From positions 62,001 to 126,000 of the forward strand of contig JAQUOT010000001.1 of the NCBI GenBank assembly GCA_028716945.1: 64,000 nt of DNA, read 5' to 3'. Position 1 is the stretch's first letter; each line of letters starts with the position of its first letter. Below are positions 1 to 64,000 of the stretch, piece by piece. The position numbers were made by a program, and so were the translations under genes. This DNA comes from Candidatus Nanoarchaeia archaeon (lineage in GTDB: Archaea > Nanobdellota > Nanobdellia > SCGC-AAA011-G17 > JAFCDX01). A model generated the notes under the pieces. That model was not told the DNA's origin. It saw nothing but the letters and a program-made list of their open reading frames with translations, and searched no databases.

Positions 1-271
1 TCAACAAAGCAAAAAACATCAAATATTTTCCTTTTTCCCCAAGATATTTATTAGCATAACCAGTTAACTGATGTTTTCCTTTTGTTCTTAAAACAACTTC
101 TCCTAAATAAAAATTAAGTATTAAAATTAAAATTCCTATTAAAATTATATCAACTAAACCTGTAAAAAATCCTGCTTTCGCAACAACATAAGGTATTCCA
201 AGAACTCCAGCTCCAATAACGCAACCAGTTATAGTTGCTATTGCTTCGAGTAATAAAGTCTTATCCTTCAA
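1..271 (-). CDS. Amino-acid permease, N-terminal part (gene runs off the window)
   Basis: About 90 N-terminal residues are visible. The glycine-rich first helix, with GCVIGAGVLGIPYVVAKAG, is typical of the aromatic amino-acid permease/AAAP group, which are proton- or sodium-coupled amino-acid importers of the cytoplasmic membrane. A second hydrophobic segment follows. The likely start is TTG at 271, preceded after 5 nt by GAGGTG; no in-frame ATG sits nearby. The gene is divergent from the DedA gene. The substrate cannot be told from this fragment. Confidence 0.7.
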   Translation of the reverse strand, partial: MKDKTLLLEAIATITGCVIGAGVLGIPYVVAKAGFFTGLVDIILIGILILILNFYLGEVVLRTKGKHQLTGYANKYLGEKGKYLMFFALL

Positions 272-413
272 TATAACACCTCTTTAAGATTTAATTGGTT
301 TAAATTGTTTATAAAAGTTTTGTTAGAATAAAATAGAGATAATCACCTCTTTTTTACACCTCTCAAGACAATAAGTCAATTTTTACAGTTTATAAACATT
401 TTGATAGCATAAA

Positions 414-421
414 TTTATATA
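414..421 (+). promoter_or_regulatory. TATA box of the DedA gene
   Basis: TTTATATA lies about 25 bases before the ATG at 443, the archaeal TATA-to-start distance, so the message is probably leaderless. Confidence 0.5.
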
Positions 422-442
422 TTTATAGGAAAAGATAGTACT

Positions 443-1117
443 ATGATAATTTCACAGATTATTAATTTTGTATTACATATGGATGATAGTTTAATTGTAT
501 GGACATTTAAATATGGAACATTCATTTATGGTTTATTATTTTTGATAATATTAGGAACAGGATTTGTATTTACTCCATTTTTACCAGGAGATTCTTTAAT
601 ATTTGCCGCAGGAACATTAGCAGCACAAGGAGTTTTGAATCCTTTTTATTTAGTTATTGTATTAACTTTAGCCGCAGTTCTTGGAGATATAATAAATTAT
701 TATCTTGGAAAACATGTAGGAAATTTATTAATAAGAAAAAAGTATGTTAAACAAGAACATATTGATAAAACTCATCATTTTTATGAAAAATATGGTGGAA
801 AAACAATTATAATTGCTAGATTTGTTCCAATTGTAAGAACTTTTGCTCCTTTTGTTGCAGGTATAGCAAAAATGAAATATTCTAGATTTAGTTTTTATAA
901 TATAACTGGAGCTGCAATGTGGGCAACTGGTTTTGTTTCTTTAGGTTATTTCTTTGGTAATTTGCCTTTTGTAAGAGAAAATTATAGTGTAGTAATTGTT
1001 GGAATAATTTTTGTTTCTTTACTTCCTGTAATAATAGAGGGACTAAGACACCATATTAAAAAAAGAAATAAACCAGAAAATATAGCTGAACTATCTAAAC
1101 TAGTTAATAAAAATTAA
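443..1117 (+). CDS. DedA/SNARE-associated family membrane protein
   Basis: A 224-residue polytopic membrane protein. Family hallmarks are visible: the PFLPGDSLIFAAG segment (about residues 46-58), the GD...Y..GK..G stretch after the second helix, and RFVPIVRTFAPFVAG (about 129-143) before the C-terminal helices. DedA proteins are linked to lipid transbilayer movement (polyprenyl-phosphate or phospholipid scrambling) and membrane-potential homeostasis; the substrate here is unknown. It ends tail-to-tail with the thioredoxin/CcdA gene, with stop codons overlapping by 4 nt. Confidence 0.85.
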   Translation: MIISQIINFVLHMDDSLIVWTFKYGTFIYGLLFLIILGTGFVFTPFLPGDSLIFAAGTLAAQGVLNPFYLVIVLTLAAVLGDIINYYLGKHVGNLLIRKKYVKQEHIDKTHHFYEKYGGKTIIIARFVPIVRTFAPFVAGIAKMKYSRFSFYNITGAAMWATGFVSLGYFFGNLPFVRENYSVVIVGIIFVSLLPVIIEGLRHHIKKRNKPENIAELSKLVNKN

Positions 1118-2193
1118 AGCCACCCAAAAATAACACTAGCTAACATTACAATACCTAAAAGTAAAATAATTGAACCCGTAATTAAATGTAAAGTTCTTAA
1201 TTTTCTTGTTCTCCATTCTTCTGCTTTTTCTGTTGTAGTAATTCCAAAATAAACTGCAAGAGTAATGATTAACATAGGTAAAACAAATATTAAATTATAT
1301 AACAATAATAAAGGAACCGCATTTGCTCTTGTTGCTGCTTTAGCTAATAAACCTAATATAACAATGTAAGGACCAGAAGTACAAGGTAATAAAAATAAAC
1401 TTACTAAAATCCCTATACCGAAAGCACCAGGAACAGAAGCTACACTTTTAACAAGAGATTTCATTCTTGGTCTCCAAGACAAAGGAACTTCCATAATAAA
1501 CCATTTACCATACCACAAATAATCTTTCAAATTAAATAATCCAACTAAAATTGCTAAAATAGAAACTACAATGTAAATTATATGAATAATTCCTGAATAT
1601 TGTATTGCTGAATATAAACCAAAACCCATTAATAAATAAGAAATGAATATAGCTGCACTAAAAGCAAGACCTGCAAACAAAGCTTTTTTCTTGTTTCCTG
1701 CAACTAAAATGGTTGTTAATAAAATTATTAATACTGCAAATTCACATGGATTAATTGAATCAACTGCCGCAGCAGAAATTACAGCAGGGATTGTTAATTT
1801 ATCCCATATTCCTGTTTGTTGCTCTTGTTTTATTTCACATTTTTCTAGAGAACATTTTTGTATTTGTTCTATTATTCCATCTTTAACTTCTTGAGATTCT
1901 CCTACAAAGAATTTATCTCCAATGAAAATTGTTGGAACACCCTCAACTTTAGTTCCATACGCTGTTGCTAATTGTTGTAAATATTCTCTATCTTTTTCAT
2001 TGAAATAAATCTCAAAGGTTTTAACATTTAAATTAGAATATTCTTTTTGTGTATCTTCTAAAAAGGTTTCCATAGCTGCACAGTGTGGACAACCTCTTCC
2101 ATAAAAGAAATAAACATCAACTTGTTCTGCTGCATAAATTATCGGACTAAGCAAAAGTACAAATAAAATTATAGATAATAATATTTTTTTCAT
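1114..2193 (-). CDS. Exported thioredoxin domain fused to CcdA/DsbD-type membrane domain
   Basis: 359 residues with the chosen start. A signal peptide/first helix (MKKILLSIILF...) is followed by a thioredoxin-like domain outside the membrane with the redox motif CPHC and the cis-Pro region GVPTIF. About six membrane helices of the CcdA/DsbD type follow, carrying the paired motifs INPCEF and LPCTSGPY. CcdA passes electrons from cytoplasmic thioredoxin to the outside, so the protein should supply reductant to exported cysteines. A longer reading frame begins at 2253, but ATG 2193 lies just after the preceding gene's stop and begins a clean signal peptide. It is the last gene of the iorA-iorB operon; a link to IOR is not obvious. 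Confidence 0.85.
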   Translation of the reverse strand: MKKILLSIILFVLLLSPIIYAAEQVDVYFFYGRGCPHCAAMETFLEDTQKEYSNLNVKTFEIYFNEKDREYLQQLATAYGTKVEGVPTIFIGDKFFVGESQEVKDGIIEQIQKCSLEKCEIKQEQQTGIWDKLTIPAVISAAAVDSINPCEFAVLIILLTTILVAGNKKKALFAGLAFSAAIFISYLLMGFGLYSAIQYSGIIHIIYIVVSILAILVGLFNLKDYLWYGKWFIMEVPLSWRPRMKSLVKSVASVPGAFGIGILVSLFLLPCTSGPYIVILGLLAKAATRANAVPLLLLYNLIFVLPMLIITLAVYFGITTTEKAEEWRTRKLRTLHLITGSIILLLGIVMLASVIFGWL

Positions 2194-2195
2194 TT

Positions 2196-2663
2196 TCAAA
2201 ACAATTGTATTAAATAACTTAAATATAAAACTATGCCTGCCCCTATCAAACACCCAGCCATTTTTCCTATTGCTGAACTTAATATAGTCCTTTTTTCAGA
2301 GATTTTATTTTTTCTTAAAGTTTCTGCAGCAAATCCTTCAAAAATACCAGCTATTCCATCAGTTATTGAATTTCCAACTACTCCCCCAATAATAGCTCCA
2401 ACAACCCCTGCTATATTTGCTCCAACTAAAGCAAAAATTGCTAAAATCCCATTATCAATTAACCCAAAAACAATATCTGGCCAAACATTTTTTATTTTTA
2501 CATTAAATAGTTTTAAACTTAATAAACATAAAATCCCTAATCCAATTAAAATTAAACCTATCCATCTATCATTATACACAAAATAAGCACTCACTGCACC
2601 AATAATAATACATAAAACAAGAATATTAATTAATACCGGAAGGAAATGGTTTTTGTTTTTCAT
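2196..2663 (-). CDS. Glycine-rich small membrane protein, unknown function
   Basis: 155 residues with four or five predicted membrane helices. The central region has repeated GxxxG-like packing (GVVGAIIGGVVGNSITDG, about residues 84-101), and a short charged loop (RKNKISEKR) precedes the last helix pair. It does not match a family I can name. It overlaps the end of iorB by 4 nt (ATGA), so it is translationally coupled, and the thioredoxin/CcdA gene starts right after it. Confidence 0.7.
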   Translation of the reverse strand: MKNKNHFLPVLINILVLCIIIGAVSAYFVYNDRWIGLILIGLGILCLLSLKLFNVKIKNVWPDIVFGLIDNGILAIFALVGANIAGVVGAIIGGVVGNSITDGIAGIFEGFAAETLRKNKISEKRTILSSAIGKMAGCLIGAGIVLYLSYLIQLF

Positions 2664-3229
2664 TTTAGAGCTTCGTTGAATACTTTTTTATTGCTTTCTA
2701 TGAATTCAGGTCTTATTTTGTCTGTTATTGATTTCCAAATTTTGTCTTTATTCAAGATTAAAATATTTTTCTTTAAAGCATAACCCAAAATATAAGTATT
2801 TGCATCCATAATATTTCCTGTTAGTTTTTCAACTATATCGTCTGCTTTTACAATTTCTATTTTCTTAGAGAATTTTTTAATTTTTGTTATTAAACTTTCT
2901 GGAGAAAGTTCTTCAACCAGATAAGGTTTTGAAGTTTTATAATTAATTAAAATAGTTGTGTTTGGATTAGCCCAATAACAAGCCCTTAATGCTTCTAAAG
3001 GATCTAAAGCAATTATTAAATCAGCACTTCCAACCAAAATTAATTCAGAATTTATTTTTTTATCAGAAATTCTTATATGACATTGTAAAGATCCACCTCT
3101 TTGTGCTAGTCCATGTAATTCTGTTTGTGAAATATTATATCCTTGACTTAAAGCAGCTTTTGCAATTACTTCTGCAATTGTTAAAACTCCTTGTCCTCCA
3201 TATCCTGTTATTATTATATCTGATTTCAT
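2660..3229 (-). CDS. iorB: Indolepyruvate:ferredoxin oxidoreductase, beta subunit
   Basis: 189 residues, the normal length for IorB, the gamma-domain subunit of 2-oxoacid:ferredoxin oxidoreductases. The N-terminal GYGGQGVLTIAEVIAKAA motif and the TELHGLAQRGGSLQCHIRI segment are diagnostic. With IorA it oxidatively decarboxylates aryl pyruvates to aryl-acetyl-CoA and reduces ferredoxin in the cytoplasm, in aromatic amino-acid catabolism. It overlaps the end of iorA by 4 nt, as expected for subunits made in equal amounts. Confidence 0.92.
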   Translation of the reverse strand: MKSDIIITGYGGQGVLTIAEVIAKAALSQGYNISQTELHGLAQRGGSLQCHIRISDKKINSELILVGSADLIIALDPLEALRACYWANPNTTILINYKTSKPYLVEELSPESLITKIKKFSKKIEIVKADDIVEKLTGNIMDANTYILGYALKKNILILNKDKIWKSITDKIRPEFIESNKKVFNEALK

Positions 3230-5043
3230 TGTGTTTTTATTTTTATTGAACTAGGTGCTAATTGCTTGCAAACAGTACAACCCCAACATAAATTTGCATC
3301 GATTGAATATTTTCCATTTTCTTTGAAAATTGCTGGACATTTAAAATTGTCAAGCTCTTTTAAATCAGGATTTTGCTGATAAACTTCAAATCTGAAATAA
3401 TTTTTCTTTTCTTTTGCTAATCTTCTCAAATAAGCTAACTTACACTCTCCTTTAGCAATCAAAACAGAAACTCCTTTTTTTGAGTATAAATCTTTTACAG
3501 TTTCTAGCAATTCATTCATATTGTATACATTTGCACTTGCGTAATTATCAACTTGACAAGCTTTAACAATTTCTGCTATATCAATTATCTTTGCTTCTTC
3601 TGTTGCATTTCTTCCTGTTGTTAATGTAGGTTGATGACCTGTCATTGCAGTCCATCTATTATCTAAAATAACTAGTAAAATATCTGATTTGTTATAAACT
3701 AGATTTAATAATGCTGGAACACCTGCATGGAAAAATGTTGAATCTCCGATAAAAGCAACTGTTTTTTTATTTGTAGACTTTGAAACTCCATGCGCTAAAC
3801 TTATTCCTGCACCCATGCTTACAATTATATCTTCTATTTTTTCTGGTTTCCAGGAACCTAATAAATAACAACCAATATCTCCTAATTTTGGAGCATCTGG
3901 AATTATTTTTCTTATAGCATAAAATGTAGCTCTATGAGGACACCCTGCACATAAAAATGGAATTCTTGGTTCTATTTCTGTATTATTATATTGTTTACCT
4001 ATATTTTCTATGTCTTTTGGGAATTTTTTATTTAATATTTTAGATATTCCATGTAAAACAATTTCAGTATTATATTCTCCAACAGAAGATAAAAAATCCT
4101 TACCATGAACTTCCAAATTATTTGTTAAACATTTTACTTCGTTTTCAATTATAGGATCAACTTCTTCTATAACTAAAACTTTTTTTAATTTTTTACAAAA
4201 ATTCTTTATTTTTTCATCAGGCAGAGGATAACTCATTCCTATTTTTAATAAAGGCAATTTAATTTTTAAATCATCAAAAACTTCTTTTACATATCTGTAA
4301 GAAACTCCAGAAGTAATAATTCCTATATTTCCTGTTCCTGATTCAGTAAAATTTAATTCAGATTTTTCAGATAATTTCTTTAATAATTCTATTTTATTTA
4401 ATAATTTTTCATGACCTAAAACAGTATGACTGCAAGAACCTTCATAATTTATTGGTTTTTCAAATCTGCCAATAGAATTTATTTTTGGTATTTTAGACAA
4501 ATTAATTATTGATCTTGTATAGCAAACTCTTGTTGTTAATCTTATTATAACTGGGATTTTATATTTCCAAGCAATTTCAAATGCTTTTTTTGTTACATCC
4601 ATTGTTTCTTCAGGAGAACTTGGTTCTAACATAGGAATATAACCCATCTTAGAATACCATCTTGTATCTTGTTCTGTTTCAATAGAACTAAAACATCCTG
4701 GATCATCTGCTACAACAACAACCAAAGGACATTCTAAATAAGTTAAAGGTAATAATGAATCTGAAACTACATTTAAACCATAATGTTTCATTGCAGTTAT
4801 TGATTTTACTCCAGAAAATGCTGCACCTGCTGCTGCCTCTAAAGCAACTTTTTCATTAGTAGACCATTCAAAATATAATCCTGTTTCTTTTGATATTTCT
4901 GCTAATACAGTACCTATTTCAGAAGCAGGAGTTCCTGGATATGAAGCCGAAAAGCCTACACCAGACTCTAAACAGGCTCTTACAACAGCTTCATTACCAA
5001 ACAATAAAGTTCTTTTTTCTTTAGATAAAACTTCTTTTGACAT
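3226..5043 (-). CDS. iorA: Indolepyruvate:ferredoxin oxidoreductase, alpha subunit, with one iron-sulfur cluster missing
   Basis: 605 residues. N-terminal pyrimidine-type and transketolase C-like domains are followed by the ThDP-binding domain with GDSTFFHAGVPALLN and ILDNRWTAMTGHQP. The usual C-terminal 2[4Fe-4S] ferredoxin domain is altered. Only Cys569 (CPAI), Cys586, Cys589 and Cys592 (CWGCTVC) remain; the first CxxCxxC is absent and the last Cys of the second motif is Ala596. By the cross-ligation rule of bacterial-type ferredoxins, these four cysteines make exactly one complete cluster, so one cluster is lost cleanly. Start ATG 5043 follows a TATA-like element. The gene heads a four-gene operon. 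Confidence 0.92.
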   Translation of the reverse strand: MSKEVLSKEKRTLLFGNEAVVRACLESGVGFSASYPGTPASEIGTVLAEISKETGLYFEWSTNEKVALEAAAGAAFSGVKSITAMKHYGLNVVSDSLLPLTYLECPLVVVVADDPGCFSSIETEQDTRWYSKMGYIPMLEPSSPEETMDVTKKAFEIAWKYKIPVIIRLTTRVCYTRSIINLSKIPKINSIGRFEKPINYEGSCSHTVLGHEKLLNKIELLKKLSEKSELNFTESGTGNIGIITSGVSYRYVKEVFDDLKIKLPLLKIGMSYPLPDEKIKNFCKKLKKVLVIEEVDPIIENEVKCLTNNLEVHGKDFLSSVGEYNTEIVLHGISKILNKKFPKDIENIGKQYNNTEIEPRIPFLCAGCPHRATFYAIRKIIPDAPKLGDIGCYLLGSWKPEKIEDIIVSMGAGISLAHGVSKSTNKKTVAFIGDSTFFHAGVPALLNLVYNKSDILLVILDNRWTAMTGHQPTLTTGRNATEEAKIIDIAEIVKACQVDNYASANVYNMNELLETVKDLYSKKGVSVLIAKGECKLAYLRRLAKEKKNYFRFEVYQQNPDLKELDNFKCPAIFKENGKYSIDANLCWGCTVCKQLAPSSIKIKTQ

Positions 5044-5083
5044 TAGTAATATTCTCTTTTTAATAATTTAAATGCTTTGTGAT

Positions 5084-5419
5084 TTATAATTCAATGAGTA
5101 TAAGGCTTAAAATACCCAAACTTATACCTATTTTGTTTATTAATGATAAATTTTCCTTAAAAAATATAACCCCCACTAAAACAATTGCTATAAGATTTAA
5201 AATTGTAAAAATAGATATCGCCTTTGATAAATATTCATATTTTAAAGATATTGCCCAAAAAACAGTACCTATAAAGTAAATTATTAAACCAACTATTAAT
5301 AAAACATTTTTATTTTCTAAAGCAAATTTTTTGAAGAATATATCCCCTATAACCTCTAAGGTTACGGCTAAAATAATTAATCCAAAGAACATAAACTTTA
5401 CAAATAATTCTGAATTCAT
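5084..5419 (-). CDS. Small multidrug resistance (SMR/EmrE-like) membrane protein
   Basis: 111 residues with four predicted helices, the size of EmrE. The first helix carries TLEVIGDIFFKKFA, matching the EmrE AEVIGTTLMKF segment including the essential membrane Glu. The last helices carry a loop like EmrE's (FFKENLSLINKIG versus FFGQRLDLPAIIG). SMR proteins form dimers and exchange protons for hydrophobic cations, guanidinium or lipid-linked sugars (ArnE/F type). The substrate is unknown. It lies 40 nt upstream of iorA on the same strand, so it may share its transcript. Confidence 0.75.
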   Translation of the reverse strand: MNSELFVKFMFFGLIILAVTLEVIGDIFFKKFALENKNVLLIVGLIIYFIGTVFWAISLKYEYLSKAISIFTILNLIAIVLVGVIFFKENLSLINKIGISLGILSLILIEL

Positions 5420-5472
5420 AATATAATTTATTAACTCAAATTTAAAAGGTTTATGATTTTATTGTATAGAGG

Positions 5473-6456
5473 TTAATTTGCACTAGAATAAATAGTATCA
5501 AATCTTTTTAAGAATTTCTCAGCAAGTTCTGGAGAATGAATTATTAGTATATTCTCATCATTTGCATTATTTCCCGAAGCAGTGGGATTATAACTCCCAG
5601 TTATTACAATTTTTCTGTCAATTATCCACACTTTATCATGAAGTAAATAAGGATTTGAATCTGTTTTTATATCGATTCCATTTTCTTTTAAAAATTTGTA
5701 CTTTTCATACTGCATATTTATTCTTTGTTTCTCAACAACCAGTTTAATATCAAGATTTTTCTTTTCAACTAATTTTTCTGCAATATAACTATCTGTAAAG
5801 GAAAATAATAATCCATAAATACTTGAATTTGCTTTATCCATTTGTTCTAAAACGTGTTTTTGGCAAGAATCCTCTGGGCAAAAGTAATTTTCTATTAAAA
5901 TATCTCCATATTGTACTTTTGGATATCTTACTTTAGCTCCAGAACCAAATATTCCAAAAAATAATTCTTCAAACTCATCCCTGTAATTCTGAGATAGATA
6001 ATCTGATTGAATTACTATTAAATTATTATAATCCTTGAATAAACTATTTGTTTTTGGATTAAAAGAACCTGAAGAAAAGGTATTATTTGAATAAATGCAA
6101 AATTTATCATGCATTAGCGCTTTGTTAGTATCAAATTTGTGTGCTAAGCTAACTTTACTATGATCATTAGTAACTAATCTATAATTTTTCTTAGATAATT
6201 CACTAACCATATTTTTCAAATCAATATCATAAAAAGCACAATCCGGATTTTCTGTATCTTTTATCAAATCTGCATGAATTTTACCACAATCATCAGTCTC
6301 ACAGAAATAAACTTGCATAGACTTATAATCTTCTTGTATTATTTTTGGTTGCTCGAGAACAGCCATAGGAGAAATATTCTTCTGGCTATAACCAATTAAA
6401 CCTGCTCCTATTAAAAAAGCAAACAACACAAGTTTCATCAGAGTTTTATTTCTCAT
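5473..6456 (-). CDS. Exported or membrane-anchored phospholipase D-like protein (two HKD half-sites)
   Basis: 327 residues. An N-terminal hydrophobic segment (about residues 7-23) acts as signal or anchor. Two PLD repeats follow: HDKFCIYSN...GSFNP beginning at His116, and HDKVWIID...GSYNP beginning at His273. Both have H-x-K and GS-x-N. The first has Asn rather than Asp at the motif's sixth position. Each half also has a paired-cysteine segment (FCETDDC near 51, FCPEDSC near 190), suggesting matching disulfides. The superfamily includes nucleases, phospholipases and cardiolipin synthases. The small size, twin PLDc_2-type repeats and likely external location point to a nuclease or lipase acting outside the cell; the exact substrate is unknown. 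Confidence 0.8.
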   Translation of the reverse strand: MRNKTLMKLVLFAFLIGAGLIGYSQKNISPMAVLEQPKIIQEDYKSMQVYFCETDDCGKIHADLIKDTENPDCAFYDIDLKNMVSELSKKNYRLVTNDHSKVSLAHKFDTNKALMHDKFCIYSNNTFSSGSFNPKTNSLFKDYNNLIVIQSDYLSQNYRDEFEELFFGIFGSGAKVRYPKVQYGDILIENYFCPEDSCQKHVLEQMDKANSSIYGLLFSFTDSYIAEKLVEKKNLDIKLVVEKQRINMQYEKYKFLKENGIDIKTDSNPYLLHDKVWIIDRKIVITGSYNPTASGNNANDENILIIHSPELAEKFLKRFDTIYSSAN

Positions 6457-6516
6457 GTCATTAACTTAATCTTTTGATTTAAATAATTTTATATATTAGA
6501 AAACATTAGTAAAGAT

Positions 6517-6651
6517 ATGTCAGATTACGAAAATGCTAGTTATAGAAAATCAAGAAAAGAAAAAAGAAACAAAAGAAGATATAATCCTTATAAGCACGGT
6601 GGAAAGTTTAGAACCACAAATATAACTAATTCTGCTACAAAAAAAGAATAA
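6517..6651 (+). CDS. Small, highly basic protein (44 aa), unknown function
   Basis: Reads MSDYENASYRKSRKEKRNKR and continues with RYNPYKHGG and a Thr/Asn-rich tail ending in KKE. About one third of residues are Lys or Arg, which suggests nucleic-acid or ribosome binding. An AT-rich TATA-like element (around 6488-6496) lies about 25 bases upstream of the ATG, so a leaderless message is plausible. It sits alone on the plus strand between two minus-strand genes, and its stop abuts the end of the next gene. Confidence 0.5.
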   Translation: MSDYENASYRKSRKEKRNKRRYNPYKHGGKFRTTNITNSATKKE

Positions 6652-7365
6652 TTAAAACAATAAAAATATAAGTCCTGCTAAAATTAAGCCATTACCAAGA
6701 TCTGCTATTGCAGTTGCTAAAGGAACAAGGAAATTATTAGGATCTTCTTGCTTTCTAAAATAATATCTTCCTGCAAATATTGCAATTGCAAATAGGATAT
6801 TAACCAAAATAAAAACGTCTAATAAAACAATACCATAAATTTTTAATGCAATTGTTGTAGTAACTATATACTTTGAAAAATGAGATAAAATTATAGCTAC
6901 TGTTGAACTTAATGCACCTGTTCCCAAGGCAATAGTTACTATCTGATAATATAATCTTCTAAGTTCTTTATTTGTCCACCATCCATCTTTTACTTTTCCT
7001 TGATGGAGCATAGTTCCAAATTTAGATGAAATAATCGAACCATAATCACCTATCATATCATTTAAAGTAGGATATAATATTACAAAAGGAATTATAATTA
7101 TAAAAATTTGTTTCATTTCTTCTAAAGCAATTCCACCAAAAGCACTCATCAAAGTTGCCAAAAGAAGTATGAGAATACTTTCTCTTATAATTACATGACT
7201 CACATGTGAATGAGAACCATATTCTTTAATATAAAAAAGAGTTTTATGGGATATTCCATGTTTCTTATGAATATGATGTAATAAAGGGTGATGTTTATGT
7301 CTTTTAATTTTTATTAAACGCCTTAGTTCTCTTTTCAATTTGTGATTTTTGGTGTGATTAATCAT
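6652..7365 (-). CDS. MgtE/SLC41-type membrane domain protein with basic, His-rich N-terminus
   Basis: 237 residues. The first 55 or so are cytoplasmic, strongly basic and His-rich (HKHHPLLHHIHKKHG). About five membrane helices follow, with ILYPTLNDMIGDYGSIISSKF, matching the region of MgtE-family divalent-cation channels that carries the conserved N/G-rich motif, and a C-terminal ATAIADLGNGLILAG helix. Archaea often encode MgtE membrane halves as separate subunits. This gene overlaps the preceding half gene by 4 nt, so the two probably form a heteromeric Mg2+ or other divalent-cation transporter. The His-rich tail may be a metal sensor (inference). Confidence 0.75.
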   Translation of the reverse strand: MINHTKNHKLKRELRRLIKIKRHKHHPLLHHIHKKHGISHKTLFYIKEYGSHSHVSHVIIRESILILLLATLMSAFGGIALEEMKQIFIIIIPFVILYPTLNDMIGDYGSIISSKFGTMLHQGKVKDGWWTNKELRRLYYQIVTIALGTGALSSTVAIILSHFSKYIVTTTIALKIYGIVLLDVFILVNILFAIAIFAGRYYFRKQEDPNNFLVPLATAIADLGNGLILAGLIFLLF

Positions 7366-7910
7366 AGTATAAATAATGTAATAAGCAACGAAATAACGCT
7401 TATTATGTCTCCTGTAGAGGTTATGAATGGACCCATGATATTATTTGGATCATAACCTCGTTTAAACAAAGCCAAAGTTGTAAATAAAGTCAAAGGTAAT
7501 TCGATTAAATTTGCAAAAATTCCAGCAATAAGAGGAATCAAAATTATTTTGGGCATGAAGATTTTCAAGATGAAATAATTAAATCCGAATGCAACCAAGC
7601 CAAGAACTAATGAAACCATAATTCCCAGAAGAAATGCTGCAATTAAATTTCCTTTTATTATTTTAGTTTTTGTATGTTTTGGATTGATAATATGTAAAAA
7701 TAATCCTGCACTCAATCTAGAAGCAAATGAACCATCTATACTATTTCTCATTTCTAGTAAACCAGGTATAAGGATAAGCATTCCAGGAATTAAAAATACT
7801 TTATCAGTATATATTGCTAACATTGTTCCTGCAATTAATCCACCAATTACAGAAACTAATTGTACGCCTACTATTTCAAAAAAATCTTTATTAAATATAC
7901 TACCTTTCAT
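7362..7910 (-). CDS. MgtE/SLC41-type membrane domain protein (partner half)
   Basis: 182 residues, about five membrane helices, no soluble N-terminal domain. LILIPGLLEMRNSIDGSFASRLSAGL corresponds position by position to LYPTLNDMIGDYGSIISSKFG of the partner, and STGDIISVISLLITLF to the partner's last helix. It therefore looks like the second half of a split divalent-cation transporter related to MgtE. Its stop overlaps the partner's start (ATGA). A ribosome site GGTGAT lies just before the ATG at 7910. Confidence 0.75.
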   Translation of the reverse strand: MKGSIFNKDFFEIVGVQLVSVIGGLIAGTMLAIYTDKVFLIPGMLILIPGLLEMRNSIDGSFASRLSAGLFLHIINPKHTKTKIIKGNLIAAFLLGIMVSLVLGLVAFGFNYFILKIFMPKIILIPLIAGIFANLIELPLTLFTTLALFKRGYDPNNIMGPFITSTGDIISVISLLITLFIL

Positions 7911-7914
7911 TATA

Positions 7915-8580
7915 TCACCATAAATAAGGGATTATCCTATATTTTACTTTTTTCATATATTCTTTATAACCTTTTAAATCTCTTGTTAAAACTTTTTCTT
8001 CGTTTAAAGTTCTAAAGATTATTACAAAAATCATCGGGATTGAAAAAATTGATGCGTAATAAGATCCAAGAGTTAAAGGCATAAATAAATACATTAAAAT
8101 TACTCCCAAATACATTGGATGTCTTATTATTGCATAAGGTCCTGTACTGACTAATTTTTGTTTTTTATAAACTTCTACTGTTCTTGAAGTAAAACTATTT
8201 TCTTTAAAAACAAAAAATACTATTGAATATCCTATTAATACAATAATTGCTGAAATAATAACTAAAAACACTGGAACATTTGACCAATGATATCTATAAT
8301 CAAATCCAGGAATTAAAAAACCGATAAAGAAAACAAAAGTTGATATTTTAATAAGCCATTTTTGCTGAACTTCTTTTTCTTTGAATTTTAATCTTCTTTC
8401 TAAAAGTCTTGGATCGTGTTTTAAAAAATAAAATACAACAAAAAGACAAGGAATAAATAAAATAGCTATGAATAACCAACCTTGCCAATAACTAAAAGAA
8501 CCTGCTGGTAAAAATAACATTAATCCTATAACTAAAAGCGATGATAAGAATAATAAAAATGCTTTCCTCTTTAATTTCAT
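7915..8580 (-). CDS. Membrane methyltransferase of the isoprenylcysteine carboxyl methyltransferase (ICMT/PEMT-like) family
   Basis: 221 residues, about five helices. The C-terminal signature GPYAIIRHPMYLGVILMY (about residues 148-165) followed by NEEKVL and Y..Y...V.Y.I.P is the S-adenosylmethionine and substrate-binding region of the ICMT/phospholipid methyltransferase superfamily. Microbial members methylate lipids or small hydrophobic substrates; the target is not deducible. It lies 4 nt upstream of the MgtE-like pair and probably shares their transcript. Confidence 0.8.
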   Translation of the reverse strand: MKLKRKAFLLFLSSLLVIGLMLFLPAGSFSYWQGWLFIAILFIPCLFVVFYFLKHDPRLLERRLKFKEKEVQQKWLIKISTFVFFIGFLIPGFDYRYHWSNVPVFLVIISAIIVLIGYSIVFFVFKENSFTSRTVEVYKKQKLVSTGPYAIIRHPMYLGVILMYLFMPLTLGSYYASIFSIPMIFVIIFRTLNEEKVLTRDLKGYKEYMKKVKYRIIPYLW

Positions 8581-8680
8581 ATATTTAATAAATAAATTGA
8601 TTATTTAAAGGTTTTTAATGAGCTAAGATTAAAGTTTTATCACCACAACCTATAAAAACAAAAGAATTCTTTTAATATTA

Positions 8681-9175
8681 ATGAAAGAGGCAAGTTTTTC
8701 TAAATTAAAACAAAGTTCTCCAGATAATGCAAGAGAATTCTTAATAGATCAGAAAGTATTGTTAATATTTCTAAATTCTCCAGCAAGAACAAAATGGTTA
8801 AAATTTATTGGATTAAACAATTTAGAAATAAAAAAGATAATGAAAATAGTGGATTATTATGCTAAATTAAAAATATCTTTAGAAAAAAAGAAAAAACCAA
8901 AAACAAGAAAAGAAATAATTAAAATAGAAGCAGAATGCTTAAAAAAAGTTTACAAAGGAGAATTATTAAAATTCAAAAGTATAGAAGAACATAAAATAAA
9001 AATAGCTAAAAACATTGCAAAAGCTGAATATCCTGGTTCTATAGTAATAGATACCTTAAAAGCTGAAAAACTAGCAACTTTAACAGGATTAAAAAATAAG
9101 GAATTTCCTTCTGAGTTATTAGTATTTGATATTAAAAATAAGAAAATAATAGGGTTAAATATAACCAATAAATAG
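8681..9175 (+). CDS. Uncharacterised lysine-rich protein (164 aa)
   Basis: Not recognised. It is soluble and about 25% Lys/Arg, with an N-terminal helical part (residues 1-110, including a KKKKKPK stretch) and a more compact C-terminal part with IVIDTLKAEKLATLTGL and a short beta hairpin (LLVFDIKNKKIIGLNI). It stands alone on the plus strand upstream of the tRNA-Leu gene. A TATA-like stretch lies upstream. Confidence 0.55.
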   Translation: MKEASFSKLKQSSPDNAREFLIDQKVLLIFLNSPARTKWLKFIGLNNLEIKKIMKIVDYYAKLKISLEKKKKPKTRKEIIKIEAECLKKVYKGELLKFKSIEEHKIKIAKNIAKAEYPGSIVIDTLKAEKLATLTGLKNKEFPSELLVFDIKNKKIIGLNITNK

Positions 9176-9213
9176 CAATATTTATAAGTAATTTTAGTTC
9201 TTTTTTGGATTAT

Positions 9214-9325
9214 GTGGGAGTGGCAGAGCGGTCAAATGCGCTGGACTTAAGATCCAGTAGCTTAGTGCTTGCGAGGGTTCAAAAGGACTTTCCTAGAAAG
9301 CCCTGAACTTATCCCTTCTCCCACA
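9214..9325 (+). tRNA. tRNA-Leu(UAA) with a 28-nt intron in the T loop
   Basis: Acceptor GTGGGAG pairs with CTCCCAC, and the discriminator is A at 9325; CCA is not encoded. The anticodon stem CTGGA/TCCAG encloses loop CTTAAGA with anticodon TAA at 9248-9250. A long variable arm follows, as expected for Leu. The T stem GAGGG/CCCTT is interrupted by 9283-9310. Removing these bases gives a normal T loop TTCAAAT. The intron borders form a BHB: helix GTTC (9277-9280)/GAAC (9305-9308), 3-nt bulges AAA and TTA, and an inner hairpin with CTTTC/GAAAG. Cutting after the second base of each bulge gives the join. The intron lies between positions 58 and 59. Confidence 0.88.
9283..9310 (+). other. tRNA-Leu intron, T-loop position 58/59
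   Basis: 28-nt BHB intron. Inner hairpin: AGG/CCT, an A-C mismatch, then CTTTC/GAAAG with loop CTA. The bulges are 9281-9283 and 9309-9311, cut after 9282 and 9310. Confidence 0.82.
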
Positions 9326-9405
9326 CTTATTTTTTCTTATAAAAAGTATATTCTACAAAATATATATTACAACAAATTGCAACTTGCAAACGGGTGTGCG
9401 TGAGA

Positions 9406-9414
9406 TTTATAAAT
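9406..9414 (+). promoter_or_regulatory. TATA box of the homing-endonuclease ORF and tRNA-Thr transcript
   Basis: TTTATAAAT is centred 25 bases before the ATG at 9435, with no ribosome site between, which indicates a leaderless message. Confidence 0.5.
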
Positions 9415-9434
9415 AAAAAAAGCACCATAGTGGT

Positions 9435-10094
9435 ATGAGCATAAATAAAAATATAATTTTACCAAAAAGATGGAATAATGATTTAGCTTATTTTTGTGGT
9501 TTAATTTTAGGGGACGGAAGTTTACCTAAAGCATTTACAAAAAGACCGAATGGAAAAATACAGAAAAGACACCTTATTTATTTTTTCTGTAATTCTTTAA
9601 ATTTCTGTAAAGAAGTGTACATTCCTCTATTTGTTAGATTATTTAATATAAATCCGCGATTAGAAATTAGAAAAAAGAAAGATAGAAAAATTTTATATAA
9701 TTGCCCAATAGAATCCAAAAAGATATACTTATTCTTAAAAAATAAAGGAATTACCACCGGTAAAAAAGCAAAAATTGCTAAAATTCCAAATTTACCAAAA
9801 AAGTATTATGCCCCCTTACTTGCAGGATTATTAGATACAGACGGAGGTAAAAAGGGAAGTGGTTTTGGGCTTTCTACAGCAAGTAAATATTTAGCTAAAT
9901 TTTGTGATAATATGTTTAAACAATTTAAATTTTCTTATCATTCTTGCCCTTGGAAGTATAATAATCATGTTTACCATCAGATTTATATACATAAAAAGGA
10001 TTTCTATAAAATATTAAAATACATACCTTTAAAAAATAAAGAGAAGGTAGATTTTATTAAAAGCGCCCCGATGGCTCAGTCGGTAGAGCACTAG
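9435..10094 (+). CDS. LAGLIDADG homing endonuclease ORF running into tRNA-Thr
   Basis: 219 residues with two LAGLIDADG-type helices: FCGLILGDGS (about residues 18-27) and LAGLLDTDGG (about 128-138). It is a single-chain, two-motif enzyme of the DOD class, which cuts long asymmetric DNA sites and spreads intervening sequences. The last nine residues (APMAQSVEH) are translated from the 5' exon of tRNA-Thr, and the TAG stop at 10092-10094 is the first three bases of the tRNA-Thr intron. RNase P cleavage at 10065 would remove the stop codon. It is not inside an intein or rRNA intron; it sits between two intron-bearing tRNA genes. A natural C-terminus may lie close to residue 210. Confidence 0.8.
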   Translation: MSINKNIILPKRWNNDLAYFCGLILGDGSLPKAFTKRPNGKIQKRHLIYFFCNSLNFCKEVYIPLFVRLFNINPRLEIRKKKDRKILYNCPIESKKIYLFLKNKGITTGKKAKIAKIPNLPKKYYAPLLAGLLDTDGGKKGSGFGLSTASKYLAKFCDNMFKQFKFSYHSCPWKYNNHVYHQIYIHKKDFYKILKYIPLKNKEKVDFIKSAPMAQSVEH

Positions 10095-10159
10095 TTTGAT
10101 GAAAACTGCTCAGTTCCTTGGTAAGGAAGAGGTCCCGGGTTCAATTCCCGGTCGGGGCT
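10065..10159 (+). tRNA. tRNA-Thr(GGU) with a 22-nt intron at position 27/28
   Basis: Acceptor GCCCCGA pairs with TCGGGGC, discriminator T at 10159, no encoded CCA. The D arm has GCTC/GAGC. After removal of 10092-10113 the anticodon arm reads CTTCC-TTGGTAA-GGAAG with anticodon GGT at 10120-10122. T arm CCGGG-TTCAATT-CCCGG. The intron borders form a clear BHB: GAGC (10086-10089) pairs with GCTC (10108-10111), bulges ACT and AGT, inner hairpin AGTTT/AAACT with loop GATGA. Cuts after the second bulge base restore a perfect 5-bp anticodon stem. Confidence 0.92.
10092..10113 (+). other. tRNA-Thr intron, anticodon-stem position 27/28
   Basis: 22-nt BHB intron. Its first three bases (TAG) are the stop codon of the upstream homing-endonuclease frame. 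The bulges are 10090-10092 and 10112-10114. Confidence 0.87.
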
Positions 10160-10173
10160 TATAATCCTTTAAA

Positions 10174-10653
10174 ATGGAAAAAACAAACTTAGAAAAAGAA
10201 TATAATAAATTAAAAGTAAAATATAGTTTATCAGATTTTAATAGTTTGGACAAGGAATTCGAGCTATCAAATGTTAATCTAGAAAATGTAAATGAAAAGT
10301 TTTTATTAGATGTTATAAGAAGGAAGATGAGTGAAAAATTAATCTTTACTTGTAATAATTTTCAAGCAGTTTTAATACCTAATCCAGGGGTATTTGTTTC
10401 TATAAAACAAAATAGTTTCTTTGATGAAGTGGAAAAGGAGAATATTTCAAAATTACTAAACCATATGATGATATTTGAAAGAAGATCTGCCTCTTTAGAA
10501 ATAGAATCAAAAGAAGAAGAAAATGCTAAATTTATAAAAGAATTTTATCAAGATTGGAATGAAAACAAAGACAAAATAAAAAAGATTTTTGAAAAATTAA
10601 TAAAAGGTTGGGAATCCTCAGAGAAAAAAGAAAAAGTACAGTACTTTGGTTAA
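10174..10653 (+). CDS. Uncharacterised acidic/helical protein (159 aa)
   Basis: Not recognised. The N-terminal third resembles a helical bundle (LEKEYNKLKVKYSLSDF...). The centre has beta-like segments (FQAVLIPNPGVFVSIKQNSFF), and the C-terminus is a charged helix ending in KEKVQYFG. No signal peptide or membrane segment. The ATG lies only 14 nt after the 3' end of tRNA-Thr and has no TATA box at the right distance, so it is probably cotranscribed with the tRNA and released by tRNA 3' processing (inference). Confidence 0.6.
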   Translation: MEKTNLEKEYNKLKVKYSLSDFNSLDKEFELSNVNLENVNEKFLLDVIRRKMSEKLIFTCNNFQAVLIPNPGVFVSIKQNSFFDEVEKENISKLLNHMMIFERRSASLEIESKEEENAKFIKEFYQDWNENKDKIKKIFEKLIKGWESSEKKEKVQYFG

Positions 10654-10668
10654 GGTTTAATATATCTT

Positions 10669-10923
10669 TTATTGAGGGAGTCTTCTTTGTAATAATACTT
10701 GTAAATCACTATAATCTAACTTTAATTTTTTTCTAAGACTATCTACTTTATTAAGAACGCGACCATAATCTTTACCATACTCTAAATTAAATCTCAAAAC
10801 TTCTGGTTGAATATCGGGAGTATTTGGGATATAAATTGACTCTTTTAAAATTTTTAAATCAATTCCAATAAATCCTAATAAAAATTGGTCTAAATACTCA
10901 GAGGTTTTTGTTGTGTTTGACAT
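10669..10923 (-). CDS. Small uncharacterised protein (84 aa)
   Basis: Not recognised. Soluble and probably helical, with the C-terminal part KVDSLRKKLKLDYSDLQVLLQRR amphipathic. AAAGAGATA lies just upstream of the ATG at 10923 as a possible ribosome site. It converges on the preceding plus-strand gene (15-nt gap) and diverges from adenylate kinase. Confidence 0.5.
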   Translation of the reverse strand: MSNTTKTSEYLDQFLLGFIGIDLKILKESIYIPNTPDIQPEVLRFNLEYGKDYGRVLNKVDSLRKKLKLDYSDLQVLLQRRLPQ

Positions 10924-11095
10924 TTTATATCTCTTTATCCATTATTTATAAGATATATTTAAATCTTTCCTTTTATTACTACTCTTAAGTTTATACCTTT
11001 ATTAGCAACACTATTAGTAATCTTACAATTTACTCAATTAAAATTAATAGAAAACTATATAATTGAATAATTCTTTTAAATTAAAAAGAGGTAAA

Positions 11096-11695
11096 ATGAA
11101 ACTAGCAATAATAGGTCCACCTGGATCTGGAAAAGGAACTTATGCTCAACTTCTAGAAAAAAAGTATCATTTAAAAAGGATTACTGTTGGAAATATCTTA
11201 AGAAAAGCAGCAAAAAAAGATAAAAAATTAGAAAAAATATTAGATTCTGGAAAATTAGCACCACATAAACTAGTAAATAGATTATTAATGAAAAATATTC
11301 CAAAAGATAATTATATTTTAGATGGTTCTCCAAGAAGATTTGAAGAAGCTAAAAGTTTAATTAAAAATAATCAAATAGACAAAGCAATTTTGATTAAAGT
11401 TTCTGATAAAACAGTAAAATTGAGATTAAAAGGGAGACTACAATGCCCTAAATGCGGACGTACGTATCATATTAAATTTTTAAAACCAAAACATGATAGA
11501 ATTTGTGATTATGATGGAACAAAACTTGAAGTTCGTGAAGATGAAGGTGTAATAGATGAAAGATTAAAGGTTTATAGGAAATTTGAAACCCCTATTATAA
11601 AATATTTTAAAAAATTAGGAATTATAAAAGAAGTTAATGGTGAAAGGCCAATTAAAGTCATTTTTAAAGACGTAGAAAAATTATTAAAGGATTAA
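11096..11695 (+). CDS. adk: Adenylate kinase with zinc-type lid
   Basis: 199 residues. P-loop GPPGSGKGT (residues 7-15), NMP-binding region with LDGSPRRFEEA, and a lid with CPKCGRTYHI...C-x2-D, a C4/C3D zinc-binding lid as in many Gram-positive and archaeal enzymes. Converts AMP + ATP to 2 ADP in the cytoplasm. The frame extends upstream to 11063, but the ATG at 11096 is preceded by GAGGT and starts directly at the first beta strand (MKLAIIG). The bacterial-type short kinase differs from the AdkA family of many methanogens. It precedes the pilus locus by 15 nt. Confidence 0.93.
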   Translation: MKLAIIGPPGSGKGTYAQLLEKKYHLKRITVGNILRKAAKKDKKLEKILDSGKLAPHKLVNRLLMKNIPKDNYILDGSPRRFEEAKSLIKNNQIDKAILIKVSDKTVKLRLKGRLQCPKCGRTYHIKFLKPKHDRICDYDGTKLEVREDEGVIDERLKVYRKFETPIIKYFKKLGIIKEVNGERPIKVIFKDVEKLLKD

Positions 11696-11710
11696 AGAGG
11701 TAATATACTA

Positions 11711-12370
11711 ATGAATAAAAGAGGTCAATTTTTTATTTTAATAGCAGTAATACTTTGTGGAGTAATATTAATCTTATCTTCTAGATTAAATACCTATGAA
11801 GAAAGAATTTTATTAGAAGATTTTCCAGATTTGTCTGCTAATTATGCTGAAGAAACACCAAAAGTTGTTAACGATGCAATATTAACTAATGGAAATCCAG
11901 AAACAGCTTTAGAAGATTTCACAAAGAATTTTACTAATTATGCTAGGTCTATTGATCCAAGTCTTGGGGTTATTTATGTTTATAGAAGTATAAAACCTGG
12001 AACTGATGAAAATGTACACACTTTTAAAATAGGTAATTTCTTAAGCAAAGAAAATGAAGATCCCACCTATTCGGATGCGGCTTGGGTATGTAGTAATACA
12101 GAACAAAGTTCTTGTACAGATAGTTTATTTTCTGATACTAGTAAAACAGTTAATGAATTAAGTTTAGATGTGGCTGGGATGAAATTTACTAAAACCGTTC
12201 CTACAAAAGTAACTAATTTTGATTCTGAATTAAGTACAGCAAATGTAGACTTAACTACCGGACAATTTTATTTACAAATAGCAGGAGTCTTTTATAAAAT
12301 AGGAAATCAGCCTTTTTCTTCAATAACAAAAAGTAAAGAAGGAAATAATATAAAAGTGGAAGTAAAATGA
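11711..12370 (+). CDS. Pilin-like exported protein with class III signal peptide (1)
   Basis: 219 residues. Starts MNKRGQFFILIAVILCGVILILSS: a short basic leader ending KRG, then a hydrophobic helix. This is the pattern cut by archaeal prepilin peptidase. The exported part (about 190 residues) is hydrophilic, with one Cys pair (VCSNTEQSSC). The protein family is not recognised; it is probably a minor pilin or adhesin tip. Its stop overlaps the next start (ATGA). The ribosome site AGAGGTAAT precedes it. Confidence 0.75.
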   Translation: MNKRGQFFILIAVILCGVILILSSRLNTYEERILLEDFPDLSANYAEETPKVVNDAILTNGNPETALEDFTKNFTNYARSIDPSLGVIYVYRSIKPGTDENVHTFKIGNFLSKENEDPTYSDAAWVCSNTEQSSCTDSLFSDTSKTVNELSLDVAGMKFTKTVPTKVTNFDSELSTANVDLTTGQFYLQIAGVFYKIGNQPFSSITKSKEGNNIKVEVK

Positions 12371-12951
12371 AAAAATCAATAAGTCCATTAATTGCGTATG
12401 TTATGCTAGTTGGATTTACGGTTATAATTGGGGTTTTTGTTTCTAATTATATAATAAACCAAACAAGAGAACAAGTAAGTAATATAGAAAAAGGTTCAGA
12501 TTTGTATTGTCCAGATACAAGTATTAATGTACAATTAGATTGTTATAAAACTTTTGGAAATGAAAATAATAATGAAGCTACAAGAAAATTAAATTTTACT
12601 TTTAAAAATACTGGTTCTTTTAATATAATAAATATAACTTTATATTTAAAGTATGGTACTGAATTAATAGAATTAAAAAAAACAGAACACTTTTCAATTA
12701 CAAGTGATTCAGAAGGAAATATAAATCTTGCTTCTGTTGAACCAGGAATAAATGCTCATTTATTATTAAGTACAAACAAACCCTTAAAAGATGAAGATTT
12801 AGATGCAAGTGATAATGATTTAGATTTAACTTCAAAACCTTTAGAAGTGATTATAACTCCAATAATACATGTAGAAGACAAAAATATAATTTGTAATGAA
12901 AAGGTTTTTAAATTAAAGGATATTAAAAGTATTAGAAAATGTTTAGAATAA
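12367..12951 (+). CDS. Archaeal type IV pilin-like protein (2)
   Basis: 194 residues. MKKSISPLIAYVMLVGFTVIIGVFVSNYI is a textbook archaeal pilin N-terminus, with the SP residues just after the cleavage point and the hydrophobic assembly helix. Cysteines at YCPD, DCYK, ICNE and KCLE could form two disulfides. It is translationally coupled to the preceding gene through ATGA. Confidence 0.82.
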   Translation: MKKSISPLIAYVMLVGFTVIIGVFVSNYIINQTREQVSNIEKGSDLYCPDTSINVQLDCYKTFGNENNNEATRKLNFTFKNTGSFNIINITLYLKYGTELIELKKTEHFSITSDSEGNINLASVEPGINAHLLLSTNKPLKDEDLDASDNDLDLTSKPLEVIITPIIHVEDKNIICNEKVFKLKDIKSIRKCLE

Positions 12952-12965
12952 AAAGAGATGATTTA

Positions 12966-13394
12966 ATGAATAAAAAAGCAATTAGTCCATTAATTGCTAC
13001 AGTACTTCTAATTGGTTTCACTGTAATAATAGCTGTTGCAATTTGGATGTGGTATGGAAGTATTATTAGAGAACAAATGCAAAAAGATGGAGCTTTAAAT
13101 GAAATTAAAACTGATTGTACAACTCAAATTTCATTAATTATATTAAGTGCTCAAAAAGTAAGTGGAAATGCAGTTCTTGAAATTAAAAACGATGGAACTG
13201 CTTTATTTAATGGCATAAGAATAATGGTTCAAAGTAATGGAGAAAGTCTTGTAGAAAAAGAATCTTTTAGTCCTGGAGAACAAAAATCTTTAACTTTTCC
13301 AGGAAAAACAGGTAAATTAGATGTTATGCCAATGATAGTAAGACAAGGAGTTACTGGAACTTGTGCTGAGAAAAAAGTTACAGTTGATATTTAA
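12966..13394 (+). CDS. Archaeal type IV pilin-like protein (3)
   Basis: 142 residues from ATG 12966, which gives the standard leader MNKKA|ISPLIATVLLIGFT. An upstream in-frame ATG at 12939 would add MFRIKRDDL and overlap the previous gene, which is unlikely. The site AAAGAGATGAT precedes the chosen start. The exported domain has two Cys (DCTTQ, TCAEK) near its ends and a beta-rich centre. The leader is nearly identical to that of the next gene, which indicates duplication. Confidence 0.82.
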   Translation: MNKKAISPLIATVLLIGFTVIIAVAIWMWYGSIIREQMQKDGALNEIKTDCTTQISLIILSAQKVSGNAVLEIKNDGTALFNGIRIMVQSNGESLVEKESFSPGEQKSLTFPGKTGKLDVMPMIVRQGVTGTCAEKKVTVDI

Positions 13395-13419
13395 TAAAAA
13401 ATGATAACGGAGGTGAAAA

Positions 13420-13971
13420 ATGAATAAGAAAGCAATTAGTCCATTAATCGCAACAGTTTTGATAATTGGATTTACTATTGTACTTGCAGCAGTTGTCTTG
13501 CAATGGGCAGGTGGTTTTGTTAAAAACTTAACAGCTGAACAAGAAAAAACAGTAAACTTACAAACTGCTTGTATGGGTATGAATTTAGAAATTACTAGTG
13601 CAAAATTAACAAACCCTACAGTTAATACAGTTACAACAGGTACATTAACAGTGAAGGTTGCTAACAATAATGCAGAAAAAGAACTTGCAGGAGCAATTGT
13701 GTTAATAGAAACAGCTACAGAAAGAATAACAGGTGATGCAGATACAACAAATGCAAATACAATACCTATTTTAGGTTCTAAGGATATAATTATTCCTACA
13801 ACAATAAGTTGGAATAGTGCAACAACACCAGCAATACAACAGATTAACATAACAAGCGCTATAAAACCAATAATAGTAGGAAATAAAATATTCGTAGTTC
13901 CAAAGGTTAAAATTGGAACAGATACAAAACCTTGCGATATAGGAGTAGCAGCTACAGCAACAATAGAATAA
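13420..13971 (+). CDS. Archaeal type IV pilin, probable major subunit (4)
   Basis: 183 residues, leader MNKKA|ISPLIATVLIIGFTIVLAAVVLQW. The globular part is Thr/Ala/Asn-rich with few charges, as in abundant fibre subunits. It has the strongest ribosome site in the locus (GGAGGTGA, 13409-13416) and is followed by a T-rich stretch that may end transcription. These two signs suggest it is the major pilin (inference). Confidence 0.83.
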   Translation: MNKKAISPLIATVLIIGFTIVLAAVVLQWAGGFVKNLTAEQEKTVNLQTACMGMNLEITSAKLTNPTVNTVTTGTLTVKVANNNAEKELAGAIVLIETATERITGDADTTNANTIPILGSKDIIIPTTISWNSATTPAIQQINITSAIKPIIVGNKIFVVPKVKIGTDTKPCDIGVAATATIE

Positions 13972-14000
13972 ATTTATTTTTTTTATTTTTTTAAATTTTT
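13972..14000 (+). terminator. T-rich stretch after the probable major pilin
   Basis: Almost pure T runs (8, 7 and 6 T) directly after the stop codon at 13971, of the kind that ends archaeal transcription without a hairpin. Partial termination here would raise the ratio of pilin to ATPase message. Confidence 0.5.
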
Positions 14001-14013
14001 TATATAAACAAAC

Positions 14014-14544
14014 ATGAACAAAAAAGCAGATATTTGGATTTCAGCAGTAATTTATGTAGCTCTTGGTGTAGTAATTCTTGCAGTAGTATTAGCAGCAACA
14101 ACACCAGCAATAAATAAAATGAGAGACAGAAATACTTATTTACAAACAAAAGAAGTTATGCATAAAATAGATTCTACAATAAAAGATGTTTTAAGAGAAG
14201 GTCCTGGAGCACAAAGAACAGCTTCAATTGAAATACAAAGAGGAGAGTTTAGTATAACTACAGGAACAGATAATCCTACCACAACACCCCCAACAATAGC
14301 ACCAAAGAAAATAAATTGGGTAGGTCCTTCAAGATATATTGCATCTCAAGAAGGTTCAACAATAACAGAAGGAAATATTAAGATATCAACAACAAAACAA
14401 GGAAGCCAATACCAAATTACATTAACTTTAGACTATACAAATGCTTTAGCAGGATTAACTACAGATTTAAAAACACTTTCAGGAAAATATAATCTCCTTA
14501 TAAAAAACGAAGATGCAGGCAAAATATCAATAAAGAGCATATAA
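14014..14544 (+). CDS. Pilin-like exported protein with class III signal peptide (5)
   Basis: 176 residues, leader MNKKA|DIWISAVIYVALGVVILAVVLA, which lacks the SP pair. The following segment (NKMRDRNTYLQTKEVMHKIDSTIKDVLREGPGAQR) is a long amphipathic helix as in pseudopilins of type II secretion. The rest is Thr/Gln-rich. Probably a minor pilin or pseudopilin of the same system. Confidence 0.75.
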   Translation: MNKKADIWISAVIYVALGVVILAVVLAATTPAINKMRDRNTYLQTKEVMHKIDSTIKDVLREGPGAQRTASIEIQRGEFSITTGTDNPTTTPPTIAPKKINWVGPSRYIASQEGSTITEGNIKISTTKQGSQYQITLTLDYTNALAGLTTDLKTLSGKYNLLIKNEDAGKISIKSI

Positions 14545-14582
14545 AAAGCCTAATTTTACCAATTTTCTAAATTCGAAACCTA

Positions 14583-14590
14583 TTTATATA
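14583..14590 (+). promoter_or_regulatory. TATA box of the secretion ATPase operon
   Basis: TTTATATA about 30 bases before ATG 14618, with AGGTAAG just before the start. The ATPase and membrane subunits probably have their own promoter. Confidence 0.5.
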
Positions 14591-14617
14591 TACAATTTTT
14601 ATATTAAATTAGGTAAG

Positions 14618-17600
14618 ATGTTTAAGTTATTTGGAAAAAAAGAGGTAGATAAAAAAGTAGATAGTTCTATAAAAGAAGAGACTCTTTTCAAAATAAATCG
14701 TATAGAGAAACTTCCGGTATTACCTGATTTTCCAAACAAAGAAAAAATTGATATTCAATATCCTTTAATCGAACCTTATGCTTCTGTTCATATTCATTGG
14801 GATCCAAAAGAAGGCGATGTTATTTATGAAGTAATAGAACCAAAATTAGATGATAGAGAAAAAGAAGTTCTAAAAATATTAGAAAATGGAGTAAAAGAAT
14901 TCATCAATGTTAGTTTTATTAGTATTAAAAAAGGAGAAGCAGTTATTGAATATTTAGAAAGAAATATTAAAACTTTATTAAAAGAATTAGGATTAAAAAT
15001 TTCTAATGATACTTTTTTAAAAATAATGTATTATGTTTATAGAGATTTCGTTGGTATGAATGAGATTGAACCTTTATTATGTGATTATTTCATAGAAGAT
15101 ATTGAATGCAATGGAATAAAAAGTCCAGTTTATATAGTGCATAGAAAATACAGAAATTTAAGATCAAATATTACATTTAATGAATTTCCATATTTAATTT
15201 CTTTTGTAGAAAAATTAGCACAAAAAGCAGGAAGATATGTTTCTTATTCAAATCCAATTTTAGATGGATCTTTACCAGATGGGAGCGTAGAATATAATGA
15301 ACCTTTTATTTACAAAGAAAATGGAACAATTAAGATTTCAAAAATTGGAGCTTTCATAGACAAATATTATAATAAAAATGAATCAAATATTCCAAAAAAA
15401 AGTTTTAATTTAGAAGTTCCTGTTTTTGATGAAAAATATAAAATTAAATGGGAATCTGCAGATTATGTATATAGACATAAAACAAAAGATTCTTTATTTA
15501 AAATAAATCTTGAAACTGGAAAGGAAATAACTTTATCTAGTTCTCATAGTGTCTTTGTTCTTAAAGATAACGGTATTAATACTCTAAAAACAACTGAAAT
15601 TAAAGAAGGGGATTATGTTGTAATACCCACAATAATACCTGAAATTGAACCAATTAAAGAGATAAATTTAGTAGAAAGATTCTTAAAAAGCAACTTAAAA
15701 AATAAAGTTGTAATTAGAAACGTCCCTTCTTATATTTTTAAAGAAAAAGGATTAACAATTAAAGATTATTTAAAAGAAAATTACAAAAAGAAAAATCAAT
15801 CATTTTATGATTTTAAAAACAAAAATATTTTACCTTTAAGTTTATATAATATCTTATCTAATAAAGAACTTAGAAATTGTAAACTAGCTACCTCTTCTCA
15901 TCAAGAAGTTCCTACCTTTTTAAAAATAGATAAAGATTTAATCCGGTTAGTAGGATATTATACTGCTGAGGGATGGCTAACTAAAGTAAAAAATCACCAT
16001 AGAATCCATTTCTGTTTAAATATAAATGAAAAAAAATATATAAATGAAATTTGTAAATCATTTAAAAATTGTTTTAATGTAATTCCCTACTTAGAAAAAG
16101 AATACAAAAATGCCATAAAAATTACAATAAATAGTATACTTATTAAACATATATTTGAAGAAATATTAGAAGTAACAAAATATGCTAAAACTAAAGAAGT
16201 TCCTTGGATAATTTATAATGTTTCTAACAAATTAAAAAAAGAATATATTAAAACTTGGAGTAATGGAGATTATAACTGTACGGCAAGTAAAAAATTAATA
16301 TCGGATTTAAGTTATTTATCTTTATTTAATGAAGATATTTTATCTATTTGTTCAAGAACTAGGAATGGTAAAATAGAAGAAAGGGACATTACTTCCACAG
16401 AATTTTATTCAAATGAAATTATAAGAAATCCCATTAAAAGATATATAGAAATGATTCCAATGGAAATATTTAATCCACTAAATCAAATGCATATTAAATT
16501 AAGAAATAAAAGAATTAGTAAAAAAAGATTATTAGAAACTTTAAACGACATTAGATTCCAGAGATTTGAAAAGTTAAACTCAAATTTACCTAAACAATTT
16601 TTAATAGAATGGAGCAAAAGAGGATTTATTAAAGATAATGAATTAACAATAAAAGGATTAAAAGCATTAAATGAAAAATTAATTGTAGATACTTTAATCA
16701 ATTCAGATTTAGGATTTGCTAAAATTAAAAAAATACAAAAAACAGAATCAAATCATGAATATGTTTATGATATTTCAGTACCTAACTATGAAAATTTTAT
16801 TAGTGGATTAGGAGGGATATTTTGTCATAATAGCAGAGTAAATGCAACGTACACAACAGATATTTCTTCAAAAGGACCCACTTTCACACTTCGTAAATTC
16901 ACTAAAGAGCCATGGAGCCCTGTAAAAATGATTGATATGAGAACAGTAAGCCCAGAAATTTTAGCTTATCTATGGATTTTAATTGAACACGAATTTAATG
17001 TTATGGTTATTGGTGGAACTGGTTCAGGTAAAACAACTTTCTTAAATGGATTAGCCTTTTTTATCCCACCTCAAGCTAGAATAGTTTCAATTGAAGACAC
17101 GAGAGAATTAAATTTAGAACATGAAAATTGGTTACCAAGCGTAGCTAGAGAAGGTATTGGTCTAGCAAATATTGTTGGTCAAAAATATGGAGAAGTTACT
17201 TTATTTGATTTATTAAAAGAATCTTTCAGACAAAGACCAGATTATGTAATTGTAGGAGAAATTAGAGGACAAGAAGCTTTCGTTTTATTCCAGGGAATGA
17301 GCTCAGGACATCCATCAATGGGAACAATGCACGCAAATGATGTAGAAAGTATGATAAAAAGACTTGAAAGTCCTCCAATTAATTTATCTGCAACCTTAGT
17401 TGAAGCTCTTGATGTTGTTTGTGTTATTGGACATGCAAAAGTAAATGGCCAAGATGTAAGAAGAATAAAAATGATTCAAGAAATTATTTCTGTGGGAGAA
17501 TCAGGACAAGCACAAATCAATATTCCATTTAAATGGGATGTTAATACAGATACTTTTTTCTTTAAAACAGATAGTTATACTTTTAAAAAATTAACAGAAG

Positions 17601-17767
17601 AATTTGGATTTGGTAAAGAAAGATTATTAGAAGAATTCCAATTAAGAACGAAACTATTAGTTGCTATGTACAAAACTAAAATTTTTGATTATAAACAAGT
17701 TCAAACAGTAATTAATGAATATGCAAGAAATCCAAAAAAAGTTTTAAAGCAATTCGGCGTAATTTAG
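14618..17767 (+). CDS. Type II/IV secretion (FlaI/TadA-like) ATPase interrupted by an intein
   Basis: 1049 residues, of which 516 are an intein, leaving a 533-residue ATPase. Extein: N-terminal domain (1-222) ending LDGSLPDG, then from Ser739 SRVNATYT..., Walker A GGTGSGKTT (about 799-807), Asp-box SIEDTRELN, Walker B-type VGEIRGQEA and the His-box GTMHAND. It powers assembly of the pilins encoded upstream, as a hexamer on the cytoplasmic face. The intein sits in the conserved DG|SR nucleotide-binding segment, so the enzyme is inactive until splicing. It is followed by two TadC/FlaJ-like subunits. Confidence 0.93.
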   Translation: MFKLFGKKEVDKKVDSSIKEETLFKINRIEKLPVLPDFPNKEKIDIQYPLIEPYASVHIHWDPKEGDVIYEVIEPKLDDREKEVLKILENGVKEFINVSFISIKKGEAVIEYLERNIKTLLKELGLKISNDTFLKIMYYVYRDFVGMNEIEPLLCDYFIEDIECNGIKSPVYIVHRKYRNLRSNITFNEFPYLISFVEKLAQKAGRYVSYSNPILDGSLPDGSVEYNEPFIYKENGTIKISKIGAFIDKYYNKNESNIPKKSFNLEVPVFDEKYKIKWESADYVYRHKTKDSLFKINLETGKEITLSSSHSVFVLKDNGINTLKTTEIKEGDYVVIPTIIPEIEPIKEINLVERFLKSNLKNKVVIRNVPSYIFKEKGLTIKDYLKENYKKKNQSFYDFKNKNILPLSLYNILSNKELRNCKLATSSHQEVPTFLKIDKDLIRLVGYYTAEGWLTKVKNHHRIHFCLNINEKKYINEICKSFKNCFNVIPYLEKEYKNAIKITINSILIKHIFEEILEVTKYAKTKEVPWIIYNVSNKLKKEYIKTWSNGDYNCTASKKLISDLSYLSLFNEDILSICSRTRNGKIEERDITSTEFYSNEIIRNPIKRYIEMIPMEIFNPLNQMHIKLRNKRISKKRLLETLNDIRFQRFEKLNSNLPKQFLIEWSKRGFIKDNELTIKGLKALNEKLIVDTLINSDLGFAKIKKIQKTESNHEYVYDISVPNYENFISGLGGIFCHNSRVNATYTTDISSKGPTFTLRKFTKEPWSPVKMIDMRTVSPEILAYLWILIEHEFNVMVIGGTGSGKTTFLNGLAFFIPPQARIVSIEDTRELNLEHENWLPSVAREGIGLANIVGQKYGEVTLFDLLKESFRQRPDYVIVGEIRGQEAFVLFQGMSSGHPSMGTMHANDVESMIKRLESPPINLSATLVEALDVVCVIGHAKVNGQDVRRIKMIQEIISVGESGQAQINIPFKWDVNTDTFFFKTDSYTFKKLTEEFGFGKERLLEEFQLRTKLLVAMYKTKIFDYKQVQTVINEYARNPKKVLKQFGVI
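15284..16831 (+). other. Intein with LAGLIDADG-type endonuclease domain (residues 223-738)
   Basis: 516 residues from Ser223 to Asn738, followed by Ser739. Block A begins SVEYNEPFIY, with Ser as nucleophile instead of the common Cys. Block B is LSSSHSVFVL. Endonuclease blocks include VGYYTAEGW and TWSNGDY. Block F is VYDISVPNYENFI and block G ends FCHN, with the penultimate His and terminal Asn. All splicing residues are present, so it should self-excise. In the second endonuclease motif the acidic residue is kept (GDY), so the homing activity may also be intact. Confidence 0.9.
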
Positions 17768-17774
17768 GTGAAAT

Positions 17775-18737
17775 ATGAAAAAAAATCCTGAAATAAATCC
17801 TTATATTAAGAAATTTGCTAAGAATTACAAAAAAGTAAAATCAAAACCCGCAGTAGTTCCATATACTTTATACAAACCAAACCAATTTGCAAAAATATCA
17901 AATAGATTTGTAGAACCTATAACTCTTTTTTTACTAAGAAAATTTCCAGAATTGTTCAAGCCTTTATTTAATTCTTTAAAATTAATAAGATTAAATATGC
18001 TTTCTGAAAGTTATGTAAGTATAATGATATTTTCAAGTATTTTAGCTTTTTTTGTAGGAACAATCCTATTTTCAATAATATTAAAAAATATTCTTAATGG
18101 ATTAGGTTTAGGGGTATTGTCTCTATTTTTTACAATAATTATTTTTTTCTTCTATCCAAAATCAAACATTAATAGCAGAAGGAAAAAAATTAAATCAGAA
18201 TTACCTTTTGCCATTATTCATATGGCGGCTATTGCTGGCTCAGGTACTCCACCAATAAATATTTTTAGTTTGTTAATACAATCCAAAGAATATCCTGAAT
18301 TAGAAACAGAATTTAAAAAAATAATGAATCATATTAATATTTTTGGTTATGATTTAAGTACTGCTTTGAAATCTGTTGCATCAACTTGTCCAAGCCCAGA
18401 ATTTGGAGAATTATTAAATGGAATTGTATCAACAGTTAATTCAGGTGGAGATTTAAAAACATATTTAGAAACAAAAGCACAAGATGCTCTTTCAACATAC
18501 AAACTTGAAAGACAAAAATATGTTGAATCTATTGCAACATATTCAGATATTTATACAGGAATATTAATTGCAGCACCCTTATTGTTTATTACAACTTTAG
18601 CAATCATTAATGTTATTGGAGGAGCAGTAGGAGGATTAACTGCAACAGTAATTGCTCAATATGGAACTTTTTTAGTTTTACCAATACTAAATGTAGGTTT
18701 CATAGCCTTCCTTAATTTAACTGCAACCGAGATATAA
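17775..18737 (+). CDS. Pilus assembly membrane protein, TadC/FlaJ-like (first copy)
   Basis: 320 residues. A cytoplasmic N-terminal part (about 1-80) precedes two membrane helices. A soluble T2SSF domain follows (about 130-250; PFAIIHMAAIAGSGTPPINIF, ...LNGIVSTVNSGGDLKTYLE), then two or three C-terminal helices. This is the platform subunit on which the ATPase acts. ATG follows the ATPase stop by 7 nt with AGGTGAAAT as ribosome site. Together with the next gene it gives two T2SSF halves, as in TadB/TadC pairs. Confidence 0.85.
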   Translation: MKKNPEINPYIKKFAKNYKKVKSKPAVVPYTLYKPNQFAKISNRFVEPITLFLLRKFPELFKPLFNSLKLIRLNMLSESYVSIMIFSSILAFFVGTILFSIILKNILNGLGLGVLSLFFTIIIFFFYPKSNINSRRKKIKSELPFAIIHMAAIAGSGTPPINIFSLLIQSKEYPELETEFKKIMNHINIFGYDLSTALKSVASTCPSPEFGELLNGIVSTVNSGGDLKTYLETKAQDALSTYKLERQKYVESIATYSDIYTGILIAAPLLFITTLAIINVIGGAVGGLTATVIAQYGTFLVLPILNVGFIAFLNLTATEI

Positions 18738-18738
18738 A

Positions 18739-19629
18739 ATGGAAATAAAACTTCAATCAAAACATATATTGTTTATAATAATTGGAATATTAATTCTTAT
18801 AATTGATTTTATTTATTTTTTAAATGAAAGGTGGTTTAAACCTGTAATAATTATTGGATTCGTCGTAATGGTAATACAATTCTTCCTAGATTTTTTAGCT
18901 GAAAACAAAAGACAGCAAGAAATAGAAACAAAATTCTTAGAATTTGTAAGAGCCTTAGTAGAAACAGTAAAATCTGGTATTCCTATTCCAAAAGCAATTA
19001 TACAAATTTCAACAGAAGATTATGGTGCTTTAACTCCCCATGTTAAAAAAATGGCTGCACAAATAGAGTGGGGTTTTCCTTTGGATGATGTTCTAGAAGT
19101 ATTTGCAAATGATGCAAAGAATAAAGTTATAAATAAATCTATTTCTATAGTTACAGAGGCAGAAAAGTCAGGCGGTAATATGGCAGAGGTGTTACAAGCA
19201 GTAAGCAATTCAGTATATTCTATTAAGAAAATAAAAGAAGAAAGAAAATCTTCTGTATATTCGCAAGTTGTACAAGGGTATATTATCTTTTTTATATTTA
19301 TTGCAATAATGTTAATGATGCAAGTTTATCTTATGCCAAAAATAAGTAATTTGGGTGGAGAAGAATTAAGTATAGGCAGTTCTCCTATTTCCGGAGTTCC
19401 TGGAATTTCCTTAGGAAGTAGTTCAACTGCAAAATTAGATGAAAAAGTCATGGCAAGTACTTTTACTTGGATGGTATTAATACAAGGATTATTTGCAGGA
19501 TTATTAATAGGAAAATTTTCAGAAGGGGAATTAAAATATGGAGTAAAACATAGTTTGATTTTTGTAATTGTTGGATATTTAATTATTTCAACAGTCTCTT
19601 GGACTCCAGCAGCTGTAGGTGTTATATGA
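18739..19629 (+). CDS. Pilus assembly membrane protein, TadC/FlaJ-like (second copy)
   Basis: 296 residues: two N-terminal helices, a soluble T2SSF domain with FVRALVETVKSGIPIPKAI (about 73-91) and EKSGGNMAEVLQAVS (about 142-156), then three C-terminal helices with a Gly/Ser-rich loop (SSPISGVPGISLGSSS). It starts one base after the first copy's stop, so the two platform proteins are probably made in equal amounts. Its stop overlaps the next start (ATGA). Confidence 0.85.
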   Translation: MEIKLQSKHILFIIIGILILIIDFIYFLNERWFKPVIIIGFVVMVIQFFLDFLAENKRQQEIETKFLEFVRALVETVKSGIPIPKAIIQISTEDYGALTPHVKKMAAQIEWGFPLDDVLEVFANDAKNKVINKSISIVTEAEKSGGNMAEVLQAVSNSVYSIKKIKEERKSSVYSQVVQGYIIFFIFIAIMLMMQVYLMPKISNLGGEELSIGSSPISGVPGISLGSSSTAKLDEKVMASTFTWMVLIQGLFAGLLIGKFSEGELKYGVKHSLIFVIVGYLIISTVSWTPAAVGVI

Positions 19630-20348
19630 ATAAAAAAGCAATAGGTCATCATTTAGATTGGATGCTTGCAATAGGTTTATTTATGGTATATATCTTATTT
19701 GTAATTGTAATGTTAAAACCAGGAATTGATCCGTTGTATAAAGGATCTGTTTTATTAGATTTAGTTCAAGATAATTTAATGAATGAAATAAATTGGGAAA
19801 TTACCAAAGTTCCTATACATATAAAAATAAGTAGCACTTGTCCTGTAGAAAATGGAGATATAAAAATAAATTTTCCTTTTGATTGGAATGAAAAATTAAG
19901 ATTATTTAGAGAAAATGGGAATGAATTAGCATTTTCTGCAAGCCCAAAAGTAAATTTAATATTAGATGATGTTTGGTCGGGAACTGGAGAAGAAACCCTA
20001 TCTTTAATGTATTCTCCAGATTTTACAAATGGAGAGAGTGGAATTTCTGGAAGTTGCTCTCCAGCAGATTATACATATGGAATTGCTGAAATGATTAAAG
20101 GAATCTGTGATAATGGAAATTGTGGAGATAAAATAGATGTTTTATTTAATAAAAATTATGCAGATGTAAAAACAGAATGGAATTTCCCACCAAATAAAGA
20201 ATTTAGTATACAAATAGAAAATAGAAAATTCCCACAAAATTTAGTTCCTCCTACAAGCGCAGATGTATTTGTAAGACAAATACCAAATTATTTATTAAAG
20301 CAAAATGGAGAATTAATACCTGTAACAATAACAATAATAGCCTGGTAA
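19626..20348 (+). CDS. Pilin-like exported protein with class III-type leader (6)
   Basis: 240 residues from ATG 19626, which overlaps the previous stop by 4 nt and gives the leader MNKKA|IGHHLDWMLAIGLFMVYILFVIVML; the frame extends to 19599 but that start is poorer. The His-His-x-x-Asp in the helix is unusual for a pilin. The exported part has Cys pairs (SCSPAD, ICDNGNCG) and a beta-rich pattern. Function unknown; perhaps a minor subunit or anchor of the pilus. Confidence 0.7.
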   Translation: MNKKAIGHHLDWMLAIGLFMVYILFVIVMLKPGIDPLYKGSVLLDLVQDNLMNEINWEITKVPIHIKISSTCPVENGDIKINFPFDWNEKLRLFRENGNELAFSASPKVNLILDDVWSGTGEETLSLMYSPDFTNGESGISGSCSPADYTYGIAEMIKGICDNGNCGDKIDVLFNKNYADVKTEWNFPPNKEFSIQIENRKFPQNLVPPTSADVFVRQIPNYLLKQNGELIPVTITIIAW

Positions 20349-20349
20349 A

Positions 20350-20787
20350 ATGAATAAAAAAGCATATATAAGGACAGTAGAAGCAGTAATTGCAATATTA
20401 CTTACTTTCATTTTTATAATGACTATATTAACTCCAAAAGAAAGTCAAAAAGAAAATACATTAAGTTCTATTCAAAAAAATACCTTAAAAATAATAGAAT
20501 TGAATAGTTCTTTAAGAAAAAATGTATTAGAATCCCAATTAGGCGTTCCATTTAATCCTACAGACCCAAATAGAATACAACTATATAATACCATAAAAGA
20601 TAATACAAAAAAATTTGTTACTCTTGATTTTAATTTTACAGTATGTGATCAAAAAAATACAAATTGCAATCCAAATATAAAAAATGATTTCATACCTAAG
20701 AATAAAGATGTTTATGCAAAAAGCATTATGATGTCTAGTTTAGATAAAACAAGAATTTTTAGATTGTATTTATGGGAAAAATTCTGA
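20350..20787 (+). CDS. Pilin-like exported protein with class III-type leader (7)
   Basis: 145 residues, leader MNKKA|YIRTVEAVIAILLTFIFIMTIL, with the Glu in the helix (position +5 after the cut) that true type IV pilins and pseudopilins use for assembly. A small domain with two Cys (VCDQKNTNCN) follows. It starts one base after the previous stop and is the last gene of the pilus locus. Confidence 0.72.
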   Translation: MNKKAYIRTVEAVIAILLTFIFIMTILTPKESQKENTLSSIQKNTLKIIELNSSLRKNVLESQLGVPFNPTDPNRIQLYNTIKDNTKKFVTLDFNFTVCDQKNTNCNPNIKNDFIPKNKDVYAKSIMMSSLDKTRIFRLYLWEKF

Positions 20788-20859
20788 AATAGATAATTTT
20801 AAAAGCAATTATTTCTTTAGATTTATATGCCGAGATCGCATAACCTGGTATTGCGCCAG

Positions 20860-20883
20860 ATTACTAAGATAGAGTAAGGCGAA
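20860..20883 (+). other. tRNA-Ser intron 1 (position 30/31), short form
   Basis: 24 nt if the first 3' site (bulge AAC 20882-20884) is used. With the second, identical site (bulge 20899-20901) it extends to 20900 and is 41 nt. Both choices keep GGCG and AGTAA for pairing with CGCC and TTACT. Confidence 0.75.
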
Positions 20884-20906
20884 CCTCGAAGTAAGGCGAA
20901 CCTGGA
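20873..20906 (+). repeat. Tandem duplication of 17 nt carrying the tRNA-Ser anticodon
   Basis: Unit 1 (20873-20889) is AGTAAGGCGAACCTCGA and unit 2 (20890-20906) is AGTAAGGCGAACCTGGA. They differ at one base only, C20887 versus G20904, which is anticodon position 34. Each unit contains the 3' half of the intron 1 splice motif and a complete serine anticodon. Confidence 0.95.
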
Positions 20907-20921
20907 AAGGTTGTGCAAGAA
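20891..20921 (+). other. tRNA-Ser intron 2 (canonical position 37/38)
   Basis: 31 nt when the CGA anticodon is used, and only 14 nt (20908-20921) when GGA is used. The bulges are AA^G (or AA^A) on the 5' side and AA^A (20920-20922) on the 3' side. The 4-bp helix CTSG/CAAG contains one mismatch, so this motif is relaxed. Confidence 0.65.
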
Positions 20922-21038
20922 AGCTGGTTTCCGAAAGGATGTGCAGGTTCAAATCCTGCTCTCGGCGTTTATACTCCTTTAAAACCCTTTTAAGTAGGGT
21001 ATAAGTTGTTACCTACAGGTAGTTACAAAAGCGAAAGG

Positions 21039-21047
21039 TTTATAAAT
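21039..21047 (+). promoter_or_regulatory. TATA box upstream of the 245-aa gene
   Basis: TTTATAAAT, about 50 bases before ATG 21094, leaving a short leader that contains GAGG (21077-21080). A 12-nt inverted repeat TACCT-AC-AGGTA (21010-21021) lies just upstream. Confidence 0.45.
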
Positions 21048-21093
21048 AAGTTCTACTACTAGAATATATAAAATTTGAGGATAAAAAAACAAA

Positions 21094-21831
21094 ATGCCAA
21101 ACCCAACATTAGAACAAAGAATAGGATTAGGAACACCAGAATTTTCTTTAAAGGAAAATTTATTTAGTATGGGATCAATTTATGCTATCGATAGAGAACT
21201 TCAAGAACCACAAACTGATGAAAAATTAATAGATTTATATGATAAATTAGCAAAAGCTATGAGTGATAATGATAAACCTACTTATAAACAACTTATAAAA
21301 GAATTTGAAATGCACCCTGTAACCGCTACAAAAAAAGCCAAAGAAAATTTTGGTGAAAGAGCAAGACTTTTAAAACCAATTTATGAAGCAAATAAAGAGG
21401 CTGTAATAAAAGAAGTAATTGATCAAATAACAGCAGAAATTAAAGATGAAGATTATGTTAAAGCAACATTTAAAGTAGCAGGTTATTTCCAAAATTTATT
21501 CAAACCAACTAAATTAGATCAAAAAACTGCCGACGAATATGCTTCAGAAGAATCTGCAGCAAATATAGGTGTATCTAGTATGTATAGTGTAACTGGAAAC
21601 ATTGAAGAATACACTCCTCGTCATAAAGCATTACAAGCAAAAGCCTTTGCAAGTAAATACTTTGATATTATTGAACAAGAAAAAGATGGAACAGTAACAA
21701 AATACAAATTCAATGAAGAAAAGTTCAAAAAAGCTATGGAAGACGTTATAGCTGGTTCAATAATTTACAAAAATGCAAAGACAATACAAATTAGACAAGC
21801 ACAAGAAGCTCAAGAACAAGCACAACATTAA
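21094..21831 (+). CDS. Uncharacterised soluble helical protein (245 aa)
   Basis: Not recognised. No signal peptide or membrane segment, no cysteines; predicted mostly helical, ending in a Gln/Ala/Glu-rich tail (RQAQEAQEQAQH) that may form a coiled coil. It has its own promoter and a GAGG ribosome site, and ends 1 base before the convergent gene. A well-expressed cytoplasmic or structural protein is plausible but unproven. Confidence 0.65.
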   Translation: MPNPTLEQRIGLGTPEFSLKENLFSMGSIYAIDRELQEPQTDEKLIDLYDKLAKAMSDNDKPTYKQLIKEFEMHPVTATKKAKENFGERARLLKPIYEANKEAVIKEVIDQITAEIKDEDYVKATFKVAGYFQNLFKPTKLDQKTADEYASEESAANIGVSSMYSVTGNIEEYTPRHKALQAKAFASKYFDIIEQEKDGTVTKYKFNEEKFKKAMEDVIAGSIIYKNAKTIQIRQAQEAQEQAQH

Positions 21832-21832
21832 T

Positions 21833-22657
21833 TTATTTTTTTTCTATTTTAACTATTTTTTCTCTTTTTAACAAATTATCTGTTATTTTATACATTGCAC
21901 TTACAAAGAGTTCAGCTCTTTTAGAATGCTCATTTAAATCTGCAGGTTTTACAGAAATTATTTTTCCTTGTGAAATACCCCTAGCAAGATCTTGTAATTC
22001 ATGATACCATTCAACATATTTTCTATGTATTTTTCCTTGTCTAACAAAAGTAGAACTTAACATATCTGGAATATGTTCCGGACTTGGAGGGATTTCATTT
22101 GAAGCCATTAGTGCAGCATGTGCTGAATCTACCATAGACCAATATAAACCTTCTACACTAGCAAGCATATTATATCTTGCTTTTGAAAGACTATCAGGGG
22201 CTCTTCTTAAAGCAGTATAAACTGCCTCAGGAGTAGGTCTTATTTTTCCTTTTGCTAATAAAACTTTTAAGGGTTCAAAAAAACCACCAAAGTCAAGCAT
22301 AGCTTGACCATATCTTAAAACATTAATTATAAATGGTTCTCCTACACGAACTTCTTCCCAAAACGCAGATAAAGTAACTGTATTAACATGCACTTTTGTA
22401 GCATATTTTTGTTTAGCAATTAACTTTCCTAGTTCTTCTCTATACCAAGCAATTAATTCTTGATCCCAATCTATTGTACAATCATCAACTATAACAATAA
22501 CATTAATGTCTTTTAAGGTATTATCTGTAGGATTAAATAGAATTACGGTCTTTATAACCTCTTTAAATTGTTTATAAGCTTTAACAGCAAAATCATAAGC
22601 TATCTTATATTCTTCTTTAGTTTTATCTTCAGAAACCCTTAATTTCTTGTATTTCAT
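21833..22657 (-). CDS. Degenerate nucleotidyltransferase domain plus HEPN-like domain
   Basis: 274 residues from ATG 22657 (GAGGTG upstream; a TTG 3 nt earlier is too close to it). The N-terminal half looks like the archaeal minimal nucleotidyltransferase fold but without its active site: where active enzymes have GS...SDID it reads NPTDNTLKDINVIVIVDD. The C-terminal half (about 150-270, with SAHAALMASNEIPPSPEHIPDML) resembles a HEPN helical domain. Such fusions occur in archaea with unknown roles. No clear RNase-type Rx4-6H motif is seen, so a binding or scaffold role is more likely than catalysis. Confidence 0.6.
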   Translation of the reverse strand: MKYKKLRVSEDKTKEEYKIAYDFAVKAYKQFKEVIKTVILFNPTDNTLKDINVIVIVDDCTIDWDQELIAWYREELGKLIAKQKYATKVHVNTVTLSAFWEEVRVGEPFIINVLRYGQAMLDFGGFFEPLKVLLAKGKIRPTPEAVYTALRRAPDSLSKARYNMLASVEGLYWSMVDSAHAALMASNEIPPSPEHIPDMLSSTFVRQGKIHRKYVEWYHELQDLARGISQGKIISVKPADLNEHSKRAELFVSAMYKITDNLLKREKIVKIEKK

Positions 22658-22786
22658 CAAACACCTCTTTTTATTCTTAAGAGTTCTTTATTTTATAAAG
22701 TTTTTGTATTATTGCTTTAGAGTTACAAACCCCTTTTTTGTAATTAGAAAATTTTAAAAACCCCTAAATTCATTTAAAGATGTAAA

Positions 22787-23677
22787 ATGCAACCCTCTGT
22801 AAAACATAAAAAGCAAGAAATAAGGTATTTTTTGGATAAAGTTAATTTAGCTAGAGCTAAAGAGTTAGCAGAAGAAAACAAAGAAAAGGCTTTTGGTATG
22901 TTTCATGGTATTGCTAGAAAATTTGGTAGACAAGAAGAAATAAAAGTTGTTGGTATGCTAAAAAGATATTATCCATTCTGGCACATTAATGCATTCTCAT
23001 ACATAGAATATGAAAGAAAAAATAAGTATAAAGTAGAAGTTGAAAAAGAAGTTAAAACTTTTGTAGTTGATTCAGAAAGATTTGATGTTGAAAAAGGAGA
23101 AAAAAGAAACGCTTTAGTTATTAATGGTACAGATATATGTGAAGTAAAAAAAGATAGAGATTTATTAATAGATGCAACATTAGAACATAAAAAACCAGAA
23201 GATCTAAAAAATAATACTAAATTTGAAAAATATTTGAATTTTGAAACAAGAAAAATAAAAGAAATTGAAGATTTAATTGCTAATGAAAGTACACAAGTTT
23301 ATGCTATAGAAACAAAAGCAGAATTCATAGTAAGAAGCATTTTACAAGCAATTATGCATCCTGTAGATGCAGACAAAGTATTAAACGAAGAAATTTCTGT
23401 AGAAAAATTGATATTATATTTCCATCCTATTTATATTTTTGAGTGCATTGCTTATCCTCAAGGAGGAAAGAGATTTATTTTTGTAGATGGGTTAACAGAA
23501 GAAGTGTCTTCTTCAAGTAAGTTAGAAAACAAAAAAACAGAAACCTCTTTTGCAGAATCTGAAATATTAGAAATAGGTGGAGAGGCTTTATCTAGTTTTA
23601 TACCTGGTGGACAAGCGGCTTATACAGTATTTAAACGTCTTAAAGAAAAAAGAAGAAAAGACAAATTTAGGGCTTAA
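22787..23677 (+). CDS. Uncharacterised protein (296 aa)
   Basis: Not recognised with confidence. Soluble, with a basic helical N-terminus (1-50), then a beta-rich region starting RYYPFWHINAFSYIEYERKNKYKVEVEKEV. This recalls the 'PFW' segment of several uncharacterised archaeal proteins of surface or secretion context. A central helical region and a charged C-terminus follow. A weak hydrophobic segment near 265-280 (GGEALSSFIPGGQAAYTVF) is too short to be a sure membrane helix. It lies divergent from the HEPN-type gene and upstream of the P-type ATPase. Confidence 0.55.
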   Translation: MQPSVKHKKQEIRYFLDKVNLARAKELAEENKEKAFGMFHGIARKFGRQEEIKVVGMLKRYYPFWHINAFSYIEYERKNKYKVEVEKEVKTFVVDSERFDVEKGEKRNALVINGTDICEVKKDRDLLIDATLEHKKPEDLKNNTKFEKYLNFETRKIKEIEDLIANESTQVYAIETKAEFIVRSILQAIMHPVDADKVLNEEISVEKLILYFHPIYIFECIAYPQGGKRFIFVDGLTEEVSSSSKLENKKTETSFAESEILEIGGEALSSFIPGGQAAYTVFKRLKEKRRKDKFRA

Positions 23678-23716
23678 AAAGCAAAATTCTTAAATCTTAA
23701 AATACTAGCATAAAGT

Positions 23717-26287
23717 ATGCCTTTTTATGATAAAAGCACAAAAGAAGTGTTGGATGTTCTAAACACAGATTTAACTAAAGGATTAACTGAAAAAGAAGCT
23801 TCTGATAGATTAGAAAAATATGGCTTAAATTCTATAAAAGCAAAAGAATCAAAAGGACCAATAAAAATATTTTTATCACAATTTACAAATATCTTAGTTA
23901 TAATTTTAGTAGTAGTAGCTTTAATTTCTTTGTTTATTGGAAGATTTAGTGATTTTGTATTAATATTAGTTATATTATTATTAAATGCTATACTTGGATT
24001 TGTACAAGAATACAAAGCTGAAAAAGCATTAAAGGCTTTAAAAAAATTAGCCGCTTTCAAAGCAAATATAATCAGAGATGGAATTAAAAAAACAATTGAT
24101 TCAGAAGAATTAGTTCCAGGAGATATTATTTTAATTGAACAAGGAAGTAATATTCCTGCTGATGCTCGTTTGATAGAAGCAATTAATTTAAAATTAGATG
24201 AAAGCATTTTAACAGGAGAATCTTTACCTGTAGAAAAGAATACAGACAAATTAAAGTCAGATATTGTTGTAAGTGATCAAAAAAATATGATTTTCTCTTC
24301 TACAACTTGTGTATATGGACATGCAAAAGCAGTTGTTGTAGAAACAGGAATGCAAACTGAGATTGGAAAAATAGCATATTCTCTAAAAACAATAAAAGAA
24401 ACAGAAACGCCATTACAAATAAATATAAAAAAATTAGGAACTTTTATCTCAATTGCAATTGTATTAATTTGTTTAATTACTTTTTGTATCGGATATTATA
24501 TTGATAGAAATCTTATTGATACTTTTTTAGTTGCTACAAGCTTAGCTGTTGCTGCAATTCCAGAGGGTTTACCTGCCATAATAACAATTACTTTAGCATT
24601 GGGATTACAAAGAATGTTGAAAAGAAATAGTTTAATAAGAAAATTAAATGCTGTTGAAACTTTAGGTTCTACTACAGTAATTGCAACAGATAAAACAGGA
24701 ACTATTACTAAAAATGAAATGACTGTAAAAGAAATATTCATTAATGATGAATTAGTTAAAGTTACAGGAGAGGGTTACGATATTAAAGGAGATTTTCTTT
24801 ATAATAATAGAAAAATAGATATAGAAGAGCTACAACCATTAATGCAAGTTGCTTATTCATGTAATAATGCAGATTTAGAATACAAATCTGGAGATCCAAC
24901 TGAATTAGCTTTGTTAACTGCTGTAGCAAAATCCAATTTAAAAATAAAACCTTATTTAAGAATAAAAGAAATTCCTTTTTCTAATGAAAAGAAATTCATG
25001 GCAACTTCTCATAGAATAAAAGACAGAGAAGTATATTATTTCAAAGGAGCCCCAGAAAAAATAATGGAATTCTGTTCTTATTATTATATTAATGGAAGAA
25101 CAAAATGGTTTGGAAAAGAAGAACGTGAAGAAATATTAAAAACTTTAAATAATATGGGTAGTAGAGCATTAAGGGTTCTTGCTTTTGCTTATTCAAAAAC
25201 AGACAAACCAGAAAATTTGGTTTTTGTTGGATTAATGGGAATGATAGATCCTCCAAGACCAGAAGTTAAAGATGCAATTGACTTATGTGAGAGAGCAGGA
25301 ATTAAAGTTATTATGATTACTGGAGACCATAAAGAAACTGCAAAAGCAATAGCACAACAAGTAGGAATTAAAGGCAAAGTAATTACAGGAGAACAACTAG
25401 ATAAATTATCTAAAAAAGATTTTAAAAGTTTAATAGATGATATTGCAGTATATGCTAGAGTAACTCCAAAACACAAATTAAGAATTGTAGAAGCTTTGCA
25501 AGAAAAAGAGCACGTTGTTGCTATGACAGGAGATGGAGTAAATGATGCTCCTGCATTAAAAGCAGCAGATATAGGAATTGCAGTTGAACGTGGAACAGAT
25601 ATTGCTAAACAAGAATCAGATATGATATTATTAGATAATAATTTTGCATCTATTGTTGCTGCTGTAAAAGAAGGCCGTGGAATATATTCCAATATTAAAA
25701 AGTTTATTAATTATCTATTATCTTGTAATTTAGGAGAAATATTAACAATATTTATTGCAACTATAATTGGATTACCGTTGATGTTATTGCCTATACAAAT
25801 ATTATGGATTAATCTAATTACAGATGGATTACCTGCTCTAGCTTTAGGATTAGAACCAATTGAAAAAGATATTATGACTAAACCTCCAAGAAAGAAAAAA
25901 GAAAGCATTATTACTAAATCTAATATCATAAATATGTCTTTGATTGCAATACTAATGGCAATAGGAACATTATTTATATTTAAATTATATAATTATTATT
26001 ATAATCTAGAATATGCTAGAACAATGGCATTTTCCACCTTAGTAATGTTCCAGATGTTTAATGCAGTTAATTCAAGAAGTGAAAGTTCTGTATTTAAGGC
26101 TGGATTATTTACAAATAAAAAATTATTATATGCTTTAGGTTTATCAATATTATTACAACTAATTATTATTTACTTTAGTTCAAGTTTATTCGGAGTTGTG
26201 TCTTTAAAATTAATTGATTGGATATATGTTTTATTAATCTCTGCAAGTGTTTTTGTATTTGTAGAAATTAAAAAATTCTTAAAATGA
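23717..26287 (+). CDS. P-type ATPase, Ca2+-transporting (P2A) type
   Basis: 856 residues, full length. An N-terminal cation-ATPase domain, actuator with TGES, PEGLP in M4, phosphorylation site DKTGT (Asp325), hinge GDGVNDAPALKAADIGIAV and ten membrane helices. The SERCA ion-site residues appear conserved: N and E in M5 (LLSCNLGEI), N, T and D in M6 (INLITDGLPALALG). In M8 the SERCA Glu position reads Gln (MFQMFNAVN), as expected for a one-site PMR1-like pump. It should export Ca2+ (or Mn2+) with ATP. The stop overlaps the convergent surface-protein gene by about 9 nt. Confidence 0.92.
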   Translation: MPFYDKSTKEVLDVLNTDLTKGLTEKEASDRLEKYGLNSIKAKESKGPIKIFLSQFTNILVIILVVVALISLFIGRFSDFVLILVILLLNAILGFVQEYKAEKALKALKKLAAFKANIIRDGIKKTIDSEELVPGDIILIEQGSNIPADARLIEAINLKLDESILTGESLPVEKNTDKLKSDIVVSDQKNMIFSSTTCVYGHAKAVVVETGMQTEIGKIAYSLKTIKETETPLQINIKKLGTFISIAIVLICLITFCIGYYIDRNLIDTFLVATSLAVAAIPEGLPAIITITLALGLQRMLKRNSLIRKLNAVETLGSTTVIATDKTGTITKNEMTVKEIFINDELVKVTGEGYDIKGDFLYNNRKIDIEELQPLMQVAYSCNNADLEYKSGDPTELALLTAVAKSNLKIKPYLRIKEIPFSNEKKFMATSHRIKDREVYYFKGAPEKIMEFCSYYYINGRTKWFGKEEREEILKTLNNMGSRALRVLAFAYSKTDKPENLVFVGLMGMIDPPRPEVKDAIDLCERAGIKVIMITGDHKETAKAIAQQVGIKGKVITGEQLDKLSKKDFKSLIDDIAVYARVTPKHKLRIVEALQEKEHVVAMTGDGVNDAPALKAADIGIAVERGTDIAKQESDMILLDNNFASIVAAVKEGRGIYSNIKKFINYLLSCNLGEILTIFIATIIGLPLMLLPIQILWINLITDGLPALALGLEPIEKDIMTKPPRKKKESIITKSNIINMSLIAILMAIGTLFIFKLYNYYYNLEYARTMAFSTLVMFQMFNAVNSRSESSVFKAGLFTNKKLLYALGLSILLQLIIIYFSSSLFGVVSLKLIDWIYVLLISASVFVFVEIKKFLK

Positions 26288-28303
26288 TTTTCTTTTAAAT
26301 ACATAGAATAAAGTTAGAATAAACACTATTGATATTGCTGAAATTAAATTGAAAAAAGGAACTTGTTTTTGTTTTGGTAATATTGAACAAGGTTCTTGGT
26401 AAGATTCAGAAGGTGTACTATCTAAATATTGCTTAATCATCAATCTTGTCCCTATTCCATCTTCATTTGCATCCATACACTCTCCAGCAGATAATTCATA
26501 TGAACCAATTCCAGCTAAATTAAAACTTTCAATACCACATGTTCCAAGAATACAACATTTTCCAGTTGCAGAATCACTTGATAATATAAAAAATCCTCCA
26601 ATACATTCTTGTTCTGCTGCACAAACTGTTCCAAAAAGATCTTCACATAAAACATTTGGTTGATCTACAATTTGGGGGCATATTGTTTCTGTAGGATCTA
26701 AACAATTAACACATTCTATTTGATCTAAAGTACAACTTGTATCTCCGTCTACACAAGGATCACAAGCATCTCCTATTCCATCTCCATCACAATCTTCTTG
26801 TAAAGGATTATTAATATTTATACAATTATCTGGAATATCATCACAAATTCCATCTAAATCAGAATCTCCAAGAGGACAATTTGAATTTAGAATACAAGAA
26901 GTACCCTCCAGTTCACAAAAAGGAATACCGCAATTATTGTTTTCACAATTATCAACAAAATCATAACAAGTTGGTCCAGATGCACAATCTTTACAAATAT
27001 TTCCTAAAGTTTCATCATAACCCCAATAACAAACAGGATTAGTATTACAATCAGATTCTGATAATAAACTACATGTTTCTAAAGTAGAACTACATACATT
27101 ATTAATACATGTTTCTGGAGAAGTACAATCACTATCAATTAAACACTCAACACAAGTTCCACCAGTACTACATTTTGGAGTATCTCCAGAACAAATTAAA
27201 GTTCCAGAAACTTCTACATTACCGCAATTTGGAGTATTTACTGTTTGAATTCCACAAAATAAGTCGAGAGAAGGAGAATATGATTCTGGAACACATGTAG
27301 AAGTACCACATACATTATCAATACAAGTTTCAGGAGAAGTACACGTTCCAGTTGTTCCACAAGTCCAAATTCCACCACAACCATTACTTACAGTTCCACA
27401 ATTTTTATCAGCACAAGCAATAGTTTTAAGAATTAAAGTACAACAATCCCCATCATAACAAACTTTTCCTGATGCACAAGAGGTACCATCTGTAACATCT
27501 GTATGAGTACAGGTATTTGAAGTAGTACATCTGTCTGTTGTACAAATCTTACTATCATCACAACTTAAAGTACCAGTAATAGACTGAGTTCCACAATCTG
27601 TTATAACAGATTTAATTCCACAAAATGAACTAAGAAGTGGATTCCAAGAAGAAATTATACAACAAGCATTATTATAACAAACCTGTCCAGAAGTACAACT
27701 AGTAGAAGTACAACAACTTCTAGAAACAGAAGAACATTCATCAGAATTTGCAGTACAAGTTTGAAGTCCTCCAGAACAAGCACTCCAACTTGTACAACTA
27801 GTAGCATCAAAACACTCACAAGCCCCATTTTCACAAACATTTGGACAAGTTGTAACTTCAGATAACATAGTTCCACCAGCACAATAGTATTCTCTTATTT
27901 CATTACCAATACAAGAATCAGAATATACATTTCCAGTAACATCTGTAACAGTTCCATAAGTATAAGGTTTATTTCCTCCATCCGTTTCTATACAATTAAA
28001 AACACATTTTCCTCCCCTGCATATTTTATTAATATTAGAACAATCATATTGAACATTTACTGCACTTCCGAAAGAACTACAATACCATTCATTTAAAATA
28101 TCTCCATTTTCAACAGAACACCAATCATAACCTGTTGACGAATCACATTGATTTGGTGCAAATATCTGTCCTTGAACTAAAGTGTTCAAAGAAGAAGAGG
28201 TAGAACCATCAGATTTTGTACAAGTTAAACAGGCAGCATAAACAAAATTTAAACTTAATAAAACAAACAACAAAGAAAATATAATTAATACTCCTCTTTT
28301 CAT
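26279..28303 (-). CDS. Large exported Cys-rich surface protein with C-terminal membrane anchor
   Basis: 674 residues. Signal peptide MKRGVLIIFSLLFVLLSLNFVYA, a very Cys-rich body (repeated CTSPETCIDNVC-like and SCTSGQVCYNNAC-like units), a thrombospondin type 3-like Ca-binding stretch (DSDLDGICDD, DCDGDGIGDAC), and a C-terminal helix with a basic tail (YVFKRKSF). The N-terminal CIETDGGNKPYTYGTVTD module is shared with the next protein. It is probably anchored outside, held by disulfides and Ca2+, perhaps in the S-layer or as an adhesin. Repeats in the DNA are coding repeats, not a CRISPR array. Confidence 0.85.
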   Translation of the reverse strand: MKRGVLIIFSLLFVLLSLNFVYAACLTCTKSDGSTSSSLNTLVQGQIFAPNQCDSSTGYDWCSVENGDILNEWYCSSFGSAVNVQYDCSNINKICRGGKCVFNCIETDGGNKPYTYGTVTDVTGNVYSDSCIGNEIREYYCAGGTMLSEVTTCPNVCENGACECFDATSCTSWSACSGGLQTCTANSDECSSVSRSCCTSTSCTSGQVCYNNACCIISSWNPLLSSFCGIKSVITDCGTQSITGTLSCDDSKICTTDRCTTSNTCTHTDVTDGTSCASGKVCYDGDCCTLILKTIACADKNCGTVSNGCGGIWTCGTTGTCTSPETCIDNVCGTSTCVPESYSPSLDLFCGIQTVNTPNCGNVEVSGTLICSGDTPKCSTGGTCVECLIDSDCTSPETCINNVCSSTLETCSLLSESDCNTNPVCYWGYDETLGNICKDCASGPTCYDFVDNCENNNCGIPFCELEGTSCILNSNCPLGDSDLDGICDDIPDNCININNPLQEDCDGDGIGDACDPCVDGDTSCTLDQIECVNCLDPTETICPQIVDQPNVLCEDLFGTVCAAEQECIGGFFILSSDSATGKCCILGTCGIESFNLAGIGSYELSAGECMDANEDGIGTRLMIKQYLDSTPSESYQEPCSILPKQKQVPFFNLISAISIVFILTLFYVFKRKSF

Positions 28304-28337
28304 ATTAATAATTAAGAATTTAAATATTTAAACCTTT

Positions 28338-31300
28338 TTATTTCAATTTTCTATTGAGTTTAGCTTTTTTTTCTTTTATAATTTTATTAAAAACAAAATC
28401 TAATTGTTCTTTTTTCCAACCTTTTTTAACTAAAATACTTTTAATTTGTATATCGGGTAATCTATTTGCTTGTTCTTTTTTAATATAAGCTTCCAATCTT
28501 ATTTCTGATTCCTTATTTACAAAAGGATATTTTTTCTTTGTTCCATATTTTTCATATAAATAATACCCTCCAATACCCAATACAATAATTATCAATACAA
28601 TAATAAAAATATAAAATAAAATAGGAGATTTTATTTCACAATCTGCCTTACAAGTTGTTTCTTCTCCTAAATCACAGATATTATCTCCACAAGTATATTT
28701 TTCTACAGATTCTTCTGTAATAGGTACGAATAGAAAAGTTCTTGTTTTTGATAAAGATTCTAAATCTCCAGAACTTAATTTATAAGTTATTTCTACTGAT
28801 GAAGAAGCAGGCCAACTTATAATTGGATCTGCAGCAATTATAGTAAACCCTGAACTTAAAATATTTTTATCAGTTATAGATTGCTCTGCTTCTTTAGGAA
28901 TATATTCTACTATTGAAGAACCTTGAGGTATATCTGAAACAGAAACTGTTTTCTTAACCAATCTTAAAGTTTCTTGTTCTCCAGCTAAATATTGTAAATT
29001 AACTAAATAAGCTTTTGAAGTTACCTCTATTTTGTCTTGTATTGCAAAAATATCGTTCTTAGCAGTTCCTATATCACTTACTGAAGAGAATAATTTATCT
29101 GGTATTTGGTCAGGTATAGATAACTTTGGACTAAAACCAAAATTTGAAATAGAAACTTGTGAAACAGTAGTTTTTCTTAAAGTTAATAATTTATTGTATA
29201 TTGCACTGATTTTTTGTTCTTTTGCTACACCTGTCATTATCAAAGCAGAATTATATTCTGAATTATATCCGTCAACAGCGAGTTTTGCATCATTTACTTT
29301 TTGTTTTAAATTTAAAGTAGTGGTTACAGAAGAAACATCTCCAGATAAAGAATTTAATTGTTGTAATACATTATCTAATTGTAACTTTGTAGTATCTAAC
29401 AAAGTAATCAAAGTTTGTTCTGCTGAAATAATTTCTATGGATTTTTCAAAAGTAGAAACAACACCATTAAGATCTGTTACCTGTAAAGTTATATTATAAA
29501 ATCCAATATTATCATAACTATGTTTTGCTTCTTTAATAGTTGCATTTTTTCCGTCTCCAAAATTCCAAGAAAATTTAAATCCTGTTGAATTATCTATACT
29601 AAAATTACAAGGTATGTCTGTATTTACAATTCCAGTTTCTGGGACATCTAAAGAAGCACTTGGTGTTGGAAAAACTTCTATTTCAAATTCTTTTGAAGCA
29701 TATTGTGATGTTCCATAAATCAATTTTACTTTTAAAGTATAATCTCCTTCAGATAGAGGAGTTGTTAAATTCATAAAGTCTTTATTTGTTAAATTTAAAG
29801 ATCCAGCATAATTTAATGTTTCTGGATTATAATTAACCCCTATTAATTTAGAACTACTCATTCCTCCATATTCCAAGTTCAAATTAGTTAATTGTAATTT
29901 CCCTTGAGAATTAGAAACAAAAGTCAATGGAAAGATACAATTAGCAATATTATTTATTGATGAAATATAATTACACTGAACTTCGGAAAAGGAATTTATT
30001 AAATTTACATTTTCTGTTGTACTAAATTTAGGATCAAAGGCAGCAAAATAAGCTCTTATAAAATAATCAAAACCTTCTGCATATACACAATTTTCTGGAT
30101 CGCATTTATATCCTTTATTTATTAAAGAATAATCTTCTGTTGCTATATCATAATAAGCAGCTTCATCATTATCTGCTTTTGAATAAACACAAATTAAATT
30201 ATATTCTTCATTTAAATCTACATTAGAAACGTCTATTTCGCAGGATTTCCAAGAGTAACTTGTTGAAGGTTCTTGTGAAGTACATTCTAAATTTCTAATG
30301 TTTCCTTCTTTATCATCAAATTCTGTAGAATAACCAAGAGCTCCATCATGTCTTATTCTAAAGTTTAATTGTCCACCTGTTTGTGAAGTTTTTTTAACAT
30401 AAGCTTCTAACAAATATTTTTTTGTTTTGGGTAATTTAACTCTTTCACAATATTCGTATCTTTCTCCACCATAAATTTTATAGGTTTCTGATGAAGGAAT
30501 TAATGAAGCTAAATAATCTGAATTAATTTTTTGATAAATAACTGCTCCAGAACCATCTAATTTCAAAGGACCTGTATATTCCCAATCATATTTTCCATCT
30601 GCTTGATTTAAATCTAACTTTGGAGAATTTGGATAAAAAGAATTTTTAGGAAGTCCAGTTAAACTAAATTCTGCTTTTTGTATATCATTAACTCCTACTT
30701 GAGGTATAACTAATGCATATTTTGTTATAGTGTCTGCTTTTGCAAATTCAATAATTCTAGATTCTTCAGGAATATTTTGTCCTTTATTAGAAAGATTATA
30801 AAATTCTTTGATAGTACCACAATTTTTACATAAATCAATTAAATTTTTTGTTATTCTTTTATCTCCAACTTCTACTATTACTTTTGTTGAACTAGGTAAT
30901 CTTTTTAAATTATTAAAACTAATTAAACCTTGTATTTTTTCTCCAGGACCATAATTTTTTATTAAAGAAATATTTATTGTTGGATTTTTTGGAAGACTAA
31001 TTGAAGTTGTTGCACAAAAATCTTTACATTCGCTATCTGCACAATCCATTGAACCATCACAATCATCATCAATATTGTTAGCACATAATATTTCTGTATC
31101 TTCTGTTTCTGAAGTTGAAATACATCCAGAAACGATAGTTATTGCTCCAGTTCCAGTTGTACAGGATTTAGTTAATGAATTACAATTTGTAGCAGTACAA
31201 TATTGACTTCCAGAAACACATGTTGACCATGAAGGACAAGTTGATGTAGTATATGAACAGGTTGCTCCAGTTCCTCCACCACTTCCAATTAAACTATTAT

Positions 31301-31682
31301 CACAATTTCTAGAACAAGTAACGATAGTTCCTGAGATACAAACATTATTCAAACAAGTACAATTATAAATGCCTGCAGATAAAGCAATTTTTTTTCCCAA
31401 TTCAACATTATCGGTAATTTGAGGAAGTTCAGAAGCAGAGAGACAATTATATTCAAAAAGAGTTTTTTGATAATTAGTACAAGCATCTTTTAAAGTAAAA
31501 TTTCTTAAAATTCCATCTACTTTAAAAGAAACAACTACGCTTCCTTGGGTAAAAGGTTTATTTCCACCATCGCTATCTATACAAGTAATATCACTCACAA
31601 GATAAGGAATACTATAAACTAGATTGATAGATAGAATTAAAACAAAACAAATTAAGATTATATTACCTAATACTTTATTCAT
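28338..31682 (-). CDS. Very large exported protein with PKD domain and C-terminal membrane anchor
   Basis: 1114 residues. Signal peptide, Cys-rich N-terminal part with the shared module CIDSDGGNKPFTQGS and a CANNIDDDCDGSMDC motif, beta-rich domains, a PKD domain (FKFSWNFGDGKNATIKEAKHSY), a helical region, then CGDNICDLGEETTCKADC, a membrane helix and a cytoplasmic tail (KKGWKKEQLDFVFNKIIKEKK). The tail resembles the short helical domain often found at the end of DPANN surface proteins. Role: cell-surface architecture or attachment (inference). It probably shares control with the preceding gene, 34 nt downstream. Confidence 0.85.
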   Translation of the reverse strand: MNKVLGNIILICFVLILSINLVYSIPYLVSDITCIDSDGGNKPFTQGSVVVSFKVDGILRNFTLKDACTNYQKTLFEYNCLSASELPQITDNVELGKKIALSAGIYNCTCLNNVCISGTIVTCSRNCDNSLIGSGGGTGATCSYTTSTCPSWSTCVSGSQYCTATNCNSLTKSCTTGTGAITIVSGCISTSETEDTEILCANNIDDDCDGSMDCADSECKDFCATTSISLPKNPTINISLIKNYGPGEKIQGLISFNNLKRLPSSTKVIVEVGDKRITKNLIDLCKNCGTIKEFYNLSNKGQNIPEESRIIEFAKADTITKYALVIPQVGVNDIQKAEFSLTGLPKNSFYPNSPKLDLNQADGKYDWEYTGPLKLDGSGAVIYQKINSDYLASLIPSSETYKIYGGERYEYCERVKLPKTKKYLLEAYVKKTSQTGGQLNFRIRHDGALGYSTEFDDKEGNIRNLECTSQEPSTSYSWKSCEIDVSNVDLNEEYNLICVYSKADNDEAAYYDIATEDYSLINKGYKCDPENCVYAEGFDYFIRAYFAAFDPKFSTTENVNLINSFSEVQCNYISSINNIANCIFPLTFVSNSQGKLQLTNLNLEYGGMSSSKLIGVNYNPETLNYAGSLNLTNKDFMNLTTPLSEGDYTLKVKLIYGTSQYASKEFEIEVFPTPSASLDVPETGIVNTDIPCNFSIDNSTGFKFSWNFGDGKNATIKEAKHSYDNIGFYNITLQVTDLNGVVSTFEKSIEIISAEQTLITLLDTTKLQLDNVLQQLNSLSGDVSSVTTTLNLKQKVNDAKLAVDGYNSEYNSALIMTGVAKEQKISAIYNKLLTLRKTTVSQVSISNFGFSPKLSIPDQIPDKLFSSVSDIGTAKNDIFAIQDKIEVTSKAYLVNLQYLAGEQETLRLVKKTVSVSDIPQGSSIVEYIPKEAEQSITDKNILSSGFTIIAADPIISWPASSSVEITYKLSSGDLESLSKTRTFLFVPITEESVEKYTCGDNICDLGEETTCKADCEIKSPILFYIFIIVLIIIVLGIGGYYLYEKYGTKKKYPFVNKESEIRLEAYIKKEQANRLPDIQIKSILVKKGWKKEQLDFVFNKIIKEKKAKLNRKLK

Positions 31683-31731
31683 TAAACACCCTCTTTTTTA
31701 TATATAGAATAGAATTTAGATATTTATAAAT

Positions 31732-32259
31732 TTATTCTTTGAGCTTTTTAACATTCTTTCCTAGGTTTTGAGGTATAATTAACATTTTTCCATTATTAAA
31801 GTTTTTATCTAATTCTTTTCTATCAAAATACATATCTAAAAACAATCCCAAAGCCATTACTTCAGAATGTGGCTGTCCTGTTACAGCAATATTTTTATCT
31901 GCAATTTTATAAAATTCAGGCAATACTTTTTCAGAACCAACTAAAACTAAAATATTCTTTTGTTTTTTAATGTCTTTTATTTCTTTTTGTATTTGCAAAC
32001 CATACATTGTTAGATGCACTATAAAAAAACCTTTTTTCTTTTTTTCTTCTGCTAGTTTTAATGCATCTTTTACATATTCAATTTCAAAAGGACCACCAAA
32101 ATTTTCAGTTATTTTATTAACAGTATCTTCTACATTAGAATCTTTTTGTCCAGAATAGTATATTTTAGATGCTCCAAAAGCCCTTGCTGTTAAAGCTACA
32201 TGAGTGCTAATTCTAGGGTCTCTAGACACTCTATGAGACAGTCTTAAAACTTCTATCAT
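31732..32259 (-). CDS. trm56: tRNA (cytidine56-2'-O)-methyltransferase, aTrm56
   Basis: 175 residues from ATG 32259, placed because TATA (TTTATATA around 32280) lies about 25 bases upstream; an in-frame ATG at 32304 would add 15 residues. The N-terminal EVLRLSHRVSRDPRISTHVALTARAFGA and the SPOUT-knot region LVLVGSEKVLP...AVTGQPHSEVMALGLFLD are diagnostic of this archaea-specific enzyme. It methylates C56 in the T loop using S-adenosylmethionine. The window's tRNA-Leu has an intron two bases from this target. Confidence 0.92.
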   Translation of the reverse strand: MIEVLRLSHRVSRDPRISTHVALTARAFGASKIYYSGQKDSNVEDTVNKITENFGGPFEIEYVKDALKLAEEKKKKGFFIVHLTMYGLQIQKEIKDIKKQKNILVLVGSEKVLPEFYKIADKNIAVTGQPHSEVMALGLFLDMYFDRKELDKNFNNGKMLIIPQNLGKNVKKLKE

Positions 32260-32338
32260 TTTTAAAGGATATACCTCTTTTATATAAATATTTTGCAATT
32301 CCATAATGTTTTTAAATCATTAAATTCCAGAATAATAT

Positions 32339-33214
32339 ATGATAAAACAGCAAGTAGAAGAATTTTATAACAAGCATTACAAACTATTAATGATCTTGCC
32401 TTTAATAGTCGTAGCTTTATCCTTAATTAGTATTGTAAGTTTTTATGCTAAAACCGGAGATATAATTAACAAAGATATTACCTTAAAAGGAGGTATTTCT
32501 GCTACAATTTATACTGAAAAACAAGTTAATACTGCTGAAATTGAAAAAGAACTAGTAGACGCTTCTGTAAGAACTTTAACAGATTTAAGCACAGGAAAAC
32601 AAATCGGGATTTTAGTAGAAGTTTCAGGAAAAACCTCAGATGAATTAAAATCTTATTTAGAAAAAAAAGTAGATTTAACTTTAGATGATCAAAATTATTC
32701 TGTTGAAGAAACAGGTCCTTCTTTAGGAAGTTCATTTTACTCAGAATTATTAATGGTTTTATTCTTCGCTTTCATATTAATGGGAATAACTGTATTTATA
32801 ACTTTTAGAAATTTTATTCCAAGTATTGCAGTTATACAAGCAGCATTTGGAGATATGGTAATTGCTCTAGCAGCAGTCAATTTAATGGGTATGAAAATTT
32901 CAAGTGCAGGAATTGTTGCATTTTTATTAGTTATTGGTTATAGTATTGATACAGATATTTTACTAACAACAAAAGCGCTAAAAAAACACGAAGGAAAATT
33001 ATTTGATAGAATGTGGGGAGCGATGAAAACAGGAATTACTATGGTTCTTACTGCAATGGCTGCTTTAACAGTTGCAATAATCTTCAGTAATTCAGTTGTT
33101 ATAAAAGAAATGTTTACTATAATTTTGATTGCTTTATTCGCAGATCTATTCACAACTTTCTTTACAAATGCAGGAATAGTAACTTGGTATTGTAAAAAGA
33201 AGGGAATACAATGA
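32339..33214 (+). CDS. secF: Protein-export membrane protein SecF
   Basis: 291 residues, six helices, first periplasm-side-type loop with KGGISATIYTE (SecDF 'GG' motif), D/G motif GYSIDTDIL, and the gene order secF-secD that is usual in archaea. With SecD it uses the ion gradient to help late steps of Sec translocation. The stop overlaps the secD start by 4 nt (ATGA). Important here because of many exported proteins. Confidence 0.93.
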   Translation: MIKQQVEEFYNKHYKLLMILPLIVVALSLISIVSFYAKTGDIINKDITLKGGISATIYTEKQVNTAEIEKELVDASVRTLTDLSTGKQIGILVEVSGKTSDELKSYLEKKVDLTLDDQNYSVEETGPSLGSSFYSELLMVLFFAFILMGITVFITFRNFIPSIAVIQAAFGDMVIALAAVNLMGMKISSAGIVAFLLVIGYSIDTDILLTTKALKKHEGKLFDRMWGAMKTGITMVLTAMAALTVAIIFSNSVVIKEMFTIILIALFADLFTTFFTNAGIVTWYCKKKGIQ

Positions 33215-34767
33215 AATTAGGAAAATTATTTAAAAATTGGAGAATGATTGTATTAATTTTATTTTTATTGTTCTCATATATTGTAATAAATCCTCAATTT
33301 GGAGAAAAAGGAGTTGTAATAAAATCTGTTGAACTTAATAGTACTTCTTATTTAGCAGGAATGGTAAGTCCATCTCCTTCTACAGTTCAAACTAAACTAG
33401 AAACTATAAAATCAGTAAATGGAAATACGATAACTAATTTACAAGAATATTCTAAGGCTCTCGATACAATAAAAGACGGAGAAATTATTAGACTTACTAC
33501 AGATAAAAGAGAATATGCTTTTATGAAAACAAATTATTCAGGATTAACTGTTGCTAACAAACCATTTTCTAATATTAAAAAAGGTTTAGAATTGGCTGGT
33601 GGAACAAGAGTATTAATACAACCTGAAGGAAAAGTTACTGCTCAAGAAAGAGACGATTTAATTTCTACTATGGAAAATAGATTAAACGTTTATGGTTTAT
33701 CTGATATAAAATTAAAACCTGTAAATGATTTATTTGGAAATAACTATATTTTAGTTGAAGTTGCAGGAGCATCCAAAGAAGAAGTTAGACAATTAATAGG
33801 TCAGCAAGGAAAATTCGAAGCTAAACTTGGAAACGATACTGTTTTCTCTGGAGGACAAGAAGATATTAAATTTGTATGTAGAAATGATGGTACTTGTTCT
33901 GGAATAAGAGAATGTTCTACAAATCAAGATGGATCTGAATTTTGTAAATTTGAATTCGCAATTAAATTAAGTGAAGCTGCAGCAAAAAACTTTGCAGATA
34001 TAACTTCAAAAATACCTTTAATAACAACTCCAGAAGGTTCAGAAGTTCTTGAGAAAAAATTAGACTTTTATTTAGATGATAAACAAGTTGATAGTTTGCA
34101 AGTTATGGGAGATTTAAAAGGAAAAATTGCTATGGATATTTCAATTACTGGTCCTGGAACAGGGAAAGATAGAAACGAAGCAATTTTAGATGCAGAAAAA
34201 CAAATGAAACATTTACAAACTGTTTTAATTACTGGTTCCTTGCCTACAAAATTAAACATTGTAAAATTAGATTCTATCAGTCCATTAATGGGAGAACAAT
34301 TTTTAAAAAATACCTTGCTTGTTGGAATATTAGCAATCATTGCTGTTGACTTGATTATCGTATTAAGATACAGAAATATTAAAGTTACTTCTCTTATTAT
34401 ATTAATTTCTTTAGCAGAAATTTTTATTATGTTAGGTGTAGCTGCATTCTTAAAAAATAGTTTAGATATGGCTTCAATAGCAGGAATTATTGCAGCAATT
34501 GGTACTGGAGTTAATGATCAGATTATTATTACAGATGAAGGATTAAGAAAAGAAGTTTATACTAACTGGAAGGAAAGAATCAAATCTGCATTTGGAATTA
34601 TATTTGCAGCTTTTGCAGGAATTGTAGCAGCTATGTTCCCTCTATTATTCGCAGGAGCAGGATTGTTAAGAGGATTTGCTATTATGACCATTATAGGTAT
34701 ATCTGTAGGTGTATTTATTACAAGACCTGCTTTCGCTATTATGATGGAAAATATAATGGAAGATTAA
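33211..34767 (+). CDS. secD: Protein-export membrane protein SecD
   Basis: 518 residues. First helix, then a long external part. This includes a PDZ-like segment (ELNSTSYLAGMV...IKSVNGNTITN) and GLELAGGTRVLIQPEG. The P1 head domain has a Cys pair (CRNDGTCSGIRECSTNQDGSEFC). Five C-terminal helices follow, with GTGVNDQIIITDE. Its partner is SecF, coupled by overlapping codons. Confidence 0.93.
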   Translation: MKLGKLFKNWRMIVLILFLLFSYIVINPQFGEKGVVIKSVELNSTSYLAGMVSPSPSTVQTKLETIKSVNGNTITNLQEYSKALDTIKDGEIIRLTTDKREYAFMKTNYSGLTVANKPFSNIKKGLELAGGTRVLIQPEGKVTAQERDDLISTMENRLNVYGLSDIKLKPVNDLFGNNYILVEVAGASKEEVRQLIGQQGKFEAKLGNDTVFSGGQEDIKFVCRNDGTCSGIRECSTNQDGSEFCKFEFAIKLSEAAAKNFADITSKIPLITTPEGSEVLEKKLDFYLDDKQVDSLQVMGDLKGKIAMDISITGPGTGKDRNEAILDAEKQMKHLQTVLITGSLPTKLNIVKLDSISPLMGEQFLKNTLLVGILAIIAVDLIIVLRYRNIKVTSLIILISLAEIFIMLGVAAFLKNSLDMASIAGIIAAIGTGVNDQIIITDEGLRKEVYTNWKERIKSAFGIIFAAFAGIVAAMFPLLFAGAGLLRGFAIMTIIGISVGVFITRPAFAIMMENIMED

Positions 34768-34804
34768 AAGATAGGTTTTTAAAGGTGATTACGGGGGTTA
34801 GAGT

Positions 34805-35089
34805 ATGGAATATAAAACAAAGGCACTAATAATAGGAAGGAAGAAAGGATTCATGGGTTTTAAAAAATTAGAACCTTTTATTGAATTATGTGATGTAAAT
34901 GATCCGCATAAAAGTCCTGACTGCCCTAAAAAAATATTAGAATTTCCAAAATGCAAAGAAGTTAAAATTATAAATGGAAATGTAAAATATATGGTTGCAG
35001 GAAATGACTTAATTATCAATGATTTAGAAAAAGTAACAATAGAAGAGCACAATAGTGATTTGATAGTAAAATGCGTTCATAAACTTTAA
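34805..35089 (+). CDS. Small uncharacterised soluble protein (94 aa)
   Basis: Not recognised. Predicted beta-rich, three Cys (LCDVND, DCPKK, KCKEV) plus one near the C-terminus (VKCVHKL). The segment VKYMVAGNDLIINDLEKVTIEEHNSDL could be a small beta-barrel. No signal peptide. GGGGG TTAG lies 3 nt before the ATG as a possible ribosome site. It follows secD by 37 nt. Confidence 0.55.
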   Translation: MEYKTKALIIGRKKGFMGFKKLEPFIELCDVNDPHKSPDCPKKILEFPKCKEVKIINGNVKYMVAGNDLIINDLEKVTIEEHNSDLIVKCVHKL

Positions 35090-35139
35090 AACGTTAGATT
35101 TTTAAATAAGTAATTCTTAATATTAATAGAGGTGATTTA

Positions 35140-35286
35140 ATGGTATTAGATGGAAATACATATCTGTTGCTTTTAATTCTAGGTTTAAGTCTAGGAAATT
35201 TATATGGACTAAAAAGAATATTTATCCTAGAACAGAAAATTGAAGCATTAGATCTAAGTATTGCAAGATTAAGAAGAAAAAGATAA
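35140..35286 (+). CDS. Small single-helix membrane protein (48 aa)
   Basis: Sequence begins MVLDGNTYLLLLILGLSLGN, one membrane helix, followed by LYGLKRIFILEQKIEALDL and a basic end (LRRKR). The second half forms an amphipathic helix or short coiled coil. A good ribosome site (AGAGGTGATTT) precedes the ATG. Function unknown. Confidence 0.6.
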   Translation: MVLDGNTYLLLLILGLSLGNLYGLKRIFILEQKIEALDLSIARLRRKR

Positions 35287-35289
35287 TTA

Positions 35290-35457
35290 TTAATAAGGTA
35301 ATTTTGGTTGTCTGCGATATAAATGATATTGTCTAGGGTCTACTGGGGTTTTTTCAATTTCTTTTTCTAATTCTGAAGGTTTAACATTTTCTCCTATATT
35401 AATTTTGAATAAAGGTAAATATGAAAAATAAAATGTAAGTTGTTTTGGTTGTCTCAT
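35290..35457 (-). CDS. Small uncharacterised protein (55 aa)
   Basis: From ATG 35457: MRQPKQLTFYFSYLPLFKIN and a Pro/Tyr/Arg-rich end (VDPRQYHLYRRQPKLPY). TATA-like TATATAAA lies 25 bases upstream, which supports this start over the TTG at 35472 and supports that it is a gene. Function unknown; converges on the preceding small gene. Confidence 0.5.
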   Translation of the reverse strand: MRQPKQLTFYFSYLPLFKINIGENVKPSELEKEIEKTPVDPRQYHLYRRQPKLPY

Positions 35458-35478
35458 TTTCAAAAGAAACAAGAATTT

Positions 35479-35486
35479 ATATATAA
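35479..35486 (-). promoter_or_regulatory. TATA box of the 55-aa gene
   Basis: TATATAAA on the minus strand, 25 bases before ATG 35457. Confidence 0.5.
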
Positions 35487-35554
35487 GTTTTATTGTTGTT
35501 GTAAATATATTTTAAAATCATAAACCTTTTAAACAAATTTTATTTGTAAAATAG

Positions 35555-36013
35555 ATGTTACCTACAATACATATACTATTAACTTTGCCCTTTTGTTTTA
35601 TTTTGTATCACTATTTTCATGTTTCTTTATTAAATAATCTAATTGTATTTTTTTCTGCATGGTTATTTGATGTAGACCATTATATTTGGTTTGTAGTTAG
35701 AAAAAGAAGTCTTTCTTTGAAAAAATGTTATCATTATCATCACCCTTGGCCAAGCAGAGAAAGAGATTTGCTACATTTTTGTCATACCATAGAATTTTAT
35801 ATTATATTATTAATATTAAGTTTATTTATAAAAGAATTTATTTATGTATTTATAGGAGCAGCTTATCATATGCTTTGGGATATAGTAAGAAAAAGTTATT
35901 TAGTATATTATAAGAAAAAGACTTTCTTAAAAGGAGTAAGAGCAGGATCTACAATAATGTGGATAAAAAGGCACTATTCTCCTTCGAAATCAACCAAACT
36001 AAAAACTTTATAA
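35555..36013 (+). CDS. Membrane protein of the YdjM/DUF457 metal-dependent hydrolase-like group
   Basis: 152 residues, four helices. Conserved metal-type residues of the family are visible: HILLTLP at the start, FDVDHYIW (DxDH), HFCHTIEFY and GAAYHMLWDI. Members are membrane proteins thought to be metal-dependent hydrolases of unknown substrate (often lipid-linked). The 3' end overlaps the convergent apt gene by 40 nt. Confidence 0.75.
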   Translation: MLPTIHILLTLPFCFILYHYFHVSLLNNLIVFFSAWLFDVDHYIWFVVRKRSLSLKKCYHYHHPWPSRERDLLHFCHTIEFYIILLILSLFIKEFIYVFIGAAYHMLWDIVRKSYLVYYKKKTFLKGVRAGSTIMWIKRHYSPSKSTKLKTL

Positions 36014-36504
36014 CCTGCCTTTTCTAGTTTCTTTCTTCCACCCAATTCAGGCAAGTCTACTATGAAAGAACATTCAAGAATATTACCACCAAGTTTTTCA
36101 ACTAATTTACATGAAGCTAAAGCAGTACCGCCAGTTGCAATTAAATCATCAAAAATTAAAACTTTATCTTCTGGTCTAATTGCATCCTTGTGAATCTCAA
36201 TTTTATCTGTTCCATATTCCAAATCATATTCTTCAGAAACAACTTCTGCAGGTAATTTACCTTTTTTTCTTATAGGAACAAAACCAACATTCAATCTATG
36301 TGCTAAAACAGAACCTGTAATAAATCCTCTTGCTTCTATTCCAATAACAACATCAACCTTAGAATCTTTGTATCTTTCATACAATAAATCAATCATATGT
36401 TTAAAACCATGAGCATCTTTTAACAATGTCGTAACATCTCTAAACATAACCCCTTGCTTAGGCCAATTTGGTACTGTTCTTATTTTTTCCTTGATTTTAT
36501 GCAT
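35974..36504 (-). CDS. apt: Adenine phosphoribosyltransferase
   Basis: 176 residues, normal length. IRTVPNWPKQGVMFRDVTTLL at the N-terminus, IGIEARGFITG and the PRPP-binding loop VLIFDDLIATGGTA are characteristic. Makes AMP from adenine and PRPP in purine salvage. Together with mtnP at 44.3-45.1 kb, which releases adenine from methylthioadenosine, it closes an adenine-recovery route. Confidence 0.95.
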   Translation of the reverse strand: MHKIKEKIRTVPNWPKQGVMFRDVTTLLKDAHGFKHMIDLLYERYKDSKVDVVIGIEARGFITGSVLAHRLNVGFVPIRKKGKLPAEVVSEEYDLEYGTDKIEIHKDAIRPEDKVLIFDDLIATGGTALASCKLVEKLGGNILECSFIVDLPELGGRKKLEKAGYKVFSLVDFEGE

Positions 36505-36579
36505 AAATTTAGAAATATTAACTGGTTTTTATAGATTATGGTGATAGAATTACAAAAACAGATAGGTTTATATATATGT

Positions 36580-36593
36580 TTCATTTATATGAA
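36580..36593 (+). promoter_or_regulatory. Inverted repeat at the start of the first MNT/HEPN operon
   Basis: TTCAT-TTAT-ATGAA, perfect 5-bp arms, placed between a TATA element (36567-36575) and the likely ATG at 36597. It could be an operator for the encoded winged-helix protein. Confidence 0.35.
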
Positions 36594-36596
36594 TAT

Positions 36597-37139
36597 ATGT
36601 TCAATAAAATGAATTTAACTTCATCAGAACTAGAACTTTTAAATTATCTAGTTACTAATCCAGAAGCTTCATACTGTAAAAAAATTTCAAAAGAAACCAA
36701 GATTAGTGCAGGTGCAACAAGCCAAAGTTTAAGAAAATTAAATAAACTAAACTTAATAAAAAAAGAAATAAAAGGAAGAGAAGTATATTATTCTGTAAAT
36801 ATTCTAGAACCACTAATAAAACATTTTAAAATATTTTCAAACTTATTTTTAATAAATCCATTAATAAATAAATTAAAAGATAAATCCAAAAAAATAATAT
36901 TATTTGGAAGTTTTTCTAAAGGAGAAGATACTACTGAAAGTGATATTGATATATTTATACTCACTGATAAAAAAACAGAAATTAAAGAAATAATACATAA
37001 TAATTTAATAAAATTTAAAAAAGTCTCTCCAATCATAACAGATTCTAATGAATTTATAATATTAAAAAATAAAGATAAAGCTTTATATAATCAAATAAAT
37101 GAAGGTATAGTAATTTGGTCTGAAAAAGATGAGTATTGA
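36597..37139 (+). CDS. Winged-helix plus minimal nucleotidyltransferase protein (MNT, putative antitoxin)
   Basis: 180 residues from ATG 36597 (about 25 bases after TATA); other in-frame ATGs lie at 36576 and 36609. N-terminal winged helix (about 1-70, LTSSELELLNYLV...SAGATSQSLRKLNKLNLI) followed by an MNT domain with LFGSFSKGEDTTESDIDIFIL (GS...DxD), so the catalytic residues are present. In MNT/HEPN modules the MNT protein AMPylates and silences the HEPN RNase. The stop overlaps the HEPN start. The fused winged helix suggests autoregulation. Confidence 0.82.
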   Translation: MFNKMNLTSSELELLNYLVTNPEASYCKKISKETKISAGATSQSLRKLNKLNLIKKEIKGREVYYSVNILEPLIKHFKIFSNLFLINPLINKLKDKSKKIILFGSFSKGEDTTESDIDIFILTDKKTEIKEIIHNNLIKFKKVSPIITDSNEFIILKNKDKALYNQINEGIVIWSEKDEY

Positions 37140-37557
37140 ATTTAAAAGATTATTGGAAAAAGGAAAAATAGAAAAGAAAGAAATAGATAAAGATATGATT
37201 AATAAAGAAATTGAAGGAGCAGAATATGACTTAGAAACCTCAGAAGAGTCAATAAACAACGAAGATTTTAAATGGGCTACAATTCAAGCTTACTATTCTA
37301 TGTTTCATTCTATAAGGGCTTTAATTTACTTTAAGGGTTATAGAGAAAATTCACATTATGCTCTACTTATTGCTTTTAAAGAATTGTATGTTCACTCAGG
37401 TTTAATAGATAAAAGATTTTCAAATTATTTCGAAGAGGCTATGGATCTAAGAGAAAGTGCAGATTATAATCTAACCTTTTCTGAAAATTCTGCAAAAGAA
37501 GTTTTAAAAAGGGCTAAAGAAATGCTTATAGAAATTAAAAAACTTATAAAATGGTAA
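37129..37557 (+). CDS. HEPN-domain protein (putative RNase toxin)
   Basis: 142 residues, four-helix HEPN fold: AYYSMFHSIRALIYFKGYRENSHYAL and the RESADY sequence, which fits the Rx4Y form of the HEPN active-site motif known from the HepT toxin, where the Tyr is the AMPylation target. It overlaps the MNT gene by 11 nt. The pair forms a type VII-like toxin-antitoxin module. Confidence 0.82.
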   Translation: MSIEFKRLLEKGKIEKKEIDKDMINKEIEGAEYDLETSEESINNEDFKWATIQAYYSMFHSIRALIYFKGYRENSHYALLIAFKELYVHSGLIDKRFSNYFEEAMDLRESADYNLTFSENSAKEVLKRAKEMLIEIKKLIKW

Positions 37558-38282
37558 AATTAAGGTTACATCAGGTATTATCCAAATCAGGAGCTTTTAG
37601 GACTAAGGATGAGGTACTGAGAGCTATAAGAAATAATGAAATTAAGATAAGAAATGAGATAATTACTAATCCAAACTATAGAGTTGATACAAAAGAAACC
37701 AATGTTTATCATAATGAGGTTAGATTAGAACCAGCTAAAAAAGTTTATTATTTATTTAACAAACCAAAAAAAATCAGCTGCCAGAAAAATGAGCCAAAAT
37801 CTATTTATAATATTATAGAAAGAGAATTAAAGGTTGATGAAGCAACAAGAAGATCTTGTTTTACTGTAGGGAGATTAGATGTAGATTCTTCAGGACTAAT
37901 AATAATAACAAATGATGGTATGTTGGCTTCTAAAATTTCAAATCCAAAAAATAAAATAAAAAAATCTTATCAAGTTTTATTAGATAGAGATATTTCAGAT
38001 TATGATTTAGCAAAATTAGATACAGGAGTAGTTATTCAATTAGACGATAAAGATTATAAAACAAGACCTGCAAAAGCACATAAGATTGGTCCTAAAGAAA
38101 TAATAATTACTATAAAAGAAGGTAAAAAAAGACAGATAAGAAGAATGTTTGGTGCTTTGGGTTATACTGTTAAAGAATTAAAAAGAATTTCTATAGGAAA
38201 AATAAAATTAGAAAAATTAGGATTGAGACAATTTAAAGAAATTCCTAAAGACGAAATCTATGACAAATTATTCAAAGATTAA
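37551..38282 (+). CDS. RsuA/RluB-type pseudouridine synthase
   Basis: 243 residues: S4 RNA-binding domain (1-60, RLHQVLSKSGAFRTKDEVLRAI) and a catalytic domain with GRLDVDSSGLIIITNDG (catalytic Asp in RLD) and the GKKRQIRRMFGALGYTV motif. It converts a uridine in rRNA to pseudouridine. This family is mainly bacterial and rare in archaea, so transfer is likely. It overlaps the HEPN stop by 7 nt but is probably unrelated to the module. Confidence 0.87.
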   Translation: MVKLRLHQVLSKSGAFRTKDEVLRAIRNNEIKIRNEIITNPNYRVDTKETNVYHNEVRLEPAKKVYYLFNKPKKISCQKNEPKSIYNIIERELKVDEATRRSCFTVGRLDVDSSGLIIITNDGMLASKISNPKNKIKKSYQVLLDRDISDYDLAKLDTGVVIQLDDKDYKTRPAKAHKIGPKEIIITIKEGKKRQIRRMFGALGYTVKELKRISIGKIKLEKLGLRQFKEIPKDEIYDKLFKD

Positions 38283-38996
38283 TTTATAATTCCTGTATAT
38301 TTGCTCTTCTACGTTTTCTTCTGTAATATGTTTTATTTCTGCAATTACTTTTATTGTATGTTTAACATTCAAAGGTTCATTTCTTTGACCTTTTATTGGA
38401 CTTAGATAAGGAGCATCTGTTTCTGTTAGAATTCTGTCTATAGGGACTATTTTTACTAATTTTTTTAAGTTTTTTGAAGTTGATATATTAGTTGGAACAG
38501 AAAAATAAAATCCATATTCTAAAGCTGTTCTTACTGCTGTTGTGTTTCCATTAAAACAATGCAAAACTATTTTAACTTTTGAATTTTTTAATAGTTCTAG
38601 AACTTCTAATTCTGCTTTTCTTGAATGTATAATTAAAGGTTTTTTTATTTCTTCTGCCAATTTTAGTAATTTTTTTAAATTAATTATTTGTTTTTCTCTT
38701 TCTTGACTTTCTTTGTATTCTAATCCTATTTCACCTAAAGCAATTATATTGTCTTTATTTTCTCTTATGAAAGATAATGCTTTTTCAAAGTCTTTTTCAC
38801 TTAATTCTAAAGCTCTTGTTGGATAAACACCAAAAGCTAATTTAACATTAGAATATTTCTTTGCTATTATTAATGATTTTTTCATAGAATTAATATCAAC
38901 TGCATTTTGGATTATTATTCCTGGAAATCTTTTTACAATAACAGATATTTCTTCTTCTGGGAAAAAGTCTAGATGGCAATGCGAATCCACTAACAT
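38268..38996 (-). CDS. tatD: TatD-family metal-dependent deoxyribonuclease
   Basis: 242 residues from ATG 38996, which starts at the family's MLVDSHCHLDF and lies 26 bases after a TATA element; the frame extends 26 codons upstream without support. All metal ligands are seen: HCH at the start, Glu in GEIGLEY, His in IIHSRKAE, His in LHCFNG, Asp in TETDAPY. 3'-5' exonuclease or nuclease acting in repair. Converges on the pseudouridine synthase gene with 15-nt overlap. Confidence 0.9.
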   Translation of the reverse strand: MLVDSHCHLDFFPEEEISVIVKRFPGIIIQNAVDINSMKKSLIIAKKYSNVKLAFGVYPTRALELSEKDFEKALSFIRENKDNIIALGEIGLEYKESQEREKQIINLKKLLKLAEEIKKPLIIHSRKAELEVLELLKNSKVKIVLHCFNGNTTAVRTALEYGFYFSVPTNISTSKNLKKLVKIVPIDRILTETDAPYLSPIKGQRNEPLNVKHTIKVIAEIKHITEENVEEQIYRNYKLIFE

Positions 38997-39079
38997 AAAT
39001 TTGATAGAATTAAAGAATTTATAAATTAATGGTTTACATATATAAACTGGGAGTTTACATAGAAAAAGCACCAAAAATA

Positions 39080-39141
39080 CTAAAATTAAACTAGAGTTAA
39101 GGAATAGTTACCCTAAAGTTAAACTAGAGTTAAGGAATAGT
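39080..39141 (+). repeat. Two direct repeats upstream of the DUF4143 ATPase
   Basis: 29-bp units at 39080-39108 and 39113-39141 (period 33, one mismatch; the inner 23 bp are identical, starting TTAAACTAGAGTTAAGG). Each unit contains the inverted repeat AACT-AG-AGTT. The second unit ends directly before the TATA region, so the repeats look like two operator sites for a dimeric regulator. Confidence 0.75.
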
Positions 39142-39145
39142 AAGA

Positions 39146-39155
39146 TTTATATATA
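39146..39155 (+). promoter_or_regulatory. TATA box of the DUF4143 ATPase gene
   Basis: TTTATATATA, centred 25 bases before ATG 39175; leaderless. Confidence 0.55.
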
Positions 39156-39174
39156 AGGTTATATTCATCTTAAT

Positions 39175-40365
39175 ATGGAAAATTATATTGAAAGAGAAAT
39201 TAAAGAGGATTTTGATAAAATTAAAAACCATTATCCTATCATTGCTTTAGTTGGACCTCGTCAAGCTGGTAAAACTACATTTTTAAAAGAACAAGTCAAA
39301 AACTTAAAAACAAAATATATTCTTTTTGATGATCCTGATGCAAGAAATTTATTTGAAGAAGATATTAAAAAATTTGAAAAACAATATGTAGAAGGAAATG
39401 AAATTACAATATTAGACGAAGTTCATTATTGTAAAGAAGCCGGAAAAAATTTAAAATATCTTGCAGATAAAGGACATAAATTATGGATTACTTCCTCTTC
39501 TGAATTGATTTTAAAAAAAGAGGTTTTATCTTTTCTTGTGGGAAGAGTTTCTATTTTAAAATTATTTCCTTTTTCCTTAAAAGAATTTTTAATTGCAAAA
39601 AAACAAAAAGAATTTAATGAAAAAATAATTGAAAGATTAATTTGGGAACATTCAACTTATGGAGGATATCCAAAAGCGGTTTTAACTGAAGAAATAGAAA
39701 TTAAAAAAATTATACTTAAAGATTTATATGAAACTATGCTCCTAAAAGATATTGCACAAAATTTTTCAATAGAAAACATAAAATCTTTAGAAGAATTTAC
39801 AAAATATATCTCTATTTCTGTTGGAGGTTTAATCTCATATGAAAGTATAGCTAAAAATATTAATCTTTCCTTTCAAACTATCAAAAAGTATCTAGACGCG
39901 ATGGAAAAGAGCAATTTAGTTTTTATAGTTTCTCCATTTTTTAAAAATAAATTAAAAGAAATTGTAAAACAACCAAAAATTTATTTTATTGATTGTGGAT
40001 TAAAAAATTATATATGTCGAGAATTCAAAAATGAAATTAATGGGGGGTTATTTGAAAATTACGTATTAAGTGAATTAATTAAAATGAATTTTATTCCAAA
40101 GTACTGGAGATCTAAATCAAACGCAGAAGTGGATTTTGTTTTAGAGCACAATAATAACATAATCCCTCTTGAAATAAAAATATCAAATCCAGAGAAAATA
40201 GAAAAGAGTTTAATTTCTTTTATAAAAGAATATAAACCTAAAAAAGCCTTGATTATATTTTATAAAGGAAAAGAAAAAACAATTAAAAAGGAAAACTGTG
40301 AAATAGAGTTTATTAATATTTTAAACCTTAAAAAATATTTAAAAGAGGAATTAAAATATGAATAA
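39175..40365 (+). CDS. AAA-type ATPase with C-terminal DUF4143 domain
   Basis: 396 residues. Walker A GPRQAGKTT (about 27-35), Walker B ILDEVHY, sensor region ITSSSE, a winged-helix-like part (GGLISYESIAKNINLSFQTIKKYLDAME) and a C-terminal DUF4143 nuclease-like domain with NAEVDFVLEHNN...PLEIKIS, a PD-(D/E)xK-type D...ExK pattern. The family is common in archaea and bacteria; roles are poorly known and it may be a stress or selfish element. The start overlap with the next gene (8 nt) shows a two-gene operon. Confidence 0.85.
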   Translation: MENYIEREIKEDFDKIKNHYPIIALVGPRQAGKTTFLKEQVKNLKTKYILFDDPDARNLFEEDIKKFEKQYVEGNEITILDEVHYCKEAGKNLKYLADKGHKLWITSSSELILKKEVLSFLVGRVSILKLFPFSLKEFLIAKKQKEFNEKIIERLIWEHSTYGGYPKAVLTEEIEIKKIILKDLYETMLLKDIAQNFSIENIKSLEEFTKYISISVGGLISYESIAKNINLSFQTIKKYLDAMEKSNLVFIVSPFFKNKLKEIVKQPKIYFIDCGLKNYICREFKNEINGGLFENYVLSELIKMNFIPKYWRSKSNAEVDFVLEHNNNIIPLEIKISNPEKIEKSLISFIKEYKPKKALIIFYKGKEKTIKKENCEIEFINILNLKKYLKEELKYE

Positions 40366-40726
40366 GAAAAATTTAAATATTTTTAAAATAGAATATGATT
40401 GGCATGAAGGAGAACACGAAGAAACTCTTTTAACAAAAGAAATAGAAAGAGAAGGATTTGAAAAAGATTTAGTTGAAGCAAAAAAATTTGCTGAAAGTTT
40501 AATTAGTAAAAAAGAGATTAAAACTGGAGAAAAACGTCTTGGGAAGGGGTATTATATGGGATGTACTCCAGAATATTATGAACAAATAATTTGGTTTTTA
40601 ATCAATAAAAAAGGGTATATTGAATGTTATTTTGATAAGGGTGTAACTTATTTCATAGGTGATGAAACAAATAAGAAAATCGAAGTAATTAAATCAGAAA
40701 AAGAAATAAAACAAATTGAATTATAA
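40358..40726 (+). CDS. Uncharacterised protein in operon with the DUF4143 ATPase
   Basis: 122 residues, soluble, alpha/beta (NIFKIEYDWHEGEHEETLL..., GYYMGCTPEYYEQIIWFLINKKGYIECYFDKGVTYFIG). Not recognised. It overlaps the ATPase stop by 8 nt, so it is cotranslated, and could be a partner of the ATPase. Confidence 0.6.
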   Translation: MNKKNLNIFKIEYDWHEGEHEETLLTKEIEREGFEKDLVEAKKFAESLISKKEIKTGEKRLGKGYYMGCTPEYYEQIIWFLINKKGYIECYFDKGVTYFIGDETNKKIEVIKSEKEIKQIEL

Positions 40727-40791
40727 ATTGTTGATTCAAGACTTAGAAGTTCTAGAGAATAAACAATTAATAAAAGTTTAAATTAAAGAAT

Positions 40792-41382
40792 TTATAAGTT
40801 TATACCTAGAAACGCTATTTGCTCCCTGAGCATCTGTTTTGCTTCCTTCTTTGAAATATGTAACCCTTCCATAAACCTTGTTAATTCTTCTGATTCGTAT
40901 TTTTTAAGATCATTTACAGTTATTTCCTTCTTTCTTCCAGAGAATAAATCTGCATAAATCAGTTTACTAGGATATAAATCAATACTAAGAAAAGATAAAA
41001 TATTTTTTTGTTCAGAAGTTTTAACCGGTCTTTCCAACGTTTTTAATCTTGGATAAAAGTGAATAAAATCATTACTTTTTAATTTTATACTTGATATTTT
41101 AGTAGTTACTTCTTTTAAAGTTCCTAATTTTTCTTGAAAGTTCATTATTCCTAAAATTAACTTACCTTCTTCTATATCAAAATCTTTTTCTGTAGTAGGT
41201 TCCAAATCCTTTCTTACATAATTAAAAAAACAATGTAAATTATATAAATTGTATAAACCTACTTGAGGAAAAACATTAAAATGAACTATTTGAACTTCTT
41301 CTCCATTACCAGAACCTCTAGCAGAATTATACAATAAATGTTTTTCAATTAAACTTTGTTCTATTTTTGTGATTAAACTCAT
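40792..41382 (-). CDS. Uncharacterised protein (196 aa)
   Basis: Not recognised. Soluble, beta-rich (ILGIMNFQEKLGTLKEV, LSIDLYPSKLIYADLFSG) with a helical C-terminus (ISKKEAKQMLREQIAFL). It lies 13 nt after the stop of a 53-codon gene and is probably in an operon with it. Confidence 0.55.
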   Translation of the reverse strand: MSLITKIEQSLIEKHLLYNSARGSGNGEEVQIVHFNVFPQVGLYNLYNLHCFFNYVRKDLEPTTEKDFDIEEGKLILGIMNFQEKLGTLKEVTTKISSIKLKSNDFIHFYPRLKTLERPVKTSEQKNILSFLSIDLYPSKLIYADLFSGRKKEITVNDLKKYESEELTRFMEGLHISKKEAKQMLREQIAFLGINL

Positions 41383-41395
41383 TTTAAATGCAAAA

Positions 41396-41557
41396 CTAAA
41401 TACCTTTTAAAGCTTTCCTTATGTTATTTAAAAATTGATTAGATAGATATTCTCCATACTGCCCCGGAGTCATTTTTGATAATCTTTGCTTTTCATAATC
41501 TTTTGGAAGATAGATTCTATTAAATTCATTCAGTGATTTAATCTCTAAATTTGTCAT
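41396..41557 (-). CDS. Small uncharacterised protein (53 aa) upstream of the 196-aa gene
   Basis: Begins MTNLEIKSLNEFNRIYLPKD, basic and probably helical, with two short helices likely (MTPGQYGEYLSNQFLNNIR). TATATAAA lies 25 bases upstream (41579-41586), which supports the start. The small gene followed by a larger one at 13 nt looks like a toxin-antitoxin or regulator-effector pair; no family is recognised. Confidence 0.55.
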   Translation of the reverse strand: MTNLEIKSLNEFNRIYLPKDYEKQRLSKMTPGQYGEYLSNQFLNNIRKALKGI

Positions 41558-41578
41558 AAAAGAATTAGTACCTAAAAA

Positions 41579-41586
41579 TATATAAA
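41579..41586 (-). promoter_or_regulatory. TATA box of the 53-aa gene
   Basis: TTTATATA read on the minus strand, 25 bases before ATG 41557. Confidence 0.5.
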
Positions 41587-41618
41587 TTTAACTAAAAAAA
41601 TAAATGAAAAGAAAGAAA

Positions 41619-42668
41619 TTATTTAAATTTCTTCCAGTAAAATAAACCTGCTACTACAATTAATGCCAAAAGTATTAAACCAAGGGTTAAACCGCTTGTT
41701 CCATTATTTCCTGCATCAGTTGTTGCTGCACCTGTAACTGCATTATTTTCTTGTGTTTCTTGAACAGGCTCTTGTTTAGGTTCTTCTATAATTGGGATTG
41801 GAACAACAGGTGTTACTATATTTGTAACTTGTTTTGCTTTACCTCTTGAACTTCCGCCACCGCCGCCTCCACCACTAGATGAAGTTGTAGCTGGACAAAC
41901 ATCCACATTTCCATCACAATTATAATCTATAGATCCACACATAGTTGAACCAGGATGTATATTTCCATCATTATCTATACAATCAGTACTATCTAAAACA
42001 TAATTTAGTACTAATGCACAAGCATTTTGTGTTACTGCTAAATTTCCATATCCATCTGCATCAATATCTTCATAATAATTAGAAAATACTAATCCATCAT
42101 CTATTAGACCATTACAATCATTGTCTTTTGCATCGCAAATTTCTGCTATAGGTATATAATTTGTTAAATCATCAGACCATATTCCTGCTGAACAAGTTTG
42201 AGTATTAGCTAAACATTCTCCAGCGATATTATCTGCTGCTTTAGTTAAAGATTCGTCAATTGAACCATCACAATTATCATCTATATTGTTACATGTTTCT
42301 GTTGCGCCAGGATATATTGTTGCATCTCCATCATTACAATCTACTATTGCACCGGTTGCATCAGTTGAATCGAATCCATCATTATCTAAATCATGAATCC
42401 AATAGGTCATAGTTTGGCGCGCAAATACTAATTTAAAAGCATTATTATCTACAACCTCAAATATACCATTGCCATCAAAATCAAAATTAGCACAATTTGT
42501 AATATAACAATCGGGCATCTGATTAGCCATGATTAAATTCATACATAACCTATCAGGTAATTCAAGAACACCATTCCCATCACAATCTCCCATAAGTACA
42601 GGGTGAGCTAATGTTAAAGGCATTACTAATAGAATAAAAAGTCCTAATATAAATTTTAAATTTTTCAT
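41619..42668 (-). CDS. Exported Ca-binding protein with dockerin-like and MopE-type repeats, membrane anchored
   Basis: 349 residues. Signal peptide (cut near LAHP). A dockerin-like pair follows (GDCDGNGVLELPDRLCMNLIMA and FDFDGNGIFEVVDNNAFKLV). Next come MopE-type repeats (DCNDGDATIYPGATE, CNNIDDNCDGSID, CDAKDNDCNGLID, CGSIDYNCDGNVD), a Gly-rich spacer, a Pro/Glu segment and a C-terminal membrane helix. The many DxDxDG loops bind Ca2+ and the Cys make disulfides. It is a surface protein, possibly supplied with Ca2+ exported by the P-type ATPase. Confidence 0.82.
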   Translation of the reverse strand: MKNLKFILGLFILLVMPLTLAHPVLMGDCDGNGVLELPDRLCMNLIMANQMPDCYITNCANFDFDGNGIFEVVDNNAFKLVFARQTMTYWIHDLDNDGFDSTDATGAIVDCNDGDATIYPGATETCNNIDDNCDGSIDESLTKAADNIAGECLANTQTCSAGIWSDDLTNYIPIAEICDAKDNDCNGLIDDGLVFSNYYEDIDADGYGNLAVTQNACALVLNYVLDSTDCIDNDGNIHPGSTMCGSIDYNCDGNVDVCPATTSSSGGGGGGGSSRGKAKQVTNIVTPVVPIPIIEEPKQEPVQETQENNAVTGAATTDAGNNGTSGLTLGLILLALIVVAGLFYWKKFK

Positions 42669-42784
42669 TTTTGTTTTACCCCTAATCTACACACTTAAGT
42701 ATATAGGTTATCTATTTATTCAATTTAATAGTATTTAAATCTTTTTATTCCTTTACTTCATTTGGTCTATATAAATCTAACCTT

Positions 42785-43144
42785 TTAAGAAAATAATCCT
42801 TTAAACCAATTCCAAATACTACTAAAAAAACTCTTTTCTTGTGTTTCAACAACAGTTTCTCCTGTAATAGATTCTATGGATTTATACACTGGTTCTTCAG
42901 TAACATAAAAACAATCTTTTTCAATTTCAGGAACATATACTTTTTCATTTACTCTACAATGATTATCAAGTAAAGTATAACTTCTTACTGCTTTTCCACC
43001 TTCTACGCATTTAGACCATTCAGTAAAATTATAATCATTTTCAACACAAGTTGTTTCACCAAAATTTTCTTTAAAGGTTTCATTAGAAGCATTTACTAAA
43101 CCAATTACAAATAATAAACTTAAAATTAATAATATCTTTTTCAT
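42785..43144 (-). CDS. Small exported protein with Cys pairs
   Basis: 119 residues from ATG 43144, giving the signal peptide MKKILLILSLLFVIGLVNA; TATATAAA is 27 bases upstream, so the longer frame to 43168 is unlikely. Mature part with four Cys (TTCVEND, WSKCVEGG, DNHCRVN, KDCFYV), resembling a small thrombospondin-1-like module (TEWSKCVEGG), and a C-terminal amphipathic Trp/Phe-rich helix (FFSSIWNWFKGLFS). Role unknown. Confidence 0.7.
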   Translation of the reverse strand: MKKILLILSLLFVIGLVNASNETFKENFGETTCVENDYNFTEWSKCVEGGKAVRSYTLLDNHCRVNEKVYVPEIEKDCFYVTEEPVYKSIESITGETVVETQEKSFFSSIWNWFKGLFS

Positions 43145-43208
43145 TTTAAACCATACCAAGAGGGTCATATATAAATCTAACTCTTTAAGAAAATCAAAAG
43201 ATTTATAA

Positions 43209-43226
43209 ATACCTAAATATAGGTAT
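43209..43226 (+). promoter_or_regulatory. Palindromic operator before the second MNT/HEPN operon
   Basis: ATACCTA-AATA-TAGGTAT, perfect 7-bp arms, overlapping the end of the TATA box (TTTATAAAT, 43202-43210) and lying before the ribosome site AGAGGT (43241-43246). Its place would block polymerase loading; the likely binder is the winged-helix protein encoded next. Confidence 0.6.
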
Positions 43227-43250
43227 ATCTATCCCTAAAAAGAGGTAATA

Positions 43251-43871
43251 ATGATAAAGAAAGAATCAGATATATTATATTGTTTTGCAAAAGAACCCTG
43301 GAAAAAATATACTTTCACAGAATTAAAAAAAGTATCCAAAAAGAAATCTAGAAGTTATATTGAAAACGTTCTTAAAAAATTCGTTAAAGATAAAATTATA
43401 AAACAAGAATATGTAAGTCACTTGCCAATTTATTCATTAAATCTTGCTTCAACAAAAGCCAGGATTTTTTCCGGATTTGTTTTAGAATATTTTGGATGGA
43501 ACAAAAAATACATCCCTTACAATAATCTACAAAAATTGATGGATAAAATTTTATATAAAAATTATATCTTTCTTATTACTGGAAGTTATGCTAATGAAAA
43601 ACAAACAAAAAAGTCAGACATAGATATCGTTATTTTAATAGAAGATTTATGTGAATCTAAAAAAGTCTATGCTGAATTATCTCAACTAGCTGAACTTAAT
43701 ATTCCACAAATTCATCTTTATGTATTCAAACACTCTGAATATAAAGAAATGCTTTTAAATAAAGAAAACAATTATGGGAAAGAGATTGCTAAAAATTGTT
43801 TAATCTTAACAGAAGGACAAACTTATATAAAATTAATAAAGGAGGTAATGGAAAATGGATTCAATGGTTGA
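43251..43871 (+). CDS. Winged-helix plus minimal nucleotidyltransferase protein (MNT, putative antitoxin), second module
   Basis: 206 residues: winged helix (1-65, KYTFTELKKVSKKKSRSYIENVLKKFV) and MNT domain with ITGSYANEKQTKKSDIDIVILI, catalytic GS...DxD intact. Start ATG 43251 follows AGAGGTAAT. Role as in the first module: neutralises the partner HEPN and probably represses the operon through the palindrome upstream. Different enough from the first module to be a separate acquisition. Confidence 0.83.
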   Translation: MIKKESDILYCFAKEPWKKYTFTELKKVSKKKSRSYIENVLKKFVKDKIIKQEYVSHLPIYSLNLASTKARIFSGFVLEYFGWNKKYIPYNNLQKLMDKILYKNYIFLITGSYANEKQTKKSDIDIVILIEDLCESKKVYAELSQLAELNIPQIHLYVFKHSEYKEMLLNKENNYGKEIAKNCLILTEGQTYIKLIKEVMENGFNG

Positions 43872-44331
43872 AATTTTTATGGACAGATCCAATAATGAAA
43901 TATCAATAGCAGAATCTCTAAAGAAACTCTCAGAAGACAATAAATTAAAGGAAGAATTTAAGATTCCTGAAAATATGACTTTTTATAGTTCTGTAATATC
44001 TCATTCTTATTATGCTATTTTTTATGCAGCAAAAGCAATTTTATTAACTAAAGGGATAAAAACTTCTTCTCCAGAGGTTCATAAAAAAACATTTGAAGAA
44101 TTCAAAATTAATTTAATTGACAATGGTCTTCTTGATGTAAAATTATTAAAAATATATAAAGAAATGGTTGTAAAAGCAGATGAATTACTTGAAATATTTA
44201 AAGTAGAAAAAGGAAAGAGGGGAGACTTTACTTATAAAACAATACCCCAAGCAAATAAAGGACCTGCTGAAGAATCTTTAAGAAACTCAAAATTTTTTGT
44301 TTCAAATATATTAAAAATTATTCAAAATTAA
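43855..44331 (+). CDS. HEPN-domain protein (putative RNase toxin), second module
   Basis: 158 residues. HEPN helices with SSVISHSYYAIFYAAKAILLTKGI and the motif RGDFTY (Rx4Y) near residue 122. It overlaps the MNT gene by 17 nt with the strong site AGGAGGT before its ATG. Helical and soluble, so a cytoplasmic RNase controlled by the partner. Confidence 0.8.
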   Translation: MDSMVEIFMDRSNNEISIAESLKKLSEDNKLKEEFKIPENMTFYSSVISHSYYAIFYAAKAILLTKGIKTSSPEVHKKTFEEFKINLIDNGLLDVKLLKIYKEMVVKADELLEIFKVEKGKRGDFTYKTIPQANKGPAEESLRNSKFFVSNILKIIQN

Positions 44332-45113
44332 ACCAACGCACTCTTTAAAGAATCTCTACAAATACAATGATCATAATTTATTTTTTCAATAACTTTAACT
44401 AAAATATTTTTAACATTGTCTGCATTTTTTTTCATAGTATTAAATATTTGCTCCCAACTAACATTCTCTTTATGCTCCATAAAACAATCATAATCAGTTA
44501 CCATTGCAATAGCTTGATAACATAAACCTGCTTCTCTAGCTAAAACAACTTCAGGAACAGTTGACATATTAACAATATCTCCACCAAATTTTTGATTCAT
44601 TAAACTTTCTGCTCTTGAAGAAAATCTTGGACCTTCAATTGTAACAACAGTCTTATCAGTTTGATAATCTAATTTTAATTCTTTTATTGTTTGTCCAATT
44701 AATAATCTCAAAGCTCTACAAAAAGGCTCTTCCATAGATATATGACATACTTTTCCTTTTTCAAAGAAAGTTTGTTTTCTTTTAGTTGTTCTATCAATAA
44801 ATTGATTAGGCAATACTAAAGTTCCTGGTTTTATTTTTTTATTTAAAGAACCACAAGCAGTTGTAGCAATTATATGAGTACAACCTAATTTTTTAAGAGC
44901 AAAAATATTTGCTTGAGAATTTACATTTGTAGGCATGATAGTATGATCTTTTCCATGTCTGGATAAAATAACAACATCAACATTATTTATTTTTCCACAA
45001 ACTAATTTAGAACTTGGTGATCCATATGGAGTTTTTACACTAACTTCTTTGTAATCATTCAATAAACCTGGATTATCCAACCCAGAACCCCCAATAATAC
45101 CTATTTTTACCAT
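44328..45113 (-). CDS. mtnP: S-methyl-5'-thioadenosine / purine nucleoside phosphorylase
   Basis: 261 residues. IGIIGGSGLDN at the N-terminus, SRHGKDHTIMPTNVN, TTACGSLN, EGPRFSSRAES and NMSTVPEVVLAREAGLCYQAIAMVTDYDCF fit the MTAP/6-oxopurine group. The DYDCF segment favours adenine-type substrates (methylthioadenosine). The C-terminal extra Cys pair (CICRD) resembles the thermostabilising CxC of archaeal enzymes. Ends convergent with the HEPN gene (4-nt overlap). Confidence 0.88.
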   Translation of the reverse strand: MVKIGIIGGSGLDNPGLLNDYKEVSVKTPYGSPSSKLVCGKINNVDVVILSRHGKDHTIMPTNVNSQANIFALKKLGCTHIIATTACGSLNKKIKPGTLVLPNQFIDRTTKRKQTFFEKGKVCHISMEEPFCRALRLLIGQTIKELKLDYQTDKTVVTIEGPRFSSRAESLMNQKFGGDIVNMSTVPEVVLAREAGLCYQAIAMVTDYDCFMEHKENVSWEQIFNTMKKNADNVKNILVKVIEKINYDHCICRDSLKSALV

Positions 45114-45134
45114 TAATATTCGTAGAGGAGAAAA

Positions 45135-46481
45135 TTATTTAAACCTTATTATAGAATTTACTGTTTTTAAAACTACCTTTATATCCTCAATTGTTATTAA
45201 TTTTAATAAAAATAATAAAGGTATTACTAAAAGAATTAAGATTAATCCATAATATTTTAGATAATAAGCTAATAATATTGTAAAAGACAAAGGATAAACC
45301 CATATAAAATTCTTTAAATGCCCTATCTTTAAACTTAATAAAGTAAAAGCAAGTATGTTTGCTAGTAATGTAGCAAAACAAATACCAAACAAACCATATT
45401 TAGGTATTAAAACTATATCTAAAATTATATTTAATGAAGCTGCAGCAACAATTGAAAATAAAGATTTTCCTGGTTCTAATTTTCCTGACAAATATGTACT
45501 TGAAAGAATCCAAAATGTAAAGAATAACATACCTATAGATAGTATTATAGCATATACTTCAATACCAATATATTTTGGGAAAAATATTTTTATTAACAAA
45601 GGCATAATGGAAGCAATAAAAATTGTTAATAACAAAGAAAAAGAATAAGATATTCTTGATGCACGATTCAAAATATTTTTAGATCTTTTTGAGTTTTTTA
45701 ATTCAGATATTCTTGTAAGTAAAAATAAAGAGATTGCAGCAGGAATTGCAGGAACGATATTTGAAATAGCGCTAGCAATACCATATTTAGCTACGTTTTC
45801 GAATGTTGATAAGGCTCCTAAAATTATCGTGTCTATCCAACCCATAATAGAAACAGAAACAGCAATGATAGAGATTATCAACCCTTTTTTAATATATTCG
45901 AATACAACAGGAAATTTAAGCTTTACATCTAATATTATTTTCAAAAGTTCTTTTCTTGTTAAATAAATAATTCCCAAGGAAGAAAATAAATACCCCAAAG
46001 AGTACCCTAATGTAATCCCTAATTTATCTAAATCTTTTAGAAGAAAAACGAAAATTAAAGTTATTATTATCCATGCAAGATTAAAAAATCTTAATAAATG
46101 ATATTTATATTGCATACAAAGGATAGCAGATCCAATTCCATTAAAAAGTAAAAAAGGTAAAGCAATAACAAAAGGAAGTACCCAACTATAACTAATTGAA
46201 ATAAATAAACCTGCTATGAAAAATATTACATTTAAAATAATTAAAAAATAAAAAACAGACGAAACATCTTTTTTATTAATCATCCAAGGAACTAATAGAT
46301 TAGGAAGACCCATTACACTAAAAAAAAGAACCAAATTAAAGATTGATAGTACAAAAGATATTTTCCCATAAGAAGATACTGCATAATAATTAGCTAATAC
46401 TAATAAAAGTAAATAAGTTATAAACTTTGATAACCACCCCAATCCAAAAATATAAACTATCTCTTTTTTACCTTTTTCCAT
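45135..46481 (-). CDS. Polysaccharide flippase (MOP superfamily, Wzx-like)
   Basis: 448 residues with about 14 membrane helices, the size and pattern of O-antigen/polysaccharide translocases. The helix-loop signatures ALSTFENVAKYGIASAISNIVPAIPAAI and NIILDIVLIPKYGLFGICFATLLAN are typical. It should flip lipid-linked glycans to the outside. It is the distal gene of a minus-strand set (48579 to 45135) with glycosyltransferase, methyltransferase and radical SAM genes. Confidence 0.85.
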   Translation of the reverse strand: MEKGKKEIVYIFGLGWLSKFITYLLLLVLANYYAVSSYGKISFVLSIFNLVLFFSVMGLPNLLVPWMINKKDVSSVFYFLIILNVIFFIAGLFISISYSWVLPFVIALPFLLFNGIGSAILCMQYKYHLLRFFNLAWIIITLIFVFLLKDLDKLGITLGYSLGYLFSSLGIIYLTRKELLKIILDVKLKFPVVFEYIKKGLIISIIAVSVSIMGWIDTIILGALSTFENVAKYGIASAISNIVPAIPAAISLFLLTRISELKNSKRSKNILNRASRISYSFSLLLTIFIASIMPLLIKIFFPKYIGIEVYAIILSIGMLFFTFWILSSTYLSGKLEPGKSLFSIVAAASLNIILDIVLIPKYGLFGICFATLLANILAFTLLSLKIGHLKNFIWVYPLSFTILLAYYLKYYGLILILLVIPLLFLLKLITIEDIKVVLKTVNSIIRFK

Positions 46482-46487
46482 TTTAAA

Positions 46488-47291
46488 TTAAGCTTTTAAA
46501 TCTTCTATTCTATTGCAATAAACCTTGTTCTTGAAATCTTTTCTCATTGTCTTTAAATCAGGATATACTTTATGTAACCTATCACAAGGCATTAATTCTC
46601 CTTTTGCAGTCACGTATATTTTATGTTTTCCTGCAGGACAAGTATTCCATCCAGCCCAGAACATGTTATCTTCTCTTACAATAGGATCATTTCTGTATTT
46701 GAAATAAGTTTCTCTATCAAAAAGTTTAACCAAACTTCCAGAAGGAACATTCCATAGAACATGCCAGTTGCTTTTTCTTGCTTCTATCATTGCTTGTTCA
46801 ATATATTCTCTATTAGGTTTTGTATTTGTAACACTTAAACAAACATTTATTCCTTTAGCAGCAGATCTAACAATATCTAATTTATTTATGTAATTTTTAC
46901 CATAACTCAATTGTAAAGTGTTAAGTCCAGCTTTTTTTAAGTTTCTTAATTTTTCTTCTGTAAGTAAAACTCCATTTGTAACCATACTTACTACAACTCC
47001 TTTAGGAATTGCTTCTATTATTTCACAAATATCTTTTCTAAGTAAAGGTTCCCCACCTGTAATATTAATATGAAATGGTTTATATTTTTTAACAATATCT
47101 TTAACTTGTTCTTGAGTCAAGAAAGCAGGATCTTTTAAATCACCAGCATAACATCCAGGACAATTTTGATTGCAAGCATAAGTCACAGCTAATTCCATGG
47201 ATTTAACTTTACAAGTAAAATAGTTTATTATTTGACTGGGTCTTTTAAGATATCTTCTCTGTCCAAACATTTTTCTTAATCTTACTAACAT
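46488..47291 (-). CDS. Radical SAM protein with SPASM-like C-terminus
   Basis: 267 residues. Cluster motif CNQNCPGC (about 40-47), GGEPLLR and TNGVLL are standard radical SAM elements. The C-terminal cysteines (NTCPAGKHKIYVTAKGELMPCDRL) suggest an auxiliary iron-sulfur cluster. Members modify peptides or sugars, or make cofactors. Context in a surface-glycan set suggests sugar or lipid modification, but the substrate is unknown. Its start overlaps the end of the methyltransferase gene by 7 nt. Confidence 0.82.
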   Translation of the reverse strand: MLVRLRKMFGQRRYLKRPSQIINYFTCKVKSMELAVTYACNQNCPGCYAGDLKDPAFLTQEQVKDIVKKYKPFHINITGGEPLLRKDICEIIEAIPKGVVVSMVTNGVLLTEEKLRNLKKAGLNTLQLSYGKNYINKLDIVRSAAKGINVCLSVTNTKPNREYIEQAMIEARKSNWHVLWNVPSGSLVKLFDRETYFKYRNDPIVREDNMFWAGWNTCPAGKHKIYVTAKGELMPCDRLHKVYPDLKTMRKDFKNKVYCNRIEDLKA

Positions 47292-47854
47292 TTTTTAATC
47301 TCCACTAACATTGTTGGTCCAAAAGGCAATCTGATATGCGATATTCCATAAAAAAGTGAATTAACTGAGCTTGATAAATCTGGCGTTTTTCCAGAAGTGA
47401 ATTTTCTAATATAATAAAGAGGAAGCAAAGGTCCAAAAAGAAATTTAATTCTATAATCACAATTTACATTGTTTTTCTTGAAGAATTCTTTTATGTCTTT
47501 TGAAGAATATCTTCTGTAATGACCAAGAGATTTATCATAATTTGACCAAAGCCATTGATATGCAGGAACAGTAATAATAACTTTTTTGCTTGAAACTCTT
47601 ATAGATTCAGTTAATGCTTTTTGCCAATCTTCAATATGTTCAATAACATCAGATAATATTACTGTGTCAAAAGAATTATCTTTGTAAGGTAATTTAGTTG
47701 CATCTTTATCAATGTTTACTGCGTTTTTAATTAGATGACCACCACAACCAACATTCAAACATTTACCTTCTATCAAACCCTCTACAATTTTTCTTTTATA
47801 TTTGAAATAAAAGTTTAATCTGCCTTGAAGCCATTCTTTGTTAACTTCGTCCAT
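47285..47854 (-). CDS. Class I SAM-dependent methyltransferase
   Basis: 189 residues from ATG 47854, with GGTGG about 9 nt upstream; a GTG at 47866 would add 4 residues. Motif I NVGCGGH, acidic loop NIDKDATKLPYKDNSFDTVILSDVIEHI (motifs II/post-I). The family methylates sugars or small molecules in polysaccharide loci. The C-terminal hydrophobic stretch (YGISHIRLPFGPTMLV) may touch the membrane. Overlaps the preceding glycosyltransferase by about 40 nt. Confidence 0.82.
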   Translation of the reverse strand: MDEVNKEWLQGRLNFYFKYKRKIVEGLIEGKCLNVGCGGHLIKNAVNIDKDATKLPYKDNSFDTVILSDVIEHIEDWQKALTESIRVSSKKVIITVPAYQWLWSNYDKSLGHYRRYSSKDIKEFFKKNNVNCDYRIKFLFGPLLPLYYIRKFTSGKTPDLSSSVNSLFYGISHIRLPFGPTMLVEIKKC

Positions 47855-48579
47855 TTTAATTTCCACCAGAGTTTGAACATATATAAGAATATTTTAGATT
47901 CTCTAGGAATATTTAATTTTGACCATCTCATTTCCTGCCATCTAACTGGAATTACATCTATACTATATCCTAATCTGTTTGCATAAACTAACATTTCTGC
48001 ATCCCAAAACATGCTTCTCATTTTGTTTCCAACACCAGTATATTGTACAATATGATTTATTGTATCTTTATGGAATGCCTTGAATCCACAAAAATGATCT
48101 CTGCTTCCCATAGTAAAATCAAAAAATAAAGATTTAGTAAGATAATTGAAAAATTTGCTTATAAAATATCTTTTTGTACTTCTCTTTGCATTGCTTGATT
48201 CATTGTATCTATCTCCAATAACTACATTTTTCTTAGTAACCATAGAATATAATTTTGGTAAGTCTATAATATCTGTAGATAAATCCGCATCTGTAAAAGC
48301 AAGAATATCTCCTTTTGCTAATGCAAAACTTCTTATCAAATTTTCTCTTCTTGTTGGTTTTACACCTTCATAATGTATGGCTCTTATCTCTTTAAAGTCT
48401 TTAGATAATTTATCTGCTATCTCTTTAGTTCTGTCTTTAGAACAATCATTTACTATATTAATTTCAAAGGAAAATTTAGGGTCTTGTTTTTTATAATCTC
48501 TTAAAACAGCTAAAATCTTCTTAGTATTATCTTCCAAACATCTTTCTTCATTATAACATGGAACGAACAAACTTAGCAT
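47815..48579 (-). CDS. Glycosyltransferase family 2 (dolichol-phosphate mannose synthase-like)
   Basis: 254 residues. FVPCYNEE at the N-terminus, NDCSKDRT, a DxD equivalent ALADADLS-type (AFTDADLSTD) and GVGNKMRSMFWDAEML fit GT2 enzymes that transfer sugars to polyprenyl phosphate. No C-terminal membrane domain, so it is peripheral. It starts the minus-strand set and diverges from the deacetylase-like gene. Confidence 0.85.
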   Translation of the reverse strand: MLSLFVPCYNEERCLEDNTKKILAVLRDYKKQDPKFSFEINIVNDCSKDRTKEIADKLSKDFKEIRAIHYEGVKPTRRENLIRSFALAKGDILAFTDADLSTDIIDLPKLYSMVTKKNVVIGDRYNESSNAKRSTKRYFISKFFNYLTKSLFFDFTMGSRDHFCGFKAFHKDTINHIVQYTGVGNKMRSMFWDAEMLVYANRLGYSIDVIPVRWQEMRWSKLNIPRESKIFLYMFKLWWKLKWTKLTKNGFKAD

Positions 48580-48684
48580 TTTATAACCCTTTAAACAGTG
48601 ATTTTATAGGCAATAATAAACTTTATAAATTTTTGGGCTTATAGTTCTTAAGTAAAGAAGTGGCATATATTTGATGTGGGGGGC

Positions 48685-49215
48685 ATGAGTAAGATTAAGA
48701 GATATTTAATACATACAGAAAAGATTTGGAATGATACTAATTGGAATAATTTAACAGAATTTCTAAAAGTACATGGAAAGGAATCTCATGTGTTTGTTAT
48801 GCCACCGCAATATGAATATCAATACTCTGTCTTGGGATTTAGAGGTTCAAAAGAGGAATTGAACAAAATTTTAACTAAAAGATATGTAGAATTAGCAGAA
48901 TTACAAAAAGTTTATGGCTTTTCAACAGGTATACATCTGCACGTAAGCATTCATACCAAAGACGTATCTGAAAAAGCTAAAGCAGAAATGTTAGATACAG
49001 GAATGAAATGTTTATCTAAGTATTTTAAAATTGATGGAATAACTTTTGGTTGGTATAAATACGATGATTATCTAAACAATCTTTGTAAAATTAACAATTT
49101 AGCAGTAATGCATTACAATTTTTTCTCAGTTAATTTACACGATTATGATTTACCAATATCCAAATCCAAAATTGCAGAAGAATGGTTAAGAGCTTTGGTG
49201 AGAAAGTTAAGATGA
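48685..49215 (+). CDS. Polysaccharide deacetylase-like (NodB fold) protein
   Basis: 176 residues from ATG 48685. FSTGIHLHVSIHTKDVSEKAKAEML (HxHxxxH-like), FGWYKYDDYL and NLHDYDLP recall the NodB-fold carbohydrate esterase proteins often found beside FemAB-type proteins in surface loci. The typical catalytic TFDD is not seen, so activity is uncertain. The frame also reads from GTG 48676. A five-codon ORF (ATG 48674, stop TGA 48686-48688) overlaps this start. Its end overlaps the next start (ATGA). Confidence 0.55.
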   Translation: MSKIKRYLIHTEKIWNDTNWNNLTEFLKVHGKESHVFVMPPQYEYQYSVLGFRGSKEELNKILTKRYVELAELQKVYGFSTGIHLHVSIHTKDVSEKAKAEMLDTGMKCLSKYFKIDGITFGWYKYDDYLNNLCKINNLAVMHYNFFSVNLHDYDLPISKSKIAEEWLRALVRKLR

Positions 49216-49829
49216 AAGACATAAATGCAACGGTAATAGTAAATATAGAACCTTCAGAAGAAGATATACTTAAAAATTTACAAAAAGATGCAAGATGGGG
49301 ATTAAACAAAGCAAAGAATGAAGGATTAACTGTAAGAGAAATAAGTTCAGATGAAGAGTGGAATAATTTTTATGAAGTTTACAAAAAAACAGTAATTGAA
49401 GGTGGAATAAATCCCGATTCACTTGAAGAATTAAAAAAGAACACTGCGGTTTTATTTATTTGTGAAAAAGAAGGGAAAATAATTGCAGGAGCAGGAATAT
49501 TTTTTACAGATATGTATGATAAAGAGATTCCAAGACTTTACATCAATGCTTCTTTACGAGAATATCTCAATTCTCAGCCAAATAATTTACTTTATTGGAA
49601 TTGTCTTACCTGGGCTAAAAATAAAGGATATAAAAAATTTGATCTAGGTGGATGGCAGATAAATGCACAAGGACATTTGGTTGGAGTAAACAAATTCAAA
49701 GAAAGATGGGGGGAAGTAGTTTATTACAAAAAAGATTATCCTTTTCCATTAGCAATTGGAAGAAAATTAATAAGGAATGTAAAAGTTGCTAGATGGACCT
49801 GGGATAGAATAAAAGGAAGACCCCTATAA
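49212..49829 (+). CDS. FemAB/GNAT-like acyltransferase
   Basis: 205 residues from ATG 49212 (ATGA overlap with preceding stop; the 10-codon longer frame is not supported). DARWGLNKAKNEGLTVRE, FYEVYKKTVIEGG and the C-terminal LGGWQINAQGHLVGVNKFKERWGEVVYYKKDY match the FemAB-like family, which joins aminoacyl or other acyl groups to cell-wall precursors. In archaea the acceptor is not peptidoglycan and must be a surface sugar or lipid. Confidence 0.78.
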   Translation: MKDINATVIVNIEPSEEDILKNLQKDARWGLNKAKNEGLTVREISSDEEWNNFYEVYKKTVIEGGINPDSLEELKKNTAVLFICEKEGKIIAGAGIFFTDMYDKEIPRLYINASLREYLNSQPNNLLYWNCLTWAKNKGYKKFDLGGWQINAQGHLVGVNKFKERWGEVVYYKKDYPFPLAIGRKLIRNVKVARWTWDRIKGRPL

Positions 49830-49830
49830 A

Positions 49831-50499
49831 ATGAACCCAGACGAAGAAAATAAAAAAGCTTACGAAACAGACGAATCTATAACACATTATGGTATTGAAT
49901 ATATAACTCCTTCTGAACAAAAATTAATTGAAGAATATTTCAAAGGAAAGATTTTAGATTTAGGTTGTGGATGTGGAAGAACAACAAAATATCTTGCAGA
50001 TAAAAAATATAATGTTATTGGTGTAGAAATTGTAAAAGGAATGGTTGATCTTGCAAAAAAAAGATATTCTAAGATTAAATTTATAGTAGGAGATGCTTGT
50101 AAATTAGATTTTCCTGATAAAACCTTTGATGTAGTTTTTTTCTCTTATAATGGAATGGATTATATCTTCCCAGAAGAAAAAAGAATTTTAGCAATTAAGG
50201 AAATTTCAAGGGTTTTAAAAAATGGAGGAATCTTCGTCTATAGTTCTCATAATCCAAGAGCTTTATTGAAACAATTTAGACCAAAATTTATTCTTAGAAA
50301 CATATTTAAAGGGACTATTTTTTCTAAATACAAATATGAAAAACAAGATTTTGGAAATCTTTGCACATATTACGCTAGTCCAAAAAAACAAAAGATTTTA
50401 GTTGAAAAAAACAGCCCAATGACCTTACTTAAAATGCATGTTGATAAAAAAGACAAGCTTCATCCTCATTATGTTTTCATAAAAATGGAGAAAAATTAA
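49831..50499 (+). CDS. Class I SAM-dependent methyltransferase
   Basis: 222 residues. Motif I LDLGCGCGRTTKYL (about 40-53), VEIVKGMVDLAKKRY, GDACKLDFPDKTFDVVFFSYNGMDYI. Methyltransferase_11/25-type. It follows the FemAB-like gene at 1 nt and precedes the radical SAM gene at 1 nt. Likely methylates a surface glycan or glycolipid. Confidence 0.83.
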   Translation: MNPDEENKKAYETDESITHYGIEYITPSEQKLIEEYFKGKILDLGCGCGRTTKYLADKKYNVIGVEIVKGMVDLAKKRYSKIKFIVGDACKLDFPDKTFDVVFFSYNGMDYIFPEEKRILAIKEISRVLKNGGIFVYSSHNPRALLKQFRPKFILRNIFKGTIFSKYKYEKQDFGNLCTYYASPKKQKILVEKNSPMTLLKMHVDKKDKLHPHYVFIKMEKN

Positions 50500-50500
50500 A

Positions 50501-52006
50501 ATGGTTAAAATTGTAATGATTTCATTGTATGATCCATTATCTATTGGACATAGAATTATGCATAAAATTCTTGCTGATAAAGGAATAGATATATATGGTA
50601 TTTTTCTTAAATCTGAAAATGAATCTCATATAAAAGACGAAGAAATTAAACTTCTAGTGGATAAAATTAAAGAAATCCAACCAGAGTTAGTAGGAATTAG
50701 TTTAAGATCTAGATTTTTCAAAATTGCTGAGAAATTAACTGAAGAAATAAAAAAAGAAGTTAATACTAAAGTAATTTGGGGAGGAGTTCATCCTACATTA
50801 AAACCTTTGAATTGTTTAAAATATGCAGATATGGTTTGCATAGGTGAAGGAGAAAATGTAATAGTAGAAATTGCTGAGTTATTAAACAAAGGAAAATCTA
50901 TTAAAAAAGTTAATAGTGTCTGGATTAAAGACGGAAAAAAGATAATTAAAAATAGTTTAGGAAAATTAGAAGAAAATCTTGATAAAATTCCATTCCCTGA
51001 TTATTCTGATACAAATAAATTTTATATAGAAAATGGGAAATGTTCAACTGTAAATCCATTCCCAGATCATCAAGTAGTTTATTCAATTATGACTTCAAGA
51101 GGTTGTCCTTTCAATTGTTCATTTTGTAATTGTGGTGCTTTCAAGGAAATTTTCCATGGAAAAGGTAAATATCTCAGAAGAAGAAGCGTTAAAAATGTAA
51201 TTGATGAATTAATATTAGCAAAGAAAACCTGGCCATCTATTAAAAAAATATATTTCGTTGATGATGTTTTCTCTTCAGACTTAGAATGGGTTAAAGAATT
51301 CGGACCTTTATACAAACAACATATTAATCTTCCATTTTATTGTTATGTTCATCCTCTTTGTGTTAGTGATGAGTCTATAAGAATTTTACAAGATGCAGGA
51401 TTATTTGAAGTTAATATGGGAATACAGAGTGGTTCAGAAAGAGTTAGAAAAGAAATTTGTAATAGATTTGAATCCAATGAAAGTATTGTTAATGCAGTTA
51501 CAATTTTAAATAAATATAAAATTAGGATTATGGCTGATTTGATTTTAGGAATTCCATATGAAACTGAAGCAGATAAAAAAGAAAATCTAGATTTGTTAAT
51601 GAGATTACCTAAACCAATATATTTACTTACATATACGTTATTATATTTCCCAAATAAATTAACAGAAATGGCACTAAAAGGCGGACTTATCACTGAAAAA
51701 GATTTGGAAGAAAATAAAAATATGGAATATTTCAGATGGCATGATAAATTTTCACAACAATTTTCAAATACAGATTTATTTTGGAATAGTTTATACTATC
51801 TTGCCTCACAAGGATATTCTAAGAAATTAATTTATAAATATTATAATAATGAAGAGATAAGAAAAAATCCTGCTAAATTAGTTAGATTAACAAAACGTAT
51901 TGAAAGAAGAAAGTTTATAATGGCTTCAATCCCTAAAGCAATGGGATATATTGGTAGAGGACAATTTAAATTATTAGCTGAAAAAATAAAGACGAGGGTA
52001 TTTTAA
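50501..52006 (+). CDS. Cobalamin-binding-type radical SAM protein
   Basis: 501 residues. N-terminal B12-binding-like domain (IVMISLYDPLSIGHRIM...VGISLRSRFF...VIWGGVHPTLKP), then the radical SAM domain with CPFNCSFC (Cys202, 206, 209). Such class B enzymes methylate unreactive carbons or phosphorus, or act in lipid and natural-product pathways. Part of a tight plus-strand run with the methyltransferase before and a GT2 after. Confidence 0.85.
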   Translation: MVKIVMISLYDPLSIGHRIMHKILADKGIDIYGIFLKSENESHIKDEEIKLLVDKIKEIQPELVGISLRSRFFKIAEKLTEEIKKEVNTKVIWGGVHPTLKPLNCLKYADMVCIGEGENVIVEIAELLNKGKSIKKVNSVWIKDGKKIIKNSLGKLEENLDKIPFPDYSDTNKFYIENGKCSTVNPFPDHQVVYSIMTSRGCPFNCSFCNCGAFKEIFHGKGKYLRRRSVKNVIDELILAKKTWPSIKKIYFVDDVFSSDLEWVKEFGPLYKQHINLPFYCYVHPLCVSDESIRILQDAGLFEVNMGIQSGSERVRKEICNRFESNESIVNAVTILNKYKIRIMADLILGIPYETEADKKENLDLLMRLPKPIYLLTYTLLYFPNKLTEMALKGGLITEKDLEENKNMEYFRWHDKFSQQFSNTDLFWNSLYYLASQGYSKKLIYKYYNNEEIRKNPAKLVRLTKRIERRKFIMASIPKAMGYIGRGQFKLLAEKIKTRVF

Positions 52007-52837
52007 ATGAAAAAGAAAAATCCGTTAATATCGATTGTACTTCCAGCACATAATGAAGAAGCACATATAGAAGTTTGTCTAAATTCTTTATTAAATCAAT
52101 CTTACAAACCTATTGAAATTTTTATTGTTGATGATGGAAGCAAAGATAAGACCGCAGAAATTGTTAGAAAATTTGCTCCAAAAGTAACTCTTCTTCAACA
52201 ACCACAATCTGGACCAGGAATTGCATGGAATACTGGTTTCAAACACACAAAAGGAGAAATATTAATGTTTTGGGCATCTGATCATATTTATGGAAAAGAT
52301 TACATAAAAGATTTAGCAACACCAATAATTAAAGGAGAGGCTCTTAGAACAGTACAATCAAGAGAAGACATTGCAAATGCAGATAAGATTTGGGCAAGAG
52401 GTTGGGGAGAAAGAGAACCTAGAGACATTAATGAAACAGAAAATACAACTGCTGCTTTAACTTCAAGACAAGTATTTTTAAAAGCAGGAGGATTTGATCC
52501 TAAAAGAGGATATGCAGATGACCAATCAATATATGATAAAACAAAAATAAAAACTAAGATAGTTCATACAACAATATCTCATTTTAATCCAGAATCTTTA
52601 AAAGAATCTTTTGCTCAGGCTGCTTGGATTGGAGCTTCTTTCAAAAGACCATATTTAACTTTGTTATCTTTACCATTATTTCCATTTTATGTAGTTGGAA
52701 AATCAGTAAGACATTTTATAAAAGATCCTTATATTCCATTTATAGTATTCTTGCCTATTTTTTATACTGTAAAATATTTTGGACATTACTTTGGAATTTT
52801 AAGAAAAATAGTTTTAAAGAAAAATACTAGAATCTAA
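52007..52837 (+). CDS. Glycosyltransferase family 2
   Basis: 276 residues. SIVLPAHNEEAHIEVCLNSLL, VDDGSKDKT and GPGIAWNTGFKHTKGEILMFWASDH form the GT-A nucleotide-sugar fold; then a C-terminal region with one or two membrane helices (LLSLPLFPFYVVGKSV, YIPFIVFLPIFYTVKYF). Probably adds sugar on a membrane lipid carrier. It follows the radical SAM gene without a gap and ends tail-to-tail with the next radical SAM gene. Confidence 0.83.
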   Translation: MKKKNPLISIVLPAHNEEAHIEVCLNSLLNQSYKPIEIFIVDDGSKDKTAEIVRKFAPKVTLLQQPQSGPGIAWNTGFKHTKGEILMFWASDHIYGKDYIKDLATPIIKGEALRTVQSREDIANADKIWARGWGEREPRDINETENTTAALTSRQVFLKAGGFDPKRGYADDQSIYDKTKIKTKIVHTTISHFNPESLKESFAQAAWIGASFKRPYLTLLSLPLFPFYVVGKSVRHFIKDPYIPFIVFLPIFYTVKYFGHYFGILRKIVLKKNTRI

Positions 52838-54418
52838 TTATTTAAAAAACTCTTCTCTTAAAGATTGTAACATTTTATCATCTCTTTCAGCTTTTTTAAT
52901 ATCATCCCATCTTTCTTTTGGTAATTTCACATACAAATTAAAAACTCTTCTTATACCTTCAAGTTCTTCAGCAGTTAAAGCTCCGTTATTAAAAGCTCCA
53001 TAAATCCTATTGTCTTCTGCCCTCTCTCCTGCAGGAATTAAATTTTTTTCAATACACACTCTTCTTAACTCTGTTCCAGAATATGGTCTAAATGCATTAA
53101 CAATTGTATTATTAGGATGAATTTTTCTGTTTAATTCAATTGTTTTCATTATATCTTCTCTTGTTTCTCCAGGAAAACCAATAATATTATTAGCAGAGAC
53201 CCTTATTTTTGTTTTTTCAAATTCTTTGAAAGCATTAATAATTTGTTCATCAGACATAAAACGTTTTAATAGATTTTTTCTTAGTTCAATACTTCCACTT
53301 TCAACACCCATTGCTACTCCTTCACATCCAGCAGATTCTAAAGCTTCTGCATATCCAGGTTTTACTGTTTCTACTCTTGCTTCTATGAAGAAAGGTAAAT
53401 ATATTCTTTTTTTGTATTGATCTATAAATTCTTTGAATCTATCAGGAGTCATTGATAAGAAACTTTCATCTGTGAAATAAACATAATCTAATCCATGATT
53501 TTTTATTAAATCTTCAACTTCAGAAATAAAAGAAGGTATAGGTTTGTATCTTCTATATGGATATTCTTTTTTTAATTGTTCTTCACTTATACCTGTATGT
53601 TCACTATATTTTTTTATAGATTCTTTATGTTGATATTGGAATACTGGAATGCAACAGAAAGTGCATGAAAAAGGACATCCTCTGCTTAATTCAAAAGCAA
53701 CAGTTCTTACAGCTTTTCCACCCATTCTTTTCCAGAATCTTCTATCATCAAAAATAGAATAATCTGGTGCTAAAAGAGTTTCAAGATTTGTTGGAGGTCT
53801 TCTTAGTCCAGTATTTTCTCCGTAGATAGTATTTCCTGTTGGTAAATCTTCTAAATTTATAACTTCTCCAGATCTGTAAATTTTTCCATCTTTTTTTACA
53901 ATAAGATTTAATATTTTAGTAATATCATATCCTTTTTCTAAAGCAGTTGCTAATTCTGGAAGCATTTCTTCGCATTCCCCTTCACCAATCATATCAATTG
54001 AAGGTTCTTTGAAAACAACTCTTGGAGCAAAAGTAGGATATACTCCCCCAAATATTTTAGGAACAGGTATATCTTGTATTCCTTTTACAAGTTCTAAACC
54101 TTGATCATAGGACATTTCTAAAGAAGAAAAACCAACTAAATCAGGATGATAATCTAAAACTGCTTTTCTAAAATCAGATTTAAGTTCATCCATTGTAACT
54201 GTTTTTCTTTTAACTCCATACTTTTCAAGATCAACAGGAGTAACTTGTCCTAAACTTTCTCTAAAAGAATCTCCAACAGCTTTTCCAGTATCAAAAAAAG
54301 TAGTATCATAAAGTTTTACTTGATGCCCAGCTTTCTTAAGATGTGCAGATAGTAAGGGTATACCAATACCTACTAAACCATCCATTCTATCATTCGGATA
54401 AACTAACATTACTTTCAT
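52838..54418 (-). CDS. Cobalamin-binding-type radical SAM protein
   Basis: 526 residues. B12-binding-like N-terminal domain (VMLVYPNDRMDGLVGIGIPLLSAHL, FGGVYPTFAPRVV) and radical SAM motif CPFSCTFC near residue 250. The C-terminal part (TEMNRKIHPNNTIVNAFRPYSGTEL) is typical of this group. Has its own TATA region before ATG 54418. It stands beside the phosphonate genes on the same strand, with a 45-nt gap. Confidence 0.84.
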   Translation of the reverse strand: MKVMLVYPNDRMDGLVGIGIPLLSAHLKKAGHQVKLYDTTFFDTGKAVGDSFRESLGQVTPVDLEKYGVKRKTVTMDELKSDFRKAVLDYHPDLVGFSSLEMSYDQGLELVKGIQDIPVPKIFGGVYPTFAPRVVFKEPSIDMIGEGECEEMLPELATALEKGYDITKILNLIVKKDGKIYRSGEVINLEDLPTGNTIYGENTGLRRPPTNLETLLAPDYSIFDDRRFWKRMGGKAVRTVAFELSRGCPFSCTFCCIPVFQYQHKESIKKYSEHTGISEEQLKKEYPYRRYKPIPSFISEVEDLIKNHGLDYVYFTDESFLSMTPDRFKEFIDQYKKRIYLPFFIEARVETVKPGYAEALESAGCEGVAMGVESGSIELRKNLLKRFMSDEQIINAFKEFEKTKIRVSANNIIGFPGETREDIMKTIELNRKIHPNNTIVNAFRPYSGTELRRVCIEKNLIPAGERAEDNRIYGAFNNGALTAEELEGIRRVFNLYVKLPKERWDDIKKAERDDKMLQSLREEFFK

Positions 54419-54463
54419 TTTGTATTATATTTTGTATTAGGAAAAATATTTAAATGCTCTGCC

Positions 54464-55594
54464 TCATTCTAGAGTATTTAAAAGTTTTCTTAAATTTTCT
54501 TCTGTTAATCGTCTAGGATTATTTTTTACTCTTTCTGTATTAAAACCTTCTTTTATTATAATATCTTTATCAAAAACTTTTAATTCTGACAATTTTGTTT
54601 CAAGTCCTGCTTCCTCCATCAAGCTATTAATTTTAGATCTAGCAGATTCTACATCTTTTGAATCTAATAATTTAACAATTTCATTTATTGTTTTTTTAAC
54701 ATAATCAACTCCTCTTTTATCTAAACAATCTTCTTTAGTTACATTTGAATTATAAACTAACATTTCTCCCAGAGTTAGACTTACAGCATGTCCATGAGGT
54801 ATATTAAAACGAGAAGTCAAAGGATAAGATATTGCATGTGAAGCAGTAGTTTTTGTGATGTTAATTGCTTTTCCTGCTAAATGTGCTGCTTTTGCCATTG
54901 CTAATTTTGGATTTCTACGTATATTATTCATAGAATCAGAAAAATTATTTATTATAAGAGAAATTGCTTCTTTAGAATATTTTTTAGATTCTTCTGTAGA
55001 ATTAATATTCCAATAAGATTCAATAGCTTGACCTAAGGCATCCATTCCACAAGAAGCTGCTTCTCTTGGAGATAAAGTTAAAGCTAAATTTGGATCAACA
55101 ATACTATATCTTGGTAATATACTTTCATGAGCAAGAGAATATTTTATTCCATCTATGTAAATAACTGCAAAATGAGTTGATTCACTTCCACTTCCAGCAG
55201 TAGTAGGTATTGCTACAAGTTTTTTAGGTTTGAATATAATTTCATTTTCATTTTTTAAATATTGAACTGGATTTCCTGGTTGAGCTGCTAAAATATTAAT
55301 TAATTTTGCCATATCAATAGCACTTCCTCCTCCAACAGCCACAACTAAATCATAATTATCTTCTTTGAATAATTTTAAACCTTTTTCAAGATCTGATAAT
55401 TTTGGACTTGGAGAGAAATCAGAAAATCTTGTAGTTGAACAATAAGGATTTAAGATTTCTAATTTAGCTTCAGCTCCAGAAACCCTATAAGAATTTTTTC
55501 CTGTAACTAAAAATATTTTTTTAGGTTTCTCAAAAGATAAAATCTCTCTAAATTTATCTATACATCCAAATCCAATATATTCTGTTTGATTCAT
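54464..55594 (-). CDS. Iron-containing alcohol dehydrogenase, probable phosphonoacetaldehyde reductase
   Basis: 376 residues, type III Fe-dependent ADH. NAD-binding GGGSAIDMAKL, substrate segment PTTAGSGSEST, metal ligands in GMDALGQAIES and HAISYPLTSRFNIPHGHAVSL. In phosphonate loci this family reduces phosphonoacetaldehyde to 2-hydroxyethylphosphonate. It starts 0-1 nt after the phosphonopyruvate decarboxylase stop, so the assignment is mostly from context. Confidence 0.85.
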   Translation of the reverse strand: MNQTEYIGFGCIDKFREILSFEKPKKIFLVTGKNSYRVSGAEAKLEILNPYCSTTRFSDFSPSPKLSDLEKGLKLFKEDNYDLVVAVGGGSAIDMAKLINILAAQPGNPVQYLKNENEIIFKPKKLVAIPTTAGSGSESTHFAVIYIDGIKYSLAHESILPRYSIVDPNLALTLSPREAASCGMDALGQAIESYWNINSTEESKKYSKEAISLIINNFSDSMNNIRRNPKLAMAKAAHLAGKAINITKTTASHAISYPLTSRFNIPHGHAVSLTLGEMLVYNSNVTKEDCLDKRGVDYVKKTINEIVKLLDSKDVESARSKINSLMEEAGLETKLSELKVFDKDIIIKEGFNTERVKNNPRRLTEENLRKLLNTLE

Positions 55595-56722
55595 TTAAGC
55601 TTTATTTAAGAATTCCATAAAAGCTTTCTTATTATCTACTGGAGCTATTGTAGGTCTTCCTAAATTTTTCCTCGCTCCTCTTTTTGTTTTTACGATGAGC
55701 ATGTAAGGTCCTTCTAAATCTGTTAAATTTTTTACAGTTTTAATCAAATCTTCTTTTGTTTCTACTACTTTTGCAGATTTATATCCACAAGCTAAAGCCA
55801 TTTTTTCAAAATTGAGAGTTGAAGACGTTGTGGGTTGTCCGCCGGTTGAATCATATGAATTATTATCAAAAATTATATGGTAAAGATTTTTTGGTGAATA
55901 ATATCCGATAGTAGATAGATTTCCAGCACTCATAATTGCTGCTCCATCTCCATCAAAAATTAATATTTTTTTATTTGGTTTTTGAAGTGCAATTTCTGCT
56001 GCAAAAGAAGAAGCTAATCCCATAGAACCAACCATTAAAAAGTCTTTATTATGGCCTTGTTTTAATTCTTCTCTGTATTCAAACAATTCTCTTGAAGCTT
56101 TTCCTGTTGTAGAAACGATTACTTCGCTTCCATTTAAATTATCAATTATAGATTTAATTGCCTCTTCTCTTAATAATTCATAATTTGTTTTTATAGGATT
56201 TTTAGATTTATATTCTTCAAAGGTTCCTTCTTTTACTATTAAAGCAACAGGAGCACTTCTTTTTTCTGCAATTTGTTTCATTTCTTTTATAATTTGTTTA
56301 GCATCTTGTAAATTATCTGGAAGAATTTTATAAGGAATTTCTAAAACATCAAGTAAAGGTAAAGTTATTCTACCCATTTTTTTATGTTGAGGTTCATCGT
56401 GTTTATTTGGTTCTCCTCTCCATCCAATCATTAAAAGCAGAGGTAAATTATATATTTCTGGATCTGCTAGAGAAGTTATTGGATTTACTACATTGCCTAA
56501 ACCAGAATTTTGCATATAAACAACACCAATTTTTCCAGTTGAAGCATGATAACCTGCAGCCCAACCTATTGCTTCTCTTTCAATTGAAACAATTCTATTT
56601 GTAAGACCTTCTTTGTCTGATAAAAATTCCATCCAATCTTTAAATGTTGAATCAGGAACTCCTGTAAAGAAAGTTAATCCATTATCTTCAAAAATATTAT
56701 ATAGATTGTTACAATTAAGCAT
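55595..56722 (-). CDS. ppd: Phosphonopyruvate decarboxylase
   Basis: 375 residues, ThDP-dependent. N-terminal FFTGVPDSTFKDW and SIEREAIGWAAGYHASTG (catalytic Glu), VYMQNSGLGNVVNPITSL, C-terminal FDGDGAAIMSAGNLSTIGYY...FDNNSYDSTGGQPT (ThDP motif GDG...NN). This match is close to known Ppd proteins. It decarboxylates phosphonopyruvate to phosphonoacetaldehyde, making phosphonate formation irreversible. Immediately follows the PEP mutase fusion gene. Confidence 0.93.
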   Translation of the reverse strand: MLNCNNLYNIFEDNGLTFFTGVPDSTFKDWMEFLSDKEGLTNRIVSIEREAIGWAAGYHASTGKIGVVYMQNSGLGNVVNPITSLADPEIYNLPLLLMIGWRGEPNKHDEPQHKKMGRITLPLLDVLEIPYKILPDNLQDAKQIIKEMKQIAEKRSAPVALIVKEGTFEEYKSKNPIKTNYELLREEAIKSIIDNLNGSEVIVSTTGKASRELFEYREELKQGHNKDFLMVGSMGLASSFAAEIALQKPNKKILIFDGDGAAIMSAGNLSTIGYYSPKNLYHIIFDNNSYDSTGGQPTTSSTLNFEKMALACGYKSAKVVETKEDLIKTVKNLTDLEGPYMLIVKTKRGARKNLGRPTIAPVDNKKAFMEFLNKA

Positions 56723-58066
56723 TTAATTTCCTCCAGGAATTAAATTTAAAATTTCCTTGATAGATACACAGTTTTCTTCTGCTTCTTTACCTCTATCACA
56801 AGCTAAAATTAATTCTGCTGTTTTTTTCATAGTAAGATAAGAACTTCTTAACAAATGATTTGCATATATAACAACATTAACTCCCATAGTTTCTAGTTGT
56901 TTTTCAGTAACTTGGCTGTAAGTTGTTGGAACTACGACTAAAGGTTTTTTATTTTCAAATTTAGAATAATGTTCACAAAATTCTAAGATTTCATTTGGTT
57001 CTTTTTCTTTGCTGTGAATCATTATTGCATCTGCGCCTGCTTCAATGTATGCTTTTGCCCTTTTCAGTGCATCTTCCATTCCTTGTTTTAATATTAAACT
57101 CTCAATTCTTGCTATGATCATAAATTCATTTGTAACTTGAGCATTTTTACCTGCAGCAATTTTCTTTGAAAAGTTTTCTATAGTATCTTGTGTTTGTTCT
57201 ACTTCTGTTCCAAATAAAGAATTTTTCTTCAATCCAATTTTATCTTCAATTATAATTGCAGAGATTCCTAATCTTTCAAGAGTTTTTACAGTATAAGGAA
57301 AATGTTCTATAAGTCCACCAGTATCTCCATCTACAATCATTGGTTTAGTGGTTATATCTAAGATTTGATGTATTGTATTTAATCTTGAAGTTAAATCAAC
57401 AAATTCTATGTCTGGTTTTCCTTTTGCGGTTGAATCTGTTAAGCTGCTTATCCATACTCCATCAAATTCTTTTGGTATTTCATCTTTCAAGATTTTAGTA
57501 TTTTCTACAATTAAACCAGTTAAACCATTGTGTGCTTCTAAAAATCTACTCAAAGGTTTTGCATGTAAAAGTCTTTTTAGTTTTCCCATTCTCATTTCAG
57601 GAGTAACTCCTAATTTTTTTACATTATTATTAAGTTGTGTTGAAGAAATTCCTTTTGTGTAAGGAACATCTATAACAGAACCTCCCCATTCTTTTAAAGT
57701 TTGAATTACTCTTTCTCTTACTTCTCTTTGAAAACCTGTTTTCCAATCATCACCATGAATAACATAATCAGGTTTGTATAATTTTAAATTAGGAACATAA
57801 TCCAAAGTATCTTGTGGAACTACTTTCTTTATTCCCTTAAGATTTTCTACAATTACTTTTCTTTGTTCATAAGTTAGATAAGGAAGTCTTTTGTAACTAG
57901 CTATAGCTTTATCTGTTAAAACCCCAACAATTACATCTCCATATTTTTGTGCTTCATTCAAAATGTTCAAATGGCCTGGATGCAGTAAATCTGCACAAAG
58001 TCCCATATAAACTGTTTTGGGTTTTTCAGTATTTTCCTGGTTCAAATTGTTTGACTCTTGTATCAT
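56723..58066 (-). CDS. pepM: Bifunctional cytidylyltransferase-phosphoenolpyruvate phosphomutase
   Basis: 447 residues from ATG 58066, which is preceded by AAGGAG; an earlier in-frame ATG at 58096 would overlap the radical SAM gene more. Domain 1 (about 18-150): nucleotidyltransferase with HPGH, RT-like [12 protein letters not shown] and [10 protein letters not shown]. Domain 2 (about 165-447): PEP mutase with [13 protein letters not shown], the mutase signature, and DGDTGG. The same domain order occurs in Streptomyces Fom1. Mutase makes phosphonopyruvate from PEP; the other domain would cytidylylate a later product such as 2-hydroxyethylphosphonate. Confidence 0.92.
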
Positions 58067-59426
58067 TTTGATTATACTCCTTGTTAAATCTTGCAACTAA
58101 TTCCTGAACTTGTTCTGCTCTAAATTCAGGGGTGTTAATATGACTTAATTTAAAACTGGTTGTTGCATATTTTACATTTCCTTTCATATATCCATTTTTT
58201 TGACATATATCTAATAATTCTGAACCAACCAAAGGATTTGCAGCGAAAAATGAAGCACTATCAAATCCACAACCTTTAACAAAATCATAAGTTTCTTGCA
58301 TTTGTTCTAAAGTTTCTCCTGGTAATCCACAAACACAAAAAGCATGAACTTTAATTTCAAGATCTTGAGCTTTTTTTAATAAAGGTTTAACTTTTTGTAA
58401 ATTCAATGGTTTTTTTACAATATTATCTAAAACATATTGATTTCCACTTTCTACAGCAAAAGTTAACTGATAACATCCAGAAGCTTTCATTTTTTCAAGT
58501 AAATTTTCATCCAGAGCCCAAATAGCAATTCCTTGAGGAGCACACCATTTTAATCCATAATCTTTCATTCCATCAAATATTTTTGCTGCTCTCTTTCTAT
58601 TCAAAGTAATATTATCGTCTGTAATTTGAATTTCATCAATATTATAATTTTCTTTTAATCCTCTTATTTCTTCAATAACATTTTCTGCAGATCTTCCTCT
58701 GTAATGATTTCCCCAGAAGTTTGTTGTTGTACAAAAAATACATCTAGCAGTACATCCCCTAGAAGTTACTAACTGAGCTACTCTTTTACCTTGTGGATAT
58801 GGATTTTGAGGCATATTTATTTTAAAGTATTGTTCCATATCTAATAAGTGCCAAGCTGGTAAAGGTAAAGAATCTAAATCTTTTACATATTGTAAATTTC
58901 TATTAACAATTATCTCATCGCTTCCTTTAAATGCTAATCCTCCAATGTTTGAAACATTTCCACCATTATTCAATTCTTTCATAAGTTGTAAAGTAGGTAA
59001 TTCTCCTTCTCCTAAGATTACAAAATCAAGAGAATCTAATTTTAACATATCTTCTAATGCATAAGTTGGATGAGAACCGCCTGTTAAAGTTATTATTTCT
59101 TCATCAACGTCTTTAACTAATTTTAAAGTATGTGCTGCATTTTCAGCTTGTGTAGAAAAGATACAAGAAACACCTGCAACATCAGGTTTAAATTCATTAA
59201 TTCTTTTTTTAACTTCTTCATCATCTAAACCATATGTAACAAAGTCTCCATTTTCTTTAACATTATGATAACCTTCATTAGCAATATCCATAATTTTTAC
59301 TTGATGTCCTTCTCTTTCTAAAAATCCTGCTAAATATCCCAAACCAATTGGAGTAATACATCTTCTAACATCTTTTTTAAATAGAGTATATCTAGGAGTC
59401 ATCAACATTATTTTTTTCTTATCCAT
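58026..59426 (-). CDS. Cobalamin-binding-type radical SAM protein in the phosphonate operon
   Basis: 466 residues. B12-binding-like N-terminus ([14 protein letters not shown]...[45 protein letters not shown]) and radical SAM motif CTARCIFC near 222-229. Located directly before the PEP mutase gene with a 41-nt overlap of the coding frames. In fosfomycin synthesis the B12 radical SAM protein Fom3 methylates cytidylylated 2-hydroxyethylphosphonate; here a similar step is possible, but methylation of lipid or glycan is equally open. Confidence 0.84.
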
Positions 59427-59973
59427 AATTCTTCACCTTTCCATCTTTATGAATTTTAAAAATCTTTGAAATAATCTTTTCTTTGGATAATTTGCTGTAA
59501 AAAGGTAATTGTACAACTTCTCCACCAATCTTTTTAATAAAAGCACTTCCAGGAACTTTTTTCCATTTTGGAGCAGATATAAGAATTATTTTTGGTTTTC
59601 CATATTGTCCATAAATCTTTTTTAAATTTTCAGTAGGATCAATTTCTTGTTGGGTTATTACTACATCAACACATCTTAACCCAGAAATAATAGCAACTCT
59701 TTCTTTCAAATCTGCAATAGGTTCCTCTTTGTAAGATTTTATTGCTTCATCAGTTAATACACCACAAATATGGAAATCTCCTAACAAATTAGCACTTTCT
59801 AAAGCCCTGAGATGTCCATAATGAAACATATCGGCAGTTATTGGAGAATAAACTATCTTTCTTATTTTTTCTTTTTCTACGTTAACAACATCTCCAACCT
59901 TTATTCCTGAGTTTTTAGGAATAGTAATACATAATTGTCCGTTGGATTTATTCTCCCAGACTTGCTTTTTCAT
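59419..59973 (-). CDS. AbrB-like swapped-hairpin domain fused to nucleotidyltransferase
   Basis: 184 residues. Residues 1-37 (MKKQVWENKSNGQLCITIPK...IKVGDVVNVEK) look like an AbrB/SpoVT beta-hairpin domain. From 38 a cytidylyltransferase-type Rossmann domain begins, YSPITADMFHYGHLRAL (HxGH kept), VLTDEAIKSYKEEPIADLKERVAII. The C-terminal signature GISST of active CTP enzymes is replaced by SKLSKEK. A second enzyme of this type next to a CDP-alcohol transferase gene fits activation of an alcohol head group, but catalysis is uncertain. It overlaps the radical SAM gene by 8 nt and starts the phosphonate operon. Confidence 0.78.
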   Translation of the reverse strand: MKKQVWENKSNGQLCITIPKNSGIKVGDVVNVEKEKIRKIVYSPITADMFHYGHLRALESANLLGDFHICGVLTDEAIKSYKEEPIADLKERVAIISGLRCVDVVITQQEIDPTENLKKIYGQYGKPKIILISAPKWKKVPGSAFIKKIGGEVVQLPFYSKLSKEKIISKIFKIHKDGKVKNYG

Positions 59974-60040
59974 GCCTACTAGTAATACCAGTAGTATTTA
60001 AAGTTTATTGTACTTAAATATAGTAATCGTTTTCATAACA

Positions 60041-60049
60041 TTTATAAAT
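60041..60049 (+). promoter_or_regulatory. TATA box of the CDP-alcohol transferase gene
   Basis: TTTATAAAT about 34 bases before ATG 60079, with AGGGG (60069-60073) near the start. It divides the divergent phosphonate and transferase transcripts. Confidence 0.45.
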
Positions 60050-60078
60050 TGTTTAAATTCAATTATTTAGGGGTTTTA

Positions 60079-60858
60079 ATGAAGGAAAAGATAACTCTAG
60101 CTGATTTAAAAAAGGATAGACATGGTAAATGTAAAAATTTACCTATTGAGTTTAAACCTTTAAGTAGAGTCTCTCCTTATGTTTCATATTTCTTTATAAA
60201 ATTCTTGCCCTTTACTCCAAACCAAGTTAGTTTTATGTGGGGTATCCTTGGTTTAATTAGTGTTTTAGTTATGAGTTTTGGAGGATATTGGAATTTATTA
60301 ACTGGAATATTAATTTTTCATCTTTCTATTTTATTAGATTATGTTGATGGAGATATGGCTAGGGCTTTGAAGAAAAAAACCATTGGAGGAACTTATCTTG
60401 ATGCTTTTTTTTCATGGACTTTAAGAGCTCTTTTAATGTTAGGATTAGGAACTGGTCTTTTCAATTATTCTAATAATATTATTTATTACTATTTAGGAAT
60501 TTGGTGTTGTATTTTGCTTCTTATAGACAACTTAACTAAATTAAAAGTACATGAAACTATGGTAAGTCTTGGAAAATATGATCTATTAAAGAAGTTAATC
60601 GATGAACGAGAAGAGAATTATGAAAAAGGACGTAAAGACAGTACAGAAAACTGGAAACAAACAAGTATATTCCAAAAAATAAAATTCTATCTTCCAAGAT
60701 TCTTAACTCCAAATGGAATGTTCTCTTTATTATTCTTCTCTATAATTTTTAATTTCTCACAGTATTACTTAATTTTAATGTCAATTATAGTTCTTCCATT
60801 CTTCATAAGAAATTTCATAGCAATTTATAAGAGAATAGGAAACATAGCTAATAATTAG
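60079..60858 (+). CDS. CDP-alcohol phosphatidyltransferase-like protein with altered fourth Asp
   Basis: 259 residues from ATG 60079 (AGGGG upstream). About six membrane helices. Family signature D1xxD2G1xxAR...G2xxxD3xxxD4: Asp87, Asp90, Gly91, Ala94, Arg95, Gly104, Asp108, but the D4 place is Ser112 (LDAFFSW). D4 is the proposed base in characterised members, so the enzyme may be slow, use another base, or have a different role. Normal members join a CDP-alcohol to a second alcohol in lipid synthesis. Proximity to the phosphonate-activating genes suggests transfer of a phosphonate or another head group. Confidence 0.8.
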   Translation: MKEKITLADLKKDRHGKCKNLPIEFKPLSRVSPYVSYFFIKFLPFTPNQVSFMWGILGLISVLVMSFGGYWNLLTGILIFHLSILLDYVDGDMARALKKKTIGGTYLDAFFSWTLRALLMLGLGTGLFNYSNNIIYYYLGIWCCILLLIDNLTKLKVHETMVSLGKYDLLKKLIDEREENYEKGRKDSTENWKQTSIFQKIKFYLPRFLTPNGMFSLLFFSIIFNFSQYYLILMSIIVLPFFIRNFIAIYKRIGNIANN

Positions 60859-60865
60859 GATAAAC

Positions 60866-62965
60866 ATGACTGAAGAGAAAAAAAATTGTTTAGATAGAGT
60901 AATAGATTTTATCTTTTCAAAGGATTATAGAAAATATTTAGTTTTATTTGTAATAATTGGAGGACTTTTACGTTATCTTTTAGTTAATAGTATCTCTTTT
61001 TTGGGAGATGAAATGGTTCACGGACCACACGCTATTAATATTATTAGCACAAACAAAATAGGAATTTTACAACAATCTATCTTATGGTTTTATTTAACAG
61101 ATATAGGATATAAGATCTTAGGAGTAACTGCCTTTTCTGCGAGATTTTTATCTTTCTTTTTTGGAGTATTATCAATTTTAGTTTTATACTTAGTAACAAA
61201 AGAAATATTCAGTAAAAAGACCGCAATGGTTGCTTCTTTCTTGTTAACCATCTCTGCTTTCACAATAAGATTTACTTTAATTGAAATGGATATTACTATG
61301 ATATTTTTCTTATTGTTAGCAACTTATTTCTTTATAAAAGAATTAAAAAAAGGACAACTTTCTTATATAGCTGCAGCAATTATCGGTATTGCTTCTTTAA
61401 TTAAATCAATTGCATTATTTTTTGCTGTAGGATTTGGTGTTTCATATATTTATTATAAATATAAAACCGCAGAAAACAAAAAACAAATACTAAGCTCAAA
61501 AGATTGGGGTCAAGGTATAAGATTTACATTAATAATTTTATTATTTTTTAGTACAGTATTAATTTTTAATTTCTTATTATATCAAGATAAAGGTATTACA
61601 GATACTATATTTGCTAAATTCTTTGATATTAATAAAGAAGTTTATGCAAACCAAGCAGGGTTTAATGAAGGATTTTCTGTAATCAATATGTTTGTTGGAG
61701 CAGGCAGTGTAATTAAATCTGTTTTCTTAATACAAGACCCTATTTTGTTTATACTTGGAATCTTAGGAATTTTATTAATCTTCTTACACAAAGGAGATAG
61801 ACTTTGGAAAAATGTTATTTTAATCTTGATGATTGTTCCATTCTTTATACAAACTGGTTCAGATTTATTATCTACGCATTTTGTGCCTTACATTCCTTTG
61901 TTATGTATGTTTGGTGCATCTTTTTTAATATTTATAGAAAATAAAACAAAAAAATATTCAAAAAATATCTTGCCTGCAATATTGCTTTTAATTTTTATTG
62001 TTAATTTATTTTTTATTCCAATTGGTTCTCCAACAATTAGTCACATAACTAGTAAGAGTGCAAATATAGAAATGAGAGATTATGCAATTAAAAACATTGA
62101 AGATAATGCTATTGTATTTGTTGACCCAAGAGTATATGGTGGAAGAACAGCATGGATGTTTAATGATAAATATTATTTAGATGCTTCTTACACTGCTGAA
62201 TTTAATAATAAATTAGCAAGTTCTGCTGGAAAAGAATCCGCTACTCCAATATATTACATCGAATGTGCAAGAGATGATTGTGGTTGGGGTACTGTTACAG
62301 ATAATGCACTTAACAAAACCTCAGAAGGGATATTACAATTCTTCCAATCAAACGCAAAATTAGTTGAAAATATTAAAGGAGGGGGAAATTACGATGAAAA
62401 AGCAGGAGAATCCTATTATAATATTTATAAAATGCAAATATTAGTAAAACCAGCAATCTATGATTATGTTATTAATACCCATGAATGGTTCTACTATCCT
62501 GTAAGATATAATAAGGAATCTTTTGATCAGTATGAAGTACACAATTTCTTTTATAGAATCTTAGATATTTTCGGGCATATTGTACTTTACTTTGCAATAC
62601 TAGCATCCTTACTAATCCCAATTTATTTGGTATATCTATTAGCTAAAGATAAAGAAGGAAAAGATGAAGAAGAAGTGAAAGGTAAATTCGAAATAAATTA
62701 CAAAAGAACATTAATAATCTTAGGAATTATTTTTGTAGCATTCATTGGAATAGCAACTTATTTACATTATTCACATAAAAGTATGATGGTTGAACATTGT
62801 AACTCGTTAGGAATGGATATGGATCATTACGCTAATGGAGAATTATATTGTTTGAATAAAACAGACAGTTCTTATAGAGCATTCTATTACGTAGGAAAAG
62901 GTTTAAGTTATGAAATAACTACAGAAATGCAATTGCATGACGAATGGAGAACTAATTCAAAGTAA
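60866..62965 (+). CDS. GT39/ArnT-like membrane glycosyltransferase
   Basis: 699 residues. About 11-13 membrane helices, the external-loop acidic motif FLGDEMVHGPHA near residues 48-60 (DE), ARFLSFFFGVLSILVLYLV, and a large external C-terminal part with YARDDCGWGT-like and LNKTSEG regions. It is similar to dolichyl-phosphate sugar transferases (PMT, ArnT), which glycosylate proteins or lipids outside the cell using polyprenyl-phosphate sugars. Seven nt after the CDP-alcohol transferase stop, so probably cotranscribed with it. Confidence 0.85.
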   Translation: MTEEKKNCLDRVIDFIFSKDYRKYLVLFVIIGGLLRYLLVNSISFLGDEMVHGPHAINIISTNKIGILQQSILWFYLTDIGYKILGVTAFSARFLSFFFGVLSILVLYLVTKEIFSKKTAMVASFLLTISAFTIRFTLIEMDITMIFFLLLATYFFIKELKKGQLSYIAAAIIGIASLIKSIALFFAVGFGVSYIYYKYKTAENKKQILSSKDWGQGIRFTLIILLFFSTVLIFNFLLYQDKGITDTIFAKFFDINKEVYANQAGFNEGFSVINMFVGAGSVIKSVFLIQDPILFILGILGILLIFLHKGDRLWKNVILILMIVPFFIQTGSDLLSTHFVPYIPLLCMFGASFLIFIENKTKKYSKNILPAILLLIFIVNLFFIPIGSPTISHITSKSANIEMRDYAIKNIEDNAIVFVDPRVYGGRTAWMFNDKYYLDASYTAEFNNKLASSAGKESATPIYYIECARDDCGWGTVTDNALNKTSEGILQFFQSNAKLVENIKGGGNYDEKAGESYYNIYKMQILVKPAIYDYVINTHEWFYYPVRYNKESFDQYEVHNFFYRILDIFGHIVLYFAILASLLIPIYLVYLLAKDKEGKDEEEVKGKFEINYKRTLIILGIIFVAFIGIATYLHYSHKSMMVEHCNSLGMDMDHYANGELYCLNKTDSSYRAFYYVGKGLSYEITTEMQLHDEWRTNSK

Positions 62966-63005
62966 TGTTTATAAACTCTTAATTTTTAAATTTATTCGCA
63001 TTAAA

Positions 63006-64000
63006 ATGAAAGTTTTATTTGTTTGCCCACCAACAAGCCAAGAAGAAAGGTATGGTAAACTAAAGGATATAGGAACATTGCATCCTTCTTTAGGAATAGC
63101 ATATGTAGCAGCTGCTGCAGAAAAAGCAGGACATATTGTAAAAGTAATAGATTCAGAAGCATTAGGTTATACTTATGAAAATATTAAAAAAGGAATAGAA
63201 GAATTCAAGCCAGAAGTAATAGGAATGCAAACTTATTGCACAAACCTATCTAGATGTTATAAAATTGCAGAAATTGCAAAGAATTTTGATAAAAATATAA
63301 AAATTGTTCTTGGTGGAGCTCAAGTAACTTTATTCCATGATAGTATAAAAGAAAAGAATACTGATTTTATTATTTATGGAGAAGGAGAAGTTGCTTTTGT
63401 TAATCTTTTAAAATGTTTACATGAAAAAAGTCCTTTAAAAAATGTAAATGGTTTAATCTGGAAAAATAAAAACAAAATAATAACAAATAAACCGCAGGAA
63501 TTAATAAAAGACGTTAGCGAATTACCTTTTCCAGCAAGACATTTATTTCCTATGGAAAAATATCATTCTTCAGCTAACTTAAGAGGTAAAAAAACATTAA
63601 ATATAATGACTTCAAGAGGTTGCCCATTCAGATGTGCTTATTGCGCAGGACATAGAACCTTTGGAAGAACTCATAGATTTAACAGTCCAGAAAAAGTAAT
63701 TCAAGAAATAAATATTTTAGTTGATGAATATAGAGCAGACAGCATACAATTCTATGATGAAACTTTTACTGCAAACAGAGAAAGAGTTATGAAATTATGT
63801 GATGCTTTAATAGAAAATAATAAACAAAGAAAGAAAAAATTAACTTGGTCTTGTTTTACCAGAGTACATTTAGTTGATCTAGAATTGTTAAAGAAAATGA
63901 AACAAGCAGGTTGTTATTTAATATTTTATGGATTTGAATCAGGAGTTCAGAGATTATTGGATTTAATTAAAAAAGATATAACTTTAGAACAACAAAAAAA
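63006..64000 (+). CDS. Cobalamin-binding-type radical SAM protein (truncated by window end)
   Basis: The frame is open from ATG 63006 to the end (331 codons). B12-binding-like domain (VLFVCPPTSQEERYGKLK...HPSLGIAYVAAAAEKAGH, VLGGAQVTLF, IIYGEGEVAF) and radical SAM motif CPFRCAYC near residues 208-215, plus SIQFYDETFTANRERV. The fourth such gene in this locus, 40 nt after the GT39 gene. The C-terminus is outside the window. Confidence 0.85.
   Translation, partial: MKVLFVCPPTSQEERYGKLKDIGTLHPSLGIAYVAAAAEKAGHIVKVIDSEALGYTYENIKKGIEEFKPEVIGMQTYCTNLSRCYKIAEIAKNFDKNIKIVLGGAQVTLFHDSIKEKNTDFIIYGEGEVAFVNLLKCLHEKSPLKNVNGLIWKNKNKIITNKPQELIKDVSELPFPARHLFPMEKYHSSANLRGKKTLNIMTSRGCPFRCAYCAGHRTFGRTHRFNSPEKVIQEINILVDEYRADSIQFYDETFTANRERVMKLCDALIENNKQRKKKLTWSCFTRVHLVDLELLKKMKQAGCYLIFYGFESGVQRLLDLIKKDITLEQQK

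Follow-up and report, generated by a model that had tools for sequence, protein, structure and literature searches.

A CDP-alcohol phosphotransferase-fold protein lacking the fourth motif aspartate in an archaeal phosphonate locus

Does the absence of the fourth motif aspartate (D4) from a CDP-alcohol transferase encoded in a phosphonate locus reflect adaptation to a phosphonate substrate, as the original prediction proposed? The eight residues of the D1xxD2G1xxAR...G2xxxD3xxxD4 motif have been termed absolutely conserved and D4 essential, and in characterized enzymes D4 is regarded as the residue that deprotonates the acceptor (PMC4634129); the second metal is also bound by D4 (PMC6506517). 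The premise that D4 is the base in characterized enzymes is borne out by the MtPIPS D93N substitution, which nearly abolished activity although substrate binding was retained (PMC4634129). The protein considered here, P0001, is encoded in a window of 64,000 nucleotides from Candidatus Nanoarchaeia archaeon (contig JAQUOT010000001.1), window meaning the whole stretch of DNA that was analysed. The relevant features are listed in Table 1.

Table 1. Features of the P0001 locus, in window coordinates.
Feature	Position	Strand	Evidence
P0001, CDP-alcohol phosphotransferase-fold membrane protein, 259 aa	60079..60858	+	PF01066, AF2, Foldseek
Motif stretch D1xxD2G1xxAR...G2xxxD3, all intact	60337..60402	+	strict DNA pattern
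T8 homopolymer, last T = first base of Ser112 codon	60405..60412	+	
Codon TCA, Ser112 at the D4 position	60412..60414	+	translation; alignment to 4mnd, 4o6m
PMT-family glycosyltransferase, directly downstream of P0001	60866..62965	+	PF13231, 62.5 bits
Cytidylyltransferase (HYGH) with AbrB-like N-terminal stretch, divergent partner of P0001	59419..59973	-	PF01467, 45.4 bits
B12-binding radical SAM protein, best model Sden_1168 P-methyltransferase	58026..59426	-	NF038361, 365.9 bits (below cutoff 575)
PEP mutase with N-terminal cytidylyltransferase domain, Fom1-like architecture	56723..58096	-	TIGR02320, 408.6 bits (cutoff 319.6)
Phosphonopyruvate decarboxylase	55595..56722	-	TIGR03297, 449.9 bits (cutoff 312.5)
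Iron-containing alcohol dehydrogenase, presumed phosphonoacetaldehyde reductase	54464..55594	-	PF00465
Second B12-binding radical SAM protein of the cluster	52838..54418	-	

The P0001 reading frame is free of stop codons and has an alternative TTG start 30 bases upstream, at 60049. Its translation contains D87, D90, G91, A94, R95, G104, D108 and S112 at the eight motif positions, such that only D4 is not present, as originally described. In phmmer alignments to two solved enzymes (4mnd and 4o6m), the segment from D3 to D4 was ungapped and S112 paired with D4. Moreover, the helix that bears D3 and D4, residues 102–131 of the model, contains no Asp, Glu or His other than D108, which rules out a shifted D4 in P0001. 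The strict D1-to-D3 DNA pattern matched once in the window and in 0 of 100 shuffled versions. P0001 passed the PF01066 gathering cutoff (32.3 bits versus 22), and its AlphaFold2 model, built from 43 sequences, had a mean pLDDT of 92.8. The top PDB match of this model in Foldseek was AF2299 (4q7c, probability 1.00), and PIP synthases were matched as well. P0001 is the sole PF01066 gene of the source genome (0.80 Mb, 97.6% complete), whose size and gene content point to a DPANN-like archaeon. The full PS00379 signature fails because Ser112 stands in the place of the Asp that serves as base and second-metal ligand; thus P0001 belongs to a D4-less branch of the CDP-alcohol phosphotransferase superfamily rather than being a standard member.

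The Ser112 codon touches a run of eight T residues. TCA differs at all three positions from the His codons CAT and CAC and likewise from the Asp codons GAT and GAC. Removal of one T from the run would place CAT (His) at D4 but end the frame three codons later; as the frame is intact, a single homopolymer error is ruled out. An extra T combined with a missing T, such that the true T7-CATTGG was assembled as T8-CATGG, would convert His-Trp into Ser-Trp and restore the downstream frame immediately, and it would give P0001 the same residue as both of its nearest relatives. However, this explanation needs two compensating indels within about 4 bases, the window holds 15 A/T runs of eight yet no obviously frameshifted gene, and ordinary substitutions at about 50% divergence are also enough to explain the codon. 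We therefore regard an assembly artefact masking His as distinctly unlikely.

Only one close orthologue of P0001 was found, a full-length protein from genome G170 with 51% identity, a shared gene cluster and His at D4. Wider scans of genome contigs recovered no close relative of P0001, only distant bacterial members with Asp at D4. For the P0001 gene, a dN of 0.40 and a dS of 2.4, the latter near saturation, suggest purifying selection. A family tree of query-like proteins was computed with the D4 column left out. P0001 and the G170 protein grouped with a support of 100 and a protein from G473, which also has His at D4, joined them at 88. These three belong to a branch of 37 rows in which His predominates (support 93), in a tree whose deeper forks are weak and whose end branches are often long. 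All three loci encode PepM, Ppd, an iron-containing alcohol dehydrogenase and the AbrB-like cytidylyltransferase. The alignment with homologues from phosphonate loci thus returned His, not Asp, at D4 in the nearest pepM-linked relatives. With His in the nearest rows of a His-dominated branch, parsimony favours a change from His to Ser rather than from Asp to Ser in the window lineage, and the ancestral residue was most likely His.

We found that absence of Asp at D4 is common in this phylum. We scanned 279 genomes of the phylum with the strict D1-to-D3 DNA pattern, which leaves out D4 codons ending in G. Among the 150 matches listed, the D4 codon, tallied by eye, specified Asp in 120, Gly in 11, His in 10, Asn in 3, Ser in 2, and Glu, Val, Thr or Ala in 1 each; about 20% of these motif-bearing genes (30/150) therefore have a residue other than Asp. 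Within the query-like family the balance is shifted further, with His in 28 of 62 proteins, Asp in 16, Gly in 6, Asn in 4, Ser and Ile in 2 each, and single occurrences of others. A comparison framed as Ser instead of Asp is consequently misleading, as Asp had already been lost in a large archaeal branch, mostly to His. The loss is also not confined to the archaeal phylum, since seven matches on bacterial plasmids had Asp (4), Gly (2) or Ala (1) at D4. Ala or Gly occupies this position in the bacterial CDP-alcohol transferases of L137 (a Streptomyces fungicidicus plasmid), L139 and L140, where cytidylyltransferase genes lie nearby.

Several relatives depart from the motif in other ways. Many members with His at D4 (L039, L040, L053, L057, L063, L069 and others) also have Glu at D3, which occurs in 11 of the 43 rows of alignment A2; this combination suggests that the two positions changed together at the second metal site. 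A stronger departure still is found in a pepM-linked relative (L136:4480-5295, G205:C48), which is aligned with Gly at D3 and His at D4. A second protein with Ser at D4 (L134:11827-12540, G116:C7) is distantly related to P0001, and the 18 kb fetched around its gene contain no pepM.

The prevalence of non-Asp residues bears directly on the proposed tie to phosphonates. pepM was present in 23 of 371 genomes. Eight genes with the strict motif lie within 10 kb of pepM, and their D4 residues are His, Glu, Asn, Asp, Ser, Gly, Gly and Gly. Phylum-wide, non-Asp D4 was thus enriched near pepM among the listed matches (7/8 versus 23/142 elsewhere; Fisher p = 5e-5), though the genes counted as elsewhere include phospholipid-type enzymes of the ordinary kind. 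Inside the query-like family, in contrast, the fraction was the same with and without pepM (10/13 linked versus 36/49 unlinked; p = 1.0), and independent pairs on the tree, few in number and hence of low power, gave no association between pepM and D4. On the basis of these two within-family tests, a phosphonate-specific loss of D4 was rejected. In addition, the pepM-linked genes of G177 and G279 have the full motif and keep Asp at D4, and most family members with His at D4 lie in stretches without pepM. D4 loss marks a subfamily, not phosphonate. As D4 acts on the acceptor hydroxyl in known mechanisms, a substitution there would in any case implicate the acceptor and not a phosphonate donor. 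The view that D4 was altered to suit a phosphonate substrate has the phylum-wide enrichment in its favour but is very unlikely given the equal fractions inside the family and the retained Asp in G177 and G279.

The gene context is a different matter, as the P0001 locus is a phosphonate locus. The six minus-strand genes of Table 1 make up an operon that lies beside P0001 and diverges from it. The PEP mutase encoded there has the EDKxxxxxNS and HPGH motifs, and an iron-containing alcohol dehydrogenase gene adjoins pepM in G170, G177, G205 and G473 as well. The divergently encoded cytidylyltransferase is conserved in G170 and G473, with similar proteins at L033:5280-5813 and L135:18448-18981. By eye, its N-terminal stretch (QLCITIPKNSGIKVGDVV) resembles AbrB/SpoVT, and the same architecture occurs beside pepM in those two genomes. 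A relative of the PMT-family glycosyltransferase is found near the P0001 orthologue of G170 (L033:7744-9525). Elsewhere in the window, at 14618-17767, a secretion/pilus ATPase of 1049 amino acids appears by eye to be interrupted by an intein, the insert ending in HN before SRVNATY. The original interpretation was accordingly half right: the locus is concerned with phosphonates, but the substitution at D4 is a trait of the family.

The G170 cluster comprises genes for an iron-containing alcohol dehydrogenase, Ppd, PepM, two cytidylyltransferases, the His-type enzyme and a protein of 454 amino acids (L033:3466-4830, G170:C5). The best solved relative of this last protein is methylphosphonate synthase (6b9s, E = 3.5e-78), with hydroxyethylphosphonate dioxygenase a weaker match (1.1e-62). 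Its host is a small archaeon of the same class as the source of the window. No homologue of the 454-residue protein is present in the window genome. This difference suggests different donors, CMP-methylphosphonate in G170 and a donor of the hydroxyethylphosphonate type, perhaps methylated, in the window.

A donor from the cluster is also indicated by what the source genome lacks. Searches for CarS, CdsA/CTP_transf_1 and GGGP synthase gave no match in this 97.6% complete genome, and all three were positive in control archaea. The cell thus seems unable to make its own CDP-archaeol, which makes the CMP-phosphonate produced by the cluster the likeliest donor for P0001. The reverse arrangement deserves consideration, in that a host-derived CDP-lipid could serve as the donor and a phosphonate, for example hydroxyethylphosphonate, could act as the acceptor through its hydroxyl, yielding a phosphonolipid. 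CDP-archaeol is the substrate of characterized archaeal CDP-alcohol enzymes, and small archaea whose lipid pathways are incomplete may obtain lipids from a host. However, the genome is without CarS or CdsA, and the cluster has two cytidylyltransferase domains, one of them fused to PepM; we consider this classical lipid direction improbable.

Our preferred reading, held with slightly less than even confidence, is that P0001 is an active, divergent CDP-alcohol transferase that, lacking a carboxylate at D4, transfers a phosphonate to a surface alcohol. The observations behind this reading are the sequence, the predicted fold, the gene neighbourhood, the spread of D4 residues and the kinship with His-bearing relatives; activity, donor, acceptor and base replacement are the parts that we infer. 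PEP mutase, phosphonopyruvate decarboxylase and the iron-containing alcohol dehydrogenase would make a phosphonate such as 2-hydroxyethylphosphonate, which the cytidylyltransferase domain would activate to the CMP-phosphonate and which a B12 radical SAM enzyme may methylate. As the final step of the pathway, P0001 would pass the phosphonate on from CMP to a hydroxyl group of a glycan or lipid at the surface, with D1 to D3, the AR pair and the two glycines presumably holding the cytidine diphosphate and metal as in the rest of the family. In the ancestry of the protein, the D4 carboxylate would have been lost earlier, within the archaeal branch, mostly to His, which can act as a base, and His would later have given way to Ser in the window lineage. 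Judged from the His bases inside the family, at work in CHPT1 and proposed for CEPT1, His at D4 is a sensible base and Ser is not, and proton removal in P0001 would probably occur via metal-bound water or the acceptor itself.

Without the D4 base and with an impaired second metal site, P0001 could instead have little or no activity and be a non-catalytic or decaying paralogue. The near-inactivity of MtPIPS D93N, which still binds substrate, is in line with such a loss, as is the lack of a visible alternative base in the motif helix. We nevertheless consider it unlikely, as P0001 is the only CDP-alcohol transferase of a small genome, the remaining motif residues are intact, dN/dS is low, and many relatives do without Asp at D4. 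P0001 is therefore taken to be intact and probably an active membrane enzyme.

We know of no activity, substrate or product for any member of the D4-less branch. Extending the preferred reading to the branch as a whole, we tentatively propose that it runs on His or on no carboxylate at this position, and that its pepM-linked members may be the missing transferases that attach CMP-activated phosphonates (methylphosphonate in G170 and, in the window lineage, hydroxyethylphosphonate or its methylated form) to surface glycans or lipids. Motif genes lie beside pepM in 8 of the 18 pepM-containing genomes of the 279-genome set, whereas about 0.2 would be expected at roughly one motif gene per two genomes. 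The main value of the finding lies in the D4-less branch and in its recurring place beside pepM. Absence of D4 from a fifth of the listed motif-bearing genes in one phylum contradicts the rule of absolute conservation (PMC4634129) and constitutes a natural test of which group removes the proton. Phosphonate tailoring after cytidylyl activation has been called enigmatic (PMC6697681), and a CDP-alcohol transferase that recurs beside pepM is a concrete candidate for these steps.

A literature search found no publication naming both CDP-alcohol enzymes and DPANN. The Archaeoglobus enzymes AF2299 and IPCT-DIPPS (4o6m, 4q7c, 4mnd) resemble P0001 in fold (probability 1.00, TM 0.59) and in D1 to D3, G1, AR and G2; P0001 differs from them by Ser for Asp at D4, an identity of only about 15%, and the absence of a fused cytidylyltransferase domain. 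To our knowledge, fosfomycin biosynthesis involves no CDP-alcohol transferase. Fom1, which makes CMP-HEP, has the same domain order as the neighbouring PEP mutase, including EDKxxxxxNS and HxGH (PMC6697681), but the P0001 cluster, unlike the Fom1 system, sits among glycosyltransferases. CHPT1 and CEPT1 are similar in that the presumed P0001 donor is closer to a CDP-headgroup than to a CDP-lipid, and in that a base other than D4 has been proposed there too: His133, immediately after D3, acts together with Glu129 in CHPT1 (PMC10182977), and His155 or His197 is the proposed base of CEPT1 (PMC10156783). Both enzymes keep D4, however, and a His directly after D3 is not found in P0001, which has Ala109 there. 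For MjPSS, the proton is likely taken up by a water molecule that D4 activates (PMC8633023).
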